A DNA stretch of 64,000 bases, from assembly GCA_916048095.2 (NCBI GenBank), contig OU696573.1, forward strand, positions 7,775,806 through 7,839,805, read 5' to 3'. Shown here in pieces: positions 1 through 64,000 of this stretch. The notes under the pieces are model-generated. The model saw only the letters and a list, made by a program, of their open reading frames with translations, made no database searches and was not told the DNA's origin. Every line of letters starts with the position of its first letter. Position 1 is the stretch's first letter. The DNA is from Sacculina carcini (taxonomy: Eukaryota; Arthropoda; Thecostraca; Sacculinidae). The position numbers and the translations under genes are program-made.

Positions 1-173
1 GCTCCGGGTGCAGTACGATCCCGGAGCACACCGGTCCTGATTGAGCCCAGGCCTAAACAGGCTAGCAGAGGCGTAGGTTGCCCTGCTTCAAGAAGGGAAA
101 TTGCCGGGTCGCGTGTCGGTGAACACAGGCCACATTTGGCCCAATAGAATTGGACCCAAATCCAAATTCTACA
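1..173 (+). repeat. 5' LTR (3' part) of gag-less CsRn1-like element 1
   Basis: These bases match 9041-9213 with only 3 differences, and the second copy sits at the far end of the same element, so this is the right end of its 5' LTR. The LTR ends in CTACA, the inverse of the TGTAG that opens the 3' LTR at 3357. One base later the primer-binding site starts. The left part of the LTR lies outside the window. Confidence 0.9.
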
Positions 174-174
174 C

Positions 175-211
175 TGGTGACCCCGACGTGATTTGAACAC
201 GCAACCTTCTG
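175..211 (+). promoter_or_regulatory. Primer-binding site complementary to tRNA-Trp
   Basis: This 37-nt stretch is, from memory of the conserved animal tRNA-Trp, an exact complement of the 3' CCA, acceptor strand, T arm, variable loop and four bases of the 3' anticodon stem. It begins TGGTGACCCC one base after the LTR. tRNA-Trp priming is known for the CsRn1/Kabuki gypsy clade, which fits the polymerase downstream. The match is much longer than the usual 8-18 nt and stops near the anticodon loop. Confidence 0.85.
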
Positions 212-217
212 CTTACA

Positions 218-3200
218 TTGGCACTCACTCATGGCCCTCCGTTGCGCTGGAAATTTGTAGTCGCTGACACGACACTTCACATAATCGGCGCTGATTTGCT
301 TGCACATTACCGTCTCATTGTCGATGTGCATCGCATGATGTTAAGCGATATTTCGGGACGTGTCCGCGCCCGAGGTACTGTGAATACTCTGACATCTCCT
401 CGGCTACAGTGCCTTGTAGAAATTTCACCGGCGTTTCAGTCGTTACTCGCCGAATTTCCAGGTGTGGTGCGTCCGCCCGATCAGCCATTTCCGCTGCGTC
501 ATTCGGTAACGCACTATATCCAAACACACGGTCCGCCGAAATTCGCTAGACCACGCCGCTTGCCTCCCGACCGACTGAATGTGGCACAGCAATCATTTTC
601 CGATATGCAAAGGCTCGGTATCATGAGGCCATCGAGCAGCAGCTGGGCTGCACCACTGCGTATGGTGCGCAAGAAACAGCCTGGTGAGTGGCGTCCGTGT
701 GGGGACTACCGCGCCCTGAACGCGTGTACCGTACCGGACAAATATCCGATCCCGCACATTCAAGACTTCGTGACGAATCTGGCGGGTTGTCGTGTATTCA
801 CCACCTTGGATCTTGTGAGGGCGTACAAACAGATCCCAGTAGAGCCGAACGACGTCCACAAAACTGCAATTACTACACCGTTCGGGCTCTTCGAGGCTAC
901 GCGAATGCCGTTTGGTCTCCGCAACGCGGCCCAAACAATGCAACGCTTCGTTGATCAAATACTGGCAGGGCTCAACAATGTGTACGCGTACATAGATGAT
1001 ATTCTCATCGCCAGTTCCACCATGGCAGAACATGACGTTCACGTACGCGCAGTCTTACGCCGCCTACAAAAATATGGAGTTATCATCAACCCAAGTAAGT
1101 GCGTGTATGGGCAAGCCGAAGTATCGTTCCTGGGTCATCGTCTCACCGCCAATGGTATCTCCCCGTTGCCAGACAAAATAGACGCCATCATGTCATTTCC
1201 CACGCCAGAAACACAGGCTCAGCTTCGTCGATTTCTCGGAATGACAGCGTTCTACAACCGCTTCTTGCCCGCTGCAGCAGAGAAACTGCAGCCGCTGCAC
1301 AAACTACTGGTGCCAGCCGTTAAGCGTTCTCGCCGACCCGTAAATTGGACAGGCGATGCACAAGACGCTTTCCAAAACATCAAAGAGAAACTGTCTGCTG
1401 CCGTCATGCTGACGCACCCAGTTCGCGACGCTCCAATCAGCCTACAGGTGGATGCGTCCGACAAAGCTATCGGAGCAGTCCTGCAGCAATATGCACACGA
1501 CGACTGGAAGCCACTGGCATTCTTTTCAAAAGCGTTGCGTCCAACCGAGTGCCGCTACAGCACGTTTGGTCGTGAGCTCTTGGCAATCTACTTGGCCATC
1601 CGAAGATTCAGGCACGCAGTGGAGGGCCGACCATTGATTATTTTCACAGACCATCGCCCACTCGTCACCGCTGTGAACTCTCATCCGGACCGCTATTCTC
1701 CACGAGAAAATCGTCATCTGGAGTTCATAACCCAGTTCACGACGGATATCAGACACGTGGCGGGCTCCGAGAACGTTGTAGCTGATGCTTTATCGCGCAC
1801 AATCAGCGTTCTGTGTCATCCAAAACCACCACTTCACGATTTCGATGCGTTAGCAGCCGCACAGCAATCCGATGTCGCCTTGCAGCGGTTAGAAGACACG
1901 GAACATTCGCTACGGCTACGCAGAATCAAACTCGCAAGCGGTGCACTCTTGCTATGTGATGAATCGACAGGCCGCCCTCGTCCAATCATACCGACAAGCT
2001 TCCGCAGACATTACTTTTCTTTGTGGCACAATATGTCGCATCCGGGTGTTCACGCAACACAAAAACTGATCACATCTCGCTGTGTTTGGCCAAATATGAA
2101 GCGTGAAATTCAACAGTGGACACGCTCATGCGTATCATGTCAACGCGCCAAGGTCCACAGACACACACGAGCTCCAATCGGCACCTTTGACGTGCCCAGC
2201 GACCGATTCCGACATGTGCACGTCGACTTGGTTAGTCCGCTGCCTGCATCCAACGGAATGACGTACGTACTCACATGCATCTGTCGCTTCACAAGGTGGG
2301 CAGAAGTGATACCCATTGCTGACATGCGAGCCGCAACAGTATGTCGTGCATTTTTGCTTGGCTGGTTAGCGCGATTTGGTGTCCCTGAAATTGTGACAAC
2401 AGACAGAGGTACGCAATTCACCGGCACTCGCTGGCAGCAACTGTGTGAAGTCATGGGCTTCAAACACAAAACTACATGCAGCTACCATCCGGCAAGCAAT
2501 GACCTTGTTGAGCGTCTGCATCGCCAACTTAAGGCATCACTGCGAGCGCACATGTCAGTCAATTGGACGGACACTCTGCCAATTGTTCATCTTGGTTTAC
2601 GAACGGCCATTAAAGCAGACCTGCAAGTGTCATCCGCCGAACTGGTATACGGCACGCCGCTACGCATTCCATGCGAAATGATTGTGCCTCGTACAGGACG
2701 CGCCCAACAGCCGCAAACATCGCTCGCGTATGCAGACACATTGAGGCGATCCATGGCCCATATCAGACCAACGCCACCGCGTCACACGTCTGCCAAATCC
2801 CACGTGCCATCCGCCCTTGTATCGTGCAGCCATGTATTCGTCCGCCATGAAGCGCGTCATACTCCGCTTGATCGCCCCTACGACGGTCCTTTTCGTGTTG
2901 TCAGCCGGACGGATAAGACAATTACAATTCAGCGCCGTTCGAAAACAGACACAGTCTCCATCGATCGAGTCATCCCGGCCGTTGTTGAAAACGTCGAACC
3001 ATGCACGTCACACACCAGTGATCCGAAATCAGCAACTAAACTGTTCCTGTCACAGCCATGCACGGGACTAGATCCTTTGCTGAAGATGCGCGGGACACAA
3101 CCGGCCAGTAGTGCAACGACAACACGGCCGCAAATCATCAGATCATCACAAGTGTCACCACAATCTAAACGACCACAGGATCAACAACAAACACAACCTT

Positions 3201-3361
3201 CACAACAACGAAACAGGCAAACACATAAACGAGAGTTATCACCACCAACTGAATCCATACAACCACCATCCATTTTGCGGACTCGTGTAGGACGAATTGT
3301 GCAAACTCCCAAACGGTATCGAGTCTCCTTCCTAGTCAACTCTGACGGGGGGGTAGTGTAG
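218..3361 (+). CDS. Ty3/gypsy (CsRn1-like) pol, gag and protease N-part missing
   Basis: An open frame of about 1,047 codons without an ATG start. It opens in the tail of an aspartic protease (IIGADLL near residue 22). Reverse transcriptase follows, with a DYRALNA motif near 163 and the catalytic YIDD at about 258-261, then RNase H ([12 protein letters not shown] near 411). Next come an integrase HHCC zinc finger (about 604-642), the D, D, E catalytic residues near 669, 729 and 763, and a GPF-type motif near 884. The tail is Gln/Pro-rich and the stop overlaps the 3' LTR. Gag and the protease active site are absent: the primer-binding site is followed almost directly by pol, so this copy is internally deleted. 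The RT sequence style matches the CsRn1/Kabuki clade. The long open frame implies a recent deletion or mobilisation in trans. Confidence 0.9.
3344..3356 (+). promoter_or_regulatory. Polypurine tract of element 1
   Basis: A G-rich run directly precedes the TGTAGCGACC start of the 3' LTR at 3357. It would prime plus-strand DNA synthesis. It lies inside the last codons of pol. Confidence 0.6.
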
Positions 3362-3537
3362 CGACCCAGTCCATAACTGTTGCGTCGTACTAATACCGCT
3401 AGATGGCGCCATGTGTACATATTCACTGTTTGTATGCGCGATTTTCGACCTTATGGACTGTGACTGTGCGATAGCGTAGCATAAGTACGTCTGATAGCAC
3501 GATATACAGCAAATGTTTTTCATGATTATATATTAAT
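3357..3537 (+). repeat. 3' LTR of element 1, left part
   Basis: It starts TGTAG right after the polypurine run and is interrupted at 3537 by element 2. It continues at 8638 after that element and its duplicated TTAAT target. Without the insertion the LTR would be about 757 bp. Confidence 0.85.
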
Positions 3538-3850
3538 TGTGGCGTTGTTGTCGAGTGGCGTGCGGTGTGACGTCATAGCGGTTCACTTGAGTCGACTGGT
3601 GCGAGGTATGACGTCGCACGTTACTGCGCGCTGATTGGCCGCGACTTGAGCCTAGTGCCGGAGGCGTGTATCAGCTGGCGTGTGTGAAGCTGGTTTTGCG
3701 AGCGGTCGAGCGTCATTCGGTTGGTGGCCTGTGCGTTGTAAGCATCGTTTCCGTGTGTTCGAGAGATATTCGCTGTGTGGACGTATTCTCGTCGTGTGCG
3801 CGGGTTTTTCCTGCGCGAGAGGTAAGAGGGCTTTGCCCGATTACGTTACA
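3538..3850 (+). repeat. 5' LTR of element 2
   Basis: Begins TGTGGCG and ends TTACA; the copy is at 8320-8632. The LTR should contain promoter and polyadenylation signals. It includes two TGACGTCA-like motifs (tgacgtcat near 3569 and tgacgtcgc near 3610), possible CREB/ATF-type sites by resemblance only. Confidence 0.95.
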
Positions 3851-3862
3851 AGCTATTTCGGC
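3851..3862 (+). promoter_or_regulatory. Atypical primer-binding site complementary to the 5' end of tRNA-Phe
   Basis: The 12 bases AGCTATTTCGGC directly abut the LTR. They contain no TGG complement of a 3' CCA. They are the reverse complement of GCCGAAATAGCT, the first 12 nt of conserved animal tRNA-Phe. The same 12 bases follow the unrelated LTR of element 3 at 10069-10080, while the neighbouring bases differ. A primer pairing here would have to end at tRNA position 12. Confidence 0.65.
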
Positions 3863-3865
3863 TTT

Positions 3866-4918
3866 ATGGCTGAGGCCGTTGGCGGGGGCAAACGCGAGTT
3901 TGTCGAAGGGGATTCCGGAAGCGAATCCGATGACTTCGGTCAGGAGGGTCAGAGACCCGAGCAGCGGGCCGCAGGACCCGTGGTAGATGTTGGCCAGTTG
4001 GCCAACATCTTAATGCAGGCCCGAGGGCCGATCCTTGACAGGATAGGGCGGGCTCTACCGCGTTTCGGTGGTGACGTCACCCTTGACGTCACTGAGTGGC
4101 TGGCCGACTTTGAGCGGCTATGCCGTGTCCAGCAGGTCGACCCTTGCGAAATGGTCGACCATATGCTGGATGGGAGCGAGCGCCGGCTTTACCGGCGCAT
4201 GCTCGTGGGCGACGCCTCACAGTGGGCCGTGGTGAAAGCCACGCTGGTCGCCGAGTTTGGCGTGCCTCGCCAAGAGGCGTGGAGGCGCTTCTCGACTCGT
4301 CAGCTTCGATCTGGCGAGTCAGTGGACGCCTTTGTGGACGACCTAGAGCGTCTAGGTCGCCGTGTAGGGTTAACACCCGAGAGCTTGGCGTTCCGCGTCA
4401 AATTTTATGAGGGCCTACCCGACTCAATCTATGAGTGGGCTATGGCGAGAGAGGGGGCGTATACCTCCGAGTTCGACAGCGTGCTGTCGGCGGTGCGCGC
4501 CAGAATTGGTGCGCGTAGGGCTGCTGCAGCTAGAAACCGCCCATCTGGGGTGGTGGCTGCATCTAGGCAGCGAGTCAGCTACGCCCAAGTAGCGAGCAGC
4601 TCGAGGGACCGCTCTCCTGGTCCTCAAGCGTCGGACGAGCGAGACGGCTCTGTGTCTCGGTGGGCGGGCCGTCCGGAGCGCTCTTCTGCGCGCCGGACGC
4701 TCCGCTGCTACCGATGTGGCGGCGACCATCTGGTCCGCGAGTGCCCGGGAGCGCAATGCTACCGGTGTGGCAAGCACGGGCATTTCGCTCGTGATTGCGA
4801 GGAGCCGGCGTCGACGTCGACGTCACGCCGCTCGCGAGCTCGGACGAGCTCGCATTTTCATGTGGAGGGCGCAGCACGGGGCGCAGCGTCCTCCGACATG
4901 GAAGTCGACCGCAATTAA
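3866..4918 (+). CDS. gag: Gag polyprotein of element 2
   Basis: A 350-residue structural protein starting at the first ATG after the LTR and primer site; the same frame is open further upstream, into the LTR. The N-part is acidic and disordered. A capsid-like helical region spans roughly 50-220 (conserved-looking stretch WLADFERLCR). Two zinc knuckles close the protein: CX2CX3HX4C near 282-294 (unusual H spacing) and CX2CX4HX4C near 298-311. It would package element RNA into cytoplasmic particles. Pol overlaps its end in the -1 frame, so Gag-Pol is probably made by -1 frameshifting; I see no classical slippery heptamer. The N-terminus could also lie further upstream. Confidence 0.85.
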   Translation: MAEAVGGGKREFVEGDSGSESDDFGQEGQRPEQRAAGPVVDVGQLANILMQARGPILDRIGRALPRFGGDVTLDVTEWLADFERLCRVQQVDPCEMVDHMLDGSERRLYRRMLVGDASQWAVVKATLVAEFGVPRQEAWRRFSTRQLRSGESVDAFVDDLERLGRRVGLTPESLAFRVKFYEGLPDSIYEWAMAREGAYTSEFDSVLSAVRARIGARRAAAARNRPSGVVAASRQRVSYAQVASSSRDRSPGPQASDERDGSVSRWAGRPERSSARRTLRCYRCGGDHLVRECPGAQCYRCGKHGHFARDCEEPASTSTSRRSRARTSSHFHVEGAARGAASSDMEVDRN

Positions 4919-7900
4919 GCGGCGGCCCCTGTAAAGGGGCGACGGTGAGTCCCTGCTCTGCGCGTGGACTCATCAGCGGAGCACATTTGGTGCGTCGGGC
5001 CCGCCGGGCGATTCGAGGGACGGCCGGTGTATTGACTTCGCGTCGTATGCCGGTCGTTGAAGCTGTTCTCAACGGTCGTTGCTCCCGGTGTCTGGTTGAC
5101 ACGGGAAGTGAGTGCACAATTGTTAGTGCACGGGTGGTGGCGGGTTCACTTCCCCGTCGGGGACGACCGTTGATTACAGCGGATGGTAGGACTTCTCATG
5201 AGACGAAGTCCTGTGACGTAGTAATAGGGCTGCAGGGACACTGTTTTAGAGTTCCCGGGCTCGTAGTCAAGGGATTAGAAAACCTTGGGGTGGAGTGCCT
5301 CCTGGGCAACGATGTTATCGACCATATGGGAGGCGTGACAGTGAAAAGGGGTGTTGACTCTATATACACCGTTGAGTGGGGGAAACCTTACCCCGAGGGG
5401 TGCTGTCGTGCACCGGCGCGTAAGAGTGTGTCTAATAAATCGACGAAGTGTGTGAGGTTTATGTTGGCAGGTTCCACGGATAGTCCGCAGCCGCTGGAAG
5501 TTGTCGACAAGGACTTCGTAGCGTCATTCGCTGAGGGCCGATGGACGGTGAGCTGGCGGTGGTCTGACAAAGAGCCGGACCAGCTACAGAACAGCGTGGC
5601 GGAGTACAGATGTACGAGAGCTCCCGGAGTGAGCGAGAGGTACAATGCCGAGATCCGGAGCTGGATCGAGAAAGGCTGGTTAATCACATGGCACGGCCCA
5701 GTAAAGGGGATCATCCCGCTGTTGGCCGTCGTACAGCCGACGAAAGACAAAGTTCGTCCTGTTATGGATTACCGTGAGCTGAACGGCTTTGTCGAGTGTC
5801 ACACAGGAGATGACGGTGTGTCAGTGTGTGCTGACAAGATCAGAGAGTGGAGGCAATGGCAGGGGGAGATCAAGGTAGTTGATCTCAAGTCGGCGTACCT
5901 GCAGATTCACGTGAGCCGAGATCTGTGGAAGTATCAGGTCGTGAGGTATAATGGTGTGCATTATGCGTTGACGCGGCTGGGCTTCGGCCTGTCATGTGCA
6001 CCAAGAATAATGACGCTGATTCTGCGAAAGGTCCTGTCATTGGACGAGAAGGTGCGAAAGGCGACAGATCATTATGTCGACGATATCATCGTGAGGACGT
6101 CCGATGTGAGCGTGCAGCAGCTTCGGGAGCATCTGCGAAGGTATGGCTTTGAGACTAAGGAGCCGGAGGGCCTAGATGGGGGTCGATTATTGGGAATTGC
6201 TCTGAGGAAGGGACCCGATGGGTGGTTGAATATGTCGAGAGGGACAGCTCTTCGTGACGCTGCACCCGAATTGACAGGGCTGACCAAGCGTGGGTTGTTC
6301 TCCGTATGTGGTCGTTTAGTCGGTCATTACCCCGTTGCCGGGTGGTTACGCCCCCATTGCAGTTTTTTGAAACGGTTGGGGTGTGGCGGGTCGTGGGATA
6401 ACCCGGTGGAGAATGTTGTGTGTGTGCTTGTGTCTGAGCTGTTGCAGCGTGTTCAGAAGGCGGACCCGGTAAGGGGTCGATGGGACGTGAACGCAGCTGG
6501 AGACGTCACTGTATCGACTGACGCGAGCACGTTGGCGCTTGGCGTGGTGGTCGAGGTGGACGGCTGCATCGTTGAGGATGCTACTTGGCTCCGTAAGAAG
6601 ACCGACGTTCTACACATTAATGTGTCCGAACTGGAGGCAGTCGGTCGTGGCATCAATATGGCGATTTCGTGGGGGTTCAAGACGTTTACCGTCGCGACAG
6701 ACTCGAGGACAGTGCTTAGTTGGATGGACAGCACTGTCGAGGGGCGCAACCGTGTCCGCACTAAAGGTTCTGCCGAGATGCTGGTGAAGCGCCGACTGGC
6801 GGTGATTAAGGAGACGATCGCCGAGCATGGCCTGACAGTTTCTCTCCGGTTTGTCACGACTGTGGAGAATAAAGCTGATCAGATGACCAGGGTGGCCAAG
6901 AAGTGGCTTGTTCATCGTGACGCTGGTGAGGAGGAGGTGGCAATATCAGCAGCTATTGCTACGAAGAAGAGCATTAAGGACACCGTTTGGGCGGCTCATC
7001 TGCCCCATCATTTAGGTGTCGAGAGGACGCTGTACCTGGGTCAACAATTGCGGAGTGATTTGACGAGAGCCCATGTGAAGGCGGAGTTAGCTGGATGCGA
7101 GGCTTGTCAACGTATCGATCCAGCGGTGAGAGAGGAGAATCTCGTAGGTCAGGGTAGTCTGGCCGTGGACAGGGACTGGTATCGAGTGGCAGCGGACGTC
7201 ACTCATTACGATGCCGGCGTTTACCTGTCGATGGTGGATTGTGGTCCATCACGTCTTGCCGTATGGCGCAGATTGCCGAATGAGACGGCGTTGTGCATTA
7301 TAGCTCAGCTGCGGCAGATTGTGATTGAGCGTGGGCCGTTTGAGGAGCTGTTACTGGACAACTCTACGGCGTTCCGGTCGGCGGCGATGGAGCAGTTCGC
7401 CGACGAGTGGTGCATTTCTTTGCGATTCCGAGCCGCATACGCCCCGGGCGGTAACGGGATCGTGGAGCGAAATCACCGCACGATCAAAAGGATCGCAGCG
7501 AGGGGACATATTTCCCCGGAGGAGGCGACGTTCTGGTACAACGTTACGCCGCGCAAAGAGACTCAGGTGAGCACTATTCCCTCGAGGTGTATTTTCAGAT
7601 ACGAGTGGCGTCTTCCATTTGAGACCGGCCGCAGGGACGCTGATGACCAGACAGCAGCGTTTGCCGTTGGTGACGAGGTGTGGGTGAAACCGCCGATCCC
7701 GTCATGTACAACGCCGTGGACCCTCGGGAAGGTGACCAGGGTCGTCTCACAGCACGTTGTGTGCGTAGATGGCATGCCGCGCCATGTGCGCGACCTGCGC
7801 AAGCGTCGCTGTGCCGGCCATAGTGGAGCCACAGACGAGACCGGCACTCATGGCGACGTGGAACCGACCAGCGGCGGTTGGGATGTGGATGCGACCGGCA

Positions 7901-8262
7901 ATCGCGGAGATGTGGAGCCACCCGGTGGAGCCACCCGGTGTAGCTTGGACCTGAGCGGTGATGGCGGACGGGACGAGGCGGCCGATAGTCCCGGCGGTGA
8001 CAGAACACCTGACAGCCTGCCACCTGAGCGACTGGCTACTGGCGAGGGCGTGGATGCGGACCGTGTGTCTGTGGAGCAGGAACCTGGTGAGCCCTCAGAG
8101 GGCGTGAGTGTACATACTGCTCGAGAGAATGTCGGAGAGGGCGTCGCGGCTGAGAGAGTCGAGGATGAGGCTGCAGTCGAGCAGCCGAGGCGGTCAACGA
8201 GGAGACGTCGACCGCCGGCATGGTTAAACGAGTACGTGTGTCTATCCGATGATGAAGTTTAA
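4795..8262 (+). CDS. pol: Pol polyprotein of element 2 (PR-RT-RH-IN)
   Basis: An intact open frame of 1,155 codons overlapping gag by 124 bases, offset by -1. The first ATG is at 5047 (residue 85), just before the protease, so translation is by frameshift or internal start. Aspartic protease has DTGS at about 102-105; RT has LDYRELN-like VMDYRELN near 322 and catalytic YVDD at 427-430; RNase H starts near 573 (TDAS). Integrase has an HHCC finger near 735-770, the second catalytic Asp in LLLDNSTAF near 852 and Glu in GIVERNHRT near 890. The last 200 residues are acidic, low-complexity, with GDVEP-type repeats, and end in an Arg-rich block. Order PR-RT-RH-IN is gypsy-like. All catalytic motifs appear intact. 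Confidence 0.9.
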   Translation: MRGAGVDVDVTPLASSDELAFSCGGRSTGRSVLRHGSRPQLSGGPCKGATVSPCSARGLISGAHLVRRARRAIRGTAGVLTSRRMPVVEAVLNGRCSRCLVDTGSECTIVSARVVAGSLPRRGRPLITADGRTSHETKSCDVVIGLQGHCFRVPGLVVKGLENLGVECLLGNDVIDHMGGVTVKRGVDSIYTVEWGKPYPEGCCRAPARKSVSNKSTKCVRFMLAGSTDSPQPLEVVDKDFVASFAEGRWTVSWRWSDKEPDQLQNSVAEYRCTRAPGVSERYNAEIRSWIEKGWLITWHGPVKGIIPLLAVVQPTKDKVRPVMDYRELNGFVECHTGDDGVSVCADKIREWRQWQGEIKVVDLKSAYLQIHVSRDLWKYQVVRYNGVHYALTRLGFGLSCAPRIMTLILRKVLSLDEKVRKATDHYVDDIIVRTSDVSVQQLREHLRRYGFETKEPEGLDGGRLLGIALRKGPDGWLNMSRGTALRDAAPELTGLTKRGLFSVCGRLVGHYPVAGWLRPHCSFLKRLGCGGSWDNPVENVVCVLVSELLQRVQKADPVRGRWDVNAAGDVTVSTDASTLALGVVVEVDGCIVEDATWLRKKTDVLHINVSELEAVGRGINMAISWGFKTFTVATDSRTVLSWMDSTVEGRNRVRTKGSAEMLVKRRLAVIKETIAEHGLTVSLRFVTTVENKADQMTRVAKKWLVHRDAGEEEVAISAAIATKKSIKDTVWAAHLPHHLGVERTLYLGQQLRSDLTRAHVKAELAGCEACQRIDPAVREENLVGQGSLAVDRDWYRVAADVTHYDAGVYLSMVDCGPSRLAVWRRLPNETALCIIAQLRQIVIERGPFEELLLDNSTAFRSAAMEQFADEWCISLRFRAAYAPGGNGIVERNHRTIKRIAARGHISPEEATFWYNVTPRKETQVSTIPSRCIFRYEWRLPFETGRRDADDQTAAFAVGDEVWVKPPIPSCTTPWTLGKVTRVVSQHVVCVDGMPRHVRDLRKRRCAGHSGATDETGTHGDVEPTSGGWDVDATGNRGDVEPPGGATRCSLDLSGDGGRDEAADSPGGDRTPDSLPPERLATGEGVDADRVSVEQEPGEPSEGVSVHTARENVGEGVAAERVEDEAAVEQPRRSTRRRRPPAWLNEYVCLSDDEV

Positions 8263-8308
8263 CCGTGCGTGTTTGCAAGCGTGTTTGTTGTGAGCTTTCA
8301 GGTGAAAA

Positions 8309-8319
8309 GCTGGGGGAGA
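8309..8319 (+). promoter_or_regulatory. Polypurine tract of element 2
   Basis: The run gctgggggaga immediately precedes the 3' LTR at 8320, as expected for plus-strand priming. The short spacer from 8263 holds no other feature. Confidence 0.7.
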
Positions 8320-8632
8320 TGTGGCGTTGTTGTCGAGTGGCGTGCGGTGTGACGTCATAGCGGTTCACTTGAGTCGACTGGTGCGAGGTATGACGTCGCA
8401 CGTTACTGCGCGCTGATTGGCCGCGACTTGAGCCTAGTGCCGGAGGCGTGTATCAGCTGGCGTGTGTGAAGCTGGTTTTGCGAGCGGTCGAGCGTCATTC
8501 GGTTGGTGGCCTGTGCGTTGTAAGCATCGTTGCCGTGTGTTCGAGAGATATTCGCTGTGTGGACGTATTCTCGTCGTGTGCGCGGGTTTTTCCTGCGCGA
8601 GAGGTAAGAGGGCTTTGCCCGATTACGTTACA
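8320..8632 (+). repeat. 3' LTR of element 2
   Basis: Same 313 bp as 3538-3850 with one mismatch, followed by the target duplicate ttaat at 8633-8637. Confidence 0.95.
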
Positions 8633-8637
8633 TTAAT

Positions 8638-9213
8638 TATACAATTGATTGCCACATGTTGTACTATTTTACATTGCTATATATGTACGCTTCAAATCCT
8701 GGTCGCTGCGCTACGTGTAATATTTATATGTGTGTAAACTTGTGCATTTACTATGTGAACATTATGCCCTGCATTAGACCGTTTCAAGTTAAGCACCATT
8801 ATGGGGTATATTTCGATGCCTTGCTTCGTCAAGTCAATCGAACTTTGTGAGGTGAATACAGTGATACGTGTTACAGTGAAAGTGTTGTGCTATCCCTCTT
8901 CTTTCGTTGGGTAATAGGTGGTAGTTTACGCTGGTAGCTCCGGTATTACCAGTATTGCATTCCACGGACCCGTCTCTTCCTTCTTCCTTGCCTCTCTCCC
9001 CTTGGCTCAGGCCTCTCACCCACTGGAGGTGAGAGTGCTCGCTCCGGGTGCAGTAAGATCCCGGAGCACACCGGTCCTGATTGAGCCCAGGCCTAAACAG
9101 GCTAGCAGAGGCGTGGGCTGCCCTGCTTCAAGAAGGGAAATTGCCGGGTCGCGTGTCGGTGAACACAGGCCACATTTGGCCCAATAGAATTGGACCCAAA
9201 TCCAAATTCTACA
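8638..9213 (+). repeat. 3' LTR of element 1, right part
   Basis: The continuation of the LTR interrupted at 3537. Its last 173 bases match the window start (1-173) with 3 differences and it ends TTCTACA. Most of the promoter and terminator region of this LTR should be here. Confidence 0.9.
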
Positions 9214-9239
9214 CAGTATTATGAAGCAATGACGCTGTA

Positions 9240-9502
9240 CCCGGAGCCGTAGCAACCGCCCTCCGTACCCCCGGCCGGGGGGCCCCGAATGTTGAGGCGC
9301 CCCCGTTGCTTTACGTTTGATATTATAATTTATCATATTTATTAAGTACAGCATTTACCTTTTTGCTCAAATGTTTTCATCTAAGCTTATATTATGTGAT
9401 TATGTCTAATAAATAAATTCATTATTTGGTCCTATATTTATAATTGGGCCCCAAGTGATGCTTCGGGGGGGGGGGGGGAATAATTCCTCGCAACGGCTCT
9501 GG
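9240..9502 (+). mobile_element. MITE-like family B, copy 1
   Basis: A 263-bp unit flanked by a perfect 5-bp duplication ctgta (9235-9239 and 9503-9507). Its ends are imperfect inverted repeats (CCCGGAGCCGTAGCAAC at the left, the complement of GTTGCGA-GGCTCTGG at the right). It has no coding capacity. A second copy of almost equal length (265 bp) is at 27181-27445, also with a 5-bp duplication. It contains a 14-G run at 9465-9478. The superfamily is not clear. Confidence 0.7.
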
Positions 9503-9538
9503 CTGTACCATACAATATACACACCCAATCCACACATA

Positions 9539-9612
9539 TACGAGGGAGAGTCAAGAATTATACGCACTCTTGTTTTTTCTATGTATTTACACAAAAGCCG
9601 GACATAAACAAG
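9539..9612 (-). mobile_element. Mariner 3' end with terminal repeat (left of element 3)
   Basis: Read on the minus strand, this is the 3' end of the mariner whose transposase lies at 14372-14905; element 3 separates the two parts. The outer end, at a TA, starts cgagggagagtcaag, a mariner-like terminal repeat by resemblance. The stretch is otherwise the short untranslated tail after the transposase stop. Confidence 0.6.
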
Positions 9613-10068
9613 TGTGGTTAGTGCGTGTATTAATTTTTGTATATTTGTATATGTGTGCAAGAGTTTGTAAGCGTGCGCGTGCACTATTGGACTTGTTATT
9701 GGGAACGTTACTGTAGGTGCCTCGAATGTCATGCGCGTGCAACTGAACATGTGTGTGTATGCGCGCGTGTTTGTATTTTCGTGTGTGCGTGAGTGACAGT
9801 TGATTGCGTCAGCGAGAATGTGACGAGTCAGTGGGAGTCTTGGTGTTGCGTTGATTTAGTGTGCGGTGTTTTGTGCGGCGATAGTTGTTTCAGTGCTTTT
9901 CGCGCGTGTGTGTGTGTCTAGTGGTTTTACGTGCGAGTGTGAGAGGATCTTGTGTGCCGTATTCTTCTCCGTGTTTTTTTTGCTGGCGTCGTCTGAACTA
10001 TTGTGCGGCTTTATTTCCAGTTTCATATCATCGATATAATTCGCATTAAATACATCGTTCACATTACA
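9613..10068 (+). repeat. 5' LTR of element 3
   Basis: 456 bp, TGTGGTTAG at the start and CACATTACA at the end, rich in GTGTGCG runs. Its copy is at 13909-14362. It shares only its last few bases with the LTR of element 2. Confidence 0.9.
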
Positions 10069-10080
10069 AGCTATTTCGGC
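10069..10080 (+). promoter_or_regulatory. tRNA-Phe 5'-end-complementary primer site of element 3
   Basis: The same AGCTATTTCGGC that follows the LTR of element 2, again directly at the LTR border and about 9 nt before the gag ATG. Sequence on both sides differs between the two elements, so the 12-mer seems to be selected. Confidence 0.65.
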
Positions 10081-10088
10081 ACTTAGAT

Positions 10089-10865
10089 ATGGCGAATCTG
10101 AAGCTGCATGACATTGTACGGCCGTTTGACGGGAGCCAGGATGTCGTGGAATGGATCTACAAGTTTGATAGAGTGGCAGAACTACGGAAGATCGACGCCC
10201 TCGAGACCGTCGTGCCTCTGTTCCTCGATGGCCCGGCGTACGCAGTGCTCTGTGAAATGGATGAGGTCAAAAAGTGTGTGTATTCGGAGATCAAAAGATC
10301 ACTGCTGGACGCTTTCGCTACAGACAGGTTCTCGGCATACGAAATGTTCACCGCGTGCAAGTGGAAGGGAGAGCCAGCCGATGTTTACATGGCGAGCCTG
10401 AGGCGACTTGCTAAACTTGCTAATATTGAGTGTGACAATGTTCTCAAGAACGCTTTTGTGGTGGGATTGCCGCGTGAGGTCTCACGAGGATTGAGAACCA
10501 TGCCGAATTTGACAACAATTGCTTTGGCGTCGGTCGTCGATCGTGCACGCATCCTTTTGTCAGAGATCGGCGAGGGTAGTACTGCGATGGGGGCACCAAA
10601 CACGCAACACTCTCGCAATGAGAAAATACAATATTCGACGCAGAGAAGGTGTTTCAATTGTGGTGGACCTCATCTCGCAAGGTACTGCAATGCGCGGAGC
10701 AGCGGTGGTTCATTGCAAAATGTGCGTCGCCAATTTGAATGTTTCGGATGCGGGGGACCGCACCTAAGGCGAAACTGTCCTCGCGAACAAGAAAGAACAC
10801 AACAGACGGGAAACGACGAGGGGAGATCTGGTGCGCCAGCAGCTCTCCCACTGACCAGTCAGTAA
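10089..10865 (+). CDS. gag: Gag of element 3
   Basis: 258 residues, intact, starting at an ATG just after the primer site. The N-terminal 150 residues resemble a capsid domain (helical; EWIYKFDRVAELRKI corresponds to EWLADFERL in element 2). Two zinc knuckles, CFNCGGPHLARYC near 188-200 and CFGCGGPHLRRNC near 218-230, both have the short CX2CX3HX4C spacing. The end overlaps pol in the -1 frame by 127 nt, the same arrangement as in element 2. It could still make particles although pol is dead. Confidence 0.8.
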   Translation: MANLKLHDIVRPFDGSQDVVEWIYKFDRVAELRKIDALETVVPLFLDGPAYAVLCEMDEVKKCVYSEIKRSLLDAFATDRFSAYEMFTACKWKGEPADVYMASLRRLAKLANIECDNVLKNAFVVGLPREVSRGLRTMPNLTTIALASVVDRARILLSEIGEGSTAMGAPNTQHSRNEKIQYSTQRRCFNCGGPHLARYCNARSSGGSLQNVRRQFECFGCGGPHLRRNCPREQERTQQTGNDEGRSGAPAALPLTSQ

Positions 10866-13800
10866 TGGCGCTTCCGCGTGTACCAGCGGTAGTCAATGGT
10901 AGAAATGTGCATGCTGTGATGGACACGGGCTGCACAATGTCGATCGTGTCTCGATCGATTGCTGCAAATGCGCGTGGCAGCTGCAGCGTGACTACCGTCG
11001 ATGGTCGTAGAGTGTCGTGTGCTGGTACGGACAGGGTGCGAGTGGCTGTAGGTGGCGTGGAACTCTGGTTGCCTGTGATAGTGGCTAACGATCTATTGGG
11101 CGAGGTTGAAGTGATTCTTGGCATGGACGTCGTTGCGAGGCTCAGGGGCGTATACGTGGACGAGCGTGGTGTAGTATTGGGGCCTAGAGAATGTTCTGTG
11201 CCTAATGGCACTCCGGTGTGCAGTGTGATTGCAGGTACTGTTCCGAGAACAGCGAAAACTGAGGTGTGTCCGTCGGATGAACTGAAGATAGATGACTGTG
11301 ATTTTGAGGCTAGATTCGATGGTGACTCGTGGACAGTGAAGTGGAAATGGTGCGACGGGGCCCCGGTGCTCAGAAACGTTGTCGGTAGTTACAGCATTGT
11401 AAGGAAGCCCGAGTTGAAGGATAGATTTGACGAATAGATTCGGAGATGGATATCACAGCGCAGGTTGATACCTTGTGGAATGACCGGGGGCATACTTCCG
11501 TTGATGGCCGTTGATCAACCGAATAAGGAAAAGGTGAGGCCGGTGATTGACTATCGCGAACTCAATGAGTACGTTGAGAGTCACAGTGGGCTCGACGCTC
11601 CGGTGTGTTAAGAGACATTGCGCGGCTGGCGCAGGTGGCCGGGCCCGCTGAAATTGGTCGACTTGAAGACGTATTATCTGCAGATCAAAATTGATGAAAC
11701 TTTATAGCAGTACCAGCAGTTTAATGGGGACAGGTACTGTCTAACGAGACTGGGATTCGGTCTTAGTTGTGCACCCCGGGTGATGAAGAAGATTTTAAGG
11801 AAGGTATTGAGCATGAACGAACGAATCCAGTCAGGAACGAGCTCGTATATAGATGCTATTCTGGTAAACGAGAGTGTTGTGATCGCCGCCGATGTCATCA
11901 ATCATTTGAAAAAGTACGGTTTGGAGGCGAAGGTACCTGAAGACATGGAAAATGGTCGAACACTTGGACTGAATCTTCGAGTAGACAGAGGTGTTTTGGT
12001 TTTCAGCAGAGCGAATGAACTTCCGGATGATGTAGAAGATGGAACGACCAAGAGACAACTGTTTTCATTGTGCGGTAGACTAGTTGGGCACTATCCTGTG
12101 GCTGGGTGGTTGAGGGTTGCCGCTAGTTTTGTGAAAAGATCGACACAAAATATTGATTGGGATGAAAGCGTGAGCTGTGAGACTTTGGTAATGACACGAT
12201 AAATGCTCAAGAAAGGTCTGTCGAATGATCCAGTGCGTGGTAGATGGTATGTACCTGACAAGCTGAAAGGAACCGTCTGGTGTGATGCTAGCAGTCTTGC
12301 TCTAGGAGTCATTATTGAGGTGTACAGCGAAGTAGCAGAAGACTCGTCGTGGCTGCGAAAATCAGGTGATGCACATCACATCAACGTTGTCGAGATGGAC
12401 GTCGTGTTGAGAGGAGTCAACCTAGCGGTGAAATGGGGTATTCAGCAGATCGAGGTGAAAACGGATTCCTCCACGGTGCTTGGATGGTTGAAATCGGTGC
12501 TAAACGGCGAGAGCCGGATGAAGAGCAGAAGTGCAGCTGAAATGTTGATCAAACGCAGGCTTGGCGTGTTGAGTGATCTGGCTGATGAACTCGGTCTGAG
12601 AATATCAGCATCTTACGTTAGGTCAGAACATAACAAGGCGGATGCACTCACCAGGGTGCCGAGGTCGTGGCTACGGATATATGAGGCAAATAATGAGACG
12701 GGTCTTATGATGGTGGAAGAGTTACATGGTCTGCATCATTTTGGTGTCGACAGAACCTTGGTGCTGAGTAGAATGGTAGATCCCAAAGTGACCAAGAAAA
12801 AAACGGAGGACTGTGTGAAAAGATGTTTGCGTTGTCAGTCGGTGGATCCAGCGCCAGTAAGACACCCTCCTGGCGAAATTAGTGTGGAAAATAATTGGAG
12901 TCGCTTGTCGGTGGATGCTACAGAGTACAAGGGCCAGTGCTATGTGACTATTGTGGATCCCGGCCCATGTCGCTTTGCGCTATGGAAAAAGGCGCGCTCC
13001 GATAACGCCGACGACATTGTGAGGATCCTGAACGACGTGTTTCTCGAAAGAGGACCTCCGGATGAACTTTTGCTGGACAACAGTGCCGCGTTCCGATCGT
13101 CTGTACTGGCAGAGCTGTGTGACAAGTGGGGTGACATCAGAAGGTATCGAGCAGCTTATCGACCTTCGGGAAACGGCATCGTAGAACGTCATCATCGCAC
13201 TGTGAAGAGAATGGCGGAACAATGTGGCAAAACTCCACCAGAAATGGTGTTTTGGTACAACATGGCACCAAAGAATATCGCCGACCCTGAGACAGCTCCA
13301 GCACGTGGGCTGTACCGCTATGAGTGGAGACATCCCATGACTCCTGTTGAGGGTTCTCGGAAAGAAGACAGTGGCTGGCGAGTGGGAGATGAGGTGCTGG
13401 TGAAATTACCTGGAGCGAGATGCACCACACATTGGCGCAGAGGTAGAATTACTGGTGTGACATCTTCCAGTAATATTACTTGTATTGTATTGTATGGTAT
13501 TATACTTGTATTGTATTTGTATCGTCTAGTCATTAATAATTAATATGTGTTTGAAAATAATGTGTATTTATTAGTGTATGTATTGTATTCATTACCCGTC
13601 ATGTCTTTAGTTATTATATTGTTGCAACAATGTGCTCATGCCTTTTCTCATGACCTGATAATACACTTATCATCATCATCATCAGTAATATTTATGTCAA
13701 CGGCACAACGCGCCACGTCTTAGACGTGCGGCGCTTGTTTGCGGATGAATCGGACGAAGAGGACGAAAGCGAGGCGCGGCGTACTACTGGTGAAGCGGAG

Positions 13801-13917
13801 ATGCGGAGTTTCGGTGAAGAGCATCAAGACAGACCCGTAAGAGAAAGGCGCAGACCTCGGTGGATGGAAGATTACCACGTCGGAGATGATGAAGACATCA
13901 CGGGGGCGTGTGGTTAG
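10739..13917 (+). pseudogene. Broken pol of element 3
   Basis: Protease (VMDTGCTMSIVS near 10918) and the start of RT are open to a TAG at 11435. Further in-frame stops are TAA 11609, TAG 11705 and TAA 12200. The RT centre reads YIDAI (near 11848) in place of YIDDI, so a catalytic Asp is lost. RNase H (12280 on) and integrase (HHCC near 12727-12840, LLLDNSAAF near 13073, GIVERHHRT near 13178) are open to 13477, where a short insertion breaks the frame. The C-terminal Arg/Asp-rich end resumes at 13693 and stops inside the 3' LTR. It cannot make an active enzyme. Confidence 0.85.
13478..13683 (+). mobile_element. Short LINE-tail-like insertion with (TCA)n end
   Basis: 206 bp inserted in the integrase of element 3, flanked by a 9-bp direct repeat agtaatatt (13469-13477 and 13684-13692). 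It ends in (tca)n next to the second copy, as in target-primed insertion of a truncated LINE or SINE. Removing it with one duplicate puts the two integrase halves back in register. The source family is not recognised. Confidence 0.7.
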
Positions 13918-14362
13918 TGCGTGTATTAATTGTTGTATATTTGTATATGTGTGTAAGTCTTTGTAAGCGTGCGCGTACACTATTGGAATTGTTATTGGGA
14001 ACGTTACTGTAGGTGCCTCTAATGTCATGCGCGTGCAACTGAACGTGTGTGTGTATGCGCACGTGTGCTTGTGTGTTCGTGTGTGCGTGAGTGACAGTTG
14101 ATTGCGTCGGCGAGAATGTGACAAGTCAGTGAGAGTCTTGGTGTTGCGTTGGTTTAGTGTGCGGTGTTTTGTGCGGCGATAGTTGTTTCAGTGCTTTTCG
14201 CGTGTGCGTGTGTCTAGTGGTTTTACGTGCGAGTGTGAGAGGATCTTGTGTGCCGTATTCTTCTCCGTGTTCTTTGCTGGCGTCGTCTGAACTATTGTGC
14301 GGCTTTATTTCCAGTTTCATATCATCGATATAATTCGCATTAAATACATCGTTCACATTACA
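13909..14362 (+). repeat. 3' LTR of element 3
   Basis: 454 bp copy of 9613-10068, ending CACATTACA and followed by gcaag. A weak purine tract (cgggggcg) precedes it. Confidence 0.9.
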
Positions 14363-14371
14363 GCAAGTACA

Positions 14372-14905
14372 TCATTTTTCTACATAGTCTCCATGTTTTT
14401 CAATGCACTTGATCCAGCGGTCCACAAGCTTGAGTGAACCCTCCGAGAAAAAGGTTTAGGGTTGGTCATGCAACCATTTATGCACCGCTTCTTTCACATA
14501 TTTATCCATAGGAAATCGCCGACCTCGTAAACCATCTTTGAGCGGTCCAAATATATGGTAGTCGGAAGGTGCGAGATATGGGCTGTAGGCAGGGTGTTCC
14601 AGCACCTCAAAACCCAATTGGTGAATGGTTTCAACAGTATTGGCGGCTGTATGTGGGCGTGCATTGTCATGCAACAACAAAACTTTCTTCGACAATATGC
14701 TTCGGCGTGTGGTGCGAATTGTTGGCTTCAGTTTGTTTGCCAGCAAAGCACTGTACCTTGCACTGTTGATTGTGCACCCCTTTTCCAGGTAGTATTCCAG
14801 TATAGGTCCTTTTGAGTCCCAAAAAATGGTTAGCATCACCTTTCGTGCAGAAGCCTTATTCTTGAATTTCTTCGTCGCTGGCGAGCCAGGATGTTTCCAT
14901 TCCAT
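14372..14905 (-). pseudogene. Mariner (DD34D) transposase remnant
   Basis: C-terminal two thirds of a mariner transposase. Visible are IFWDSKGPI with the first part of the catalytic domain, LLHDNARPH with the second Asp, and YSPYLAPSDYHIF with the third Asp 34 residues on, the DD34D spacing of mariner. An in-frame TAA lies at 14456-14458; after it the usual C-terminus (RWIKCIEKHGDYVEK) continues to the stop at 14372. The N-terminal DNA-binding half is missing: at about 14930-14964 the sequence changes to a PLE. Inactive. Confidence 0.9.
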
Positions 14906-14963
14906 ACGTGTTCACAATGTCAGTTTCACTTGTGAAAACGATGATTAGTGCGGACCTCATTCA

Positions 14964-15272
14964 TACATCGGGATGACAACAACAACGCTGTCGCGCCGTT
15001 TGACCTGCCATCTCAGCAACGGTGCTATCAAAAACTACAATGCATCGGCGCATAACACAAAGATTAGTCGAGAAAAAATAGTGGCAAGAAGAGATATATT
15101 GGCGCACGCAACGGACAACAGACGCTTAAAACTTTTGGAAGCGATTTACATAACAACAATGCGCCCAAAAATCAACGTGCAATCGGAGGAAAATGGTGTT
15201 CTCCCCACCCAAAGACCCCCATCAAGCAGTGAGCTGAGCAGTGAGCACAAACAGCGGCGCGCAGTAGCGTGA
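14964..15272 (+). CDS. Penelope-like element, GIY-YIG endonuclease fragment (PLE-1)
   Basis: The frame reads YIGMTTTTLSRRL at its start, then NGAIKNY, RLKLLEAIYI and PKINVQ. This is the GIY-YIG nuclease end of a Penelope-like polyprotein: YIG core, catalytic Arg in LSRR, and catalytic Glu in LLEA. The RT and the CX2C linker are missing because the copy is cut at the mariner junction. The nuclease nicks target DNA for insertion. A hammerhead-like motif follows at 15412, and the head of a PLE reading frame at 15762, in the usual tail-to-head order. Confidence 0.8.
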   Translation, partial: YIGMTTTTLSRRLTCHLSNGAIKNYNASAHNTKISREKIVARRDILAHATDNRRLKLLEAIYITTMRPKINVQSEENGVLPTQRPPSSSELSSEHKQRRAVA

Positions 15273-15411
15273 GCTATAGGTGTCATCGACCATAGGTGCG
15301 AATTTCGCACACCGCGCGCATACATGAGGAGTGAAAATAACACATACAATTGACGTCCTATATAAACACAGAATGGACAACAAACAAACGGCATTTAATT
15401 GACCACATTGT

Positions 15412-15440
15412 CTGAGGATGGAGACCGGCTGCTTCGAAAC
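15412..15440 (+). ncRNA. Hammerhead-ribozyme-like core H1 in PLE
   Basis: CTGAGGA, a short stem II (GGAG 15420-15423 pairing with CTTC 15432-15435) and GAAAC match the conserved core of hammerhead ribozymes. PLEs are known to carry such ribozymes in their terminal repeats. Stems I and III and the cleavage site were not worked out, so activity is not shown. Confidence 0.55.
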
Positions 15441-15446
15441 GTTACA

Positions 15447-15761
15447 CATCATAATATTTATTCTTATTTATTGATGGTTGTTATTACTGAATCACATATT
15501 TATTGTTGATTGTTATTATTTATTGAGGAACTTGGGCGGAGTGACATTATGTAGTGTTATCGGATGATGGTTTATTATTTATTGTTATTTATTTATTATT
15601 TTCTTTCCAACTCTCTTTCTAGACTTTTTTCTTTTCGAACTCTCTTTCTCTCTTAATCTTTTGGCGCTTCCGGTACATGGGGCCACCTTAGGGTGGTAAA
15701 AGTGCTTGCACTCTTCCCATGCTACTGGATTTGCCTGTAATTAATAATAATAATAATAAAA
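15447..15761 (+). mobile_element. Truncated LINE 3' end with (TAA)n tail inside PLE-1
   Basis: It separates the hammerhead motif from the PLE head that directly follows the motif in PLE-3 (35584-35611), so it is an insertion; the left border is approximate. It ends in taattaataataataataa. The segment 15650-15755 recurs in inverse orientation at 24672-24795, with the tail at the same end. The C/T-rich 5' part has no coding. Confidence 0.6.
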
Positions 15762-15905
15762 TCGGCGAATTACTGCACAAGCTCAACAGCGATCATCAAA
15801 AACTCGCACGAGGGATCGAGACGACGAGGAAGAAGATTGAAAACTGCAAAGCGGCAATCCAGTTTAATCTCGTTTGTCTGAATGAGAATATTCTTCCAGG
15901 CTACA
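15762..15905 (+). CDS. Penelope-like N-terminal fragment
   Basis: A short frame reading [20 protein letters not shown], then [13 protein letters not shown], matches 35611-35760 (IGQLLKCLSSENQKLAWSIR, RKKIECCETAMQF). It resembles the basic, helical N-terminus of PLE polyproteins. It is cut by a (TA)n run at 15917. It would be the head of the next, tandem PLE unit. Confidence 0.5.
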
Positions 15906-15916
15906 CCAATATCATA

Positions 15917-16003
<87 letters not shown>
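15917..16003. repeat. (TA)n microsatellite
   Basis: About 87 bp of uninterrupted TA dinucleotides between two PLE pieces in opposite orientation. It can form a cruciform and may be unstable. Confidence 0.98.
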
Positions 16004-16006
<3 letters not shown>

Positions 16007-16068
16007 AAGTTTTCGACATATATGAAGAAAGAAAAGAAAACACAAATGACTGCCACTCTTTGTCAAAC

Positions 16069-16093
16069 GTTTCGGTCTTGAGACCTTCGTCAG
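16069..16093 (-). ncRNA. Hammerhead-ribozyme-like core H2 (minus strand)
   Basis: On the minus strand: CTGACGA, a perfect 5-bp stem II (GGTCT/AGACC with a CA loop), then GAAAC. All core boxes are present. It is probably part of a PLE terminal repeat in reverse orientation to PLE-1; no coding of that PLE is recognised beside it. Confidence 0.6.
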
Positions 16094-16237
16094 TGACTAT
16101 AAACAGATCAATGATTCAAATGCAAAACCGTTAGTGATATCTCCATATTACCTCCATACTGCAGCACGCGGAACACATTGTGTTACATTTCCATGTATCT
16201 GCGCCAGTAATGTCTTATCACGATCACTCCCTCACAA

Positions 16238-17398
16238 TTAGTCAGCGTATCGCCGATTACGCTGAATGCGGCGTCCACTCCGAGAAGTTGCCGGTATGAA
16301 TCTGAACACGTCAGGGCCGATCGCTTCACCGTCTGCCGCATTGGAGGTATCAGTCGACTCTTGGGTTGAATGCGGTGATGATGTGGGAGATTGATCACGC
16401 GATGATGTACGTGATTCGTTACGCGGCGAGGCTTCCGTTGGTAGACGCTTGCATCGGTCGTGATGGGCACAATCAGCCGGGCTTTCTCGAGTATTGGATT
16501 CGATAAAGACGTTAGTCCCCCGTAATCCGACCACTTTGCGCGGACCAGAGTATCGCGGATCCAATCCAGACCTAGCTTCGTTTTTGAGCTTCACTCGGTC
16601 ACCAACTTGGATTGCTGTTTGATCTGGTGCAGCTTTCCCACGGTCATGATAACCTTTGTATTGAAGCCGGGCATTTTCAGTATTCTTGATCATCTCAGTC
16701 TGTATCGTGATATGCTTGGCCGCGGTTTCCGCCAACAGATCATCGGGGCTTACATCTGCCGTAGAAAGCTCCATGTCGATCAGTTTGGGAGCACGTAGAT
16801 TAACGTCAAACATCACTAACGCAGGAGACTTTCCAGTGCTGCGATTTGTAGCATTGTTGATATAAAACGTGGCTTCTCTCACCACCTCCGGCTATTCCTT
16901 CACCGTCATTTCATGGTCATCCAGTAATCACTTGATGGTCTGTTTCACTATCTGTACAGAACACTCCGCTTTTTCATCTCATTGAGGGTGGTAAGGGCTG
17001 GATCGTCTCTTTTGTATGTTCAATTCATCACATTCGGCCCTCAGCAATCCTCCATCGACGTTTCTGCCTTGGTCAGTTATCAATATTCTGGGTATTCCGT
17101 GACGATATATCCATTCGTGAGGGTGATGAGGGCTGGATCGTCTCTTTTGTATTTTCAATTCATCACATTCGGCTCTCACCAATCCTCCATCGACGTTTCT
17201 GCCTTGGTCAGTAATCAATACTCTGGGTATTCCGTGACGATATATCCATTCGTTACGGAAAGCCGACACAACCGCATCAGTTGTGCGATCTTTCATGGCT
17301 ACAAGTTCCATGTATTTCGAGAACAAATTAACATTAACCAACAAATGCTTTTGACCATCGCGGCTCCAAATTAACGTAGCAGAACCCATCGCGACCAT
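16238..17398 (-). pseudogene. Ty3/gypsy integrase remnant with internal tandem duplication
   Basis: 17398-16979 gives an integrase core: LVNVNLFSKYMELVAM, then GIPRVLITDQGRNVDG with the second catalytic Asp, and SPYHPQ before the Glu region. The 45 residues EWIYRHGIPR to SSPHHP occur twice. Stops near 16978 and 16890 follow. 16885-16238 is the C-terminal domain (NRSTGKSPALVMF, VGDRVKLKN, a DPRYSGPRKVV GPF-like motif and a Ser/Thr-rich tail). No RT or LTR was found nearby, so it is an isolated fragment of a gypsy family different from elements 1-5. Confidence 0.8.
16984..17253 (-). repeat. Two tandem 135-bp copies within the integrase remnant
   Basis: 16984-17118 and 17119-17253 are near-identical and 135 bp is exactly 45 codons, so the frame is kept through both. 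The copies differ at several positions, so the event is not fresh. Confidence 0.85.
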
Positions 17399-17439
17399 GG
17401 CGGGGACCCTGTATGCCGTAGTTCGTAGTTACTTCTAAG

Positions 17440-17873
17440 TCTGAGTTCATCGTCCTCCATTCATCCCGTATTTCACCTCCTCTTCTCCCATTTCCTATCG
17501 CAACTGCCGTTCGCAACCTCGGCTCTATCTTTGTCTCTTCGCTCTCCTGCTTTGACAATATCGTTTCTGTCGCTCGCACTTGTCGTCTTATTCTGCGCTC
17601 TCTCTACCCTATACGTCCCTATCTTGATAAAAATTCCGCCATCACTCTTGTTCATACTCTGATTTTTCCCAGGTTAGACTACTGCAACTCGCTTTACTTT
17701 ATTGCTCCTCGTTCTCATCTCTTAATCCTTCAGCGTGTTATCAATCAATCTTGTCGATTTGTCTTTCATCCTACCTTTTATCGCCACACGTCTCACCTAC
17801 TTTTTCAACTCTACTGGCTTCCTATCATCCCACGAATTCATTTTCGCCTTTGCTGTCTCATTTACAAGCTTTG
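17440..17873 (+). pseudogene. CR1-like LINE C-terminal fragment (LINE D)
   Basis: Plus-strand translation gives SEFIVLHSSRISPPLLPF, then PRLDYCNSLY and HTSHLLFQLYWLPIIPRIHF in shifting frames. The same blocks end ORF2 of LINE B on the other strand (41450-41950). It is the thumb and C-terminal region of a CR1-type RT, truncated at both ends. Confidence 0.75.
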
Positions 17874-19629
17874 GCATGATTCCACTACATATAGGTACAT
17901 ATACGGCTTCAAGAGTAATCTCTAGAGATTACAAACAGCTTGACTCACTTGCGTCAAGTTTAGTGGCATCAAAGGAAATATTCAATTGTACCTTACATTG
18001 AGGTTATTAGGTTGTACAGATTTGGAATATTCGAAAACATCGCTTGTCACTGGTTCCTGTATATTATCCACTTTGTCAGCTGTTGAACGTTTGGGACACC
18101 CGATGAGATCTTGAACGCTTGATAAGATCAAAGATAACACCCAACGCAAGATACAAGGTCATATCCGACAGAACATCTGCGATCAACACGCGGCGAGTGA
18201 TTGTGCGATATTGTATTCATTGGTTCATGATCACTGGCCATAGGTCAGTGTGCTGGAATGTGACAAATACAATGACAACTGTACATTCAAACATATAGTC
18301 TATACAAACATCTTGAAATACAATTCAGGCTCTAGTGGACTCACCAGCATGACAGCGTTTAGTTGACGCGCATTCACACCCAATCATGCTCGCTGAATCT
18401 GACACACTAATCAAAACAAAGAGCTTCAAAACGTCAGCGCCTATCGGTTAGCAAAACCGATCTACGGTGTGAGTACAGAGCAGTCCGCCCCGCGGCAAGA
18501 TCTCATGATTCACTATGGTATCAATTCGGTAAGAATGCTAAAGCAATTACAAAAACGTTTGTGCTAGCTCCGTTTAGTGCGGTGGTCCTTTACCTAATTT
18601 CTCTGATTCCACATTTCTTAACAAGCCAATATTATTTTCCACAAAAACGCTAATAAATCCAGCAAATCCAGTTGTTCCACCAAATTAAATCACAGGACGT
18701 CATTAGAAATAAAAATAAACGAATACGAATTGATTTGAAACACATTTAATCTTCTGGCCGACCCTCAATTCCAAACATAGCAACTGATTCAGGCCACACC
18801 AGTGGATAATGGAGTGGCCTCCACCCCACCACAGGGGACGGGGTGCCGAGGCCTCCAGACGTGGGTTATTGAAGGGTGCCAAATCAGTTATTCTTAAACT
18901 AATCAAGGACAGATATTTGAGTACACTGTAAATTAATTCTTATATTGTTTTATAGTTTCACATGTGAATTACATCACATGAATAATACTCCTTCATACCC
19001 AACCACAAACTAATTGAATAAAAATTAATTTAATCAACCAACGGGAGGCACCAAAGGTTTAAGTTGTGCCAAGCGTCAGGTTTCAAAGGTCCGCCACTGG
19101 CAGAAACACAAAACGTTCACCGAAAGTACCGTAGACGCATGCTCTCGCTCACACTTGGCAGTTTTTAACTTAACTCTAGTTTCAGCTCAACACTTGTTTG
19201 AAACGTGGTAGGACAATATTGGTGATATGACAAAATTATCAACAATTGGCAATTTTAATTATGCTGTTAAACTGAAGTTGTTGCGTTTCAATCTGATTGC
19301 AACTGATTATTTTGTTAATTTACTGTTTTGCTCAAGGAATTCATGATATTGCTAAACTTTACTTGGAAAACTGTCTCAATCGTGTTGTGCGACCATGTTT
19401 AACGTTGGTTTAAATTGTTCCTTCATTTCATGTTTTCCAGTCATTAATTGTTTTGTTTTCTATGATGTGACAATATAATATATTGTAGTAGGATACTCTT
19501 TTTCACATGTCACAAATAACCAGTATTTAAAATATATGTTCACTATGGGAAATATCACAACTATGGAAAACTATCAAACAGTAATAGAAATTCAGCCCGC
19601 TGTATGGGCGAAATAATTTCAACTAATGT
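17874..19629. other. No recognisable gene, AT-rich
   Basis: I found no credible coding, RNA gene or repeat in this stretch. A short frame at 17880-18000 continues past the LINE fragment without recognisable motifs. 18780-18870 is a small GC-rich island. Confidence 0.5.
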
Positions 19630-19637
19630 ATTGATAC

Positions 19638-19882
19638 CAGTGGCGGATCTAGAGCGAAATTTTGGGAAGGGCCGAATTAATTTTTGGGGGCTGAATCTTG
19701 GGGGCGATCAGTCATGTACATGCATCACTATGCAACGTCTTTGCAATAATGCTTATATCAACAAATTGCACATAAAAAATTATTGACCTCTTTTAGTGAA
19801 TATCTTGGTTATGAGGAGTTGATAGAAACATTTGAGGGGGCTTCAGCCCCTTGACACCCCCTCTACCCTGGATCCGCCAGTG
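19638..19882 (+). mobile_element. hAT-like MITE family A, copy 1
   Basis: 245 bp with terminal inverted repeats CAGTGGCGGATC and GATCCGCCAGTG. The 8-bp flanks attgatac and attgaggc match at 6 of 8 positions, which fits the 8-bp duplication of hAT transposons. There is no coding capacity. A truncated relative in inverse orientation starts at 24957. Confidence 0.7.
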
Positions 19883-19890
19883 ATTGAGGC

Positions 19891-20490
19891 AAATGAAAGG
19901 ATTCCGACTGATTTTTCAGATATGTTTCTATATAATACATTCTGCCAAGCATAATAATATTAATTGTTAATGAAATCAGTGAGCGAGATAAAATGCTTCA
20001 TGCGAGATAACAAAATATAGATACTATAAGACTCATCTGGTTAATATTATATGCATTATTTTATGAAATCACAGGAAAAAATTTATATGGTCACACTATC
20101 CATTAAGATACAGTGATATATCCAATACGTTACTATAAATCTAGCATGCATCACGTATGCAGTTTTGTATTAGAAATGATTTATCCTTTTAGAACATCCG
20201 AAAGAATAGTCACGCCTTTTCAGACCCATTTTACCAATTCACTTGAGAACAACTTCGGAGTATCAGCAGCATCTGAATTTCCTTGAACGAAATTGCATGA
20301 GCAATCCCTATCAAATTTCACGTGCAAAACGTCTGAGATACTCAATGCGCCATTATTGACTGATTCACTTAATGTGGATTACACGCGGCTTTCTCGATTC
20401 ATGTGTACCGCATGCAAACGCACGCTCTTGTTATGCCAGGACTTGTGTATACAAACATCGGGACCGGCCAGGCTGATTTGGCGATTTGCT
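19891..20490 (-). other. Probable 3' untranslated/intergenic region of the alpha-arrestin gene
   Basis: AT-rich, without repeats or ORFs of note. Its place directly after the stop codon makes it the likely 3' UTR; no canonical AATAAA was seen on the minus strand. Confidence 0.35.
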
Positions 20491-20900
20491 TCACACTCTT
20501 GTTGCTCGTTGCTGCTGTTCGCCTTGCTTCCCTTGCTGACGCTGTCGCTCGTGTGTTTTGTGCGCTTGTTGCGCTATTTTGTGCTGTTGTGTCGCCGGCT
20601 CATGTTTATGTTGTTGCTGCGCCTGCTGTGCTTCTGGCTGCTGTTGTTGCTGCCTGTGCACTTGAGGCTGATCTTGTCGCGATTGCGGATGTTGTGGCTG
20701 CTGCTGTTGCTGTTCTGGATGCGGCGGCGGTGGTTGTGCGGAAGAGATTGAGCGACGTGGCCTAGGTGCCTTGACACAAACGTAGACGGGACGGTAGAGC
20801 ACAACAGCCTCATTGACCTCGGCTGTTCCATCATATACCTGACCCAGCTGGAACTCTGGCCCGATGTAGCAGCCACCTTCCACGTGGTCGTTTCCCATCT
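20491..20900 (-). CDS. Alpha-arrestin gene, last exon
   Basis: Last coding exon of the host gene. The acceptor TGTGTTCAG at 20901 and split-codon phase 1 fit exon 37778-37664: its final G plus AG gives Glu. Residues HVEGGCYIGPEFQLGQVYDG and then VVLYRPVYVC match, from memory, the end of the arrestin C-domain in the invertebrate ARRD-17-like subgroup. A Pro stretch and a long Gln-rich tail (about 75 residues) follow to a TGA. Alpha-arrestins are cytosolic adaptors linking membrane proteins to ubiquitin ligases. The PPxY motifs usual in the tail are not seen. A poly(A) signal was not identified in the 600 bases downstream. Confidence 0.8.
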
Positions 20901-21214
20901 CTGAACACACATTCGCGCACCATGCACACACACACGCACACACATGAATTGTACCAGTTTTACAATCTTGCCAATCAACATATTTTTAGATATTGATGTT
21001 GCATCCCCAACTAAAAGCAATGGATTGCCGGGTGTTTTTCGACGTTTTTCGCTTTCGCTATTATATTGTCTGTGTGGTGAAATTTTGTTGACAATATACG
21101 TTCTTCGTCTTGCATGCACACACACACACGCACACAAGCATGTACATAAGAGCGCACAAGTGCATACAGCTCAGTGCAATAGTTTAGACGAGGGAAAATT
21201 AAGGATTGGCTGAG

Positions 21215-24200
21215 AGTAATGGCCGAGTTAGTGTCAATGTAAGCACCGATTGGATAGAGTTGACTGACAACGAGTCTGCAGGATCGCGATGTATGCGTGA
21301 AATTGTCAGCGAATGACAGAGAGCGATCGAAGTAGACACGAAGATTGCGAACACAAGCTGAAAGGGAGACAAAGAGAGACGGGGGAGAGATTCATGGAGG
21401 ATGGAAGACCATGTATTCGGTTTTAGAATAGTTGATGATGAATTGGCGGGATTATGCCCAGGATGTGATGTCGCAAAATAACTTTGAGAGCAGACTATAG
21501 GAGAATGTTGACAACGGAGTGTATAGTTGCAGAGCATCAGCGTAGATATGGTATGGAATGGGGAACTTACGTGGAATATGGTAGAGAGAAGACATATACA
21601 GATTGAAAAGGAAGGGAAGAATAGAGCCCTGAGTAACACCACTAGAAAGCAAAAGAGGGAATGAAAAGGAATAGTTAGAACGCACAGATAATGAACGACC
21701 AGAAAAATATTAAGTCATGAGTGAAAGAGCAGTAGAGGATAAGCCAGCATAAGTGAGGTATTTGAGCAATATAGGGTGATTTACAAGATCGAAGGCAGAG
21801 GAAAGATCAAGTAGGATGACGAGGTCTGAATCACCAGAGGCAAAGGATTGGACGATATCATTTACAAGGCAAAGTAAAAGGGATTCGGTAGAATGATGTG
21901 AGACAAATCCGGACTGGAATGGGTCGAGAATAGGATTTATCACAGGAGAGTTGTTCGTGGATAGCTGACTCAAAGAGTTTGGAAGGAAGACTTAAGGGCG
22001 ATATAGCACAATAATTATTAGGACAGTGGGATTCTATAGAATATTTTTAGAATAGGGTTAACTACATCATGGGTATCGGCTAAGAAGGACCCCCGGAGGA
22101 AAGAAGAGTTGAAAAGGAATAGAGAGATGAGAAGTTGGCGTTAGATTAGTGTAGAGCAAGGAGTGAAACGTAAAAGGACTGAAAGACTTGTAATCTCTAG
22201 CAGAGGTGTGAGAACACTGTTTAGCAGCAGCAGAACAACAGCGAATATTGAATGTGAAGAGGAAGTAGTCCGACAGAGAAGAATCAGGTGGAAAGGTGAA
22301 GGGATCAGACAAAGAAAGAGAGAACTTAGCTGAAGGGTAGATAACCAAGTCGAGAGTGTGGCCGGATGTGTGAGTAGGAGTAGAGTTCAATATAGACAAA
22401 TCATGGGAAGCAAAATTGGAGAGAAAATCAAATCAACCGGATTTGAAGATGGATCGTCGATCTAAAAGTTAAATCAGTGAGTATAGCAATGTTGTAGGAA
22501 AAATATTGGGAAAATCAAAGAACAAGGGAACAAAAGTCGTCAAGAACATCGAAGACGTGCCAGAGTGGTTATGACGGTAGATGATTAATATGCCGAATTT
22601 AGGCAATGAAGGGATTGATAGAGAAGCATCAAGGAATTCAAAGTCCTGGGAAGATAATTTAATTTCAGGGCAGAAAAAAGGGAGTACGTGGATTTGAATA
22701 TCATCCCAACACCGCCACCGATAGTTATCGCACACCCCGAAGAAGAACGCGAAGAATAAAGCAAGCGGTAAGTAGGAGGCAGCAGGGACAAAAAGCAGTC
22801 ACTCCAGAGTCTATGAGCCAGGATTCATTCAGGCAGAAAAAGGAGAGATTCTGAAAAAAGAATAATGCAGAGATATAGGCGGAATTATTGCGAACGGAGC
22901 GGATATTGAGTAGACCGAATGGTAGAGTATGAAGAGAGCGTTGATTTGGCGTTTTGTGGGACGAGAGACGGCACAAAGGGGTACAGACATAGACGAGGAG
23001 CTTATAACAACGCAAGGAGGAACAAATGTGACAGCGCGTAAAGATAGTCATTGAGTACTAGCGAGGAATCAGAGTATTGTCGGAGGTGTAGCACTTAGAG
23101 GCAAGGTGGCAGGAAGAGAGTACTGTTGTGTCCTAGTACGCAGCGAGTGCTGAACAGCCAGAAAAGACGGAGAGTCAGAGGAGAAAAAGGAGTGATCGTT
23201 AGGACGACCCGCTATATTACAACTAGCGCAACAGCGAGCCGAACGATCAGCTGGTCTTGAAGCCGAGTCCTTCGCATCGTTGACAGCGCGCAACCCAAAA
23301 CCGGTCGTAGACTGGGCACGAGCAGAAATCAGCAAACAAGCGATCGCCCGAGAGTCGTATTGCTTCTCATACAACAGGAGAGACAGACAGTAAAACAAGT
23401 CGGGCACCAGCACGGGATCTCGCGATGAAGAGCACCTTGAGTTCAGATTCTGAAGCGAAAGACAGGGTAGGGTTCTTCAGCCGGATAATACTGAAAAGAC
23501 TCTCAGGAGTCGAATCGTCTGGTATGTTGGTAACTGTCACTTTCGGCTGAATTGTCGGAGTAGGAACAATAAACTCTACATCCGCGATGTTGACCCGAAC
23601 AGACTCAGCAACACGCTTGACTTGAACTGTTCAGCTACACTTCAGAACCATTTTGAATGCGACGGGGTTTTGAAGGAGTTCTGTCCTGAGTTCAGATTTT
23701 ATGTGATCAGGAGAGACAGAACAGTTTGATCGTGACATCACAAAAACAGAGTATGATGGCTCGACACAAGCGACCGATGAAGAGATCAAGTGTTGATTAT
23801 CAGGAGTTGGTAGAAGTGACAACTTGAGCGCCGAAGAAAAGTTTTCGTCAAACTTGTTCAGACGACTATCCAGCATCTCCGACAGCGAGTATTCCTTTGT
23901 TGAATTGCGCTTAAAAGGATAAAAAGGTTAAATACCCAAGTGGCAGCTGCTACAAGGGAAGAAACCGAAGCTTATGAACACACAGGCGTGCCCCGTGCAG
24001 CTCGCTGCCACCGCAAAACCGACCCTCTCCGCGCATGGCGCCACAAGGACGTAAGACGTATTAGAGAGGACCATCTCCCCAGAATGCATGGCACAACTCA
24101 TGACTGATATCTGGTACCATCATTTTCTGCTGGGTGGACACGGGCTGTGGGATTGTAGAATTCGCCCAATGAAATTGTGCTCTGCCGGGTTTCGAACCAC

Positions 24201-24445
24201 GGACCTCCCCCTTGTGAGGCGGGTGTGCTAACAACTGCACCACGGAGTCCAAAGTACGATCAAAGTACTCGGATCCGCAGTTCAGAAAAATCCAGAAAAT
24301 TTTGTGTTTTTACGGCGTTGGAAACGGCTTCAGTCAAGTGAGCACAAGGCAGATGCAGGTGCTGTTCGTTGTCATTGCACTTGACGCAGAAATCCGCGCC
24401 AATGCTCTTTCCACAGCGGCAATTTTCACTCACTACAGACGACAT
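21215..24445 (-). pseudogene. CR1-like LINE A, degenerate, with PHD-finger ORF1
   Basis: Minus strand, about 60% of a LINE. ORF1 starts at 24445 with a PHD-like zinc finger (CRCGKSIGADFCVKCND), is interrupted by a SINE (23923-24249) and continues at 23900 (MLDSRLNKFDENF); a cysteine-rich part near 23300 matches the knuckle region of LINE B. ORF2 begins near 22950 with the endonuclease (LLNIRSVRNN, FCLNESWL, and later YRHNHSG). A deletion near 22050 joins it to RT (DPFQSGFVSHHSTES, LLDLSSAFDLVNHP). The catalytic YADD reads YADA near 21550. Many frameshifts; 3' truncated. The copy sits in the last intron of the alpha-arrestin gene. Confidence 0.8.
23923..24249 (-). mobile_element. tRNA-derived SINE, copy 1
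   Basis: 327 bp on the minus strand with a tRNA-like head at 24249: GACTCCGTGGTGTAG, a box A (TAGTTGTTAGCAC, here slightly mutated), an anticodon arm CCTCACAAG (CAC, as in tRNA-Val) and box B GGTTCGAAACC. A 250-bp non-tRNA body follows. It splits ORF1 of LINE A. Nearly the same sequence is at 57436-57763. An internal pol III promoter and lack of coding make it a SINE. Confidence 0.8.
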
Positions 24446-24671
24446 ACTACCCAGAAAATGGAAGCCTAGCGGTCAGGCGGGCAGAGCGAGGGACATACGA
24501 GCACCACGGACATACTTAAACGGGAGGGAGGATGAGTCCGCTGCCTGATAACAATCAGGAAAGGGTGGGCAGCCACCGGCGTAGGGAAAAAGTACACAGA
24601 GGACACAAACACACACCCATTTGCGACGGAGGCACAGACACGGCGATAGACAAGATAGATTAACAAGGTAG

Positions 24672-24795
24672 ATTATTATTATTAGTATTATTATTAATTA
24701 CAGGCAAATCCAGTAGCATGGGAAGAGTGCAAGCACTATTACCACCCTAAGGTAGCCCCATGTACCGGAAGCGCCCAAAAGATAAAGATTAATAA
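24672..24795 (-). mobile_element. Truncated LINE 3' end with (TAA)n tail
   Basis: Reverse complement of 15650-15755, including the taattaataataat tail, here at the left end. 5'-truncated to little more than 100 bp. Together the two copies define one LINE or SINE tail family. Confidence 0.6.
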
Positions 24796-24956
24796 GATAG
24801 ATTAATTCAAAGCACAACTTATAGAATTATATATTTGGACATTTTTCAGTGAAAATGGAATTTTATGTTTATTTCCCTCAAAAACAGTATTTTATGTGAA
24901 AAACTAGTTTTATGTGATCACATAAAATTCCCAGCACTAATGATGGCCAAGGAGCT

Positions 24957-25125
24957 TACTGGCGGATCCAGAGGGGGTTCAGGGACTGAAGCTCCTCCAA
25001 AATGTTTCCATCAACTCATACGAGGTTCACTTTGAGAGATCAAGAAAAATATATTTATGTAGAATTTGTTGATATAAGTACTACCACAAAGCATATTCGC
25101 ATAATATTGTGTGTGCATGTGTGTG
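24957..25125 (-). mobile_element. hAT-like MITE family A, truncated copy 2
   Basis: Starts ACTGGCGGATCCAGAGGGGG and follows the inverse of 19638-19882 through features such as caactcat and aatttgttgatataag. Its far end is replaced by a (TG)n run, so one terminal repeat is lost. Confidence 0.6.
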
Positions 25126-25157
25126 TGTGTGTGTGTGGGTGTGTGGGTGTGTGTGTA
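25109..25157. repeat. (TG)n microsatellite
   Basis: Imperfect TG/GTGGG run at the broken end of the MITE copy. Confidence 0.9.
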
Positions 25158-25345
25158 AATGTGTGTTGATCCCGCATTCGCGTCGCTGAGAGCCATTCTA
25201 CCGCCTCAATGCCCAAACTGCAAAAACGATCGAACAATTCAACGTATAATGGCACTTGATTAATCACATGAAAAAGACGCATAATCACAGTTAAATCCGC
25301 ATTGACTTTCAGTGAGCCAGCGAAGCAATCCGAGACGGAACCAAC

Positions 25346-25510
25346 CACAGTATACCGTAGCACAAAAGCAGACCACACTCATCACTGTACACTGCAACAC
25401 AAAATAAATCTGCACTTATCACTGTACACCGCAACACAAAATAAATCTACACTTATCACTGTACACCACAACACAAAAGAAAACTACACTTATCACTGTA
25501 AGCGGCAACA
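25346..25510. repeat. 37-bp minisatellite
   Basis: The phrase cactgtacac recurs at 25383, 25420, 25457 and (varied) 25494, a period of 37 bp, with acaaaataaatct between. About four units, 80-95% alike. Confidence 0.85.
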
Positions 25511-26239
25511 CCAAGGAAAAGCTCACTCAACACAGTGCACCACAGGGCCACCGAGCCACGCATTCCCTCACAATCCACTGCCCCACATTCCCAGTGCAGC
25601 CCACATATTTGAATCGCCCGCCGTTAACGACCGTCCCTTTACAGAACTTTGAATCCAACAATCAGATCACAACGCTCTGCTTATGTCGCTGACGCCTGGA
25701 CACTCGCACGCACACAAGCATATACACTCGCACATGCAATGATACACAGACACAAGATACAAGTATCTGTTCACTGCTCAATTAATCGCTACCGCCACGT
25801 CCGACTTCCATTAAAATATAATTGAAAAATGCTAAAAATCATGACCTTCACATGGTACCTAGCCACTCATACACAATTGAGCACTCATTTAAGCACATCA
25901 CTCAATTAGTCACCCATACACAACACCGGATACTGTCGCTGCTCTCAACGCCGAGACGTAAAAGGACCTTCAGAGCAGGCACCGATCAGTACCGCCCGAC
26001 GAAGACTTGGACCTCAACGTGCCTAAGCACAAAATATATCTTTCGCTCAACGAACATGATGTGTCCGCCACCATCCAAGTGATATCCATGGGCTTGCCGA
26101 CCGGTCTTGGAAGAATGAGGTCCCTCCGCTCGCGTCAGCTGACTTCCAGGAAACTAATGAGGTCAGCCGTCGTGTGCTGATCGCCCTGACCGCTCTCTGC
26201 CGGTGCACCGCATAAGGTGACATACCACACAAAGTCAGA
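25511..26239. other. No recognisable gene
   Basis: Cytosine- and adenine-rich sequence with CA-type runs. The last part (26040-26239) may be an unrecognised piece of LINE G. Nothing firmer is visible. Confidence 0.4.
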
Positions 26240-28430
26240 ATTTATTTCTAACAGAAAAAACAGCGGGGGTCTGCCCCCGATCACAATCGGCAGCCCCTAC
26301 CGTCGCATGACCTGCAAATTCGTAGCGGGTCACTTCTTAGTAGCAGTCGCTGGCGAGTTGCTACCCATTTAGCTAGACGTCGGCACATACATGATATTCT
26401 AGACCGCCGTTCATGCAGTTTACAATAATTTGTAAGCGGTCAGCGGCAGCGTGTTGGTAAAGATCGACTTAAGAAACGCCTCCAGCTCAGTGTACCGACA
26501 ATTGGGACTTCAGGAGACTTCGAGGCGCTTCCTCGTCGCCATGTCCTGATTGAGCCAAGCTTACGGTAGTTCAACGCCCCTGTTCGCCACCGACCGGGTC
26601 ATATGGTCTTGCATGGGCGTATGGGGCCGTCTTGCGGCCGGGTCATATGGTATTCGCCTTGGCTATCGACCCGATAATTAAATAGTTACGCTCCCCGCTG
26701 AACGCCTTTTCTTTGGACGATGACACTTTAGCGGGTTCGGCCGAAACTGCTGCGTCTGATATCGCTAGACTCATCCCTGCTATGGAGACCATCGGCCTCA
26801 TAGTCAATGAATCCAAGAATGAGGTAACCTGACTGACTGAAGATGCAGCACCAGCTGCCGCTCTGTCCTACCTTCCAGACGCCCGCAACACTACATTTTA
26901 CTCGTTCGCCGTGCTTGGGGTACCGATTTGTCAAGCTGCAGAAAGATAAGCCTTAGAGGCAACATTGGAAGCTATCGATCGCATGAAATAGCAAACAACT
27001 AACATAGGCAGACACGCCGCTATGTTATTTCTGTCATGCTATGCGCCGGTGCCTCGCTGCACCTACTTGTTGAGAGTAGCACATACATGATTTCACGAGT
27101 GACTCGAACATATTGATGAGATATGTGACGCTATATCCAGTGTCTGAAACGCCGAGCAGACTGACGACGGCTGGATGCAGACCCGGAGCCGGAACAACCA
27201 CCTGCCGCACACCCGGTCGGAGAGAGGGAATGTCGAGGTTGAGTGTTGAGGATATGCATGATATTTAACATGATATTGAAATTTAACATATATTAGCCCA
27301 TAAAAGTACCGTAAGTCCTCGGGGACCGAGGGGCTGATCGTAAGTGCATTTTCCCCAGATTCGGACATCTACTAAAATGGTAGTTTATTTATAATGGGGG
27401 CCCAAGTGAGGCCTTCGGGGGGCATAAGGCCTTGCGTCGGCTTTGTGCAGGCTACCCTCCCATTTAGTCTCGGCAGTATCGGCGTAAGACGCACAATGGA
27501 CACGGCCAAGCCGGCCTACATATCCTCTGCGTCTACGACTCGCAGACTGGTCAGTCTGATCTTCTGTCGCACTAGCGACCACAGGTCAGCGCTGCTTGGC
27601 GAAGCACAGAGGGTATTTTCCGCCATGATCGGGCGCCTACACGAAGACGGGCGCCTACCGTCACCTACACGGGCGCCTACCGTCACCTACGCATCAGCGG
27701 CAACTACACTGGCCTCCCATTGTCCTCTCGACGACCTGCTCAGCCGCGCTAACCAACTGCGTCGCAACCGCCTGCTTGCCGCGGCAGAGCCTCGCAGCGC
27801 CATTTGGCTAGGGGCAGTGCCGGTAGAGAGCCTCGGCCTTCTACTACCAGACGAGGTGGTTCGTGTTTACGGCTGGCCATGATTGACTGGGCGCTACCGT
27901 CTGCTACAATCTTGACCATCACCAGCAATCCTGCCACCATCACCCAGGAAATCTGCCACACTTTGCGACACTTCAGCATTGTTATTCTGCCGTGTGATGG
28001 CGGCTGCTCTTGTACCAGCTTTGCTAGAGCCTCGCTGCCTGAACCGCGGTGAAGCACAGAGAGTAGACGACGTGACGGCATCACCATCTCACCGTTCCCT
28101 GGTCTGAGACTCCCATGCACCAATAAGCTTGGTACTACTCATCTCGTTGCTATTAGAGCAGGAACCGCGGCGTGAGCTACTGAGAGGCGCAAGCTTGACC
28201 GCTACGACGAGCTGGTGCAGCGTTATCGCTTTGAACCGCTGGCGGTGGAGACAAGTGGGGTGAAAAGACCAGATATTCTACTGATGTTATTAGAGTTAGG
28301 CCAACGTATCACAGAATTGTCCGGAGAGTCATGGGAGACCAGCTGACTTCGACGAGTCAGCCATGCACTAGCTCGCCGCAACATTTTGGCCCTACCGTTC
28401 ACCTATCACATTAAATACTGTGTCATGTGT
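26240..28430 (+). pseudogene. LINE G, non-LTR retrotransposon with RLE-like C-terminus, degenerate
   Basis: Plus strand. RT pieces are VKIDLRNAS near 26455, a degraded Gly-Pro-Leu block near 26620 and a catalytic region LDDDTLAGSAE at 26710, an LDDxT form in place of the FADD of CR1/Jockey. After a MITE insertion (27181-27445) the frame resumes with ATLPFSLGSIGVRRT and AKPAYISSASTTR (27450-27560). The C-terminal block near 28080-28330 (RRDGITISPFPG, YDELVQRYRFEPLAVETSGV) resembles LINEs that carry a restriction-like endonuclease; this is inference from memory. Many stops. It sits inside the last intron of the host gene. Confidence 0.55.
27181..27445 (+). mobile_element. MITE-like family B, copy 2
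   Basis: 265 bp flanked by tgcag (27176-27180 and 27446-27450). It starts ACCCGGAGCCGGAAC, ends GTCGGCTTTG and shares the internal ttataat-gggcccaagtgag block with copy 1 at 9240-9502. It lies inside the conserved LINE G sequence between two parts of one protein region, which marks its borders well. Confidence 0.75.
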
Positions 28431-28479
28431 CTCGCCATTAAGAAATGGTTTTTGAAAAAAAACATGTATATACATCCAT

Positions 28480-28524
<45 letters not shown>
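28480..28524. repeat. (CA)n microsatellite
   Basis: About 22 CA units just after the end of LINE G. Confidence 0.95.
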
Positions 28525-28527
<3 letters not shown>

Positions 28528-28837
28528 ACACACACATACACAAAACAATGATCACATGACAATTTTGGCTCTCGTCTATTTCCGTCTTTTTCTTATTGTG
28601 GCTCTCGTGTAATTCCGGCAGATTTTACTAATATTTTTTGCAGCCTGGGTTTCATAATCAGAATTATTTTTGCTATTATGTAGCTGAGAAATAACAGTGC
28701 GTAAAACTGCTGTAAACACCAGCTCGTCTCAGACAAATGAGCACATCCAGTATATATAACACGATCAAATTTACCTCACAGCTCTTAGCACAGAACAGAG
28801 ACTCCACTTCTGCTTTTGGCTACTTTGTGTGTATGTT

Positions 28838-28916
28838 TGTGTGTGTGTGTGTGTGCGTATCTGTGTATGTATGTATGTGTGTGTGTGTGTGTGTGTGCGT
28901 GTGTGTGTGTGTATTT
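28838..28916. repeat. (TG)n microsatellite, imperfect
   Basis: GT/GTAT repeat with a few interruptions. Confidence 0.95.
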
Positions 28917-29042
28917 GGGTGTACAGCTAATCCAACGCTCCAATTTGTTCGTGGAAATTCCGCGTCTGACACCCGGAAATTCGATTTTGAAATGTATTCG
29001 CCAGATAATGCGAATCAAGCACCAGCCAGCTTATTAGATGAC

Positions 29043-29045
<3 letters not shown>

Positions 29046-29123
<78 letters not shown>

Positions 29124-29132
29124 GTGTTTGTG
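29046..29132. repeat. Compound (TA)n(TG)n microsatellite
   Basis: About 20 TA units followed directly by about 20 TG units. Confidence 0.95.
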
Positions 29133-29562
29133 TAGCTATGTGTATGCGAGTGTGCGTCGCCTCAGTGGACTCCGGATCTGATGCAAGCCGACGTGCCTAC
29201 ACATAACGACTAATGATATTTGCGCGACAATGTCGCCACAGCCAACATTTCCACCGTTGACGTCATTATCTACGCCACCACCACACCACCACCGATACTA
29301 CCATTGATAACACACAAAACTTATTTGGAGGGATAATGTTATTCTCTAGAGATGAGTTCTTATTCGCTTCATCTGCAATGCAATTCGTCTTATTCTCACT
29401 ATTATCCATAGCGCTTACTATGCATATCCATCTCATATACTATCCATAGCTCACCAGATATTTTCAGATAGTGAGCAAACATGCACACGGACAGGAACAC
29501 ATTTGTACATACATTCTCCATTCACATAATCTACGTAGGCAGGGATTTAATGGAATTGTTGA

Positions 29563-29620
29563 TATTTGAATGGAATTTGAATGGAATTTGAATGGAATTT
29601 GAATGGAATAATTGAATGGA
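29563..29620. repeat. 11-bp minisatellite
   Basis: About five tandem copies of gaatttgaatg. Confidence 0.9.
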
Positions 29621-29894
29621 ACGCATGGAAGACCGCGGCACAACACAACATAACACACAGGTAAAATGTGATAATACAGTGCTGTCCCGCAAGATGTGGA
29701 TCAGGGTATAGCAAATCAAAGCAAAACAAGTACTTACATGAACGAACGTGACTATGAGTTATTCACACGTGTGCTGTCAATCGTTTAAAGGCATTTATTT
29801 ATTTATTAAACACAACCAACAGGATATATATGTATATCCAAATTACAGGTTGGCACACATCATAATACTCTCTCACACACACACTGATATAAAT

Positions 29895-31031
29895 GATATA
29901 AATAAATGTATATAAATGATATAATAAATTCTAGCAATGCCTATTTCACCATGTATGCAGACGATACCAGTTTCATTGTTTCCGATCACGACCTACAAAA
30001 TCTTCACTTGAAATTGTCCCAAACGTTACATGATATAAATCTTTGGACAGAACATAATAAGCTGAAACTTAATGTTAAAAAAACACATGTCATGTTATTT
30101 CAAAACAGGTCTCTGACACATACTCTGCACACATTAAAACTGGGAAATAATGTTGTTCAGCGGGCACACACTTTTTAGGTGTCATAATAGATGAATATTT
30201 CAATTGGAACGAACACATTGCCAGTGTATGTAGGGCATTATCTAGGATAGCAGGTGTCATATACCGTACCAGACGAACTCTGACTACGGAAGCAATGCAA
30301 ACCTTGTATTATGCCCTTTGCTATTCCAAATTGATGTACTGCATATCAGTCTGGGGCTGCACATGGCCATCATTTTTAAAATGTCTCTTCACTGTTCAGA
30401 AACGCATCCTGAAACTAATTTTTTTCAAGAAAAGCAGGTATTCCGCTGACGAGATGTTCGCCAACCAGAAAATGTTAAGACTTGAGAATGTGCACAAGTA
30501 TTTCTTGTATCTTACCATATACAGATCAATGAGAAATAATGATGCCATATTCCAAATTCAAGGACACTCATTAACAACACGTAGAAATAATGCGAATTTG
30601 GTATGTAAATCCTTCCGAACCAGCCTCTTCAAAAATTCAATATTATACCTTGGGCCTAAACTTTGGAACTGTCTACCGGTTTGTATTAAATCAGCATATA
30701 CCATTATGTCTATAGATACGTTTAAAGCGAAAATTAAACACCACTTGTATAACCTCCAGGCAAACACATAATTTGTACGTTCACAGTATGACTGTATTGT
30801 TTGTTTTGTATATATTTTGTTTTTGCATTGTTCTGTTGCATGTTTTGTTTTAGCATATGTTTTGTAGTAATTTGTTGCACTGCACAAATCTTGATTAAAA
30901 ATATTTATTGTCTGTCTAACAAGCCATGGCTTGACAGACTATATTGCCTCTGATGTTTTCGTTATTTTGTGTTACCTGTGTGATGTTGTTTTTTGGCAAT
31001 AAATGATACAATACAATACAATACAATACAC
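29895..31031 (+). pseudogene. LINE H, CR1-like RT 3' part with (ATACA)n tail
   Basis: Plus strand, 5'-truncated in the RT. MYADDTSFIV with an intact catalytic centre lies at 29954, followed by KLKLNVKKTHVMLF. After a frameshift near 30178, 30295-30771 encodes the C-terminal domain (YCISVWGCTW, GPKLWNCLPV). A 3' UTR with AATAAA and a (ATACA)n tail at 31004-31031 closes the element, the microsatellite tail typical of CR1/L2-type LINEs. It lies antisense in the host intron. Confidence 0.75.
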
Positions 31032-31041
31032 TCATCGGCAC

Positions 31042-31062
31042 AGACACACACACACACACACA
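31042..31062. repeat. (CA)n microsatellite
   Basis: Short run of CA units just after the tail of LINE H. Confidence 0.9.
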
Positions 31063-31415
31063 TCCATGTTCATCATGTACAAAACACGGGATTAAGAGCA
31101 TGAGTAAATCGTAAAATCTTAATACATAATAATAAAACGCTAGTGGCAAGCTTTTCTTACGGCTCCCCTACTGTCAGTGAATAGGTCGATGGTAGGATGA
31201 GAATTTACTATGCTATTGACATAATGGTGAGTGCGAGATGTACATAGATTGCTTATGGTCTTAGTGCGCGTTTTATGTACGTGGAAGAGGGTCTGACTGG
31301 TCTGGGGTCTCCCTGGGTCTGACTCCGAATCTGGGCACTCTTAAGCCCACTCTGGAGACGATCATCGGGCTTTCTACTTTATTGTGTACAATGGAATGGA
31401 AAAAGCGGCATCCAA

Positions 31416-34010
31416 CTATTGTCTGCGCCTATCCAGTGGCTGCAAACTGTAGCCGGTGCTGAAATCGTACCGCCCTCCCTGCAAACATCTTAGGGTGCAG
31501 AGGAATCTGTTCTGCACTCGGTCAAGACGGGAAGAGTGCGTGACGGCTGCACCACTCCAAATGACGCTGGCATACTCCATGATGGAACGAACATTTGCGC
31601 AGTACGCTGCGATGAGTCCCTGAGGGTTGCAGGACCGTGGTATTCCTTGCACATGTGTGCAAGGAATACCACGATGTATGAATACCGCGATGTATGAATA
31701 CGCGATACATCGATACATCGATATTCGCTATCATCGCGAACATTCCAAGTGCTCGGTTGGCTTTACGGGCGGTGATGTCCACGTGTGTGCCGAAAGTCAG
31801 TTTGCTGTCGATCAAGACTCCCAGATCACGCGCCGCTGTAAACGCTTGCAACTTCTTATTCCCGACTGAGTAAGTGTTTGTGCGGCTGCTTTTTGAGAGT
31901 TATGCCGAGCTGGTAACACTTGTCAGAGTTCAGCTTCAGCCTCCACTTTCGGCACCAGCTGCAAACATAATCCACCTGAGACTGCAATAATTCGGCGTCC
32001 GCGTTGGAGTTAATTCGTCGGAAGATATTCATGTCATCAGCGTATAGTAGAGCTGAGTCGCTCAATGTCATCGCCAAGTCGTTGATGAATACAGTGAACA
32101 ACAGTGGACTGAATACAGAGCCCTCCGGCACTCCACTGGTGACATCGGTCCAACGGGATGTTTTTCCGCCGAGCACCACGCGCTGCTTGCGATCTGACAA
32201 GAACGATTGCAGCAGGTCGAGAGATGAGCCAGTGACGTTGTATGCCGCAGACACAATGAGTAGGCGGTGGTCTACACTTTGAAAAGCAGACGAAAAGTCC
32301 GTGTAGACCACGTCCAGCTGCGATTTGACATCAATAGCGTCGCCAGCATGACACATGAACTCGGCGAGATTTGTGACGCAAGAACGATTGGCGTGGAATC
32401 CATGCTGAGTGTGCGATATGAGCGGCGAGATATCACGCTGCAGCTGCGAATTTATGAGGTTCTCGAATACCTTGCCGAAAATTTGCAAGAGACTGATGGA
32501 CCGATAGTTCACCGCCAGCCTGCAGTCACCCTTTTTCGGAAGAGCAATAATAATGGTCTCCTTCCACGCTCGAGGGTAAACGCCGCTACGAAGACAGATG
32601 TTGTATATTTTGGTGAGACGCACAGCCAGCTCATCTGCACACTCGCGTACCACTCGGTCACTGATATTGTCTGACCCACAGGATTTGTGAGCATACACCA
32701 ATCGCAGACGCAGCCCCACATCGTATTCAGTTATTAGTGATAGTCTGAGCACATCAGATTTCATACGGCGCACCTGGGGAAGTGGACCCGAACTGCGCGG
32801 TGAAAACGTTTTGGCAATACACTTGTTGAGTAGCTCTGATTTAACAGCGTCGAGCTCAACAGTGGCTCCCCTATGCTCAATTACTGTAGGCAGAGAACCG
32901 CTGCCGACGTTTTTACCGACCGTTATCATGAAGAAAAACATGCGCTTAGGATTGTGCCGAAAATCGCCCATCAGATTCAACAGGTATTATCTGTATTTTC
33001 AATCCAATAATTGTTTGAAAATACTCCGTTTGTCCGCGTATAATGTGTAAGCCATAGGACCCCCATGTTGCTTATAGTATTTTCGCACGCTATTTCGGAC
33101 TCTGAGAGCGTTTTTTACTCTGAGTCGAACCACGGCTTGTATTTCCGGGAGAGTTGCACGGTCGGTATGCAGTCGCCAATTGCGGACCAGCAGATGTCGT
33201 AGAACATTTCTACGGCGTCATCTGCACTGAACGAGTCCAGTACATTCCAGGCGAACAAGTCCAGGCGCTCTCTTAAGACGTCCCAGTTGGCCCGTTTATA
33301 GTTTAGCGTTTTTGTCCTGCTGACCAGCGGCACACGCTTCAAAATATGTTGTAGCGTGGTAGCTATAGTTTTGTGATCAGACTGGAACACGTTGTCGCAA
33401 AGTTTCGCAATAGCCCCAGGTATATTGGTGAACACCAGGTCCAGGTAGTGAGCGCCACTCGGACAGAGCAACAGCTGATCACACGCTCAAACGTGCGCGC
33501 TCAAACGTGTCTACTATACTAGGGGTTACTGACCTTGGATAACCGTCAACCACGGCGCCGTCTGGTGTCCAACTGACATCAGGTGGGTTGAAGTCACCCT
33601 GAATCACAAGCGGCAGGCCAGTTGAGTGCAGTTTATCAATTGTGTCCACCATTGGGCCGATACACGCTGCGTCATTGGGGGACGGTAGAAAATATCGTTC
33701 AGCAACAGTCGGCCAGACGAACCCAATTGTGAAATTAAACACTCACAGTTCTCCTCAAGGTCCGTCTTGCGTTTTGGAGAGGTCTGATTTGATGGCAGTG
33801 AGAACTCCACCTCCTCTGGTGCCCCTATCACGGCGAAAAAAATCGATGGCTAGGGAGAGCTGACCCAATCTCGCTGGTCAGGACGTTATCATTCAACCAT
33901 GTTTCAATGAGATTGATAATATCAAACTCTGCCAGTAACACGCAATAACTACGCAAAGCAGACAACTTTTTAGAGGCTTCGAACATTCTGGTAGTAAATA
34001 GAAATGCTAC
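31416..34010 (-). pseudogene. LINE E, Jockey-type, near-complete ORF2 with frameshifts
   Basis: Minus strand. The endonuclease at 34010-33115 shows LAEFDIINLIETWLND, VIQGDFNPPDVSW and FQSDHKTI (the GDFN and SDH catalytic motifs of APE-type nucleases), spread over three frames. RT is open from 32980 to 31856: YRSISLLQIFGKVFE, DVVYTDFSSAFQSVDH, SGVPEGSVFSPLLFTVFIND and the catalytic LLYADDM. The C-terminus at 31851-31416 is broken by a palindromic insertion. Upstream Gag-like ORF1 is not seen. The motif style fits the Jockey group. The RT frame is remarkably intact compared with LINE A. Confidence 0.8.
31637..31672. repeat. 36-bp perfect hairpin within LINE E
   Basis: Two 16-bp arms (GTGGTATTCCTTGCAC and its complement) flank a 4-nt loop; gatgtatgaatac repeats follow to 31720. 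The block interrupts the RT C-terminal reading frame, so it is an insertion or a local fold-back duplication. Confidence 0.9.
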
Positions 34011-35133
34011 TCATCTGTCCGTGTAGCTAGGGCGAATAAAAAACCAGGGCTGGGTCGGTGATCAGAGAGAAACAGCGAACACAACAGAGCGGAGAGAAGC
34101 ACGGGTCTAAAGTTAAAGCCAGGTCAATGATCGGAACAAAACCAATAACACACAAGAGCAGCACAAGCGCACGTCCATACATCATGACGACTGACACACG
34201 ACTGAACATACCAGAACAATTCAATACTGAAACAACATACGATGAAATCCAGGGGTAATATGAAGCAACACGTCTAATAATTAATAAAATATATATTAAT
34301 ATAACACCACACCGCATTAGCACTCAATCCAACTCCCCACACACACTGTCACATCTCAACACGACACCCGATCGCCCCCACGCGATAGCTTCGTCAGCAC
34401 ACACGTGTGCAAGCACTCACACACACGCAAACACAAACATGCACACACACACTCGCGCAAAAACATCCATCAGGCGACAAACGGTACAATAATCATACTA
34501 CAAGCAGTCACACTGCGCGTAACAGACAGAAGATACGAGGCGGAACACACACGCACGCACACACACTAAAACGAATCTCACTACATGTTCATCGCCAGAA
34601 TGATTGGCACGCGGCACTGGAAAATGGAAACGTTGGCACTCACCAAAGAAGATTGAGAAAATAACCGGCTCGCATACATACACGCGCTAATTTAGCTGAT
34701 TGACGGACAGCACGAAAAACAAAGCCTACATACAACCTGTATACACAAAGCCTCTCAATGCTGGATTGTGATTAAACTGTGTTAGCTAATGTCCCAGAAG
34801 ATACACAGGTTCAACAATATCAGCATATGGTGCGACAAGCCTCACAATGAACAGTGAGGTGAGCCGTTTTAGCGAAGACACTTGACAAGTGCTTCAGCGG
34901 CCAATCCCAAGACTGCGCTGACACCAAATTCATCATTTTGCATAAAAAAAATTATTTCTTACAGCGTACAATACCAAAGAATGTGTGATAAGATATAGTT
35001 GACAAAATCTTCAAAGACACTGACAAAAATGCTGGTGTGAATCTTGTGAGGTATTGCAATTCGCAAAAATACTGCGAAACTTCCGCGCAACAAACCATAG
35101 TGTGGAAAGCCGACGCAGCAGCAGCAGCATCAT
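34011..35133. other. No recognisable gene; CA-rich
   Basis: Scattered CA runs (34390-34560) and no coding that I can support. It may include 5' UTR of LINE E. Confidence 0.4.
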
Positions 35134-35450
35134 GTTGTCGACCGTTACACGAGCCACATTGAGGGTTGCAGACCTCACAGTTATATAGGTACGACATCAA
35201 CCACTCGGTCGCTGCGGCTGATCTGTCACCTAAGCAATAGCGCTATTAAACAGCATTTTCACACCGTGCATGAGCGCAAAATTACACGAGAAAGGATTGA
35301 TAGTAGAACTGAAATTATCGGGCATGAACACACCACCGGATTGCGACTTTTGGAAGTGATTTTCATCACAAAGCTGAGGTCATCCAAGAATGTCAGAGAC
35401 TTGACGCGCCCTGCGTTAGTAAAGGCGAGACCAACCGCGTCGATCATAGG
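35134..35450 (+). CDS. Penelope-like GIY-YIG endonuclease fragment (PLE-3)
   Basis: The frame reads VVDRYTSHIEGC, SYIGTTSTTRSLRLICHLSN, then TGLRLLEVIFITKL. This aligns block by block with PLE-1 (YIGMTTTTLSRRLTCHLSNG). It has the YIG core, a shifted Arg region and the conserved Glu. It is cut upstream, so RT is absent. A stretch of sequence like that after PLE-1 leads to hammerhead-like motif H3. Confidence 0.75.
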
Positions 35451-35583
35451 TGCTAATTCGGCAGCCACTCAAAGCATATGTGGTGGAATAGCACATATCC
35501 GAGATTCAGCACCTCAATTAAGGTTACACTATATAAGAAATCATTCAAAACATTAAAATATATGGGCATTTAATTAGCCGAGT

Positions 35584-35612
35584 CTGACGATGGAGTTCGG
35601 TAGCTCGGGAAT
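35584..35612 (+). ncRNA. Degenerate hammerhead-like motif H3
   Basis: CTGACGA is followed by a weak stem (GAG/CTC) and GGGAATG in the place of GAAAC. The preceding sequence (ggcatttaatt) is the same as before H1, so it is homologous to H1 but probably inactive. Confidence 0.4.
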
Positions 35613-35790
35613 GCTACCCAGCATTGGCCAACTACTGAAGTGCTTAAGCAGCGAAAATCAGAAGCTAGCGTGGAGTATTAGATGGACGAGAAAGAAGATT
35701 GAATGTTGTGAAACAGCCATGCAGTTCAAACTCGTGCGCATACGTGAGAATGCATATTTTTACATACATTTTTACTCAGGAGTCACAAGT
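35611..35790 (+). CDS. Penelope-like N-terminal fragment after H3
   Basis: IGQLLKCLSSENQKLAWSIR and RKKIECCETAMQFKLVRI match the fragment at 15762-15905. It is the head of a second PLE unit joined tail to head with PLE-3 and only about 20 nt from the hammerhead motif. The frame dissolves after 35790. Confidence 0.5.
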
Positions 35791-35799
35791 GCTTGGACA

Positions 35800-37663
35800 C
35801 TATTCATCACACGCACCAAGTTCATAAGAATCAACACAATATTTTCTTTCCTAGTTCTCATAGAGCCCGCAATGATGAGGAGAAGCGGATATATCTGAAG
35901 GTATCTGATTGGTATGAGGTAAGGTTCCATCTCCATTGACATCGTCTTTTGGCAAGCTGTTCCCGAGTTACGACCTATTGACCTGCTGGTTTACACACAA
36001 AAACGTGAAGAGCATCGGTAAATTTTCCATCGAATTATTTTCTTTTGGTGTATTGTATAGACTCTAGGAGTTTTGCAACAGTATGTGTCCAATAGCACTT
36101 TTTCAGCTGGTGCAGCTAGCAAATTGCAGCTAGCAAATTTCCAGCTGGTGGGATAATGCTATTTTCAACCAGTATATTGCCACTAACTGGCGAGCAATGC
36201 CCATATTTGCAGCCGCCCGTGACATTGAACAGAAACGCTGAATTCGTTCCAGCAGATTCGTTTACCAAACCTCTATCGATTGCTTTTATCTGCGATACAA
36301 AGTTTTGCTGCGGACAAGCATAATGTACAATAGTAAATGTGTGCTAATAGGTCAGTGCATATAGGGATAAACCACGCATGACAAGTGAGCACTTTGACGC
36401 AAAATGGTCACAGAGCAACGAATGCGTTATTGCACTGATAAATTGAAATTTTATTCATGATATATGACCTGATGTCGATGTACCAGCACTTGGAATTGCC
36501 TGTCAGTCGACTGATCAATTTGACACAGCAACATAGATATTGCTGCTTGAAATCTCACAGCAACATCTGCTTGAAATGAAAGGATTAACTATTGTGCGTA
36601 CATAAGATCAATTGCGATAAGTATTGGGCAAATTTTCATATAATTGTCCCATTCAGCTCTTTCGAAATATGAGGGGTACAATTGTACCCATCATATTTCG
36701 TTGAATTTCAAATGTATTTTATAAAGTGACTGAGAATTCTGCTGAAGTCCGTTCATTGGGTATATTGTCATTAAAATCAGCATAACACATAAGTAACAAG
36801 GGTGCGTGTGTGTCTATGCAATTTTATGCAATGTGCTTTCATTGAGGTATGTATGTTGAAATTGCCTAGGCATAAAATGATTGAGGGTCCTATGCAATTT
36901 GTCAACTGAACTAACTTTGAACACTGATACATGATGTCTGTCATCCCACCAAGCCTCGACAAAAATTTACGCCCTTGATAAACATGAATTGACTGGAAGA
37001 CAAAGAAGCCTGGGGTACAACACAATAAACAGGATGAGTAACGCGCATACTATTTATTGTTTATATCGAGTATGCATATGTCTTCTTCCACCACCGATCA
37101 TCACTCATTAGGAGAATAATGCACAAAAACATCAATTTCAGCAATATAACAATATAACAAAATAACATTTCAGCAATAAGAAACGGTTTCATAACTATAT
37201 TATTTATATATTTATTGGTGTCCGTGTATCAATGTATAATTATATAGCTTATTTGTTGCTCATTTATCTTAATTTCTCTATCTGGTTGTAAAGTTTTCAA
37301 TGCAATTTTTCTGCAATGTGCTGGCGTAACCGATGCAAAAAACCAAAATTGTAATTCCCAGATTTGGTTTTTCACTCTGGCATGCGAACAATTTCCGAAA
37401 TCTCATCTGGCCCTGATTCTGAGAAGATTGATCGGTCCTATGCTAGAATTATGAAGAGAGAACCCACCTTGTCAAGAGACAACTCACTTGTTGTCAAATG
37501 TTGGTTGAATAAGATGTACTGTTACATGAAGTAACGTCAAAGACAACATGGATGCACTGCCCAGTTTTCCAATGTAAACATACAAACAGAAAATCCGCTG
37601 CTCCACATTGCCACCCCAAACGGAAACAAGTCGTAGTGTCACGAGACATGTGGAGACACCAAC
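35800..37663. other. Intron sequence without recognisable element
   Basis: AT-rich. A short local direct repeat (gcagctagcaaatt) occurs twice near 36110-36140. I see no genes. Confidence 0.4.
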
Positions 37664-37778
37664 CGTATGAAATGATGGGCTGTTGTTCTGAGTTCGGAAT
37701 GCGGAACGGCACGGTAGCAATGGTGATCGGAAAATGCATGTGCAGATCTTCGCCACTTTTCTCAAAGTCCAGGTTGAC
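37664..37778 (-). CDS. Alpha-arrestin gene, penultimate exon in the window
   Basis: 115 bp, 38 codons plus one base. It encodes VNLDFEKSGEDLHMHFPITI and then ATVPFRIPNSEQQP, a beta-strand pair of the arrestin C-domain (consensus D-L-x-x-x-x-P-x-x-I-x-T-x-P). The acceptor AAG at 37779 follows the preceding exon in phase 0; the donor is TACG|GTTGGT in phase 1. The frame is also open some codons upstream, so the 5' border could be different, but 37778 gives the best protein continuity. The split codon is completed by the exon at 20900. Confidence 0.75.
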
Positions 37779-38152
37779 CTTCGGCAAAGGTTCACACGTG
37801 GAATCAAGACTATGCATGAAATGAACCAAAAACATCATTTGAAAAAACGCCATCATTATCAGCATATATCTGGCCATAAGCAACACCAAAGTTTCATGTT
37901 AAAATTTATCAGCGTTGTGATTATTGATGGCCGGACACAAAAGGCCAAGTTTGCTGTTCGCTTCTTAGTTTGCTGCTTAATGTTCAGTTTGAAGCAAAGC
38001 TAGCACACAACACATTTTAAATCACAGCTAGGATTATATGATATAGAACCTTGACAGCCATACGAGGATTTAGTGTCATGATATTCTCCAGCAGCTAATT
38101 GAATAGTATAACCACTGAATCAATCATAGAGTGTGTAATATCACTACTTCCC

Positions 38153-38627
38153 GATACTTTAATCATCCGATTGTTTTTAATTGTGTAGTTTTTGCGCTCT
38201 GGTTCAGGGTTCTAATTGTTCTGTTTTTAATAGTTGTTTTAATTATATATATTTTCGCATTTTATTCCCTCGACAGCTAACTTGATAGTCACCACAAATT
38301 GGTCACGTTCACTCTTATACCGTATATCACCACTAACTATTCATGTTCGCTCTTTTACCATCAATAATGTTTTGCACCACGTTTTAGACTATTATCACCT
38401 AAATTTTGCATCTCGTGTATCTAGTCAAACCACACGTACTAGGCATAATTTCTGCTGTATGATATATTGCCCGTTATACTCATAAGTATTCATTTCCAGT
38501 CACGGTTCATCTTTGTATATTATCAACACACCTGTAGTAATGTCCGCTCCTTGCGTGAACGATGTGATAAGCGCCATGTTGTCTTTTACTCTTGATACAT
38601 GACATGCGACAATACAATACAATACAA
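38153..38627 (+). mobile_element. LINE 3' fragment with (AATAC)n tail in the 1.1-kb intron
   Basis: A short coding scrap (FTINNVLHHVLDYYHLNFAS near 38362) and a tail of (AATAC)n at 38608-38627 suggest the 3' end of a CR1-like LINE with the tail type of LINE H. Degenerate direct repeats of about 39 bp flank it (38107 and 38625). Confidence 0.5.
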
Positions 38628-38860
38628 TATCACTAAATCGATCATATAGTCTGTAATATCACTAAACCTCCGGTTCTGTCTTCGTCTAGTTTATGCGGGC
38701 TGTTATTATTCATCAAAACTGGTTTATTCGAGCGAAACGATCTTGATAGACTAGATAGCCATGTACTATGCAGTTTTCAGTCTGCCTTGCGTTTAAACGC
38801 ACCACCAGCTCTACATCACCCAGCGCTCAGTAAGCTACGCATCTTCCCGGCAAGTCCTAC

Positions 38861-39058
38861 CTTGAGAGCGTAGTAGATCTGCATCAGGCGACACACTCCA
38901 ACCAATGTAGGCGGCATTACAGGCACCACCAGGCTGCTGGCCGAGTCGAACTTGGAGCGCGTTAGCGAACAGATTTCGTCGCCAAGGTACTCCAGAGCCG
39001 TTCGCTGGAGGTCTTTGGTAACTCCCAACACACCGCGGTCGATAAAATACTCAACATA
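38861..39058 (-). CDS. Alpha-arrestin gene, middle exon
   Basis: 198 bp, exactly 66 codons, phase 0 at both ends. Acceptor TTCTAATAG at 39059 and donor CAAG|GTAGGA are both strong. It encodes YVEYFIDRGVLGVTKDLQRT, a linker with ALEYLGDEI, and then LVVPVMPPTLVGVCRLMQIY, the arrestin C-domain strand with the conserved P-P-T and following Y-x-L-K. The preceding exon ends in RLIQ, and LIQYVEYFIDRG joins smoothly. With the neighbouring exons it forms the core of the C-terminal arrestin fold. Confidence 0.85.
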
Positions 39059-39309
39059 CTATTAGAACAGTCGAAAACGCACGCATACAGACACATACAC
39101 ACATTCAATCAAGAGCGTTGTGTATGTGTAGTGAGTAGTGTTGCCATAAAAATATCCAAATATTTCCTAACCAATGTTTCACAGAAAAGTAGGCGCAAAC
39201 CACTAGGCCTAACGCCATCAAGCTACGTATTGAGGGTTTATTCTATCACAGAGTGCTAACAAGGTAGTAGGATTCAGCAAACTTGTGTTCCCTGATTTCT
39301 AACGTATGT

Positions 39310-40292
39310 GTGTGTGTGTTCTTACCTAGTTGTTCTTACCGAGTCGTTCGCGCAGGAATGAGTCAGAAACTCGTGTCTCCTGCCTTCCAGAGATCATAAT
39401 TTTCTTTGAATTTACTTGTTTTTGGCTGTCCTATTATATTTTGCGGTATTCTATTCCAAAAATATATACTACGTTGAGGAAAACTGTACTTCTCTATATC
39501 TTTTTTGGCTCTACTTTTTTATAACTTAGAGCATGTGAACGTGTGGAACTGGTCGGCTGGAACAGACTGGTATTTTGAATATTTTCTTTGCCTGTCATAT
39601 ATCTATATATAGCTATCACATCTCCTCTGACTCTTCTTTCTTCTAGTGTAGATAGGTTCAATTTTCTCAGTCTTTCATTGTAGCCTAAATGTTTTGTCTC
39701 GTGTGATATTTTTGTAGCTGATCTTTGTACTTTCTCTAGTTTTTCCTTGTGCTTCTGTAAATGCGGACTCCATATTGTGACAGCGTATTCTAGAGATGGT
39801 CTAATGATAGCTATTATTAACTTTCTTAACATTTCGGCGTTGATATATGTGAAAGCTGTTTTAATATGTGCAATTTTGCAATTTGTCTTTTTCACTATTT
39901 CGGATATATGGTTTTCAGGAGACAGCTTGTGATTCATTATTACTCCAAGGTCCTTTTCTTTTTGCGAATCCTGTAATGGTATATTATTCATGATGTAAGA
40001 ATAGTTTGGTCTGAATTTACTAGTCCCAAATCGTACAATTCGACATTTGTTTGTATTAAATGACATTTGCCAGTGATCACTCCACAGTTCCAAATTTTCT
40101 ATACATGTCTGTAAGTCTACACAATCTTCTAGGCTGCGAATATTTTTTTGTAGTTTGACATCGTCGGCGAACATGTTCATGTATATGTCTGGCGGCACGA
40201 CATCCTGAATATCATTTATGTGTGTGTGTGTGTGTGTGTGTGTGTTCGTGTGTGCAGTTTGACATGTTTCTACCAAATGAACATCCGGCACT
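39310..40292 (-). pseudogene. LINE F, CR1-like RT C-terminal part
   Basis: Minus strand. 40291-39494 holds MNMFADDVKLQKN (intact FADD at about 40170), WQMSFNTNKCRIVRFG, EKDLGVIMNHKL, IRPSLEYAVTIWSP, VQRSATKISHETK and LEERRVRGDVIAIYRYM, the standard order of the RT palm, thumb and C-terminus in CR1-like LINEs. A frameshift near 39500 separates the last conserved part (IYFWNRI-like). The 5' end is replaced by a (TG)n run at 40219-40245. It lies in the large host intron in sense orientation. Confidence 0.75.
40219..40245. repeat. (TG)n microsatellite
   Basis: About 13 TG units at the truncation point of LINE F. Confidence 0.95.
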
Positions 40293-40423
40293 GAAACAAC
40301 ATTGTTCTCGAGTGTTGAATATGCGAAAATTCACTCGGACTTTTGACAAGGTAAACCTCAATCAGCAGTTGACTTTCTCCACAAGTTTGGCGTTCGTTTG
40401 AAATTCGGCTGATGTCAACAACA

Positions 40424-40740
40424 ACAGCAGCATATATTCAATATAGCGCACATATTTATACACAGGCGCTAAAAAACACAACTGACAGGAACATCACAGC
40501 GAGCCGGAGTAGGCACAAATAGAAAAATGAAAACACGTTTGCAAAAGTGGAGCATGCTAGATGGCCGTTGGCTATCAGATAGCTCATCCGCCCTTGAATC
40601 AGGTTTTGTTTTTATTTCTGTCGGATGTCTAGCCACCCTCCTGACTGCAAGACAGTGGGAGAGACGATTTAGTCGCCAAAGACTCGACCATGAATCTGGT
40701 TGTACTGTAATTACACGGTTACCAGTAGCAGGGTGAAGCC
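40424..40740 (-). mobile_element. SINE-like repeat N, copy 1
   Basis: About 315 bp on the minus strand ending TGCGCTATATTGAATATATG and (TTG)n. The end is like the 3' end of LINE B (40803-40835: GGTGCTATAGCAAATACACG and TTG repeats). A homologous copy is at 55887-56180. Non-coding and shared tail with a LINE suggest a SINE or a LINE-derived non-autonomous family; a tRNA-like head is not obvious. Confidence 0.55.
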
Positions 40741-41258
40741 TGAGCAGACAACGACGAATGCAAGAGATGCAAAAACGGGACGCAGCAACGAATGCAGATA
40801 ATTAACAACAACAACAACAACGTGTATTTGCTATAGCACCGGTAAAACACAAGCGCGAAAAACGGAATATATAAATTGTGGTAAAACGATCAATCATCAT
40901 TCATCTATTGTGGTAAAACGACAATTATTAAGAATAAGGGAGAAATCAGCAGATAAAAGAGCGTGAAGTCACAAAACAAACCAAAATGAGTAAATAGCAA
41001 GCAGAAGCACAAATAGCACAAATCCAAAAAATCAAGTGGTATATTCAAACAATAAAATCGACAAAGAATTATTACAGAGAACATTCACAATAGGAAAAAT
41101 AAAGCAGCAAGGAAGGAAAGGAAGCAGTAGCTGTGCTCAAGACAGGGAAAAATAGGACATCGAGGAAAATTGAAACAATCATGAAACGGAGAAATAGTTG
41201 AAACAATATCACAGAGAGGCGAAAGGAGAGAGAGTGAGAGACGGGATCAAATTAAATG

Positions 41259-44025
41259 TCAAAAAAAGTAAAGGCGATGCCGACGGAGGAATGTCCAAAA
41301 TGTAGAGGCGCGGATGATATGAGAGGGAAGAGAATTATACAAGCGAGGGGCGTAAAAGAAGAACGATTTAGAGGACCAGGAAGATTCGTTAGATGCACGG
41401 GGACAAGCGAGAGGAAGAAGGCGACGAGAAGAGTGTGAGTCAGTGGGAGACAGAAGATTAGCCAGATAAGAAGGTTGGTGAGGATCATGCAGGAGCTTGT
41501 AAATGAGACAGCAATAGCGAAAATGAATCCGTGGGATAATAGGAAGCCAGTGGAGTTGAAAAAGTAGGTGAGACGTGTGGCGATAAAAGGTAGAATGAAA
41601 GACAAATCGACAAGTTTGGTTGACAAGTTTATCACACGCTGAAGGATTAAGAGATGAGAACGAGGAGCACTTTAAGTAAAGCGAGTTGCAGTAGCCTAAC
41701 CTGGGAAAAATGAGAATATGATCAAGAGTGATGGCGGAAGTTTTATCAAAATAGGGACGTAAAGGGTAGAGAGAGCGCAGAATAAGACGACAAGTGCGAA
41801 AAAATATTCTCAAAGCAGGAGAGCGGAGAGACAAAGATAGAGCCGAGGCTGCAAACAGCAGTTGAGATAGAAAAATGGGAGAAGAGGAGGTGAGATACGG
41901 GTTGGATGGAGGACGATGAACTCAGACTTAGGAGTATTCAGGTACAGCTGCCGAGAGGCGGCCCATGAGGAAATTTCAGAAAGTATAACACAGAAAATGG
42001 AGGGAGTATCAGGAGTGACAGAAATGATAAATTAGATGTCATCGGCATACATTTTGAAAGTAATGGAATGTTTTCAAAGAACAGGGCAAAGAGAAGATAT
42101 ATAAAGATTAAATAATAGTGGGCCAAGGACGGACCCTTGGGAAACACCAGATTGAAGAGGGAAGTGAGCAGAGGTAGATGAATTGAAGTCAACTAAGTAA
42201 CTACGATCAGTGAGGTAAGATTTCAGAAGAGAAAGGGCGGAAGAAGATAGACCCAAACAGGAAAGATCACGAATAATAATAGGGTGACTAACAAGATCAA
42301 AAGCCGAGGACAGATCAAGTAATACTAAGGGGACCGATCGACGGTAGGACAAGTGTGAAAGGGTGTCATCACACAAGGAAATAAGTACAGATTCAGTAGA
42401 GTGAGCAGAGCGGAATCCAGATTGATACGGGTCAAGGAATTTAGATATGTAAGGAGAGAGTTGCAATGAAATAGCGGATTTAAAGAGTTTGGAGGGAAGA
42501 CTGAGGAGAGATATAGGACGGTAATTGTTGAGAGCAGTGGGATCAAGGGTAAGTTTTTTATAATGGGTTGAACAATAGCATGTTTGTCTGGCAAGAAAAC
42601 ACCATGCAGAAAAGAATAGTTGATAAGGTGGAGAAGGTAAGGCACAAGAGAAGGAAGAGACACAGAAAAGGCTCGAAAATTAATTGAGTCCGAGGGAGAG
42701 CGGGACATCTTGATTGAGGACAAAAGGTGGAAAATGTCAGGAAGAGAGACAAAGGGATATGAAGGAAAATTTTCGGAAGTGCGAGTATGACAGAGGGAGG
42801 ATCGGAGAGGAGGGATAGTTTTCAGAGCAGAATCGATTTTTGCAGAGAACAAAGACGCAAACTGAGAGGCTGCTAGATCACACGAGGTAGAAGGAGATCG
42901 AAGACAGCAGAGAGAATTGAGAGAGGACCAAAGAGATTTAGAAGAACGGGAAAGGGAAGCAAGTTTGGATTTGTAAAAATCTTGTTTGGCAATATGTAAT
43001 GCAGAAACATACGACGACCGGGCAGAGCAAATTAGTTCCCAATCCTGTGAAGACCGAGTTCTACTCCAGACAGTTCCGGTACGCCGCTGAGTAAGTTTAA
43101 GATAATGAAGATGAGAGGAGAACCAACAAGGAGAAAAAGTGAAAGGTTTAGACCGAGTGACCAAATGAAACATAAAATCATTTTATACCAGAGAGAACAT
43201 CTGAAATGACTGGGAAAATATCGTAGGGAGGGAGCCAGTAGAAGCGCTCGAGAGGAAGTACGGAAGATAAAAGTGAAGTAAATTTAGCAGGATCAAACTG
43301 TTTGTAATTGCGATATGAGAATGGTGGAGGACAAGCAGCACGGGAGAAAGGAAGTGAAGAAATCAAGAGGCAATGGTCAGAAATATTTGGATGAGAAGGC
43401 AATGTGAAAACATCATTCAGAGGACGGTCCGAGGAGAAAGCGGGAGCGGGACAGAGAGATAGGTCAAGAGAGTGACCAGATATGTGAGTAGGAGAAGAAT
43501 TCAAAATTGATAGACCAAGTGCCTGCAGAAGAGAAATGAAGTTTTGACAGTAAGGATTATTAGATGGGGAGTCAACCTAGAAATTGAAATCCCCTACGAC
43601 GATGAAGTTGATGGAGAAACGCGAGGATACATCAATAATGAGGTAAGGAAATTCGTTAAGGAAAAGTGGAGATGAGCCAGGGTGATTATGACGGTAGACT
43701 ATCAAAAACAAAATTTAGAGAAAGAAGGAACTGCAAGGGAGAGTGCAAGGAATTCAAATGAGGAGCAATCCGGAATCAGGTCATTTACAGGAGAAACAGA
43801 AAAAGACTTGGAAAATATACAGCCAACTCCACCGCCAGAAGATTTAGAATGTGAGCGAGATTTGTGCAAGAAATTGTAAGAGGAAGGAATATTTGCAGCG
43901 AAAGAAGAAACATCAGAATCGAGAAGCCAGGTTTCAGTTAAACACAAAATAGAGAGATTGAATGAAGATGTTTCATTACAGATCGGAAGAGTTGTATTTC
44001 TGCAGGAACGAATATTAAGAAGCAC
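41259..44025 (-). pseudogene. LINE B ORF2 (APE endonuclease and RT), broken
   Basis: Endonuclease begins MLLNIRSCRNTTLP with ILCLTETWLLDSDV, continues with YRHNHPGSS and GDFNF, and ends with SDHCLLISSL near 43390. RT shows DPYQSGFRSAHSTESVL, LLDLSSAFDLVSHP, SGVSQGSVLGPLLFNLYISS (42466-42074) and MYADDI at 42045, followed at once by a stop. The C-terminal domain at 41834-41259 has FPRLGYCNSLY, LHWLPIIPRIHF and APRLYNSLPSHI. At least five frame breaks. The catalytic motifs themselves are intact, so decay is moderate. Confidence 0.85.
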
Positions 44026-44146
44026 AGTGGAAAGATGAGAAGGACGGGATGTTGGAGGGAAAGTAATAGGGGTAGCAGCAGTAGAGTGAGGGGAGTGGTG
44101 AGAAAAAGGAAGTAGTCAAGCCTGAGGAGAAGCAAAAGGAGAATCA

Positions 44147-45189
44147 TCAGTCGCAGTGCGGAGGCGGAGTGCGGAGAGAATTACGGACACCGATGAATGA
44201 AGGACAAGAGGAGCTGAAAGACGAGTGGGAGTGAGGGCGTCCAGCCTGAGTACAGTTGCGGCATTTAGCTGCCCCAGTACGATCACATTGAGAGGACCGA
44301 TGAGGACCTGCACAATGTCCACAAGATTCAGGGCGATTACAGTGGATGGACTTGTGTCCCAGACCAGCACAGCGGAAGCAGCGAGCTACCCAGAAGCGGT
44401 CGTACACCGCACACGACTGCAAGCCCACGAACAACCGGTCTCCCATAGAGCGGATCAGAGAGCGGCATTTCGGTGACAAAGAAAACACGGCATGAACGCC
44501 TGAGGTCTTTGGCTTCGTCAAGAAAAGCAGATGAAGTTCAGAGGACGAAACAGCCGACAGAAATGAATTTTTTCTCTCGAGGGAGGGACTATATCTTCGG
44601 ATGAAATATCGACAGGCACATATGCAAGCGTAATCCTAGGTTGCCGAGGAGAGTGCGCAGGAACACTGACGACAGTATCGGACAGCGCCGAGCGAACGCA
44701 GTCAGCGGCACGCACAGCATCAGCAGACGAATTGCAGCGCAGAACAAGCCGACCGCTGACAGTCGGGCGAGAACTTGCAGCCGGAACATCCGCGAGTGCC
44801 GGGGACATCGACTCAGAGACCACAGGAGAAGAACCACGCGACTTGACAACGACAGTAGAGGAGCGCACATGGACTCTCTCAGTACCAGACAACGGATATG
44901 CAGAAATCAGCGGAGGAGAGACAGAGGCAGTAGCCAACGAAGAAATTTTCGACTCTATGGAGGACAGCCGGGCACCTATACCACCCAAATTGCTGGCAAT
45001 GTCAATGGCCAGCCTGGCGCGACCAATACAGGGGGAGCAAATCCAATTGATGGACTTCAGAGAGTCCAGCTTCACCCCCTGCAACGACGCGCACTTAGTG
45101 TGCGCCCAGGAGTCACAGAGCGAACATGTGACACATCGCGTGGAGTCACCACCGGCGGTCTTGCATAAGACGCAAATGTCCGTGGTCAT
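44147..45189 (-). pseudogene. LINE B ORF1 with PHD finger and CCHC knuckles
   Basis: The N-terminus carries a Cys4-His-Cys3 PHD-type finger (CVLCKTAGG, CVTCSLCDSWAHTKC, WICSPC). Then come a helical stretch, a Ser/Pro-rich linker and an RRM-like strand (PRITLAYVPVDISSEDI). After a frameshift near 44520 comes a knuckle region: CFRCAGLGHKSIHC, CGHCAGPHRSSQC and a third Cys cluster. ORF1 proteins of this type bind LINE RNA; the PHD domain could bind histone tails and guide the particle to chromatin, which is inference. LINE A has a related ORF1. Confidence 0.75.
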
Positions 45190-45249
45190 TTGACAGTGAT
45201 TAAAAAGTCAAATATCAAGCAAGAACAACGAGGGTACAACACAGGACGA

Positions 45250-47590
45250 TCAGCACGAAGAACACACATATATCCAAGGACCAATCATACATTCAATCAT
45301 CAAGAGAACGAGTGAGCAGATATATATAATGATCAGCAGAAAAGGATCGGAATGAAGACTTGTGGTGAAGGTAAGATGGAAGCGAGTTATAGATACGAGT
45401 AGGAGAGAAATAAGAGGATTTGGATGACCAGAATGATTGATTAAGAGCAGGAGGATAGAATAATGGCACAAGATTGTGACAAAAAGTACGATTATTGAGA
45501 GTCAATAGGGAACGGAGATAAGAAGGAGAAGAGGGAGAGTGGATAAGTTTGAAGACCAGACAACATACCTTATAGCGGATACGAGAAAGAACAGGTAACC
45601 AACCGAGCTGCCGGATATGCACCGAAGTGGAAGCTCGCGGAGGAAGCCTCAACACAAACCGAGAAGCAAGGTCGATCACTGCTTGGAGTTGGCGGATTGA
45701 TTTCAAGGGAAAATGGGAAAAGAGCGAGTTGCAATAGTCGATCTTAGAAAAGATTTAGGAGTTAACAAGAAGACTAGCGGATGAGACATCAATCGACGAA
45801 CGAATAGGGTAAAATTGTCGGATTAAAAAGCGGCACGAGCGGGTAAACTAAGAAAAATAAATCGAGAAAGAAAGGTTAGGATCGAACAATACACCCAAAT
45901 TGCACATTTGATTGGCTAGCGGAAGGTTGATAGAGTGAGGAGAAATTCGAGGAGGGTGAAAGACTAGATCTTTTGTTTTGTCGGGGTTGAGCATAAGTTT
46001 ACGTGAGGCAGCCCAAAAAGAAATATGGGTGAGCAGCAGAGACCAAATTTGAAGATTGAGGAGAAAGAGGAAAATAAATTAGGATGTCGTCAGCGTATAC
46101 ATGAAATGAAACTGGATAGCTGCGGAGAAGGGATGGACAAAGGGATGAGACGTATAAGTTGAAAAGTAAAGGACCAAAAAGTGAGCCTTGTGGAATCCCA
46201 GAGATGAGAGGGAAGGCGCACGATAAATCTGCATTACTGCAAACAGCATAGGAGCGATCGTTTAGATAACAGGTAAAGAGAGAAAGTGCAGTAGATTTTA
46301 GGCCTAGATGAGCAAGATTACAGCATAAGATTTCGTGGTTGACTAGATCGAAGGCAGCAGAAAATCTGAGGAAATCAGAAGCACGGAATTTCCAAATGAA
46401 AAATTAGAGAATAGATCATTGTCCATGCAGAGAAAAAGTTTTCGTTAGAGTGCTGAGATGCAAAACCAGATTGGCAAGGATCGAGAGCAGGCAGGATGAT
46501 AGGCCGTAATTCAACAAGGGTGGCAGATTCTAGAAGCTTGGAGGACAGATATAGAATAGAAATTGGACGATAGTTGCATGGAAGTGGGATGAAGATTTGA
46601 TTTTTTGAGAATCGGCAGTATAGTGGCATGTTTGGAAGCTAAGAATGAACCGTGAAGGAAAGAAGAGTTAACCATGTGTGAAAAGTGGAGTAAGGAGTAA
46701 GGAGTAAGGAGTAGTAAGTGGAGTAATAGCATCAGCGAGAGCAGGAAATTGTATGGGGTCAGTGGGACATTTAGACCTCTGAAGTTTGGTAAAAAACGTG
46801 CTGTGGTAGTCGGAGCAATCGAGTAAAAAGAGAAAACAGTGCTAAGACAAGGAGGAAATTGGAAAGGAAAAGTGCTACTAGGTCATTTGGATTGCAAGGA
46901 TGCATTTTTATAAGAGAAAAATGAAGCGAATTCACTGGCAGATCTTGAGCAAAGTGACTTAGAGGAGCGACAGAAATAGTTTTCAGAGTCAGCCATCGTG
47001 AGCGAGATGATCGGAGTTGGCGTAATTGTGAGCGATAGAAATTACATTTTGACAAAGCAACCACAGAGAAAAAAGATTTGCGGGCACTACAGAAAAAGAA
47101 CCATGATGAAGAAGAGCGAAAGCGCCGCCAAGAACGCTCACGGGCACTGCATTCTGAACGCAAGAGGAATAGATCGGACGACCACCAGGGAGGAGGAGGA
47201 GTTCTAGAGCGAAAGTAATGTAAGCGCAAAGGGCCGATCTGATCATTGACCAAGGGGAGAGACCCGGATATATACTTGGGGAGGAGGAGTGGTGGGAGGA
47301 ACAAACAGTTTGAGGGATTCAGAATAGAAGTAACCAAATGAAAAAAAAATAAAGGATCAATTTTGTTGTAATCACGAAGCATCAGTGATGCGGGAGAATG
47401 CTCAGAACGTGAAGGAAGAGAAAGATGAAATGTGATGAGGCTATGATCATATATGAGAGAATCATGGGGTAGATGAATGTATCGAGGAGAAACAGTCTGG
47501 AGGAGTGCGTACAAATTAAAAGGTCTAGGGTATGACCGGATAGGTGAGTAGCACCGTGGTTCATAACGGAAAGATTCCAAGAATTGAGTA
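45250..47590 (-). pseudogene. CR1-like LINE C, 5'-truncated
   Basis: Minus strand. 47580-46771 spans the end of the endonuclease (IYDHSLITFHLSL), the linker and the RT N-part. 46629-46375 has YRPISILYLSSKLLE and LDPCQSGFASQHSNE. A catalytic YADDILIYF lies near 46105, intact. 45706-45293 is the C-terminus (QLGWLPVLSRIRYKVCCLVF). It is related to LINE B but clearly a different family. Its 3' part was copied to 54515-55362. Its 3' end abuts the 5' end of LINE B, both in the same orientation. Confidence 0.75.
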
Positions 47591-47976
47591 CAGTTAGAAA
47601 ATCAAAAACATGCGCGTGAGATGGTGAGTCAATCCAGAAATTAAAATCACCTAGAACAATGAAATTATGAAAGTATCAGGAAGTATCAGAAAAAGATAGC
47701 AGTGTATCAAATTCAGATAGGAATACTGAGGACCAGGACAATGTCACTGAGGACTGAGGACCATGTCACTGGTGGACCAGTTGACGCTCGTTTGGAGATT
47801 TGGAGAATCCAACAGAATTGGAGATTACGAATCATTACGAGGGCGGGCTAGTCTTTGTGATGAATTCAGCTGCCTCTCCGGTCCTTGAAGCTGCCTTTAG
47901 CCGACACTTTGCAAATCTATAGTGCTAAAAAATGAATGATAGAGAAAATGCAATGCAAATTGTTACAATTCGATGA

Positions 47977-48308
47977 GCGATTCTGATTGACTGGAGGTGT
48001 ATTGTGGAAAGCTTGACTTGATTGGTGAAAAATTATCCAGTTTGTTCAAGTGTTTTGTTGATAGCACCCAGCAAAAACAAGCTGTGCCTATATATTTGCC
48101 GGATATAATTTTGCACATTCGTACATTGCTCAAATATAAACTGCTCAAATGCTCTGATATGTGTAAATGTGCAAAATTTTATCAAGCAAAATCATAGAAA
48201 CAGCTTGTTTTCGCTAGGCGCTATCTACAAAACACTTAAGCGAAATGGAAATGTATCCACCAATCAAGTCAAGCTTTCCACAATACACCTCCAGTCAGTC
48301 AGAATCGC
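47977..48308. mobile_element. Foldback/MITE-like hairpin element
   Basis: 332 bp whose two arms of about 110 bp are nearly perfect inverted repeats: GCGATTCTGATTGACTGGAG at the left, the complement of CTCCAGTCAGTCAGAATCGC at the right. Inner inverted repeats (aattttgcacatt and its complement) continue towards the centre. The whole unit could fold into one long hairpin. No coding and no clear target duplication. Family unknown. Confidence 0.7.
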
Positions 48309-49200
48309 AGAGTCCATGTCAACCATTGAGTCAATTCAGCAGTGTCCATCAGCTAAATTTAGTCAATGGTTATACAATTATGTATGAAATATATAGGAAA
48401 CCCTTTGGATGTCTATATGAATTGAGTGAGCTAAAAACGAGTTTGATCATCACTTAAGAATACCTACACCACTTTCCATCTTGCGGTAAATTCGTCTGTG
48501 ATATGTTGTGTGCGTACGTATGTGTGTCTGTGTGTGCAAGTGTGTTGGTTGATAAACACAGACCAAGTCAAATTGTGGCTTCATTTATCATCTAGAATTC
48601 AAGTATTGTCGGGTCACATTGGAAGATATATCGCCTGGAATCCGATTTGTCCATATATATTAGGCATTTGTGAGGCGTTCGGATGAGACAACCGAGAAGC
48701 AAGTGACAGCTGAGCTCCGCAGCTGTGCAGAATTTGCAAATGAGATGGCGCAACTGAAATGCTGTGTGAGTCTCATGAATTATTTACGCCGTCCGAATGT
48801 GGTGCCGCCATCGTTGAATTTACCGGCCCAACTTTTAGCCGTGCAATCATATTGAAACAACATTCAAGCGGGCACATTTGCTGATCAATATCACAACAGA
48901 CTGGATCATTTCGAGCGCCTGTCGTTTGTCTATCTGTAGCCAAATACGGCTCTGCAAACGTGTAGCAGCACCTAGTACAACGCGTACAAAGCGATGTGTA
49001 TTGGTGGCTCGTAACAATGTAACTGGTGGTAATGATAGAGCTGAATGAAAGCTGACATGACACACACTGAACACACATACATACCGTTACATGCATGCAC
49101 ACAAGTGAACTTAACACCCACACACAGACACACAACACACAGACATACAACTGCATCCATACACACGCATGACTCATACAGACGAGTGGCTATTACTGGC
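48309..49200. other. Intron sequence with a duplicated 135-bp block
   Basis: Mostly without features. 48826-48960 recurs at 55364-55500 with 2-3 differences, same orientation. On the minus strand the block begins after TTTGCAG, which looks like a splice acceptor, and has an open frame (CCDIDQQMCPLECCFNMIAR) that I do not recognise. CA runs lie at 49055-49180. Confidence 0.45.
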
Positions 49201-49232
49201 AGCCAGTGGTCTTCAACTTCAGGCCGGCCACA

Positions 49233-49250
49233 GCCCCCCCCCCCCCCCCC
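49233..49250. repeat. Poly-C tract
   Basis: About 18 C in a row (poly-G on the minus strand) right after the end of the element 4 integrase frame; it could be an expanded polypurine tract of that element. Confidence 0.9.
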
Positions 49251-50510
49251 TCAGGTGCTGTGCTCCGACTGCAAGAAGCGGCGAGGCGGTCGCACGGGTC
49301 TGGAGCGCCGAGACCATACGATACGAGCGGGATCATGTGCACCGGTAGACGAACCTGAATCAGCCGGTTCAGTCGTGGGAGTGGACGCTGAAGCCGCGGG
49401 AAGATTGGGCGGTGAGTGGACAACATCACCTGGCGGATCTTGTTCGGCTCTTTCGAGATGTGCCGGCTTGAGCCAGTCGATAGCCACGACGTCTGGCTTA
49501 CCACGATTGTCTATCGTGAATGCCTTGTCGACACGCTGCAATACGGCGTAGGGACCCTGGTAAGGTGGTGTCAACGGGGTCCTGTGACCGTCGACCCGGA
49601 GGAAGACGTGGGAGGCCTTGTTCAAGGAAGGAAACACGAATGGTTTTTCCGTTCCGCTACGGTGCCACGATGTCGGTACGGGCTTCAGATCAGCAAACGA
49701 CTGTACCAAGCGACGAGCCGTTTCGCTTGTCGGGAATGCGTGACTGCCTGTAAAAAACTGGCTTGGCAGCCGCATCTTTTCACCCAAGGCCAGCTCGCTT
49801 GGTGATGCACCGATGTCTGGTTTCAGCGACGAACGCATGCCCATCAACACGACCGGAAGTGCCGACGGCGAGTTGACTTTATCACAGACGGCGGCTGTCA
49901 ACGACGCCTTGAGCTGTCGATGAATGCGCTCAATGAGGCCGTTTTGTTGGGGCATGTAGGAGCACGTCGTTCTAATCTGCACACCAAGAAGGGTCCATAG
50001 CTCTTTCCATAGATCGGACACAAATTGTCGACCACGATCCGAAGTAATCGACAAACACATGCCGAAACGAGACACCCAGTCCAACAGGCATTTGGCGCAG
50101 GTTGCGGCTGTAGCCTCGTTGAGTGGGAACGCTTCCGGGTAACGAGTGAACCTGTCGATTATGGTGAAAATATAGCGGTACCTGTCTACTTCTGGAAGAG
50201 GACCGATAATATCGACGTGAAGACTCTCGAATCGACTTGTTGGTAGTGGAGGACGTTTCAGAGGTGTCCGTTGATGACGGGTAACTTTGCACTGTTGACA
50301 ACGCATTCAGGTTCTTGTCCACGTTGAGACCTTGGCAGCGACTCGCGCGAACACAAAACGTTCAGAAATGAGGCGACGAGTGGCTCGAGCGCTTGGATGG
50401 CACATGTTATTAAGCTGTGTGAATATGTCGCGTTGCATCACTAGCGGCACCAACGGTCTGTCTACGCCTGTAGAAATGTCAACTAGTATGCTTGCTGGCG
50501 ATCCGTCCAA
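49251..50510 (-). pseudogene. Element 4 integrase
   Basis: The HHCC finger (NNMCHPSARATRRLISERF, CQQC) spans a nonsense codon at 50307 that replaces a finger residue. The core has SLHVDIIGPLPEVDRYRY (first Asp), ITSDRGRQFVSDLW (second Asp) and MPQQNGLIERIHRQLK (Glu), all present. A GPY/F-like PPYQGPYAVLQRV and a Pro/Ser-rich tail follow. Integrase inserts element DNA in the nucleus. The core is intact for 350 residues, although the finger is broken. Confidence 0.85.
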
Positions 50511-50713
50511 TGTGCGTCGATCAATGGTGAGGGATGGCGAAGAAGCAAGCTCAGCGACCTCCGCGCACTTCTACTGTTCGATTGCCAGTTGTGATATGTC
50601 GAGACACTGTTGGAGTTCGGCGTGAAGTGCAAGTGACGACAAATGCGAGACTTTGTGAGGTTGCTCCGATGTGGGACGACTCAAGCAATCCGGGACCACA
50701 TTAATAAAGCCGC

Positions 50714-51955
50714 TCACATGTCTAATATCAGTAGAAAACTCGCTAAAAATGCTAGTTGTCGATGTACACGCGGTGATCGCTCGCTAACACTGGTAAAGGC
50801 GTGCGTCAGTGGCTTGTGGTCCGTCCACAACTGCAAGCCCGGGCGACCCTCTAGGAGATGCCGAAAACGTTTCAGGGCACTGAAGAGTGCAAACAGCTCT
50901 TTGTCTCCGGTGCTCCAGCGCAATTGAGAACCCTGAAGCATTCGGGAATGAAACGCGAGGGGAACCCATGTGCCCTGTTGCCACTGGAAAATGACAGCGC
51001 CCACCGCCGTGTCAGATGCATCCGCTGCAACTTTAGTTGGGGCTTTGTCGCTAGGAAAAGCAGGACGTGATGCTCTCGCTAGTGCACATTTGGTAGACTC
51101 GAAGGCATGTTGTTGAGGCTCGTCCCACACTAATTGTTTCTGTTTGTTCTTGCACACAGCGTGAAGAGGTTGCAGAAGCTTGGCCAAGCTGGGAACGAAG
51201 CGGTGAAAATGGTTCACCATGCCGAGGTAGCGCTTGCACCCGGCGGCGTCAGCTTGCGGTGGCATGGTGACCAGATCGGCAACCTTCTCAGGAAGCGGTT
51301 CTATGCCGGATGCAGACACTTCCAATCCCAGAAATTTAACCCTTGGTTGCCCGAAGGAACACTTTTCTGGTTTCACAACAAGACCTGCCGAGCGGAGGCG
51401 CCGAAACAATTCTCGAAGGTCTTTGTGATGTTGTGTAGCGTCTGGAAAATAAATCAGTATGTCATCAATAGAACTGTACACGTTGTTCATGCGACGGAGT
51501 ACCGTATCCATAAGCCTCTGGAAGGTTTGAGCGGCGTTTGACAATCCAAACGGCATGCGACGATACTCAAAGAGGCCAAATGGTGTGGTAATGGCGGTCT
51601 TCTGTTGGTCAGGTCCGAACACCGGAATTTGATCAAACGCTCGAGCGAGATACACTGTGCTAAAAATTGTGGCGCCGTTCAGTCTGTCAGCAAACGTTTG
51701 CAAATGAGGCACAGGGTAGCGGTCTGGCACTGTAATTGCGTTGAGTCGCTCGTAGCACCCCACCATTCGCAAAGACTTGCCTCCATCTTTCTCCACTAGG
51801 TGTATGGGGCTGGACCAAGCGGAGGAAGATGGTACGAGAATCTCCTGCTCAAGCATGAGCTCAAGCTCACGCTTAGCAGCTGTGAGCTTTGCGGGCATCA
51901 GGCGTCTTGGCTGGGCAAATACCGGATTGCCTTTCGTTATAATACGATGTTCCAC
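50714..51955 (-). pseudogene. Element 4 reverse transcriptase and RNase H
   Basis: Open for 413 codons, in the same frame as the protease with one TAG between. SSSAWSSPIHLVEKDGG, CYERLNAITVPDRYPVPHLQ (CYERLNA replaces the usual DYRRLNA), [20 protein letters not shown] and SSIDDIL (Tyr of YIDD changed to Ser) are seen. RNase H has VAADASDTAVGAVI and WTDHKPLTHAF. The tyrosine loss and DYR change argue against activity. Sequence style is CsRn1-like, as in element 1, but the two are different families. Confidence 0.85.
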
Positions 51956-52030
51956 ACCCGGGACGGTGACGGCCGGAAAATTTGAGGGTGGTGCGCAGAG
52001 CGCTCTGAATTCTTCAGAATTGCGGACACC

Positions 52031-52483
52031 CTAGAACCCAGGGCCGTCGCGATGTGGAGGATGAGTTTGGCTGACGTGTACGACGGTGGGATGATCATGC
52101 TTCACCGGAAGAGCTGGATTTGTAGACAAATACGTCGTGCTGTCCATCAATACCTTCTTCTTGAAGTCAATGACCAATCCAAATTCCCTGAGGAAATCGG
52201 CTCCAAGTATTGGGGTAGTCACTGCAGCGACCAAAAACGAAAATTTGTATGTGCGACCGAGACCGAGGTCAATTAGATTATCACGGCGAACTTCAAACAC
52301 CGGAATGAATGACCCGTTGGCGGCTCGAAGAGTTGGACACTGCAAGGGTGGAGGAGGCTTAGGACCCACAGGCAACAATGAAACCTCCGACCCACTATCG
52401 ACTAGGAAACGACGACCTTCGGTGTCAACCACATACAGTAGTTGACACTCGCTGTTGCGACCGGACACGGTCGTCACTGCCAA
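52031..52483 (-). pseudogene. Element 4 aspartic protease
   Basis: Retropepsin-like domain: FLVDSGSEVSLLP near residue 26 (active-site DSG) and TTPILGADFLREFGLVIDF near 88. It would cut the polyprotein. It opens without an ATG almost directly behind the LTR end, showing that gag is gone. Ends at a TAG (52031-52033) before RT. Confidence 0.8.
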
Positions 52484-52492
52484 CCTGCCAAA

Positions 52493-52591
52493 TCGTAGTG
52501 TCGGAGAGATGGCGAGCGAATCTTAGATGTGACTTGACTCACACGTATATTAAAACACGGACAAGTTAACGGAACGAGACCTACAGCTAGA
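52493..52591 (-). repeat. LTR end, shared by elements 4 and 5
   Basis: Inverse copy of the last 98 bases of the LTR at 54232-54491 (about 6 mismatches). On the minus strand it precedes the protease of element 4; on the plus strand it touches the gag of element 5. The two elements are therefore joined head to head at an LTR fragment. Confidence 0.8.
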
Positions 52592-52601
52592 CAAGGCGAT
52601 T

Positions 52602-53759
52602 TTGCTTCACTGTGTTGGAGCTGAGGCGCAGCGAGTTTTTCTCTCCCTTCCAGAGTCTCCTAAGAGGGAAGGCGAAGACGATTACACCAAAGTGCTACGT
52701 CAAATGGGCGAATTTTATTCACCTAAGCTGAACGTTATTTCAGAACGGTTCAACTTCAGACAAAGAACGCAGACCCAGAATGAAACTACTGCACGTTTGT
52801 TGAACTACTGCATGTACGTTTCTTCATTACGCAGCTTGTCGGCGAATCGTCAGTTCGGTCAACTGCAGGATGAAATGATAAGAGACCAGGTTGTAGAACA
52901 TACGGTGCACCCTAGACTCCGCGAACGATTTCTACAGGACGCAAAACTCACACTGGACTCCCTGCTGGATCTGGCAGAGGCGTACGAGACTTCGCGCAGG
53001 CATTCGGCTTCAATGAGCTCCAGTGAAGAACCCGATGCGGCCACTGTGAATGTCACAAGAATGTCCTGTAAATGCAAACAGCGTGACGGTGGTGTGACAG
53101 ATAGCCAGTGCACATACTGCGGCCGTTCGCACGGCTCACCCAGAGCAGATTTTTGTCCGGCTCGTAATGCAAAATGTAATGCGTGCGGTCGGCGTGGGCA
53201 CTGGGCCGTTGTGTGCAGATCAAAGGAAAGGACGAGTGTGGCAACCGAATTCAAACCGGTGAAAGAGGTCACCATTCTGTCCTGCGCAGATGCACAAGAC
53301 AAAAGATTGACATGCAACGCAAGAGTCACAGTCGAGTCAGGCCAGTCAGCAGACATCGAACTTCAGGTAGATACTGGTGCTAGTGTCTCTGTCATGAGTT
53401 TGCCGCTAGCAAGGAAGCTTTTCAGAGGCTAAGCGGTAACAGCGTCTGACACTCAGCTTTTCGGCATTGGCCGACACCCGCTGAAAGTCGTCGGAACGCT
53501 ACCTGTATCAGTCACTGTGGGTGATAGCACGACTATGGCTGATTTTTTCATAATCGATACCAGATATTCAGAAGGTATATTGGGCTTCTCCACGCTGGCG
53601 AAACTTGGAGTTACGATTCAACCAGAAAAAGGACAGGTGTTGAAAATAGTAACCGAACCAAAAGAAGTCGCAGCCTTACTACCAAACGAAAGGTATTGCC
53701 ACAAAACCAGATTGAAGCAAAACGACGCACCGACAGCGTATCCTCTGCGTAAACTGTAA
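52602..53759 (+). pseudogene. Element 5 gag and protease (gypsy, Mag-like)
   Basis: Plus strand. Gag N-part LLHCVGAEAQRVFLSLPES, then FNFRQRTQTQNETTARLLNY and MIRDQVVEHTVHPRLRERFL, a typical animal gypsy capsid. Zinc knuckles CTYCGRSHGSPRADFC and CNACGRRGHWAVVC lie near 53110-53215. The protease has LQVDTGASVSVMS at about 53365. One TAA at 53430 interrupts it; the frame goes on to 53759 (FFIIDTRYSEGILGFSTLAK). The N-terminal end of gag runs into the inverted LTR fragment, so the start is lost. Confidence 0.8.
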
Positions 53760-54231
53760 TTCTCCGCAAACGCACGACAGCGTACAACAGTCGCTGTTTT
53801 GGCTGAGAAGGGGGAGCAGAGAGAAGTCACGACAGCTACAGTGACGGCACGACAGCGACACGACAGCGACTGTGACGAGGACACAGCAGTGTCAGGCTGT
53901 GATCCGGTCAGATCCACTGTGCGCAACATCCGCATTTCTGCAGGTCTGCAGCGACCAAGTCGGCTAGGCGCGGTCTGCAAGCCGGTGGGCTCCGGCTTCC
54001 GACGTTCCGGAGATAATCCGATAATTTGCCGTTCGCGAACCAGGCGATGTAGCTGCCGTAGATATCGACCTCGACGATTCCTCACCACCACGTGCGACGG
54101 CACCGACGGTCGATATCAGACAGCTCACTGCTACTGCGGCTGTGATCCCGGCATCGGTGAAGACTGGCGGCGTCGCTGCCAACCCCCGCTTATCTTTCTG
54201 ATAGTGTGTATTATTTTAAGTGAGGGGGGTA
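53760..54231 (+). pseudogene. Element 5 residual pol tail
   Basis: RT, RNase H and integrase cores are missing: protease is followed by an Arg-rich tail that ends VCIILSEGGM just before a purine tract and the LTR. A large internal deletion therefore removed about 3 kb. Confidence 0.55.
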
Positions 54232-54491
54232 TGTAGTGTCTTGTATCATGTACGGTTTACTGTATTGCGATTGTAAAGATGGCGCGACGTGTATCGCGAT
54301 GTTGTGACGTGTATCGTACGATTGTGAAATGGACCAATCAGAGGAAGGCACGTATGACAGCAAGGTACAATCGAGGTCAGGTTATAGAGTCAGTCTAGGT
54401 GTAGGTCTCGTTCCGTTAACTTGTCCGTGTTTTAATATACGTGTGAGTCAAGCCACATCTCAGATTAGCTCGCCATCGCTCCGACACTACA
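54232..54491 (+). repeat. LTR of element 5
   Basis: 260 bp starting TGTAGTGTC and ending GACACTACA, a 9-bp perfect terminal inversion, and preceded by a gaggggggta purine tract. It is a 3' LTR by position. The inverted partial copy is 52493-52591. Both copies are followed by atttggc, of unknown meaning. Confidence 0.8.
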
Positions 54492-54514
54492 ATTTGGCCA
54501 TGACGGTGGCCGGC

Positions 54515-55362
54515 CACAAGTTGGAAGTTCGCGGAGAAAGCCTCAACACAAACCGAGAAGCAAGGTCGATCACTGCTTGGAGTTGGCAGATAGATTTCAA
54601 GGGAAAATGGGAAAAGAGCGAGTTGCAATAGTCGATCTTAGAAAATATTTAGGAGTTAACAAGAAGACTAGCGGACGAGACATCAATCGACGAACAAATA
54701 GGGTAAAATTGTCGGAGTAAAAAGCGGCACGAGCGGGTAAACTAAGAAAAATATATCGAGAAAGAAAGGTTAGGATCGAACAATACACCCAAATTGCACA
54801 TTTTATTGGCTAGCGGAAGGTTGATAGAGTGAGGAGAAATTCGAGGAGGGTGAAAGACTAGAAATTTTGTTTTGTCGGGGTTGAGCATAAGTTTACGTGA
54901 GGCAGCCCAAAAAGAAATATGGGTGAGCAGCAGAGACCAAATTTGAAGATTGAGGAGAAAGAGGAAAATAAATTAGGATGTCGTCAACGTATACGTTAAA
55001 TGAAACTGGATAGCTGCGGAGAAATGGACAAAGGGATGAGACGTGTAAGTTGAAAAGTAAAGGACCAAAAAGTGAGCCTTGTGGAATCCCAGAGACGAGA
55101 GGGAAGTCGCACGATAAAGCTACATTACTGCAAACAGCATAGGAGCGATCGTTTAGATAACAGGTAAAGAGAGAAAGTGCAGTAGATTTTAGGCCTAGAT
55201 GAGCAAGATTACAGCATAATATTTCGTGGTTGACTAGATCGAAGGCAGCAGAAAATCTAAGGAAATCAGAAGCACGGAATTTCCAAATGAAAAATTAGAG
55301 AATAGATCATTGTCGAGGCAGAGAAGAAGTTTTCGGTAGAGTGCTGAGATGCAAAACCAGAT
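54515..55362 (-). pseudogene. Second copy of the 3' part of LINE C
   Basis: Matches 45625-46480 at more than 90% by eye, same orientation, including the YADD region (here VYVDDILIYF-like at about 54985). It ends abruptly at 55362, where the 135-bp block also found at 48826 begins. No coding potential remains. Confidence 0.8.
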
Positions 55363-55363
55363 T

Positions 55364-55500
55364 GGCCCAACTTTTAGCTGTGCAATCATATTGAAACAAC
55401 ATTCAAGCGGGCACATTTGCTGATCAATATCACAACAGACTGGATCATTTCGAGCGCCTGTCGTTTGTCTATCTGTAGCCAAATACGGCTCTGCAAACGC
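55364..55500 (-). repeat. 135-bp block, second copy
   Basis: Same as 48826-48960. Here it is fused to the 5' end of a truncated LINE C copy, which is not the case at the other site. Confidence 0.85.
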
Positions 55501-55741
55501 ACATTCAAACAATAAGCCATATGTGCCATACAAGCCGTCTATATGTGAGTAATAATCCTAATATGACGGGAATGGGTATGTATGTGTGTGTATGTGTGTG
55601 TATGCACGAATTTGTTTCCAATGCGTATTGACGTTGCAATCACATTTAATTGGACATAATGGGTACGTCGCGGCACGTCATTCTTTTTGTCCAGCAAGTT
55701 ATCTAAATGCATTGAAAATATAAATGTGGTGCAATAATTAT

Positions 55742-55765
55742 TGACACCAATTATAATTGGTGTCA
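55742..55765. repeat. 24-bp perfect palindrome
   Basis: TGACACCAATTA and its exact complement with no spacer. It could be a dimer binding site or a cruciform; nothing around it identifies a function. Confidence 0.8.
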
Positions 55766-55886
55766 TGTTTTGTGATTTTAAAATTTGAGGTGGCAGCAAT
55801 TATTGTTTGCAATGCTTCTGTTCATGTCTTTTCCGGTATTTGAGGAAGTGAAAAATTCCTCATTGCACATTCGTTCATTTCAGCCA

Positions 55887-56180
55887 AATCTACACCATCA
55901 CCAACAACGACGTGTATTTGACATAGCGCACAGATGTAGCCACAGGCGCATAACATCCTTTGAATAGAGAGAAAGAAGGTGATATGTCGAGGGAAAGCAC
56001 AAACAAAAATAGTGAAATAGGATTGAAGCTAGATGGCTATCAAGTGGTTCATGCACCCTTGAAATATGTCTTGATTTAACCCTGTAGGTTGTCCCTACTG
56101 CAAAACAGAGTTGCAGCAGGCTTGATCGGCGATGGCTCCACAATGAATCTGGAATACAGATCCAACGAAAGGTGCAAACT
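55887..56180 (-). mobile_element. SINE-like repeat N, copy 2
   Basis: Aligns with 40424-40740 through ccagattcat, the attcaagg/tttcaagg block, gatagcca and the 3' end GTGCGCTATGTCAAATACACG with TTG repeats. The end is even closer to that of LINE B than copy 1. Confidence 0.55.
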
Positions 56181-57435
56181 TCCAAAAGTGGGTAAATTAG
56201 GCTTATGCTTGTTGAGCTTTGGCACATGAAAAATGTCTGCGTCATATTTTCAAAACAAGCACACAAAATTCTCACTATTTTTCGCCAGTATTAATTATAT
56301 ATATATTTTGTCTCTTATGTTATGCACCTCTGGAACACGTTCTCTGGAACTTCAGCGTTTGTGATATTCAACTCACTATCATCCTTTGGTATGAGCATTC
56401 GAAGCTGGTAGTTTGAAGGTCACTGATAAGTGCGAGGTGAGTGTCGAGTAAAAGTTAAGCGAGTGCGAGTTAAGCGTGGCTGGTTTTCGATTGACTGGTT
56501 CGATCTTTGTTACTCGTTACTGATTTGTTGGCGTGGGTCCTGTATGTGTTCTCACTGACTTGATGTGGACAATATGACATGCTACTATATATCCCTGTGA
56601 GTTTCTAGTGTAGACTTGAACGGTAGTGTTGCGGTTGGGAATATATGTTGCCTAAGCGGACACTGGTTGCAGCACTTGAAAGCAATGCGTATAGCTTGTT
56701 TTGTTGAAATATTGTCTCAGTTTGTATTCGAAACACGATTACAATCACACTGTTAAGCAGTCTGACGTGTCATGCCTCACTACTTTTTTAATTGACTTTC
56801 TGTGAATCATTGATACATATCCGTATAGTTATGTGTTTTCTTGTAATTACATTTTTCATGACTCGATGTGAAGTGAATATTTTTGTAATAACTTTGCGTT
56901 ACCGTATTTGTGTTGATCAATTATGTGATTTTGCCTTATTCATGTTTCGATGCCCTGTATTTAGTCGTGCTAGGTAATTATGATTTGTGCCTAGTGACTA
57001 GCGACTAGCGTTTGTCCGGTGCTAAATTTAGATGCTAACTTTAGGGCATCTGAGAATTCTGACATTTGCGCACGCACTTGAACAGCGTTTGCAACAGCGT
57101 TTGCAAGCACAGAGCGGAGTCATACCGTATATTTGGTATGCGCGTCGATTCGAGAATTGTTCTAAAACCACGCGATTATACGTCATGTGTGTACGTATAA
57201 AAAGGCGCCTGTGTTTCGCATCTGGGGCAGATACGCTGAACATTTCGAGTCTGGTAGAGCTACTCTCTGTGTCTCGGTAGTTTGGTGTATTCTGCCACTC
57301 GGGTCTTGCATAAATTTAGAGTGAAGTGGGTATTCCTTCTGCTCACTCGTTCGTTGTTCGCCCGCTAAGGCTAATATCACTATTAGAGCTTTAGATATTA
57401 ACTCGTGGCCCTTTTTAAAGAGGAACTACACCTCT
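56181..57435. other. Intron sequence, nothing recognised
   Basis: No coding, RNA or repeat that I can support. The part 56980-57300 is less AT-rich and has a TATA-like gtataaaaggc at 57195, which could be a promoter, but no gene follows. Confidence 0.35.
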
Positions 57436-57763
57436 AAAGGTTAAATGCCTAAGTGGCAGCTGCTACACGGGAAGAAGCCGAAGCTTATGAACACACAGGT
57501 GTGTCCCGTGTAGCTCGCTGCCACCGCAGAACCGACCCTCTCCACGCTATGGCGCCACAAGGACGTAAGACGTATTAGAGAGGGCCACCTCCCTAGAATG
57601 CATGGCACAACTCATGAGTGATATCTGGCACCATCATTTTCTGCTGGGTGGACAGGGGCTGTGGGATTGTAGAATTCGCCCAATGAAATTCTGCTCCGCC
57701 GGGTTTCGAACCACGGACCTCCTGCTTGTGAGGCGGATGTGCTAACAACTACACCACGGAGTC
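57436..57763 (-). mobile_element. tRNA-derived SINE, copy 2
   Basis: 328 bp, about 93% like 23923-24249 by eye. The head at 57763 reads GACTCCGTGGTGTAG with box A, CCTCACAAG and box B GGTTCGAAACC, in minus orientation. Possible imperfect target duplication (cacctct/tacctct at either side). A functional tRNA gene is excluded by the mismatched acceptor stem and the attached 250-bp body. Confidence 0.8.
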
Positions 57764-58370
57764 TACCTCTGTCTGGGAGTGTCGCCCATTTCCGCTTTTT
57801 TGTAGTATATATAAATATTGCACGTTTGCAACGCGAACGTCATTGTCACTGTGTGCACTGTGCTTAGGCAACATTGTTGCTCGCTGCGCGTACGTACACT
57901 GTGGCCCGATGCACCTATTTTTAATTGTGTGTATAGCTGCGCGTATTGATTGATTGTATCACCTGTATATTGCACTTGTATGTTCTGTATTGTACATGAT
58001 TTTATGATGTATTGTTATGTGCTGTTAATGTGTAGTAATATATAACTAAAATTACAGCATCTGTGTTGTTTTTGGCGAAGTAGCCAGTAGTGAAACAATA
58101 GCACAATTACTGTATTTTTAGTAAGCATGTATAATGTGTATGTATGTATGTATGTCTCGTATATGTATAATTGATGTATAATTCTCAATTATCACAGTGT
58201 GTCATGATGAGAAGCCCCATGGCAAGCAATCTGTGCCAATAATTATTGTTGCATATCATTTCCATACATCTGTTTGAGCGATGTATATCTGAGCAGAGTT
58301 CGCTGCTATGCACGCTAGCTGTGCGCAGCAATGTCCGGGAGACGAAACACACGCATACACACACACAAAC
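57764..58370. other. Intron sequence, nothing recognised
   Basis: AT-rich, with ATGT runs at 58130-58160. It lies just downstream of the donor of the exon at 58371. Confidence 0.4.
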
Positions 58371-58550
58371 CTGAATAAGTCGTATCCGCAGTCGCACCAA
58401 TTGGTCGCCCTGGTTGTCGACGTCGGCTTTTAGCTTGATGCTCTCGCCGCAAACATACGCTGAACGCTCGAGTTTGACTCGCAGCGACACGGGATGCCGG
58501 CGACAACAGAGACAACAGCTGGCGCGTCGATCGTGCGCCACAATCGGCTT
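58371..58550 (-). CDS. Alpha-arrestin gene, first exon visible in the window
   Basis: 180 bp, exactly 60 codons, phase 0 at both ends. The acceptor is CCAAACAG, the donor ATTCAG|GTTTGT. It encodes KPIVAHDRRASCCLCCRRHP, VSLRVKLERSAYVCGESIKL and a strand ending RLIQ. This is the opening of the arrestin C-terminal domain: a Cys-rich pair of strands, then the G-x-V-x-L, Y-x-x-G-E-x-I and V-D-N patterns. The next exon lies 19.3 kb away. The N-terminal arrestin domain must lie further right, outside the window. Confidence 0.85.
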
Positions 58551-58939
58551 CTGTTTGGCCAAACGCAAAAATCAGTGTGGCCAAACACGATGCCAATATG
58601 ATAATTGTTGTTGGTAATTTGAGACGAGTTTTCAGGTTGGTCTTTGAATGCATTAAATGTGAACACAACTTCACTGAATTGCGTTTCCTCCACTCGCATT
58701 CATTTCAATTATCTCCACGCACAACATATACTTGTATAATTACATTGAAATCCATTATCGTCTCAGGTCACATTACATTGCAAAAATGACAATGACAAGG
58801 ACGCACAGTTAGCCCATCGGCCATAGTACAGATATTGTGTTATTCCATCGTCGTCAAATGCTAATAAATGATCCACGGTACCGACCCATCATTCACCTTT
58901 TGATGAGACCAAGCCGTGTGCACGGTTGAGTCTTCTGAT

Positions 58940-59110
58940 ACTATGCAATTGGCAATGAATGAAGCGATTACAAGAGAAATGACAGCAGACGCCTGAAAAT
59001 ACTGGAAACTATCAGCATTATAGAGCAGCGACCTCAAATAAACGTGTAACTGGAAGAAGGTGGCGTGTTGCCCACACGGAAGCCCCCTGTGCCAACCATA
59101 CACTTCGTAA
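58940..59110 (+). pseudogene. Penelope-like 3' fragment (PLE-4)
   Basis: A scrap reading RLKILETISI, RPQINV, stop, LEEGGVLPTRKPP, matching the end of PLE-1 (RLKLLEAIYI, RPKINVQ, GVLPTQRPP). Only the last third of the GIY-YIG domain remains and the catalytic Glu is kept. No hammerhead motif was found behind it. Confidence 0.65.
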
Positions 59111-59288
59111 GCCCAAGTGCCAGCATGAAGACAACGGAGTGGTAAAGCACCCCTAGCACGATGTGACCTTCGCAAAGAAGTACGAAATCATGCGCCGTTG
59201 CCCCTGCGCACAAACTATGCGTCCCCAAAGAGATCATGCCCCCTGACACAGAAATGTCAAATCCATTCAACACATACAACCACACATA

Positions 59289-59352
59289 CTACATACATAC
59301 ACATACGTTCACATACATACACATACGTTCACTACACATACACATACGTTCT
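59289..59352. repeat. 20-bp minisatellite
   Basis: Three units built on acatacatacacatacgttc. Confidence 0.85.
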
Positions 59353-59402
59353 GTGTATTGTCATTGTAGTTGTGTCATTGTCATTGTGTCATTGTCACTC
59401 TA

Positions 59403-61866
59403 GACCTGTTCAAAAAACAACTTTTGTATTTTTATACCCCCTGCACGGTTTCCCGTACTTCTTGACCTGAAAAAGCAGAAAATCACAAACATTTTTGTCC
59501 AAAATGGCTATACCCTGCCGCATTGGACTTGAAGTTTTCGCGCCCGATACAGCAGGAAGTACGCAATTTTGCCTTGCACCGCGCAGTTGTTTAACTTTTA
59601 ACTTGTGTTATAGTTGCAATTGGAGGATAAATTGGGTATCAAATTGCAGAATTTGTTCCTGCAAAAATAATTAGATTAGTTTTATTAAAGAAAAAACTAA
59701 TCATATTGAGCAAAAGAGAAAATGTTAACGAAAAATTACGATTTTTCCGAAGATTTGACATTTATTTGACGCATTTGACGCATTTTGACATTTATTATTT
59801 AAATATGACTTATTATTATAATTCTAATTAAGACAATTGTAATCTTGCTTAAACAGCAGCATGCTTTTCTCCTATCCATTTCCGGTTTTAGAAGCAAAAT
59901 AAACGTCTGATCGGCCCAAGCAATATACCGAAATGAACTCCCTCACTTCCAGCTGAACAACAAATTATGATCATCTGAGCACACAAAAGCTCTTCTAACT
60001 CTATAGAACCAGTTGAGCACGAGCCCCGCATGCGATGCTGTCTATTGATGGCAGCCCCAGTAGCTTAGCTCCAAGATGTGCAAGTGGTCCTGAGACAAGC
60101 ATTGTCAAATTTTCTTATGAAACCGTACAGTCTCCCTTGACATCTCTCAACATCTTGGAATCCCAGTGCAGAGCAGTATACTTGGGAGATCCCTTGATGA
60201 ATTATTCAATGTAGTCTTGACTGATATGATACCTCACCAGCATTCTCTTTCGTCTTGTTTTTAACGTGAAATGAAGAAAGCATCAAGGTCGGCTCCTCCA
60301 CCTTATAAGGTAGCAGATATTATCGCCGTCACCTTATTGTTTGACAATCCAAGACGATCAGCGGTATTGCATACATACATTGCAGCGGTATTGCATATAT
60401 ACATACTTTGTATATCTGCATGCTCCATGACTCTTCTGAGGAGTGTGAGTGTCACATTACCTTGAAATCCACGAGTCGACAACAGCAGTGATTTTCTGTG
60501 CGGCAACTGAAGAACTAATAACATTTTCACATTGAACTGCTTATGATCATTTCTTGCTCTTCTCAATGACGTAGTCTGACGTTCCTCTCAACTTGTTGCA
60601 TGGACCCTAATTCAAAAATATTGTCATGGCTAGACATACGGGCTTTCCTTTCTGTGTTCTGGTTTTGGTGAAATTGATATTATCGTCTTTTTACTCACTT
60701 GAGAGTAGCCTGCTCTTCAGAATTTCCGTGATAGCGTCTGGAGCTCCTATGTCAAACAGTTTATCCAATAATTATTACAGTCTGCCTAATTTTTTCCTTT
60801 CCAATCACGTTTTCTACTTTTATTTCTTGTTAGGTTTCTGTGTTTTGTGAAGTCTCACAAAATGCTGTGTAGCGGTCTACTTGGTCATCGGCTTGATCCT
60901 GTCCATGTGCCAGAAAAGGAATGACAGCTTCTACTGTTTTGCTGACTATATCATGTGACAAAAACATTCCTTTATTTTCTGTTAATGTCTGGAGATGAAG
61001 GAAGCACTAGAACACCTATCTGTTGGTAGGTAACTCGCCAACACTTATGCTGTATGAAGGGGCCCAACCAGGAACGTTCTTGATGAAGATCTTGTAGTAG
61101 GCCGGCGTGGGGCTGGTGTCTGGACTACAGGTGCCGCTTCTGATGTATATAACTGCCTCCCTCGCAGTTACCTCAATAATACCATTAAATTTGCTTTTTG
61201 AAGTATTTGTAGCTTTGTTTATCGACTTTAACAGATCTGCGGCCCAGCACAAATAAACACTACTGGGGAGTGATCTGGCTAGTGCCAAAAGTAAAGGTTT
61301 ATATACGTACGATAGTGTGTACCAATGTTGTCCAGCTGGAAGTCAGGGAAGTGTTGACTTTCTTTCGGTGTATTGTTTGGGCCAATCAGACGTTTAATTT
61401 GCTTCAAACGCCGGGAACGGATGGAAGAAAGGCATGCTGCTGTTTAGGCACGATCACAATTGTCCTAACTAGAATTACAATAATAAATCATATTTAAATA
61501 ATAAATAATAAATGTCAAAGTGCATGTATCTTCGGAAAAATCGTGATTTTTCATTAAAAAAATTATTTTGCTCAATATGATAACTCTTTTTTTTAAAACT
61601 ACTCTCATTATTTTTGCAAGAACAAATGCTTCAATTTGATACCCAATTGCAATTGTAACACCAGTTATAAGTGAAACAACTGCGCGGTGCAAGGCAAAAT
61701 TGCGTACTTCCTGCTGTATCGGGCGCGAAAACTTCAAGTCCAATGCGGCAATGTATTGATTTATTTTTGAAAAAATGGTTGTGATTTTCGGCTTCTTCAG
61801 TTCAAAAAGCATGGGAAACCGTGCAGGGGGTAAACAAATCGGAAAAAGTTGTTTTTTGAACAGGTC
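59403..61866 (-). mobile_element. 2.46-kb DNA transposon with long terminal inverted repeats
   Basis: Arms 59403-59965 and 61330-61866 (about 550 bp) are inverted copies, 80-90% alike by eye. Both begin GACCTGTTCAAAAAACAACT and both are flanked by TA (59401-59402 and 61867-61868), a likely TA target duplication. The central 1.36 kb is not recognised with certainty. On the minus strand a broken frame near 60180-60040 reads LHWDSKMLRDV, then VSG and AKLLGLPSI, which could be a transposase remnant. Confidence 0.75.
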
Positions 61867-62479
61867 TAATGTACTCGCTTGTATAAGTGTTCATGTGCGT
61901 GTCCGTCTGCGTGAAGGTTTTTTCTCTGTTTCGTGTGTGTGTGTGTGTATGTTATAAATGTTCATCTCATTGTGTCTGCGTGTCAGGTGTGTGTGCTTAT
62001 GTATGTATGTGCTTTTAAGTGGCTTGATTAAGAAATACAGAAAGTGAGTGTAGCTCGTATTGTGTCGATTGCGCATCTTGTGGTTATACGAACACCATAA
62101 CTCCAACAACGTATGGCTAACAACGGCTATGAACAGAAGCCAATTGATCGTACAATACAGGACAGCTTGTGCAACTGCGTTGAATGGAAAAAAATCAGAG
62201 AAACATCGACAATCAAGATTTATTACGAGAGCACCATATCTTATGCCAACCTAAGGAGCGAAAATCCACCTGGGTTGGCTCCGTTGCAATCGTTGGGTGA
62301 TAATAATAAAAAGTATGACAATCGAGATGACAAGAAAAATCATCTATATATGCATCGATTGCCGCATGGCGGGTTTCGTGTGCTCTCAGCCGTGCAGTTT
62401 TCTATGTTGGCAGTGACTGTGACACTATGCCCATGCAAAACTCACGCGAACCTTAGCATTTCCACTGTTGTGTTCAAAT
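61867..62479. other. No recognisable gene
   Basis: TG/TATG-rich stretch at 61930-62020, then a frame from 62113 (MANNGYEQKPIDRTIQDSLC) with no motif I know. It may belong to the PLE downstream. Confidence 0.35.
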
Positions 62480-62965
62480 GCGTAATTGTCATTATTATCA
62501 TCGATAGAAACGTACAGCCAACTGAAGAAGGCACCAAGTTACAAGTCATCATTGAATACAAAACAAGAAATGAAAAACAGCTGCCTTCCCAGGACCAGTA
62601 TGTTACAGGAAGCCAATGTAGTGTACCAGCATACATGTACCACTGGTGACTGCAGTCGCCGAAAATCTCACTACATGGGCTACACGACAACAACGCTGCC
62701 AAAACGCAGCTCAGGCCACCTCCAGGACGGAGCCATTGCCAGACATTACCGCCAGCAGCGTCACATCAATTTAGATAGAAAAACTATTGATGAGAATACT
62801 GAAATCAAGAGCCGAGATAATGACATCCGTACGCTGAAGGTCATTGAAGCTGTTTTAATTCACACATTTAAGTGTAAAGTGGCATACTTCACCCACGTAT
62901 GTCCTAGTAAGTGGTTTATCTCCTATTATGACAGCAGCTCTGGACGTGACTGTGTTGACCGATAA
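62480..62965 (+). pseudogene. Penelope-like RT end and GIY-YIG endonuclease (PLE-5)
   Basis: The frame begins in the region before the nuclease (QPTEEGTKLQVIIEYKTRNE), shifts near 62600, then reads LQEANVVYQHTCTTGDC, the CX2-6C linker, followed by HYMGYTTTTLPKRSSGHLQD (YMG in place of YIG, Arg present), NDIRTLKVIEAVLIHTF with the catalytic Glu. It continues to 62965. The pattern is clearly the PLE C-terminus, from a family different from PLE-1 and PLE-3. One frameshift makes it a pseudogene. Confidence 0.75.
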
Positions 62966-63081
62966 AGGAGCACTTTATGTCCTGTCAGCTGCAGTCCATT
63001 CACTGGGTCAATATGTCTCTAACATAAATATTAATCGCAGCTCAATCCGGAGGCATCAACAGAAGCATCGTAAACGCAAGT

Positions 63082-63342
63082 ATGGCACTGAAGGAGGAAC
63101 TAAAGGGCCAAATCGGAATTTTTGTTCACTGTAATGGTAAACATATGCGAGGCCTGATGGCGAAACCAAATGTTGCCAGATTTACAATTTTGGTTTCAAG
63201 TAATGGAACTGAACAAATCGTCGACGTCCCGATACTGCCGATTAGAACAGGAAATGAAATTATTAAAGCAAAAATCGGAGCAAATAAAGATTGTGGTCTT
63301 ATTGAGGGTATCAGCGGAATATCATACGATAGGATAGCCTAG
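63082..63342 (+). CDS. Unknown ORF, 86 residues
   Basis: Starts at an ATG (aagtATGG, good context) and ends TAG. The protein (MALKEELKGQIGIFVHCNGK, then VPILPIRTGNEIIKAKIGAN) looks like a small beta-rich domain without Cys clusters, signal peptide or membrane segment. I do not recognise it. It lies 120 bp after PLE-5 and could be part of an unknown element or chance. Confidence 0.25.
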   Translation: MALKEELKGQIGIFVHCNGKHMRGLMAKPNVARFTILVSSNGTEQIVDVPILPIRTGNEIIKAKIGANKDCGLIEGISGISYDRIA

Positions 63343-64000
63343 TACACTGGCCGGAACTGTTGAGCTTATGAGCATAGAGTATAGAGTATGTTACTCAACA
63401 ATCATTGACTTGTGGGCTTCTCAGGATGGATAATAAGAAATACAAAAGACGTAATATCAAAACTTTGTATTCAATATTCAAACATACAACTCCTTAAAGA
63501 GGCTCAAGCAAAACTACGTTTTTCAGAAAAAACAATTTTAAAGAAAATATATGTCTAGCCTATGCATTTACAGGAAACCTCGCACCCCTAGAAACTAGTA
63601 TCGCATCCCCTAGAGGTGCGATCATCCAGGTTAATAACCCCTGATGTATTGCCAAATCAACGGACTCAAGTGGCTGATCGGTGTCCAGTGTTGTTATTGC
63701 GCTCATGAGGAGTGAGAAAGCGGCTCAACTGCTTCTACTGAAAGTGGAACCATTCGACGATCACTGCCGTTGCTGCTGACCGAGGCAATGAAATACAACA
63801 ACGTGAGCAACAACAAATTTGTTAACGTGTTTGTTACTCAAGCGGCTCCCTATGTGAAAATGGCGGCCAGTGGACTGAAGGTTTTTGCAAGAGCGTAGCA
63901 TATCGCGTACAAGTATCATATATTGCAAAGGTGTTGCGAAGAAGTCCTGTCGCTTCCCCAGCGCTTGTCGGTCTATTTCATGTGGCAAAATGTTGTTCCT
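63343..64000. other. No recognisable gene
   Basis: Nothing supported on either strand. The duplicated phrase agcatagagtatagagtat at 63370 is the only local pattern. Confidence 0.4.

Follow-up and report, generated by a model that had tools for sequence, protein, structure and literature searches.

In conventional priming of LTR retrotransposons, the CCA end of a host tRNA pairs with a primer site of about 18 nt at the LTR border, where a TGG stands beside the LTR. In the Tf1/sushi type, which has a gypsy-type reverse transcriptase (RT) with RNase H, the primer comes from the 5' terminus of the element's transcript, a short piece of which is cut off by RNase H; the self-primer of Tf1 is 11 nt long. 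In half-tRNA priming, found in Drosophila copia, Ty5, the plant elements Osser, Bryco, Gymco-II and Bianca and the fungal element Helenus, a tRNA cut in its anticodon region supplies a 5' part with an internal 3' OH, the pairing is internal and TGG is absent from the LTR border. The copia type encodes integrase ahead of RT. One survey names whole tRNAs, half tRNAs and self-priming as the primers of LTR retrotransposons, and its account of plants places half tRNAs in Ty1/copia only (PMC6317226); half-tRNA priming has been reported in Ty1/copia elements or in elements that these mobilise (PMC6317226 for plants; PMC10886601). In bivalve TRIMs, similarity to the central part of a tRNA (tRNA-Tyr), i.e., not to a 3' end, lies directly after the LTR, and the authors offered no clear mechanism (PMC6934838).

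Here, we describe gypsy-like elements of Sacculina carcini in which the sequence directly after the 5' LTR complements neither the 3' end, the anticodon region nor the central part of a tRNA, but nt 1–12. Our main reading, to which we assign a probability of roughly 0.86, is that the sites bind, as primer, the 12 nt at the 5' end of a tRNA (mostly tRNA-Phe among the elements examined, and in others tRNA-Ile(AAT)) and that the 12-nt fragment primes the minus strand and gets copied into the new element. A description of priming by a 12-nt 5' tRNA fragment was not found among the literature matches listed.

Two Ty3/gypsy-like elements with the same site

The window, i.e., the whole 64,000-nt stretch of DNA analysed, contains two such elements (Table 1). 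As stated in the first-pass annotation, AGCTATTTCGGC lies directly after both 5' LTRs and TGG is missing from both borders. The 12-mer is exact in the two elements, occurs nowhere else in the window in exact form and adjoins the 5' LTRs only.

Table 1. Features of the two elements and of an outer element in the window
Feature	Position	Strand	Remarks
Outer gypsy-type element, TGG primer site	175..211	+	37 nt match the complement of a tRNA-Trp 3' end
Element 1, 5' LTR	3538..3850	+	TG...CA, 313 bp; 99.7% identity to 8320-8632; target duplication TTAAT
Element 1, candidate primer-binding site AGCTATTTCGGC	3851..3862	+	complement of animal tRNA-Phe nt 1–12
Element 1, gag	3866..4918	+	CCHC zinc knuckle
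Element 1, pol	4795..8262	+	RT, DUF7047, RNase H (RVT_3), integrase (rve)
Element 1, likely polypurine tract (PPT)	8300..8319	+	purine-rich stretch ahead of 3' LTR, read from sequence
Element 1, 3' LTR	8320..8632	+	followed by TTAAT, without the 12-mer
Element 2, 5' LTR	9613..10068	+	TG...CA; ~95% identity to 13909-14362
Element 2, candidate primer-binding site AGCTATTTCGGC	10069..10080	+	exact match
Element 2, gag	10089..10865	+	frame with genome-wide relatives
Element 2, aspartic protease reading frame	10739..11437	+	
Element 2, frame upstream of RNase H	11708..12202	+	DUF7047 match
Element 2, RNase H (RVT_3) and integrase	12203..13543	+	41% identity to element 1 over 445 columns
Element 2, 3' LTR	about 13909..14362	+	followed by GCAAG, without the 12-mer

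Both elements have the TG...CA LTRs and short target duplication of Ty3/gypsy elements: the 313-bp LTRs of element 1 differ at one position and are flanked by an exact 5-bp duplication (TTAAT/TTAAT), and the 5-bp flanks of element 2 (ACAAG/GCAAG) have one mismatch. The order RT, RNase H, integrase is likewise that of Ty3/gypsy (with the RVT_1 and rve matches below Pfam cut-offs), and the copia order was not encountered. At four acidic RNase H residues that we take to be catalytic (D27, E63, D87 and D146 of alignment A2), the two elements do not differ. When compared with the PDB, the RT piece gave weak phmmer matches, to HIV-1 RT only, and the pol piece after RT gave nothing meaningful. The first 200 residues of gag have at least 152 genome matches for element 1 and at least 150 (44–100% identity) for element 2.

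Judged by the surrounding sequence, element 1 appears to lie within the 3' LTR of a third element. The outer gypsy-type element has a conventional site, which resembles those of elements 1 and 2 in pointing to a host tRNA and in its place at the LTR border. An assignment of this site to tRNA-Arg was dropped, tRNA-Trp being the better fit.

Genome-wide occurrence of the site

A genome search for AGCTATTTCGGC gave 2,021 exact matches in 264 Mb, compared to 5 when the pattern was reversed and ~31.5 predicted if bases were uniform; with a preceding ACA there are 1,844 sites (control, 0). Among the first 48 sites along contig C1, 47 follow CA, the expected LTR end; at locus L001 the end reads CT. 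Fifty-one sites, mainly on C1 and among the matches listed, were read individually. They represent 18 LTR clusters, with C at −2 in 51/51 and A at −1 in 50/51, and none has TGG beside the LTR. Past the site, positions 13–22 lack conservation, any one base reaching at most 57%. Outside the window, the calling of LTR ends relied on three signs: a terminal CA, recurrence and a gag located downstream. The original observation is confirmed, and its extent is far larger than was noted there.

A sample of 120 stretches was hand-picked by gag homology, independently of the primer site. AGCTATTTCGGC is exact in 104 of these, has one mismatch in 11 and two in one; the remaining four have a second 12-mer, AGCTAACCGGCC, exactly, and no other site was found. 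Family members lacking the 12-mer had been named as evidence against priming by tRNA-Phe. Members without the exact 12-mer do exist (16/120), but none has a site other than a near-Phe one (12, with one or two mismatches) or one for tRNA-Ile (4).

Among viral contigs, ACA followed by the 12-mer was found at 33 loci, which we ascribe to chance because none of the 33 has a tblastn match to two pol pieces. No relative was revealed when viral contigs were searched with the integrase alignment A1, or contigs of bacteria and archaea with A2, the RNase H alignment.

These data bear on self-priming as in Tf1, where the transcript's own 5' end would pair with the site and then be cut into the primer. 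Such a primer would likewise be a short piece from an RNA 5' end, and one gypsy-type lineage is known to use this mechanism (PMC4600332); the first kb downstream contains, in element 1, a match with 3 mismatches and, at L002, an 8-nt match directly after the site. However, in the LTR or 500-base upstream stretches of ten cases (elements 1 and 2, L001–L008) the best matches to the complement, GCCGAAATAGCT, have 4–5 mismatches, and shuffled sequences perform alike (means 4.2–4.6). Complementarity to the element's own 5' end, the hallmark of Tf1/sushi, was thus not found in these ten LTR sequences. The absence of GCCGAAATAGCT from the LTR of element 2, stated earlier, holds (the best match there has 4 mismatches), as does the view that self-priming from the LTR is unlikely. 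Furthermore, the site is common to 18 LTR clusters that do not have LTRs in common, and at L275 (see below) it changed while the aligned LTR positions did not. We consider self-priming very improbable.

Candidate tRNA primers

The 12-mer was proposed to be the complement of animal tRNA-Phe nt 1–12, which agrees with the full human tRNA-Phe sequence (PMC11706605) and with probes for Drosophila tRNA-Phe (PMC6542536, PMC7038984). A canonical host tRNA-Phe gene was not found in the assembly searched by whole-gene, half-gene and motif patterns. No gene was returned by a whole-gene sequence or by the 5' half when as many as 2 mismatches were tolerated, and the 3' half, with a tolerance of up to 3, gave only one degenerate copy (L063). 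The tRNA start combined with the D loop matched at one place, which is an LTR end (L009); the four places matching anticodon plus T arm are tRNA-Cys. At the 15 places with the pattern GCCGAAATAGCTC, ARAGORN called no tRNA. When introns were allowed, it called one tRNA-Val, elsewhere in L104. An Rfam tRNA search, in which 63 of 15,013 candidates were scored, gave 51 matches, with no Phe among those listed. Missing assembly stretches possibly explain why no tRNA-Phe gene was found.

The second 12-mer, AGCTAACCGGCC, occupies the same position in related elements and is the exact complement of tRNA-Ile(AAT) nt 1–12; two host genes for this tRNA (L199, L200) start with its complement. This independent site supports the proposed primer, a fragment from a tRNA 5' end that carries its 3' OH on nt 12. 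The Ile-type pattern has 395 genome matches, and among those listed ACA precedes 18 of 18 consecutive sites on C1. Complements of 13 other host tRNA starts were not found after CA in 293,585 bases, from loci mostly picked for a Phe or Ile site.

The 12-mer could also be a conserved cis element (for packaging, dimerisation or protein binding) with an incidental tRNA match, and its retention across families with a gag identity of only 44–50% would fit such a role. Yet a random 12-mer has a probability of ~3e-6 of complementing the start of any of about 50 tRNAs, two distinct 12-mers that share one location correspond to two tRNAs, each over positions 1–12, and a conventional primer site is not seen at the LTR border. 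We therefore give this explanation very little weight.

Exchange of one site for the other

Gaps disregarded, locus L275 agrees with its relative L277 at all 121 of 121 aligned LTR positions, yet at L275 an Ile site replaces the Phe site. The junction lies at a shared GGCC with 1 nt lost, as expected if the copy that was transferred had its end at tRNA nt 1, and L275 is best read as a natural primer swap from Phe to Ile. Two further loci have Ile and Phe sites in tandem (L211; L216, with one mismatch in the Phe site). Template switching at the RNA level with an Ile-type element, i.e., without copying of a tRNA-Ile primer, could have given L275 as well, and Ile-type sites are common. Two switches would have been needed within about 20 nt, since both flanks of L275 match the Phe family, and the junction fits annealing of the copy's terminal GGCC; template switching is thus unlikely.

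A model for priming

According to our main reading, the tRNA 5' end would pair with the 12-mer abutting the LTR. The primers would be 12-nt species, GCCGAAAUAGCU (Phe) and GGCCGGUUAGCU (Ile), with a 3' OH after nt 12 (UAGCU-OH in both tRNAs) that would be extended leftwards into the LTR. Unlike in half-tRNA systems, the cut would fall after nt 12 and the whole primer would pair. Plus-strand strong-stop DNA would later copy the primer and run off at tRNA nt 1, so that the new site would be exactly 12 nt and rewritten from whichever tRNA primed. For Ty1 and Ty3, the primer tRNA is reported not to be copied into the element (PMC7472051), and hence such copying is not to be assumed here; we infer it together with the fragment's existence and priming. 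Commonly described tRNA fragments, at 16–35 nt (PMC7515703), are longer than 12 nt.

The cutter may be the element's own RNase H, trimming the annealed tRNA as in the case of the Tf1 self-primer. This is a guess, if the most likely candidate, held at slightly below even odds. A related alternative, which we regard as a real possibility at somewhat lower odds, is that a longer form of tRNA-Phe or tRNA-Ile (the entire molecule or its 5' half) is recruited, stays unpaired past nt 12 and is trimmed only at initiation; it concerns the timing of the cut and not the identity of the priming RNA. The RNase H of the Tf1 RT, to judge from the title of a study, reportedly cleaves an RNA duplex, and half-tRNA primers are known in Copia and Ty5 (PMC10886601, PMC5371799). 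On the other hand, pairing ends at nt 12, because tRNA nt 13 is C in both tRNAs and the LTR base at −1 is A in 50/51, and an untrimmed longer primer would misfit the LTR border.

Implications

Taken together, we tentatively propose, at slightly less than even odds, that tRNA cleavage in the D stem, probably by the elements' own RNase H, supplies 12-nt 5'-terminal primers to an entire gypsy-like lineage that bears DUF7047 and perhaps extends across animals. The site would be rewritten in each cycle and a one-step tRNA switch, recorded by L275 and the L211 and L216 tandems, would be possible via the shared 3' UAGCU. If true, a 12-nt 5' tRNA fragment in gypsy-like elements would be an added primer type, a precise cut after U12 would be implied and very short 5' tRNA fragments would gain a direct role. 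The detailed mechanism of primer change was called unknown in 2024 (PMC10886601), and the apparent natural swap at L275 suggests a route by which elements change primer. The short exact site could also aid the detection of such elements, which tools expecting a tRNA 3' end would presumably miss.

Putative Primer Sites of the Window Elements

Each of the two gypsy-like elements on the + strand (elements 1 and 2, table below) carries the 12-mer AGCTATTTCGGC, referred to here as the Phe site, immediately 3' of its 5' LTR, as the first-pass annotation had stated; the window holds no further exact copy, and what comes after the 3' LTRs is flanking DNA rather than the 12-mer. Both elements encode a DUF7047 domain, an RVT_3-type RNase H and an integrase, in this order. 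At 41% identity over 445 columns, the RNase H-integrase portions of the two are far less conserved than the 12-mer. An outer, gypsy-type element appears to hold element 1 within its 3' LTR. The primer site of this outer element is of the conventional TGG type and probably corresponds to the complement of the tRNA-Trp 3' end over 37 nt, about twice the usual primer-site length of 18.

Features of the window (positions in nt)
Feature	Position	Remarks
Outer element, primer site	175-211	TGG site
Element 1, LTRs	3538-3850 and 8320-8632	313 bp, 1 difference; target duplication TTAAT
Element 1, Phe site	3851-3862	exact
14-G run	9465-9478	upstream of element 2
Element 2, LTRs	9613-10068 and about 13909-14362	about 95% alike; flanks ACAAG and GCAAG
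Element 2, Phe site	10069-10080	exact
Direct repeat	45625-46475 and 54518-55366	850 bp, ~96% alike, 8.9 kb apart
Integrase frame	49251-50306	flanked by the direct repeat
Further RT/RNase H frame	50714-51955	minus strand; flanked by the direct repeat

Phe and Ile Sites across the Genome

The genome-wide check proposed in the first-pass annotation came out in its favor: 264.4 Mb in 43 contigs contained 2,021 exact matches to the Phe site, compared to 5 for the reversed pattern, and 1,844 matches to the 12-mer preceded by ACA, compared to 0 for the control. Among 51 sites that were read, i.e., the first 48 in order on one contig (C1), one other (L009) and the two in the window, base -2 was C in all and base -1 was A in 50, matching the CA terminus predicted for LTRs; the LTR end outside the window was called from a single junction (a second LTR was compared in the window elements only). 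The exception, L001, ends in CT. These sites fall into 18 groups by the 300 bases upstream (blastn), and at positions 13-22 from the site start no base exceeds 57%. Two equally oriented LTR-site junctions ~4 kb from each other, at C1:4329847 and 4333871, are identical over the compared bases and may mark a tandem element. Around position 1501 of the stretch L002, CAAATAGCT comes after the Phe site and forms a short inverted repeat with it.

Another sample was chosen by gag. Queries made of the N-terminal 200 gag residues gave at least 152 (element 1) and at least 150 (element 2) matches, from which 120 starting at residues 1-3 were hand-picked (100 related to element 2, 20 to element 1) and ~150 bases upstream were read. 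An exact Phe site was found in 104/120, one mismatch in 11 and two mismatches in 1; the remaining 4 had AGCTAACCGGCC instead, and no other sequence was seen.

This second 12-mer (Ile site) is the complement of the tRNA-Ile(AAT) start. The pattern GGCCGGTTAGCTYR had 395 genome matches (19 for the reversed control), and among the 100 matches listed, 97 continue to TTG, which corresponds to an LTR end CA, one to TTA and two to TCA; ARAGORN calls these last two as tRNA-Ile(AAT) genes, and they start GGCCGGTTAGCTCAG. Consecutive TTG sites on C1, from 8 LTR groups, joined an ACA end to AGCTAACCGGCC in 18/18 cases. Thus, two 12-mers at the same place fit two tRNAs at the same positions, 1-12. For a random 12-mer, the computed chance of complementing the start of any of about 50 tRNAs is near 3e-6. 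The site is genuine and abundant, and it is linked to the 5' ends of tRNAs.

The assignment of the Phe site to the start of animal tRNA-Phe holds for human and Drosophila: human tRNA-Phe starts GCCGAAATAGCTCAG (PMC11706605), and AGCTATTTCGGC forms the end of two probes for Drosophila tRNA-Phe (PMC6542536, PMC7038984). From these sequences, the host, an animal, likely has a tRNA-Phe with such a start. Several sequence searches of the assembly, some stretches of which read N, found no canonical tRNA-Phe gene; a degenerate tRNA-Phe-like 3' half (26/28 positions) lies at 1350-1599 of the stretch L063, between inverted repeats of ~35 bases.

Exchange of Putative Primer Sites

The LTRs of L275 and L277 are identical at 121/121 aligned positions, gaps left out (within the compared part, 5 bases are missing from L277, which also carries 2 additional T), and seven other relatives agree at 115/116 to 119/124 positions. 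Downstream of the site these sequences are also alike save scattered single differences. L275 has the Ile site, while L277 and six of the seven others have an exact Phe site and L274 has one with a single mismatch. In L275, AGCTATTTCGGCCCGAAAA has given way to AGCTAACCGGCCCGAAAA, with the loss of one base and the junction at the common GGCC. Such a junction is expected of plus-strand DNA that copies a tRNA-Ile fragment, runs off at tRNA nucleotide 1 and anneals through the GGCC at its end. Tandem sites, Ile, TGTAACA (7 bases) and Phe, occur in L211 and L216, the latter having a single mismatch in its Phe site; three members of the same LTR group (L201, L208 and L215) retain TGTAACA and lack the Phe site.

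Proposed Mechanism

An alternative is self-priming, where the site would pair within the element's own transcript; comparison of the sequences revealed weaker matches downstream of the site, one with 3 mismatches in element 1 and one of 8 nt in L002. The favored reading, with a probability of 0.86, is that a 12-nt fragment from the tRNA 5' end acts as the primer. Such a fragment would prime the minus strand from the LTR border, which sets the start and thereby places the primer 3' OH at tRNA nucleotide 12; pairing would end there because nucleotide 13 is C in both tRNAs while the LTR ends in A. Plus-strand DNA would then copy the fragment, running off at tRNA nucleotide 1. Since UAGCU is the 3' end of both fragments, priming at a Phe site by a tRNA-Ile fragment would be possible, and the Phe site could then be overwritten.

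Residues D27, E63, D87 and D146 of the RNase H alignment of elements 1 and 2, presumably the catalytic ones, are invariant between the two, and in Tf1 self-priming reportedly requires cleavage of an RNA duplex by the RNase H of the reverse transcriptase. On these grounds a first guess, at less than even odds, is that the element's own RNase H trims the tRNA in place.

Relation to Known Systems

Among the openly accessible papers listed, none describes a 5'-terminal 12-nt primer, as judged by title and start of the abstract, and none of those containing the two 12-mers or tRNA starts is, by its title, concerned with retrotransposon primers. Three primer types are named for LTR retrotransposons, with half tRNAs confined to Ty1/copia (PMC6317226), as are 3'-truncated primers in plants (PMC10886601). 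Read in the favored way, the S. carcini system would be a variant of tRNA-fragment priming in which the position of the cut and the kind of host element are new.
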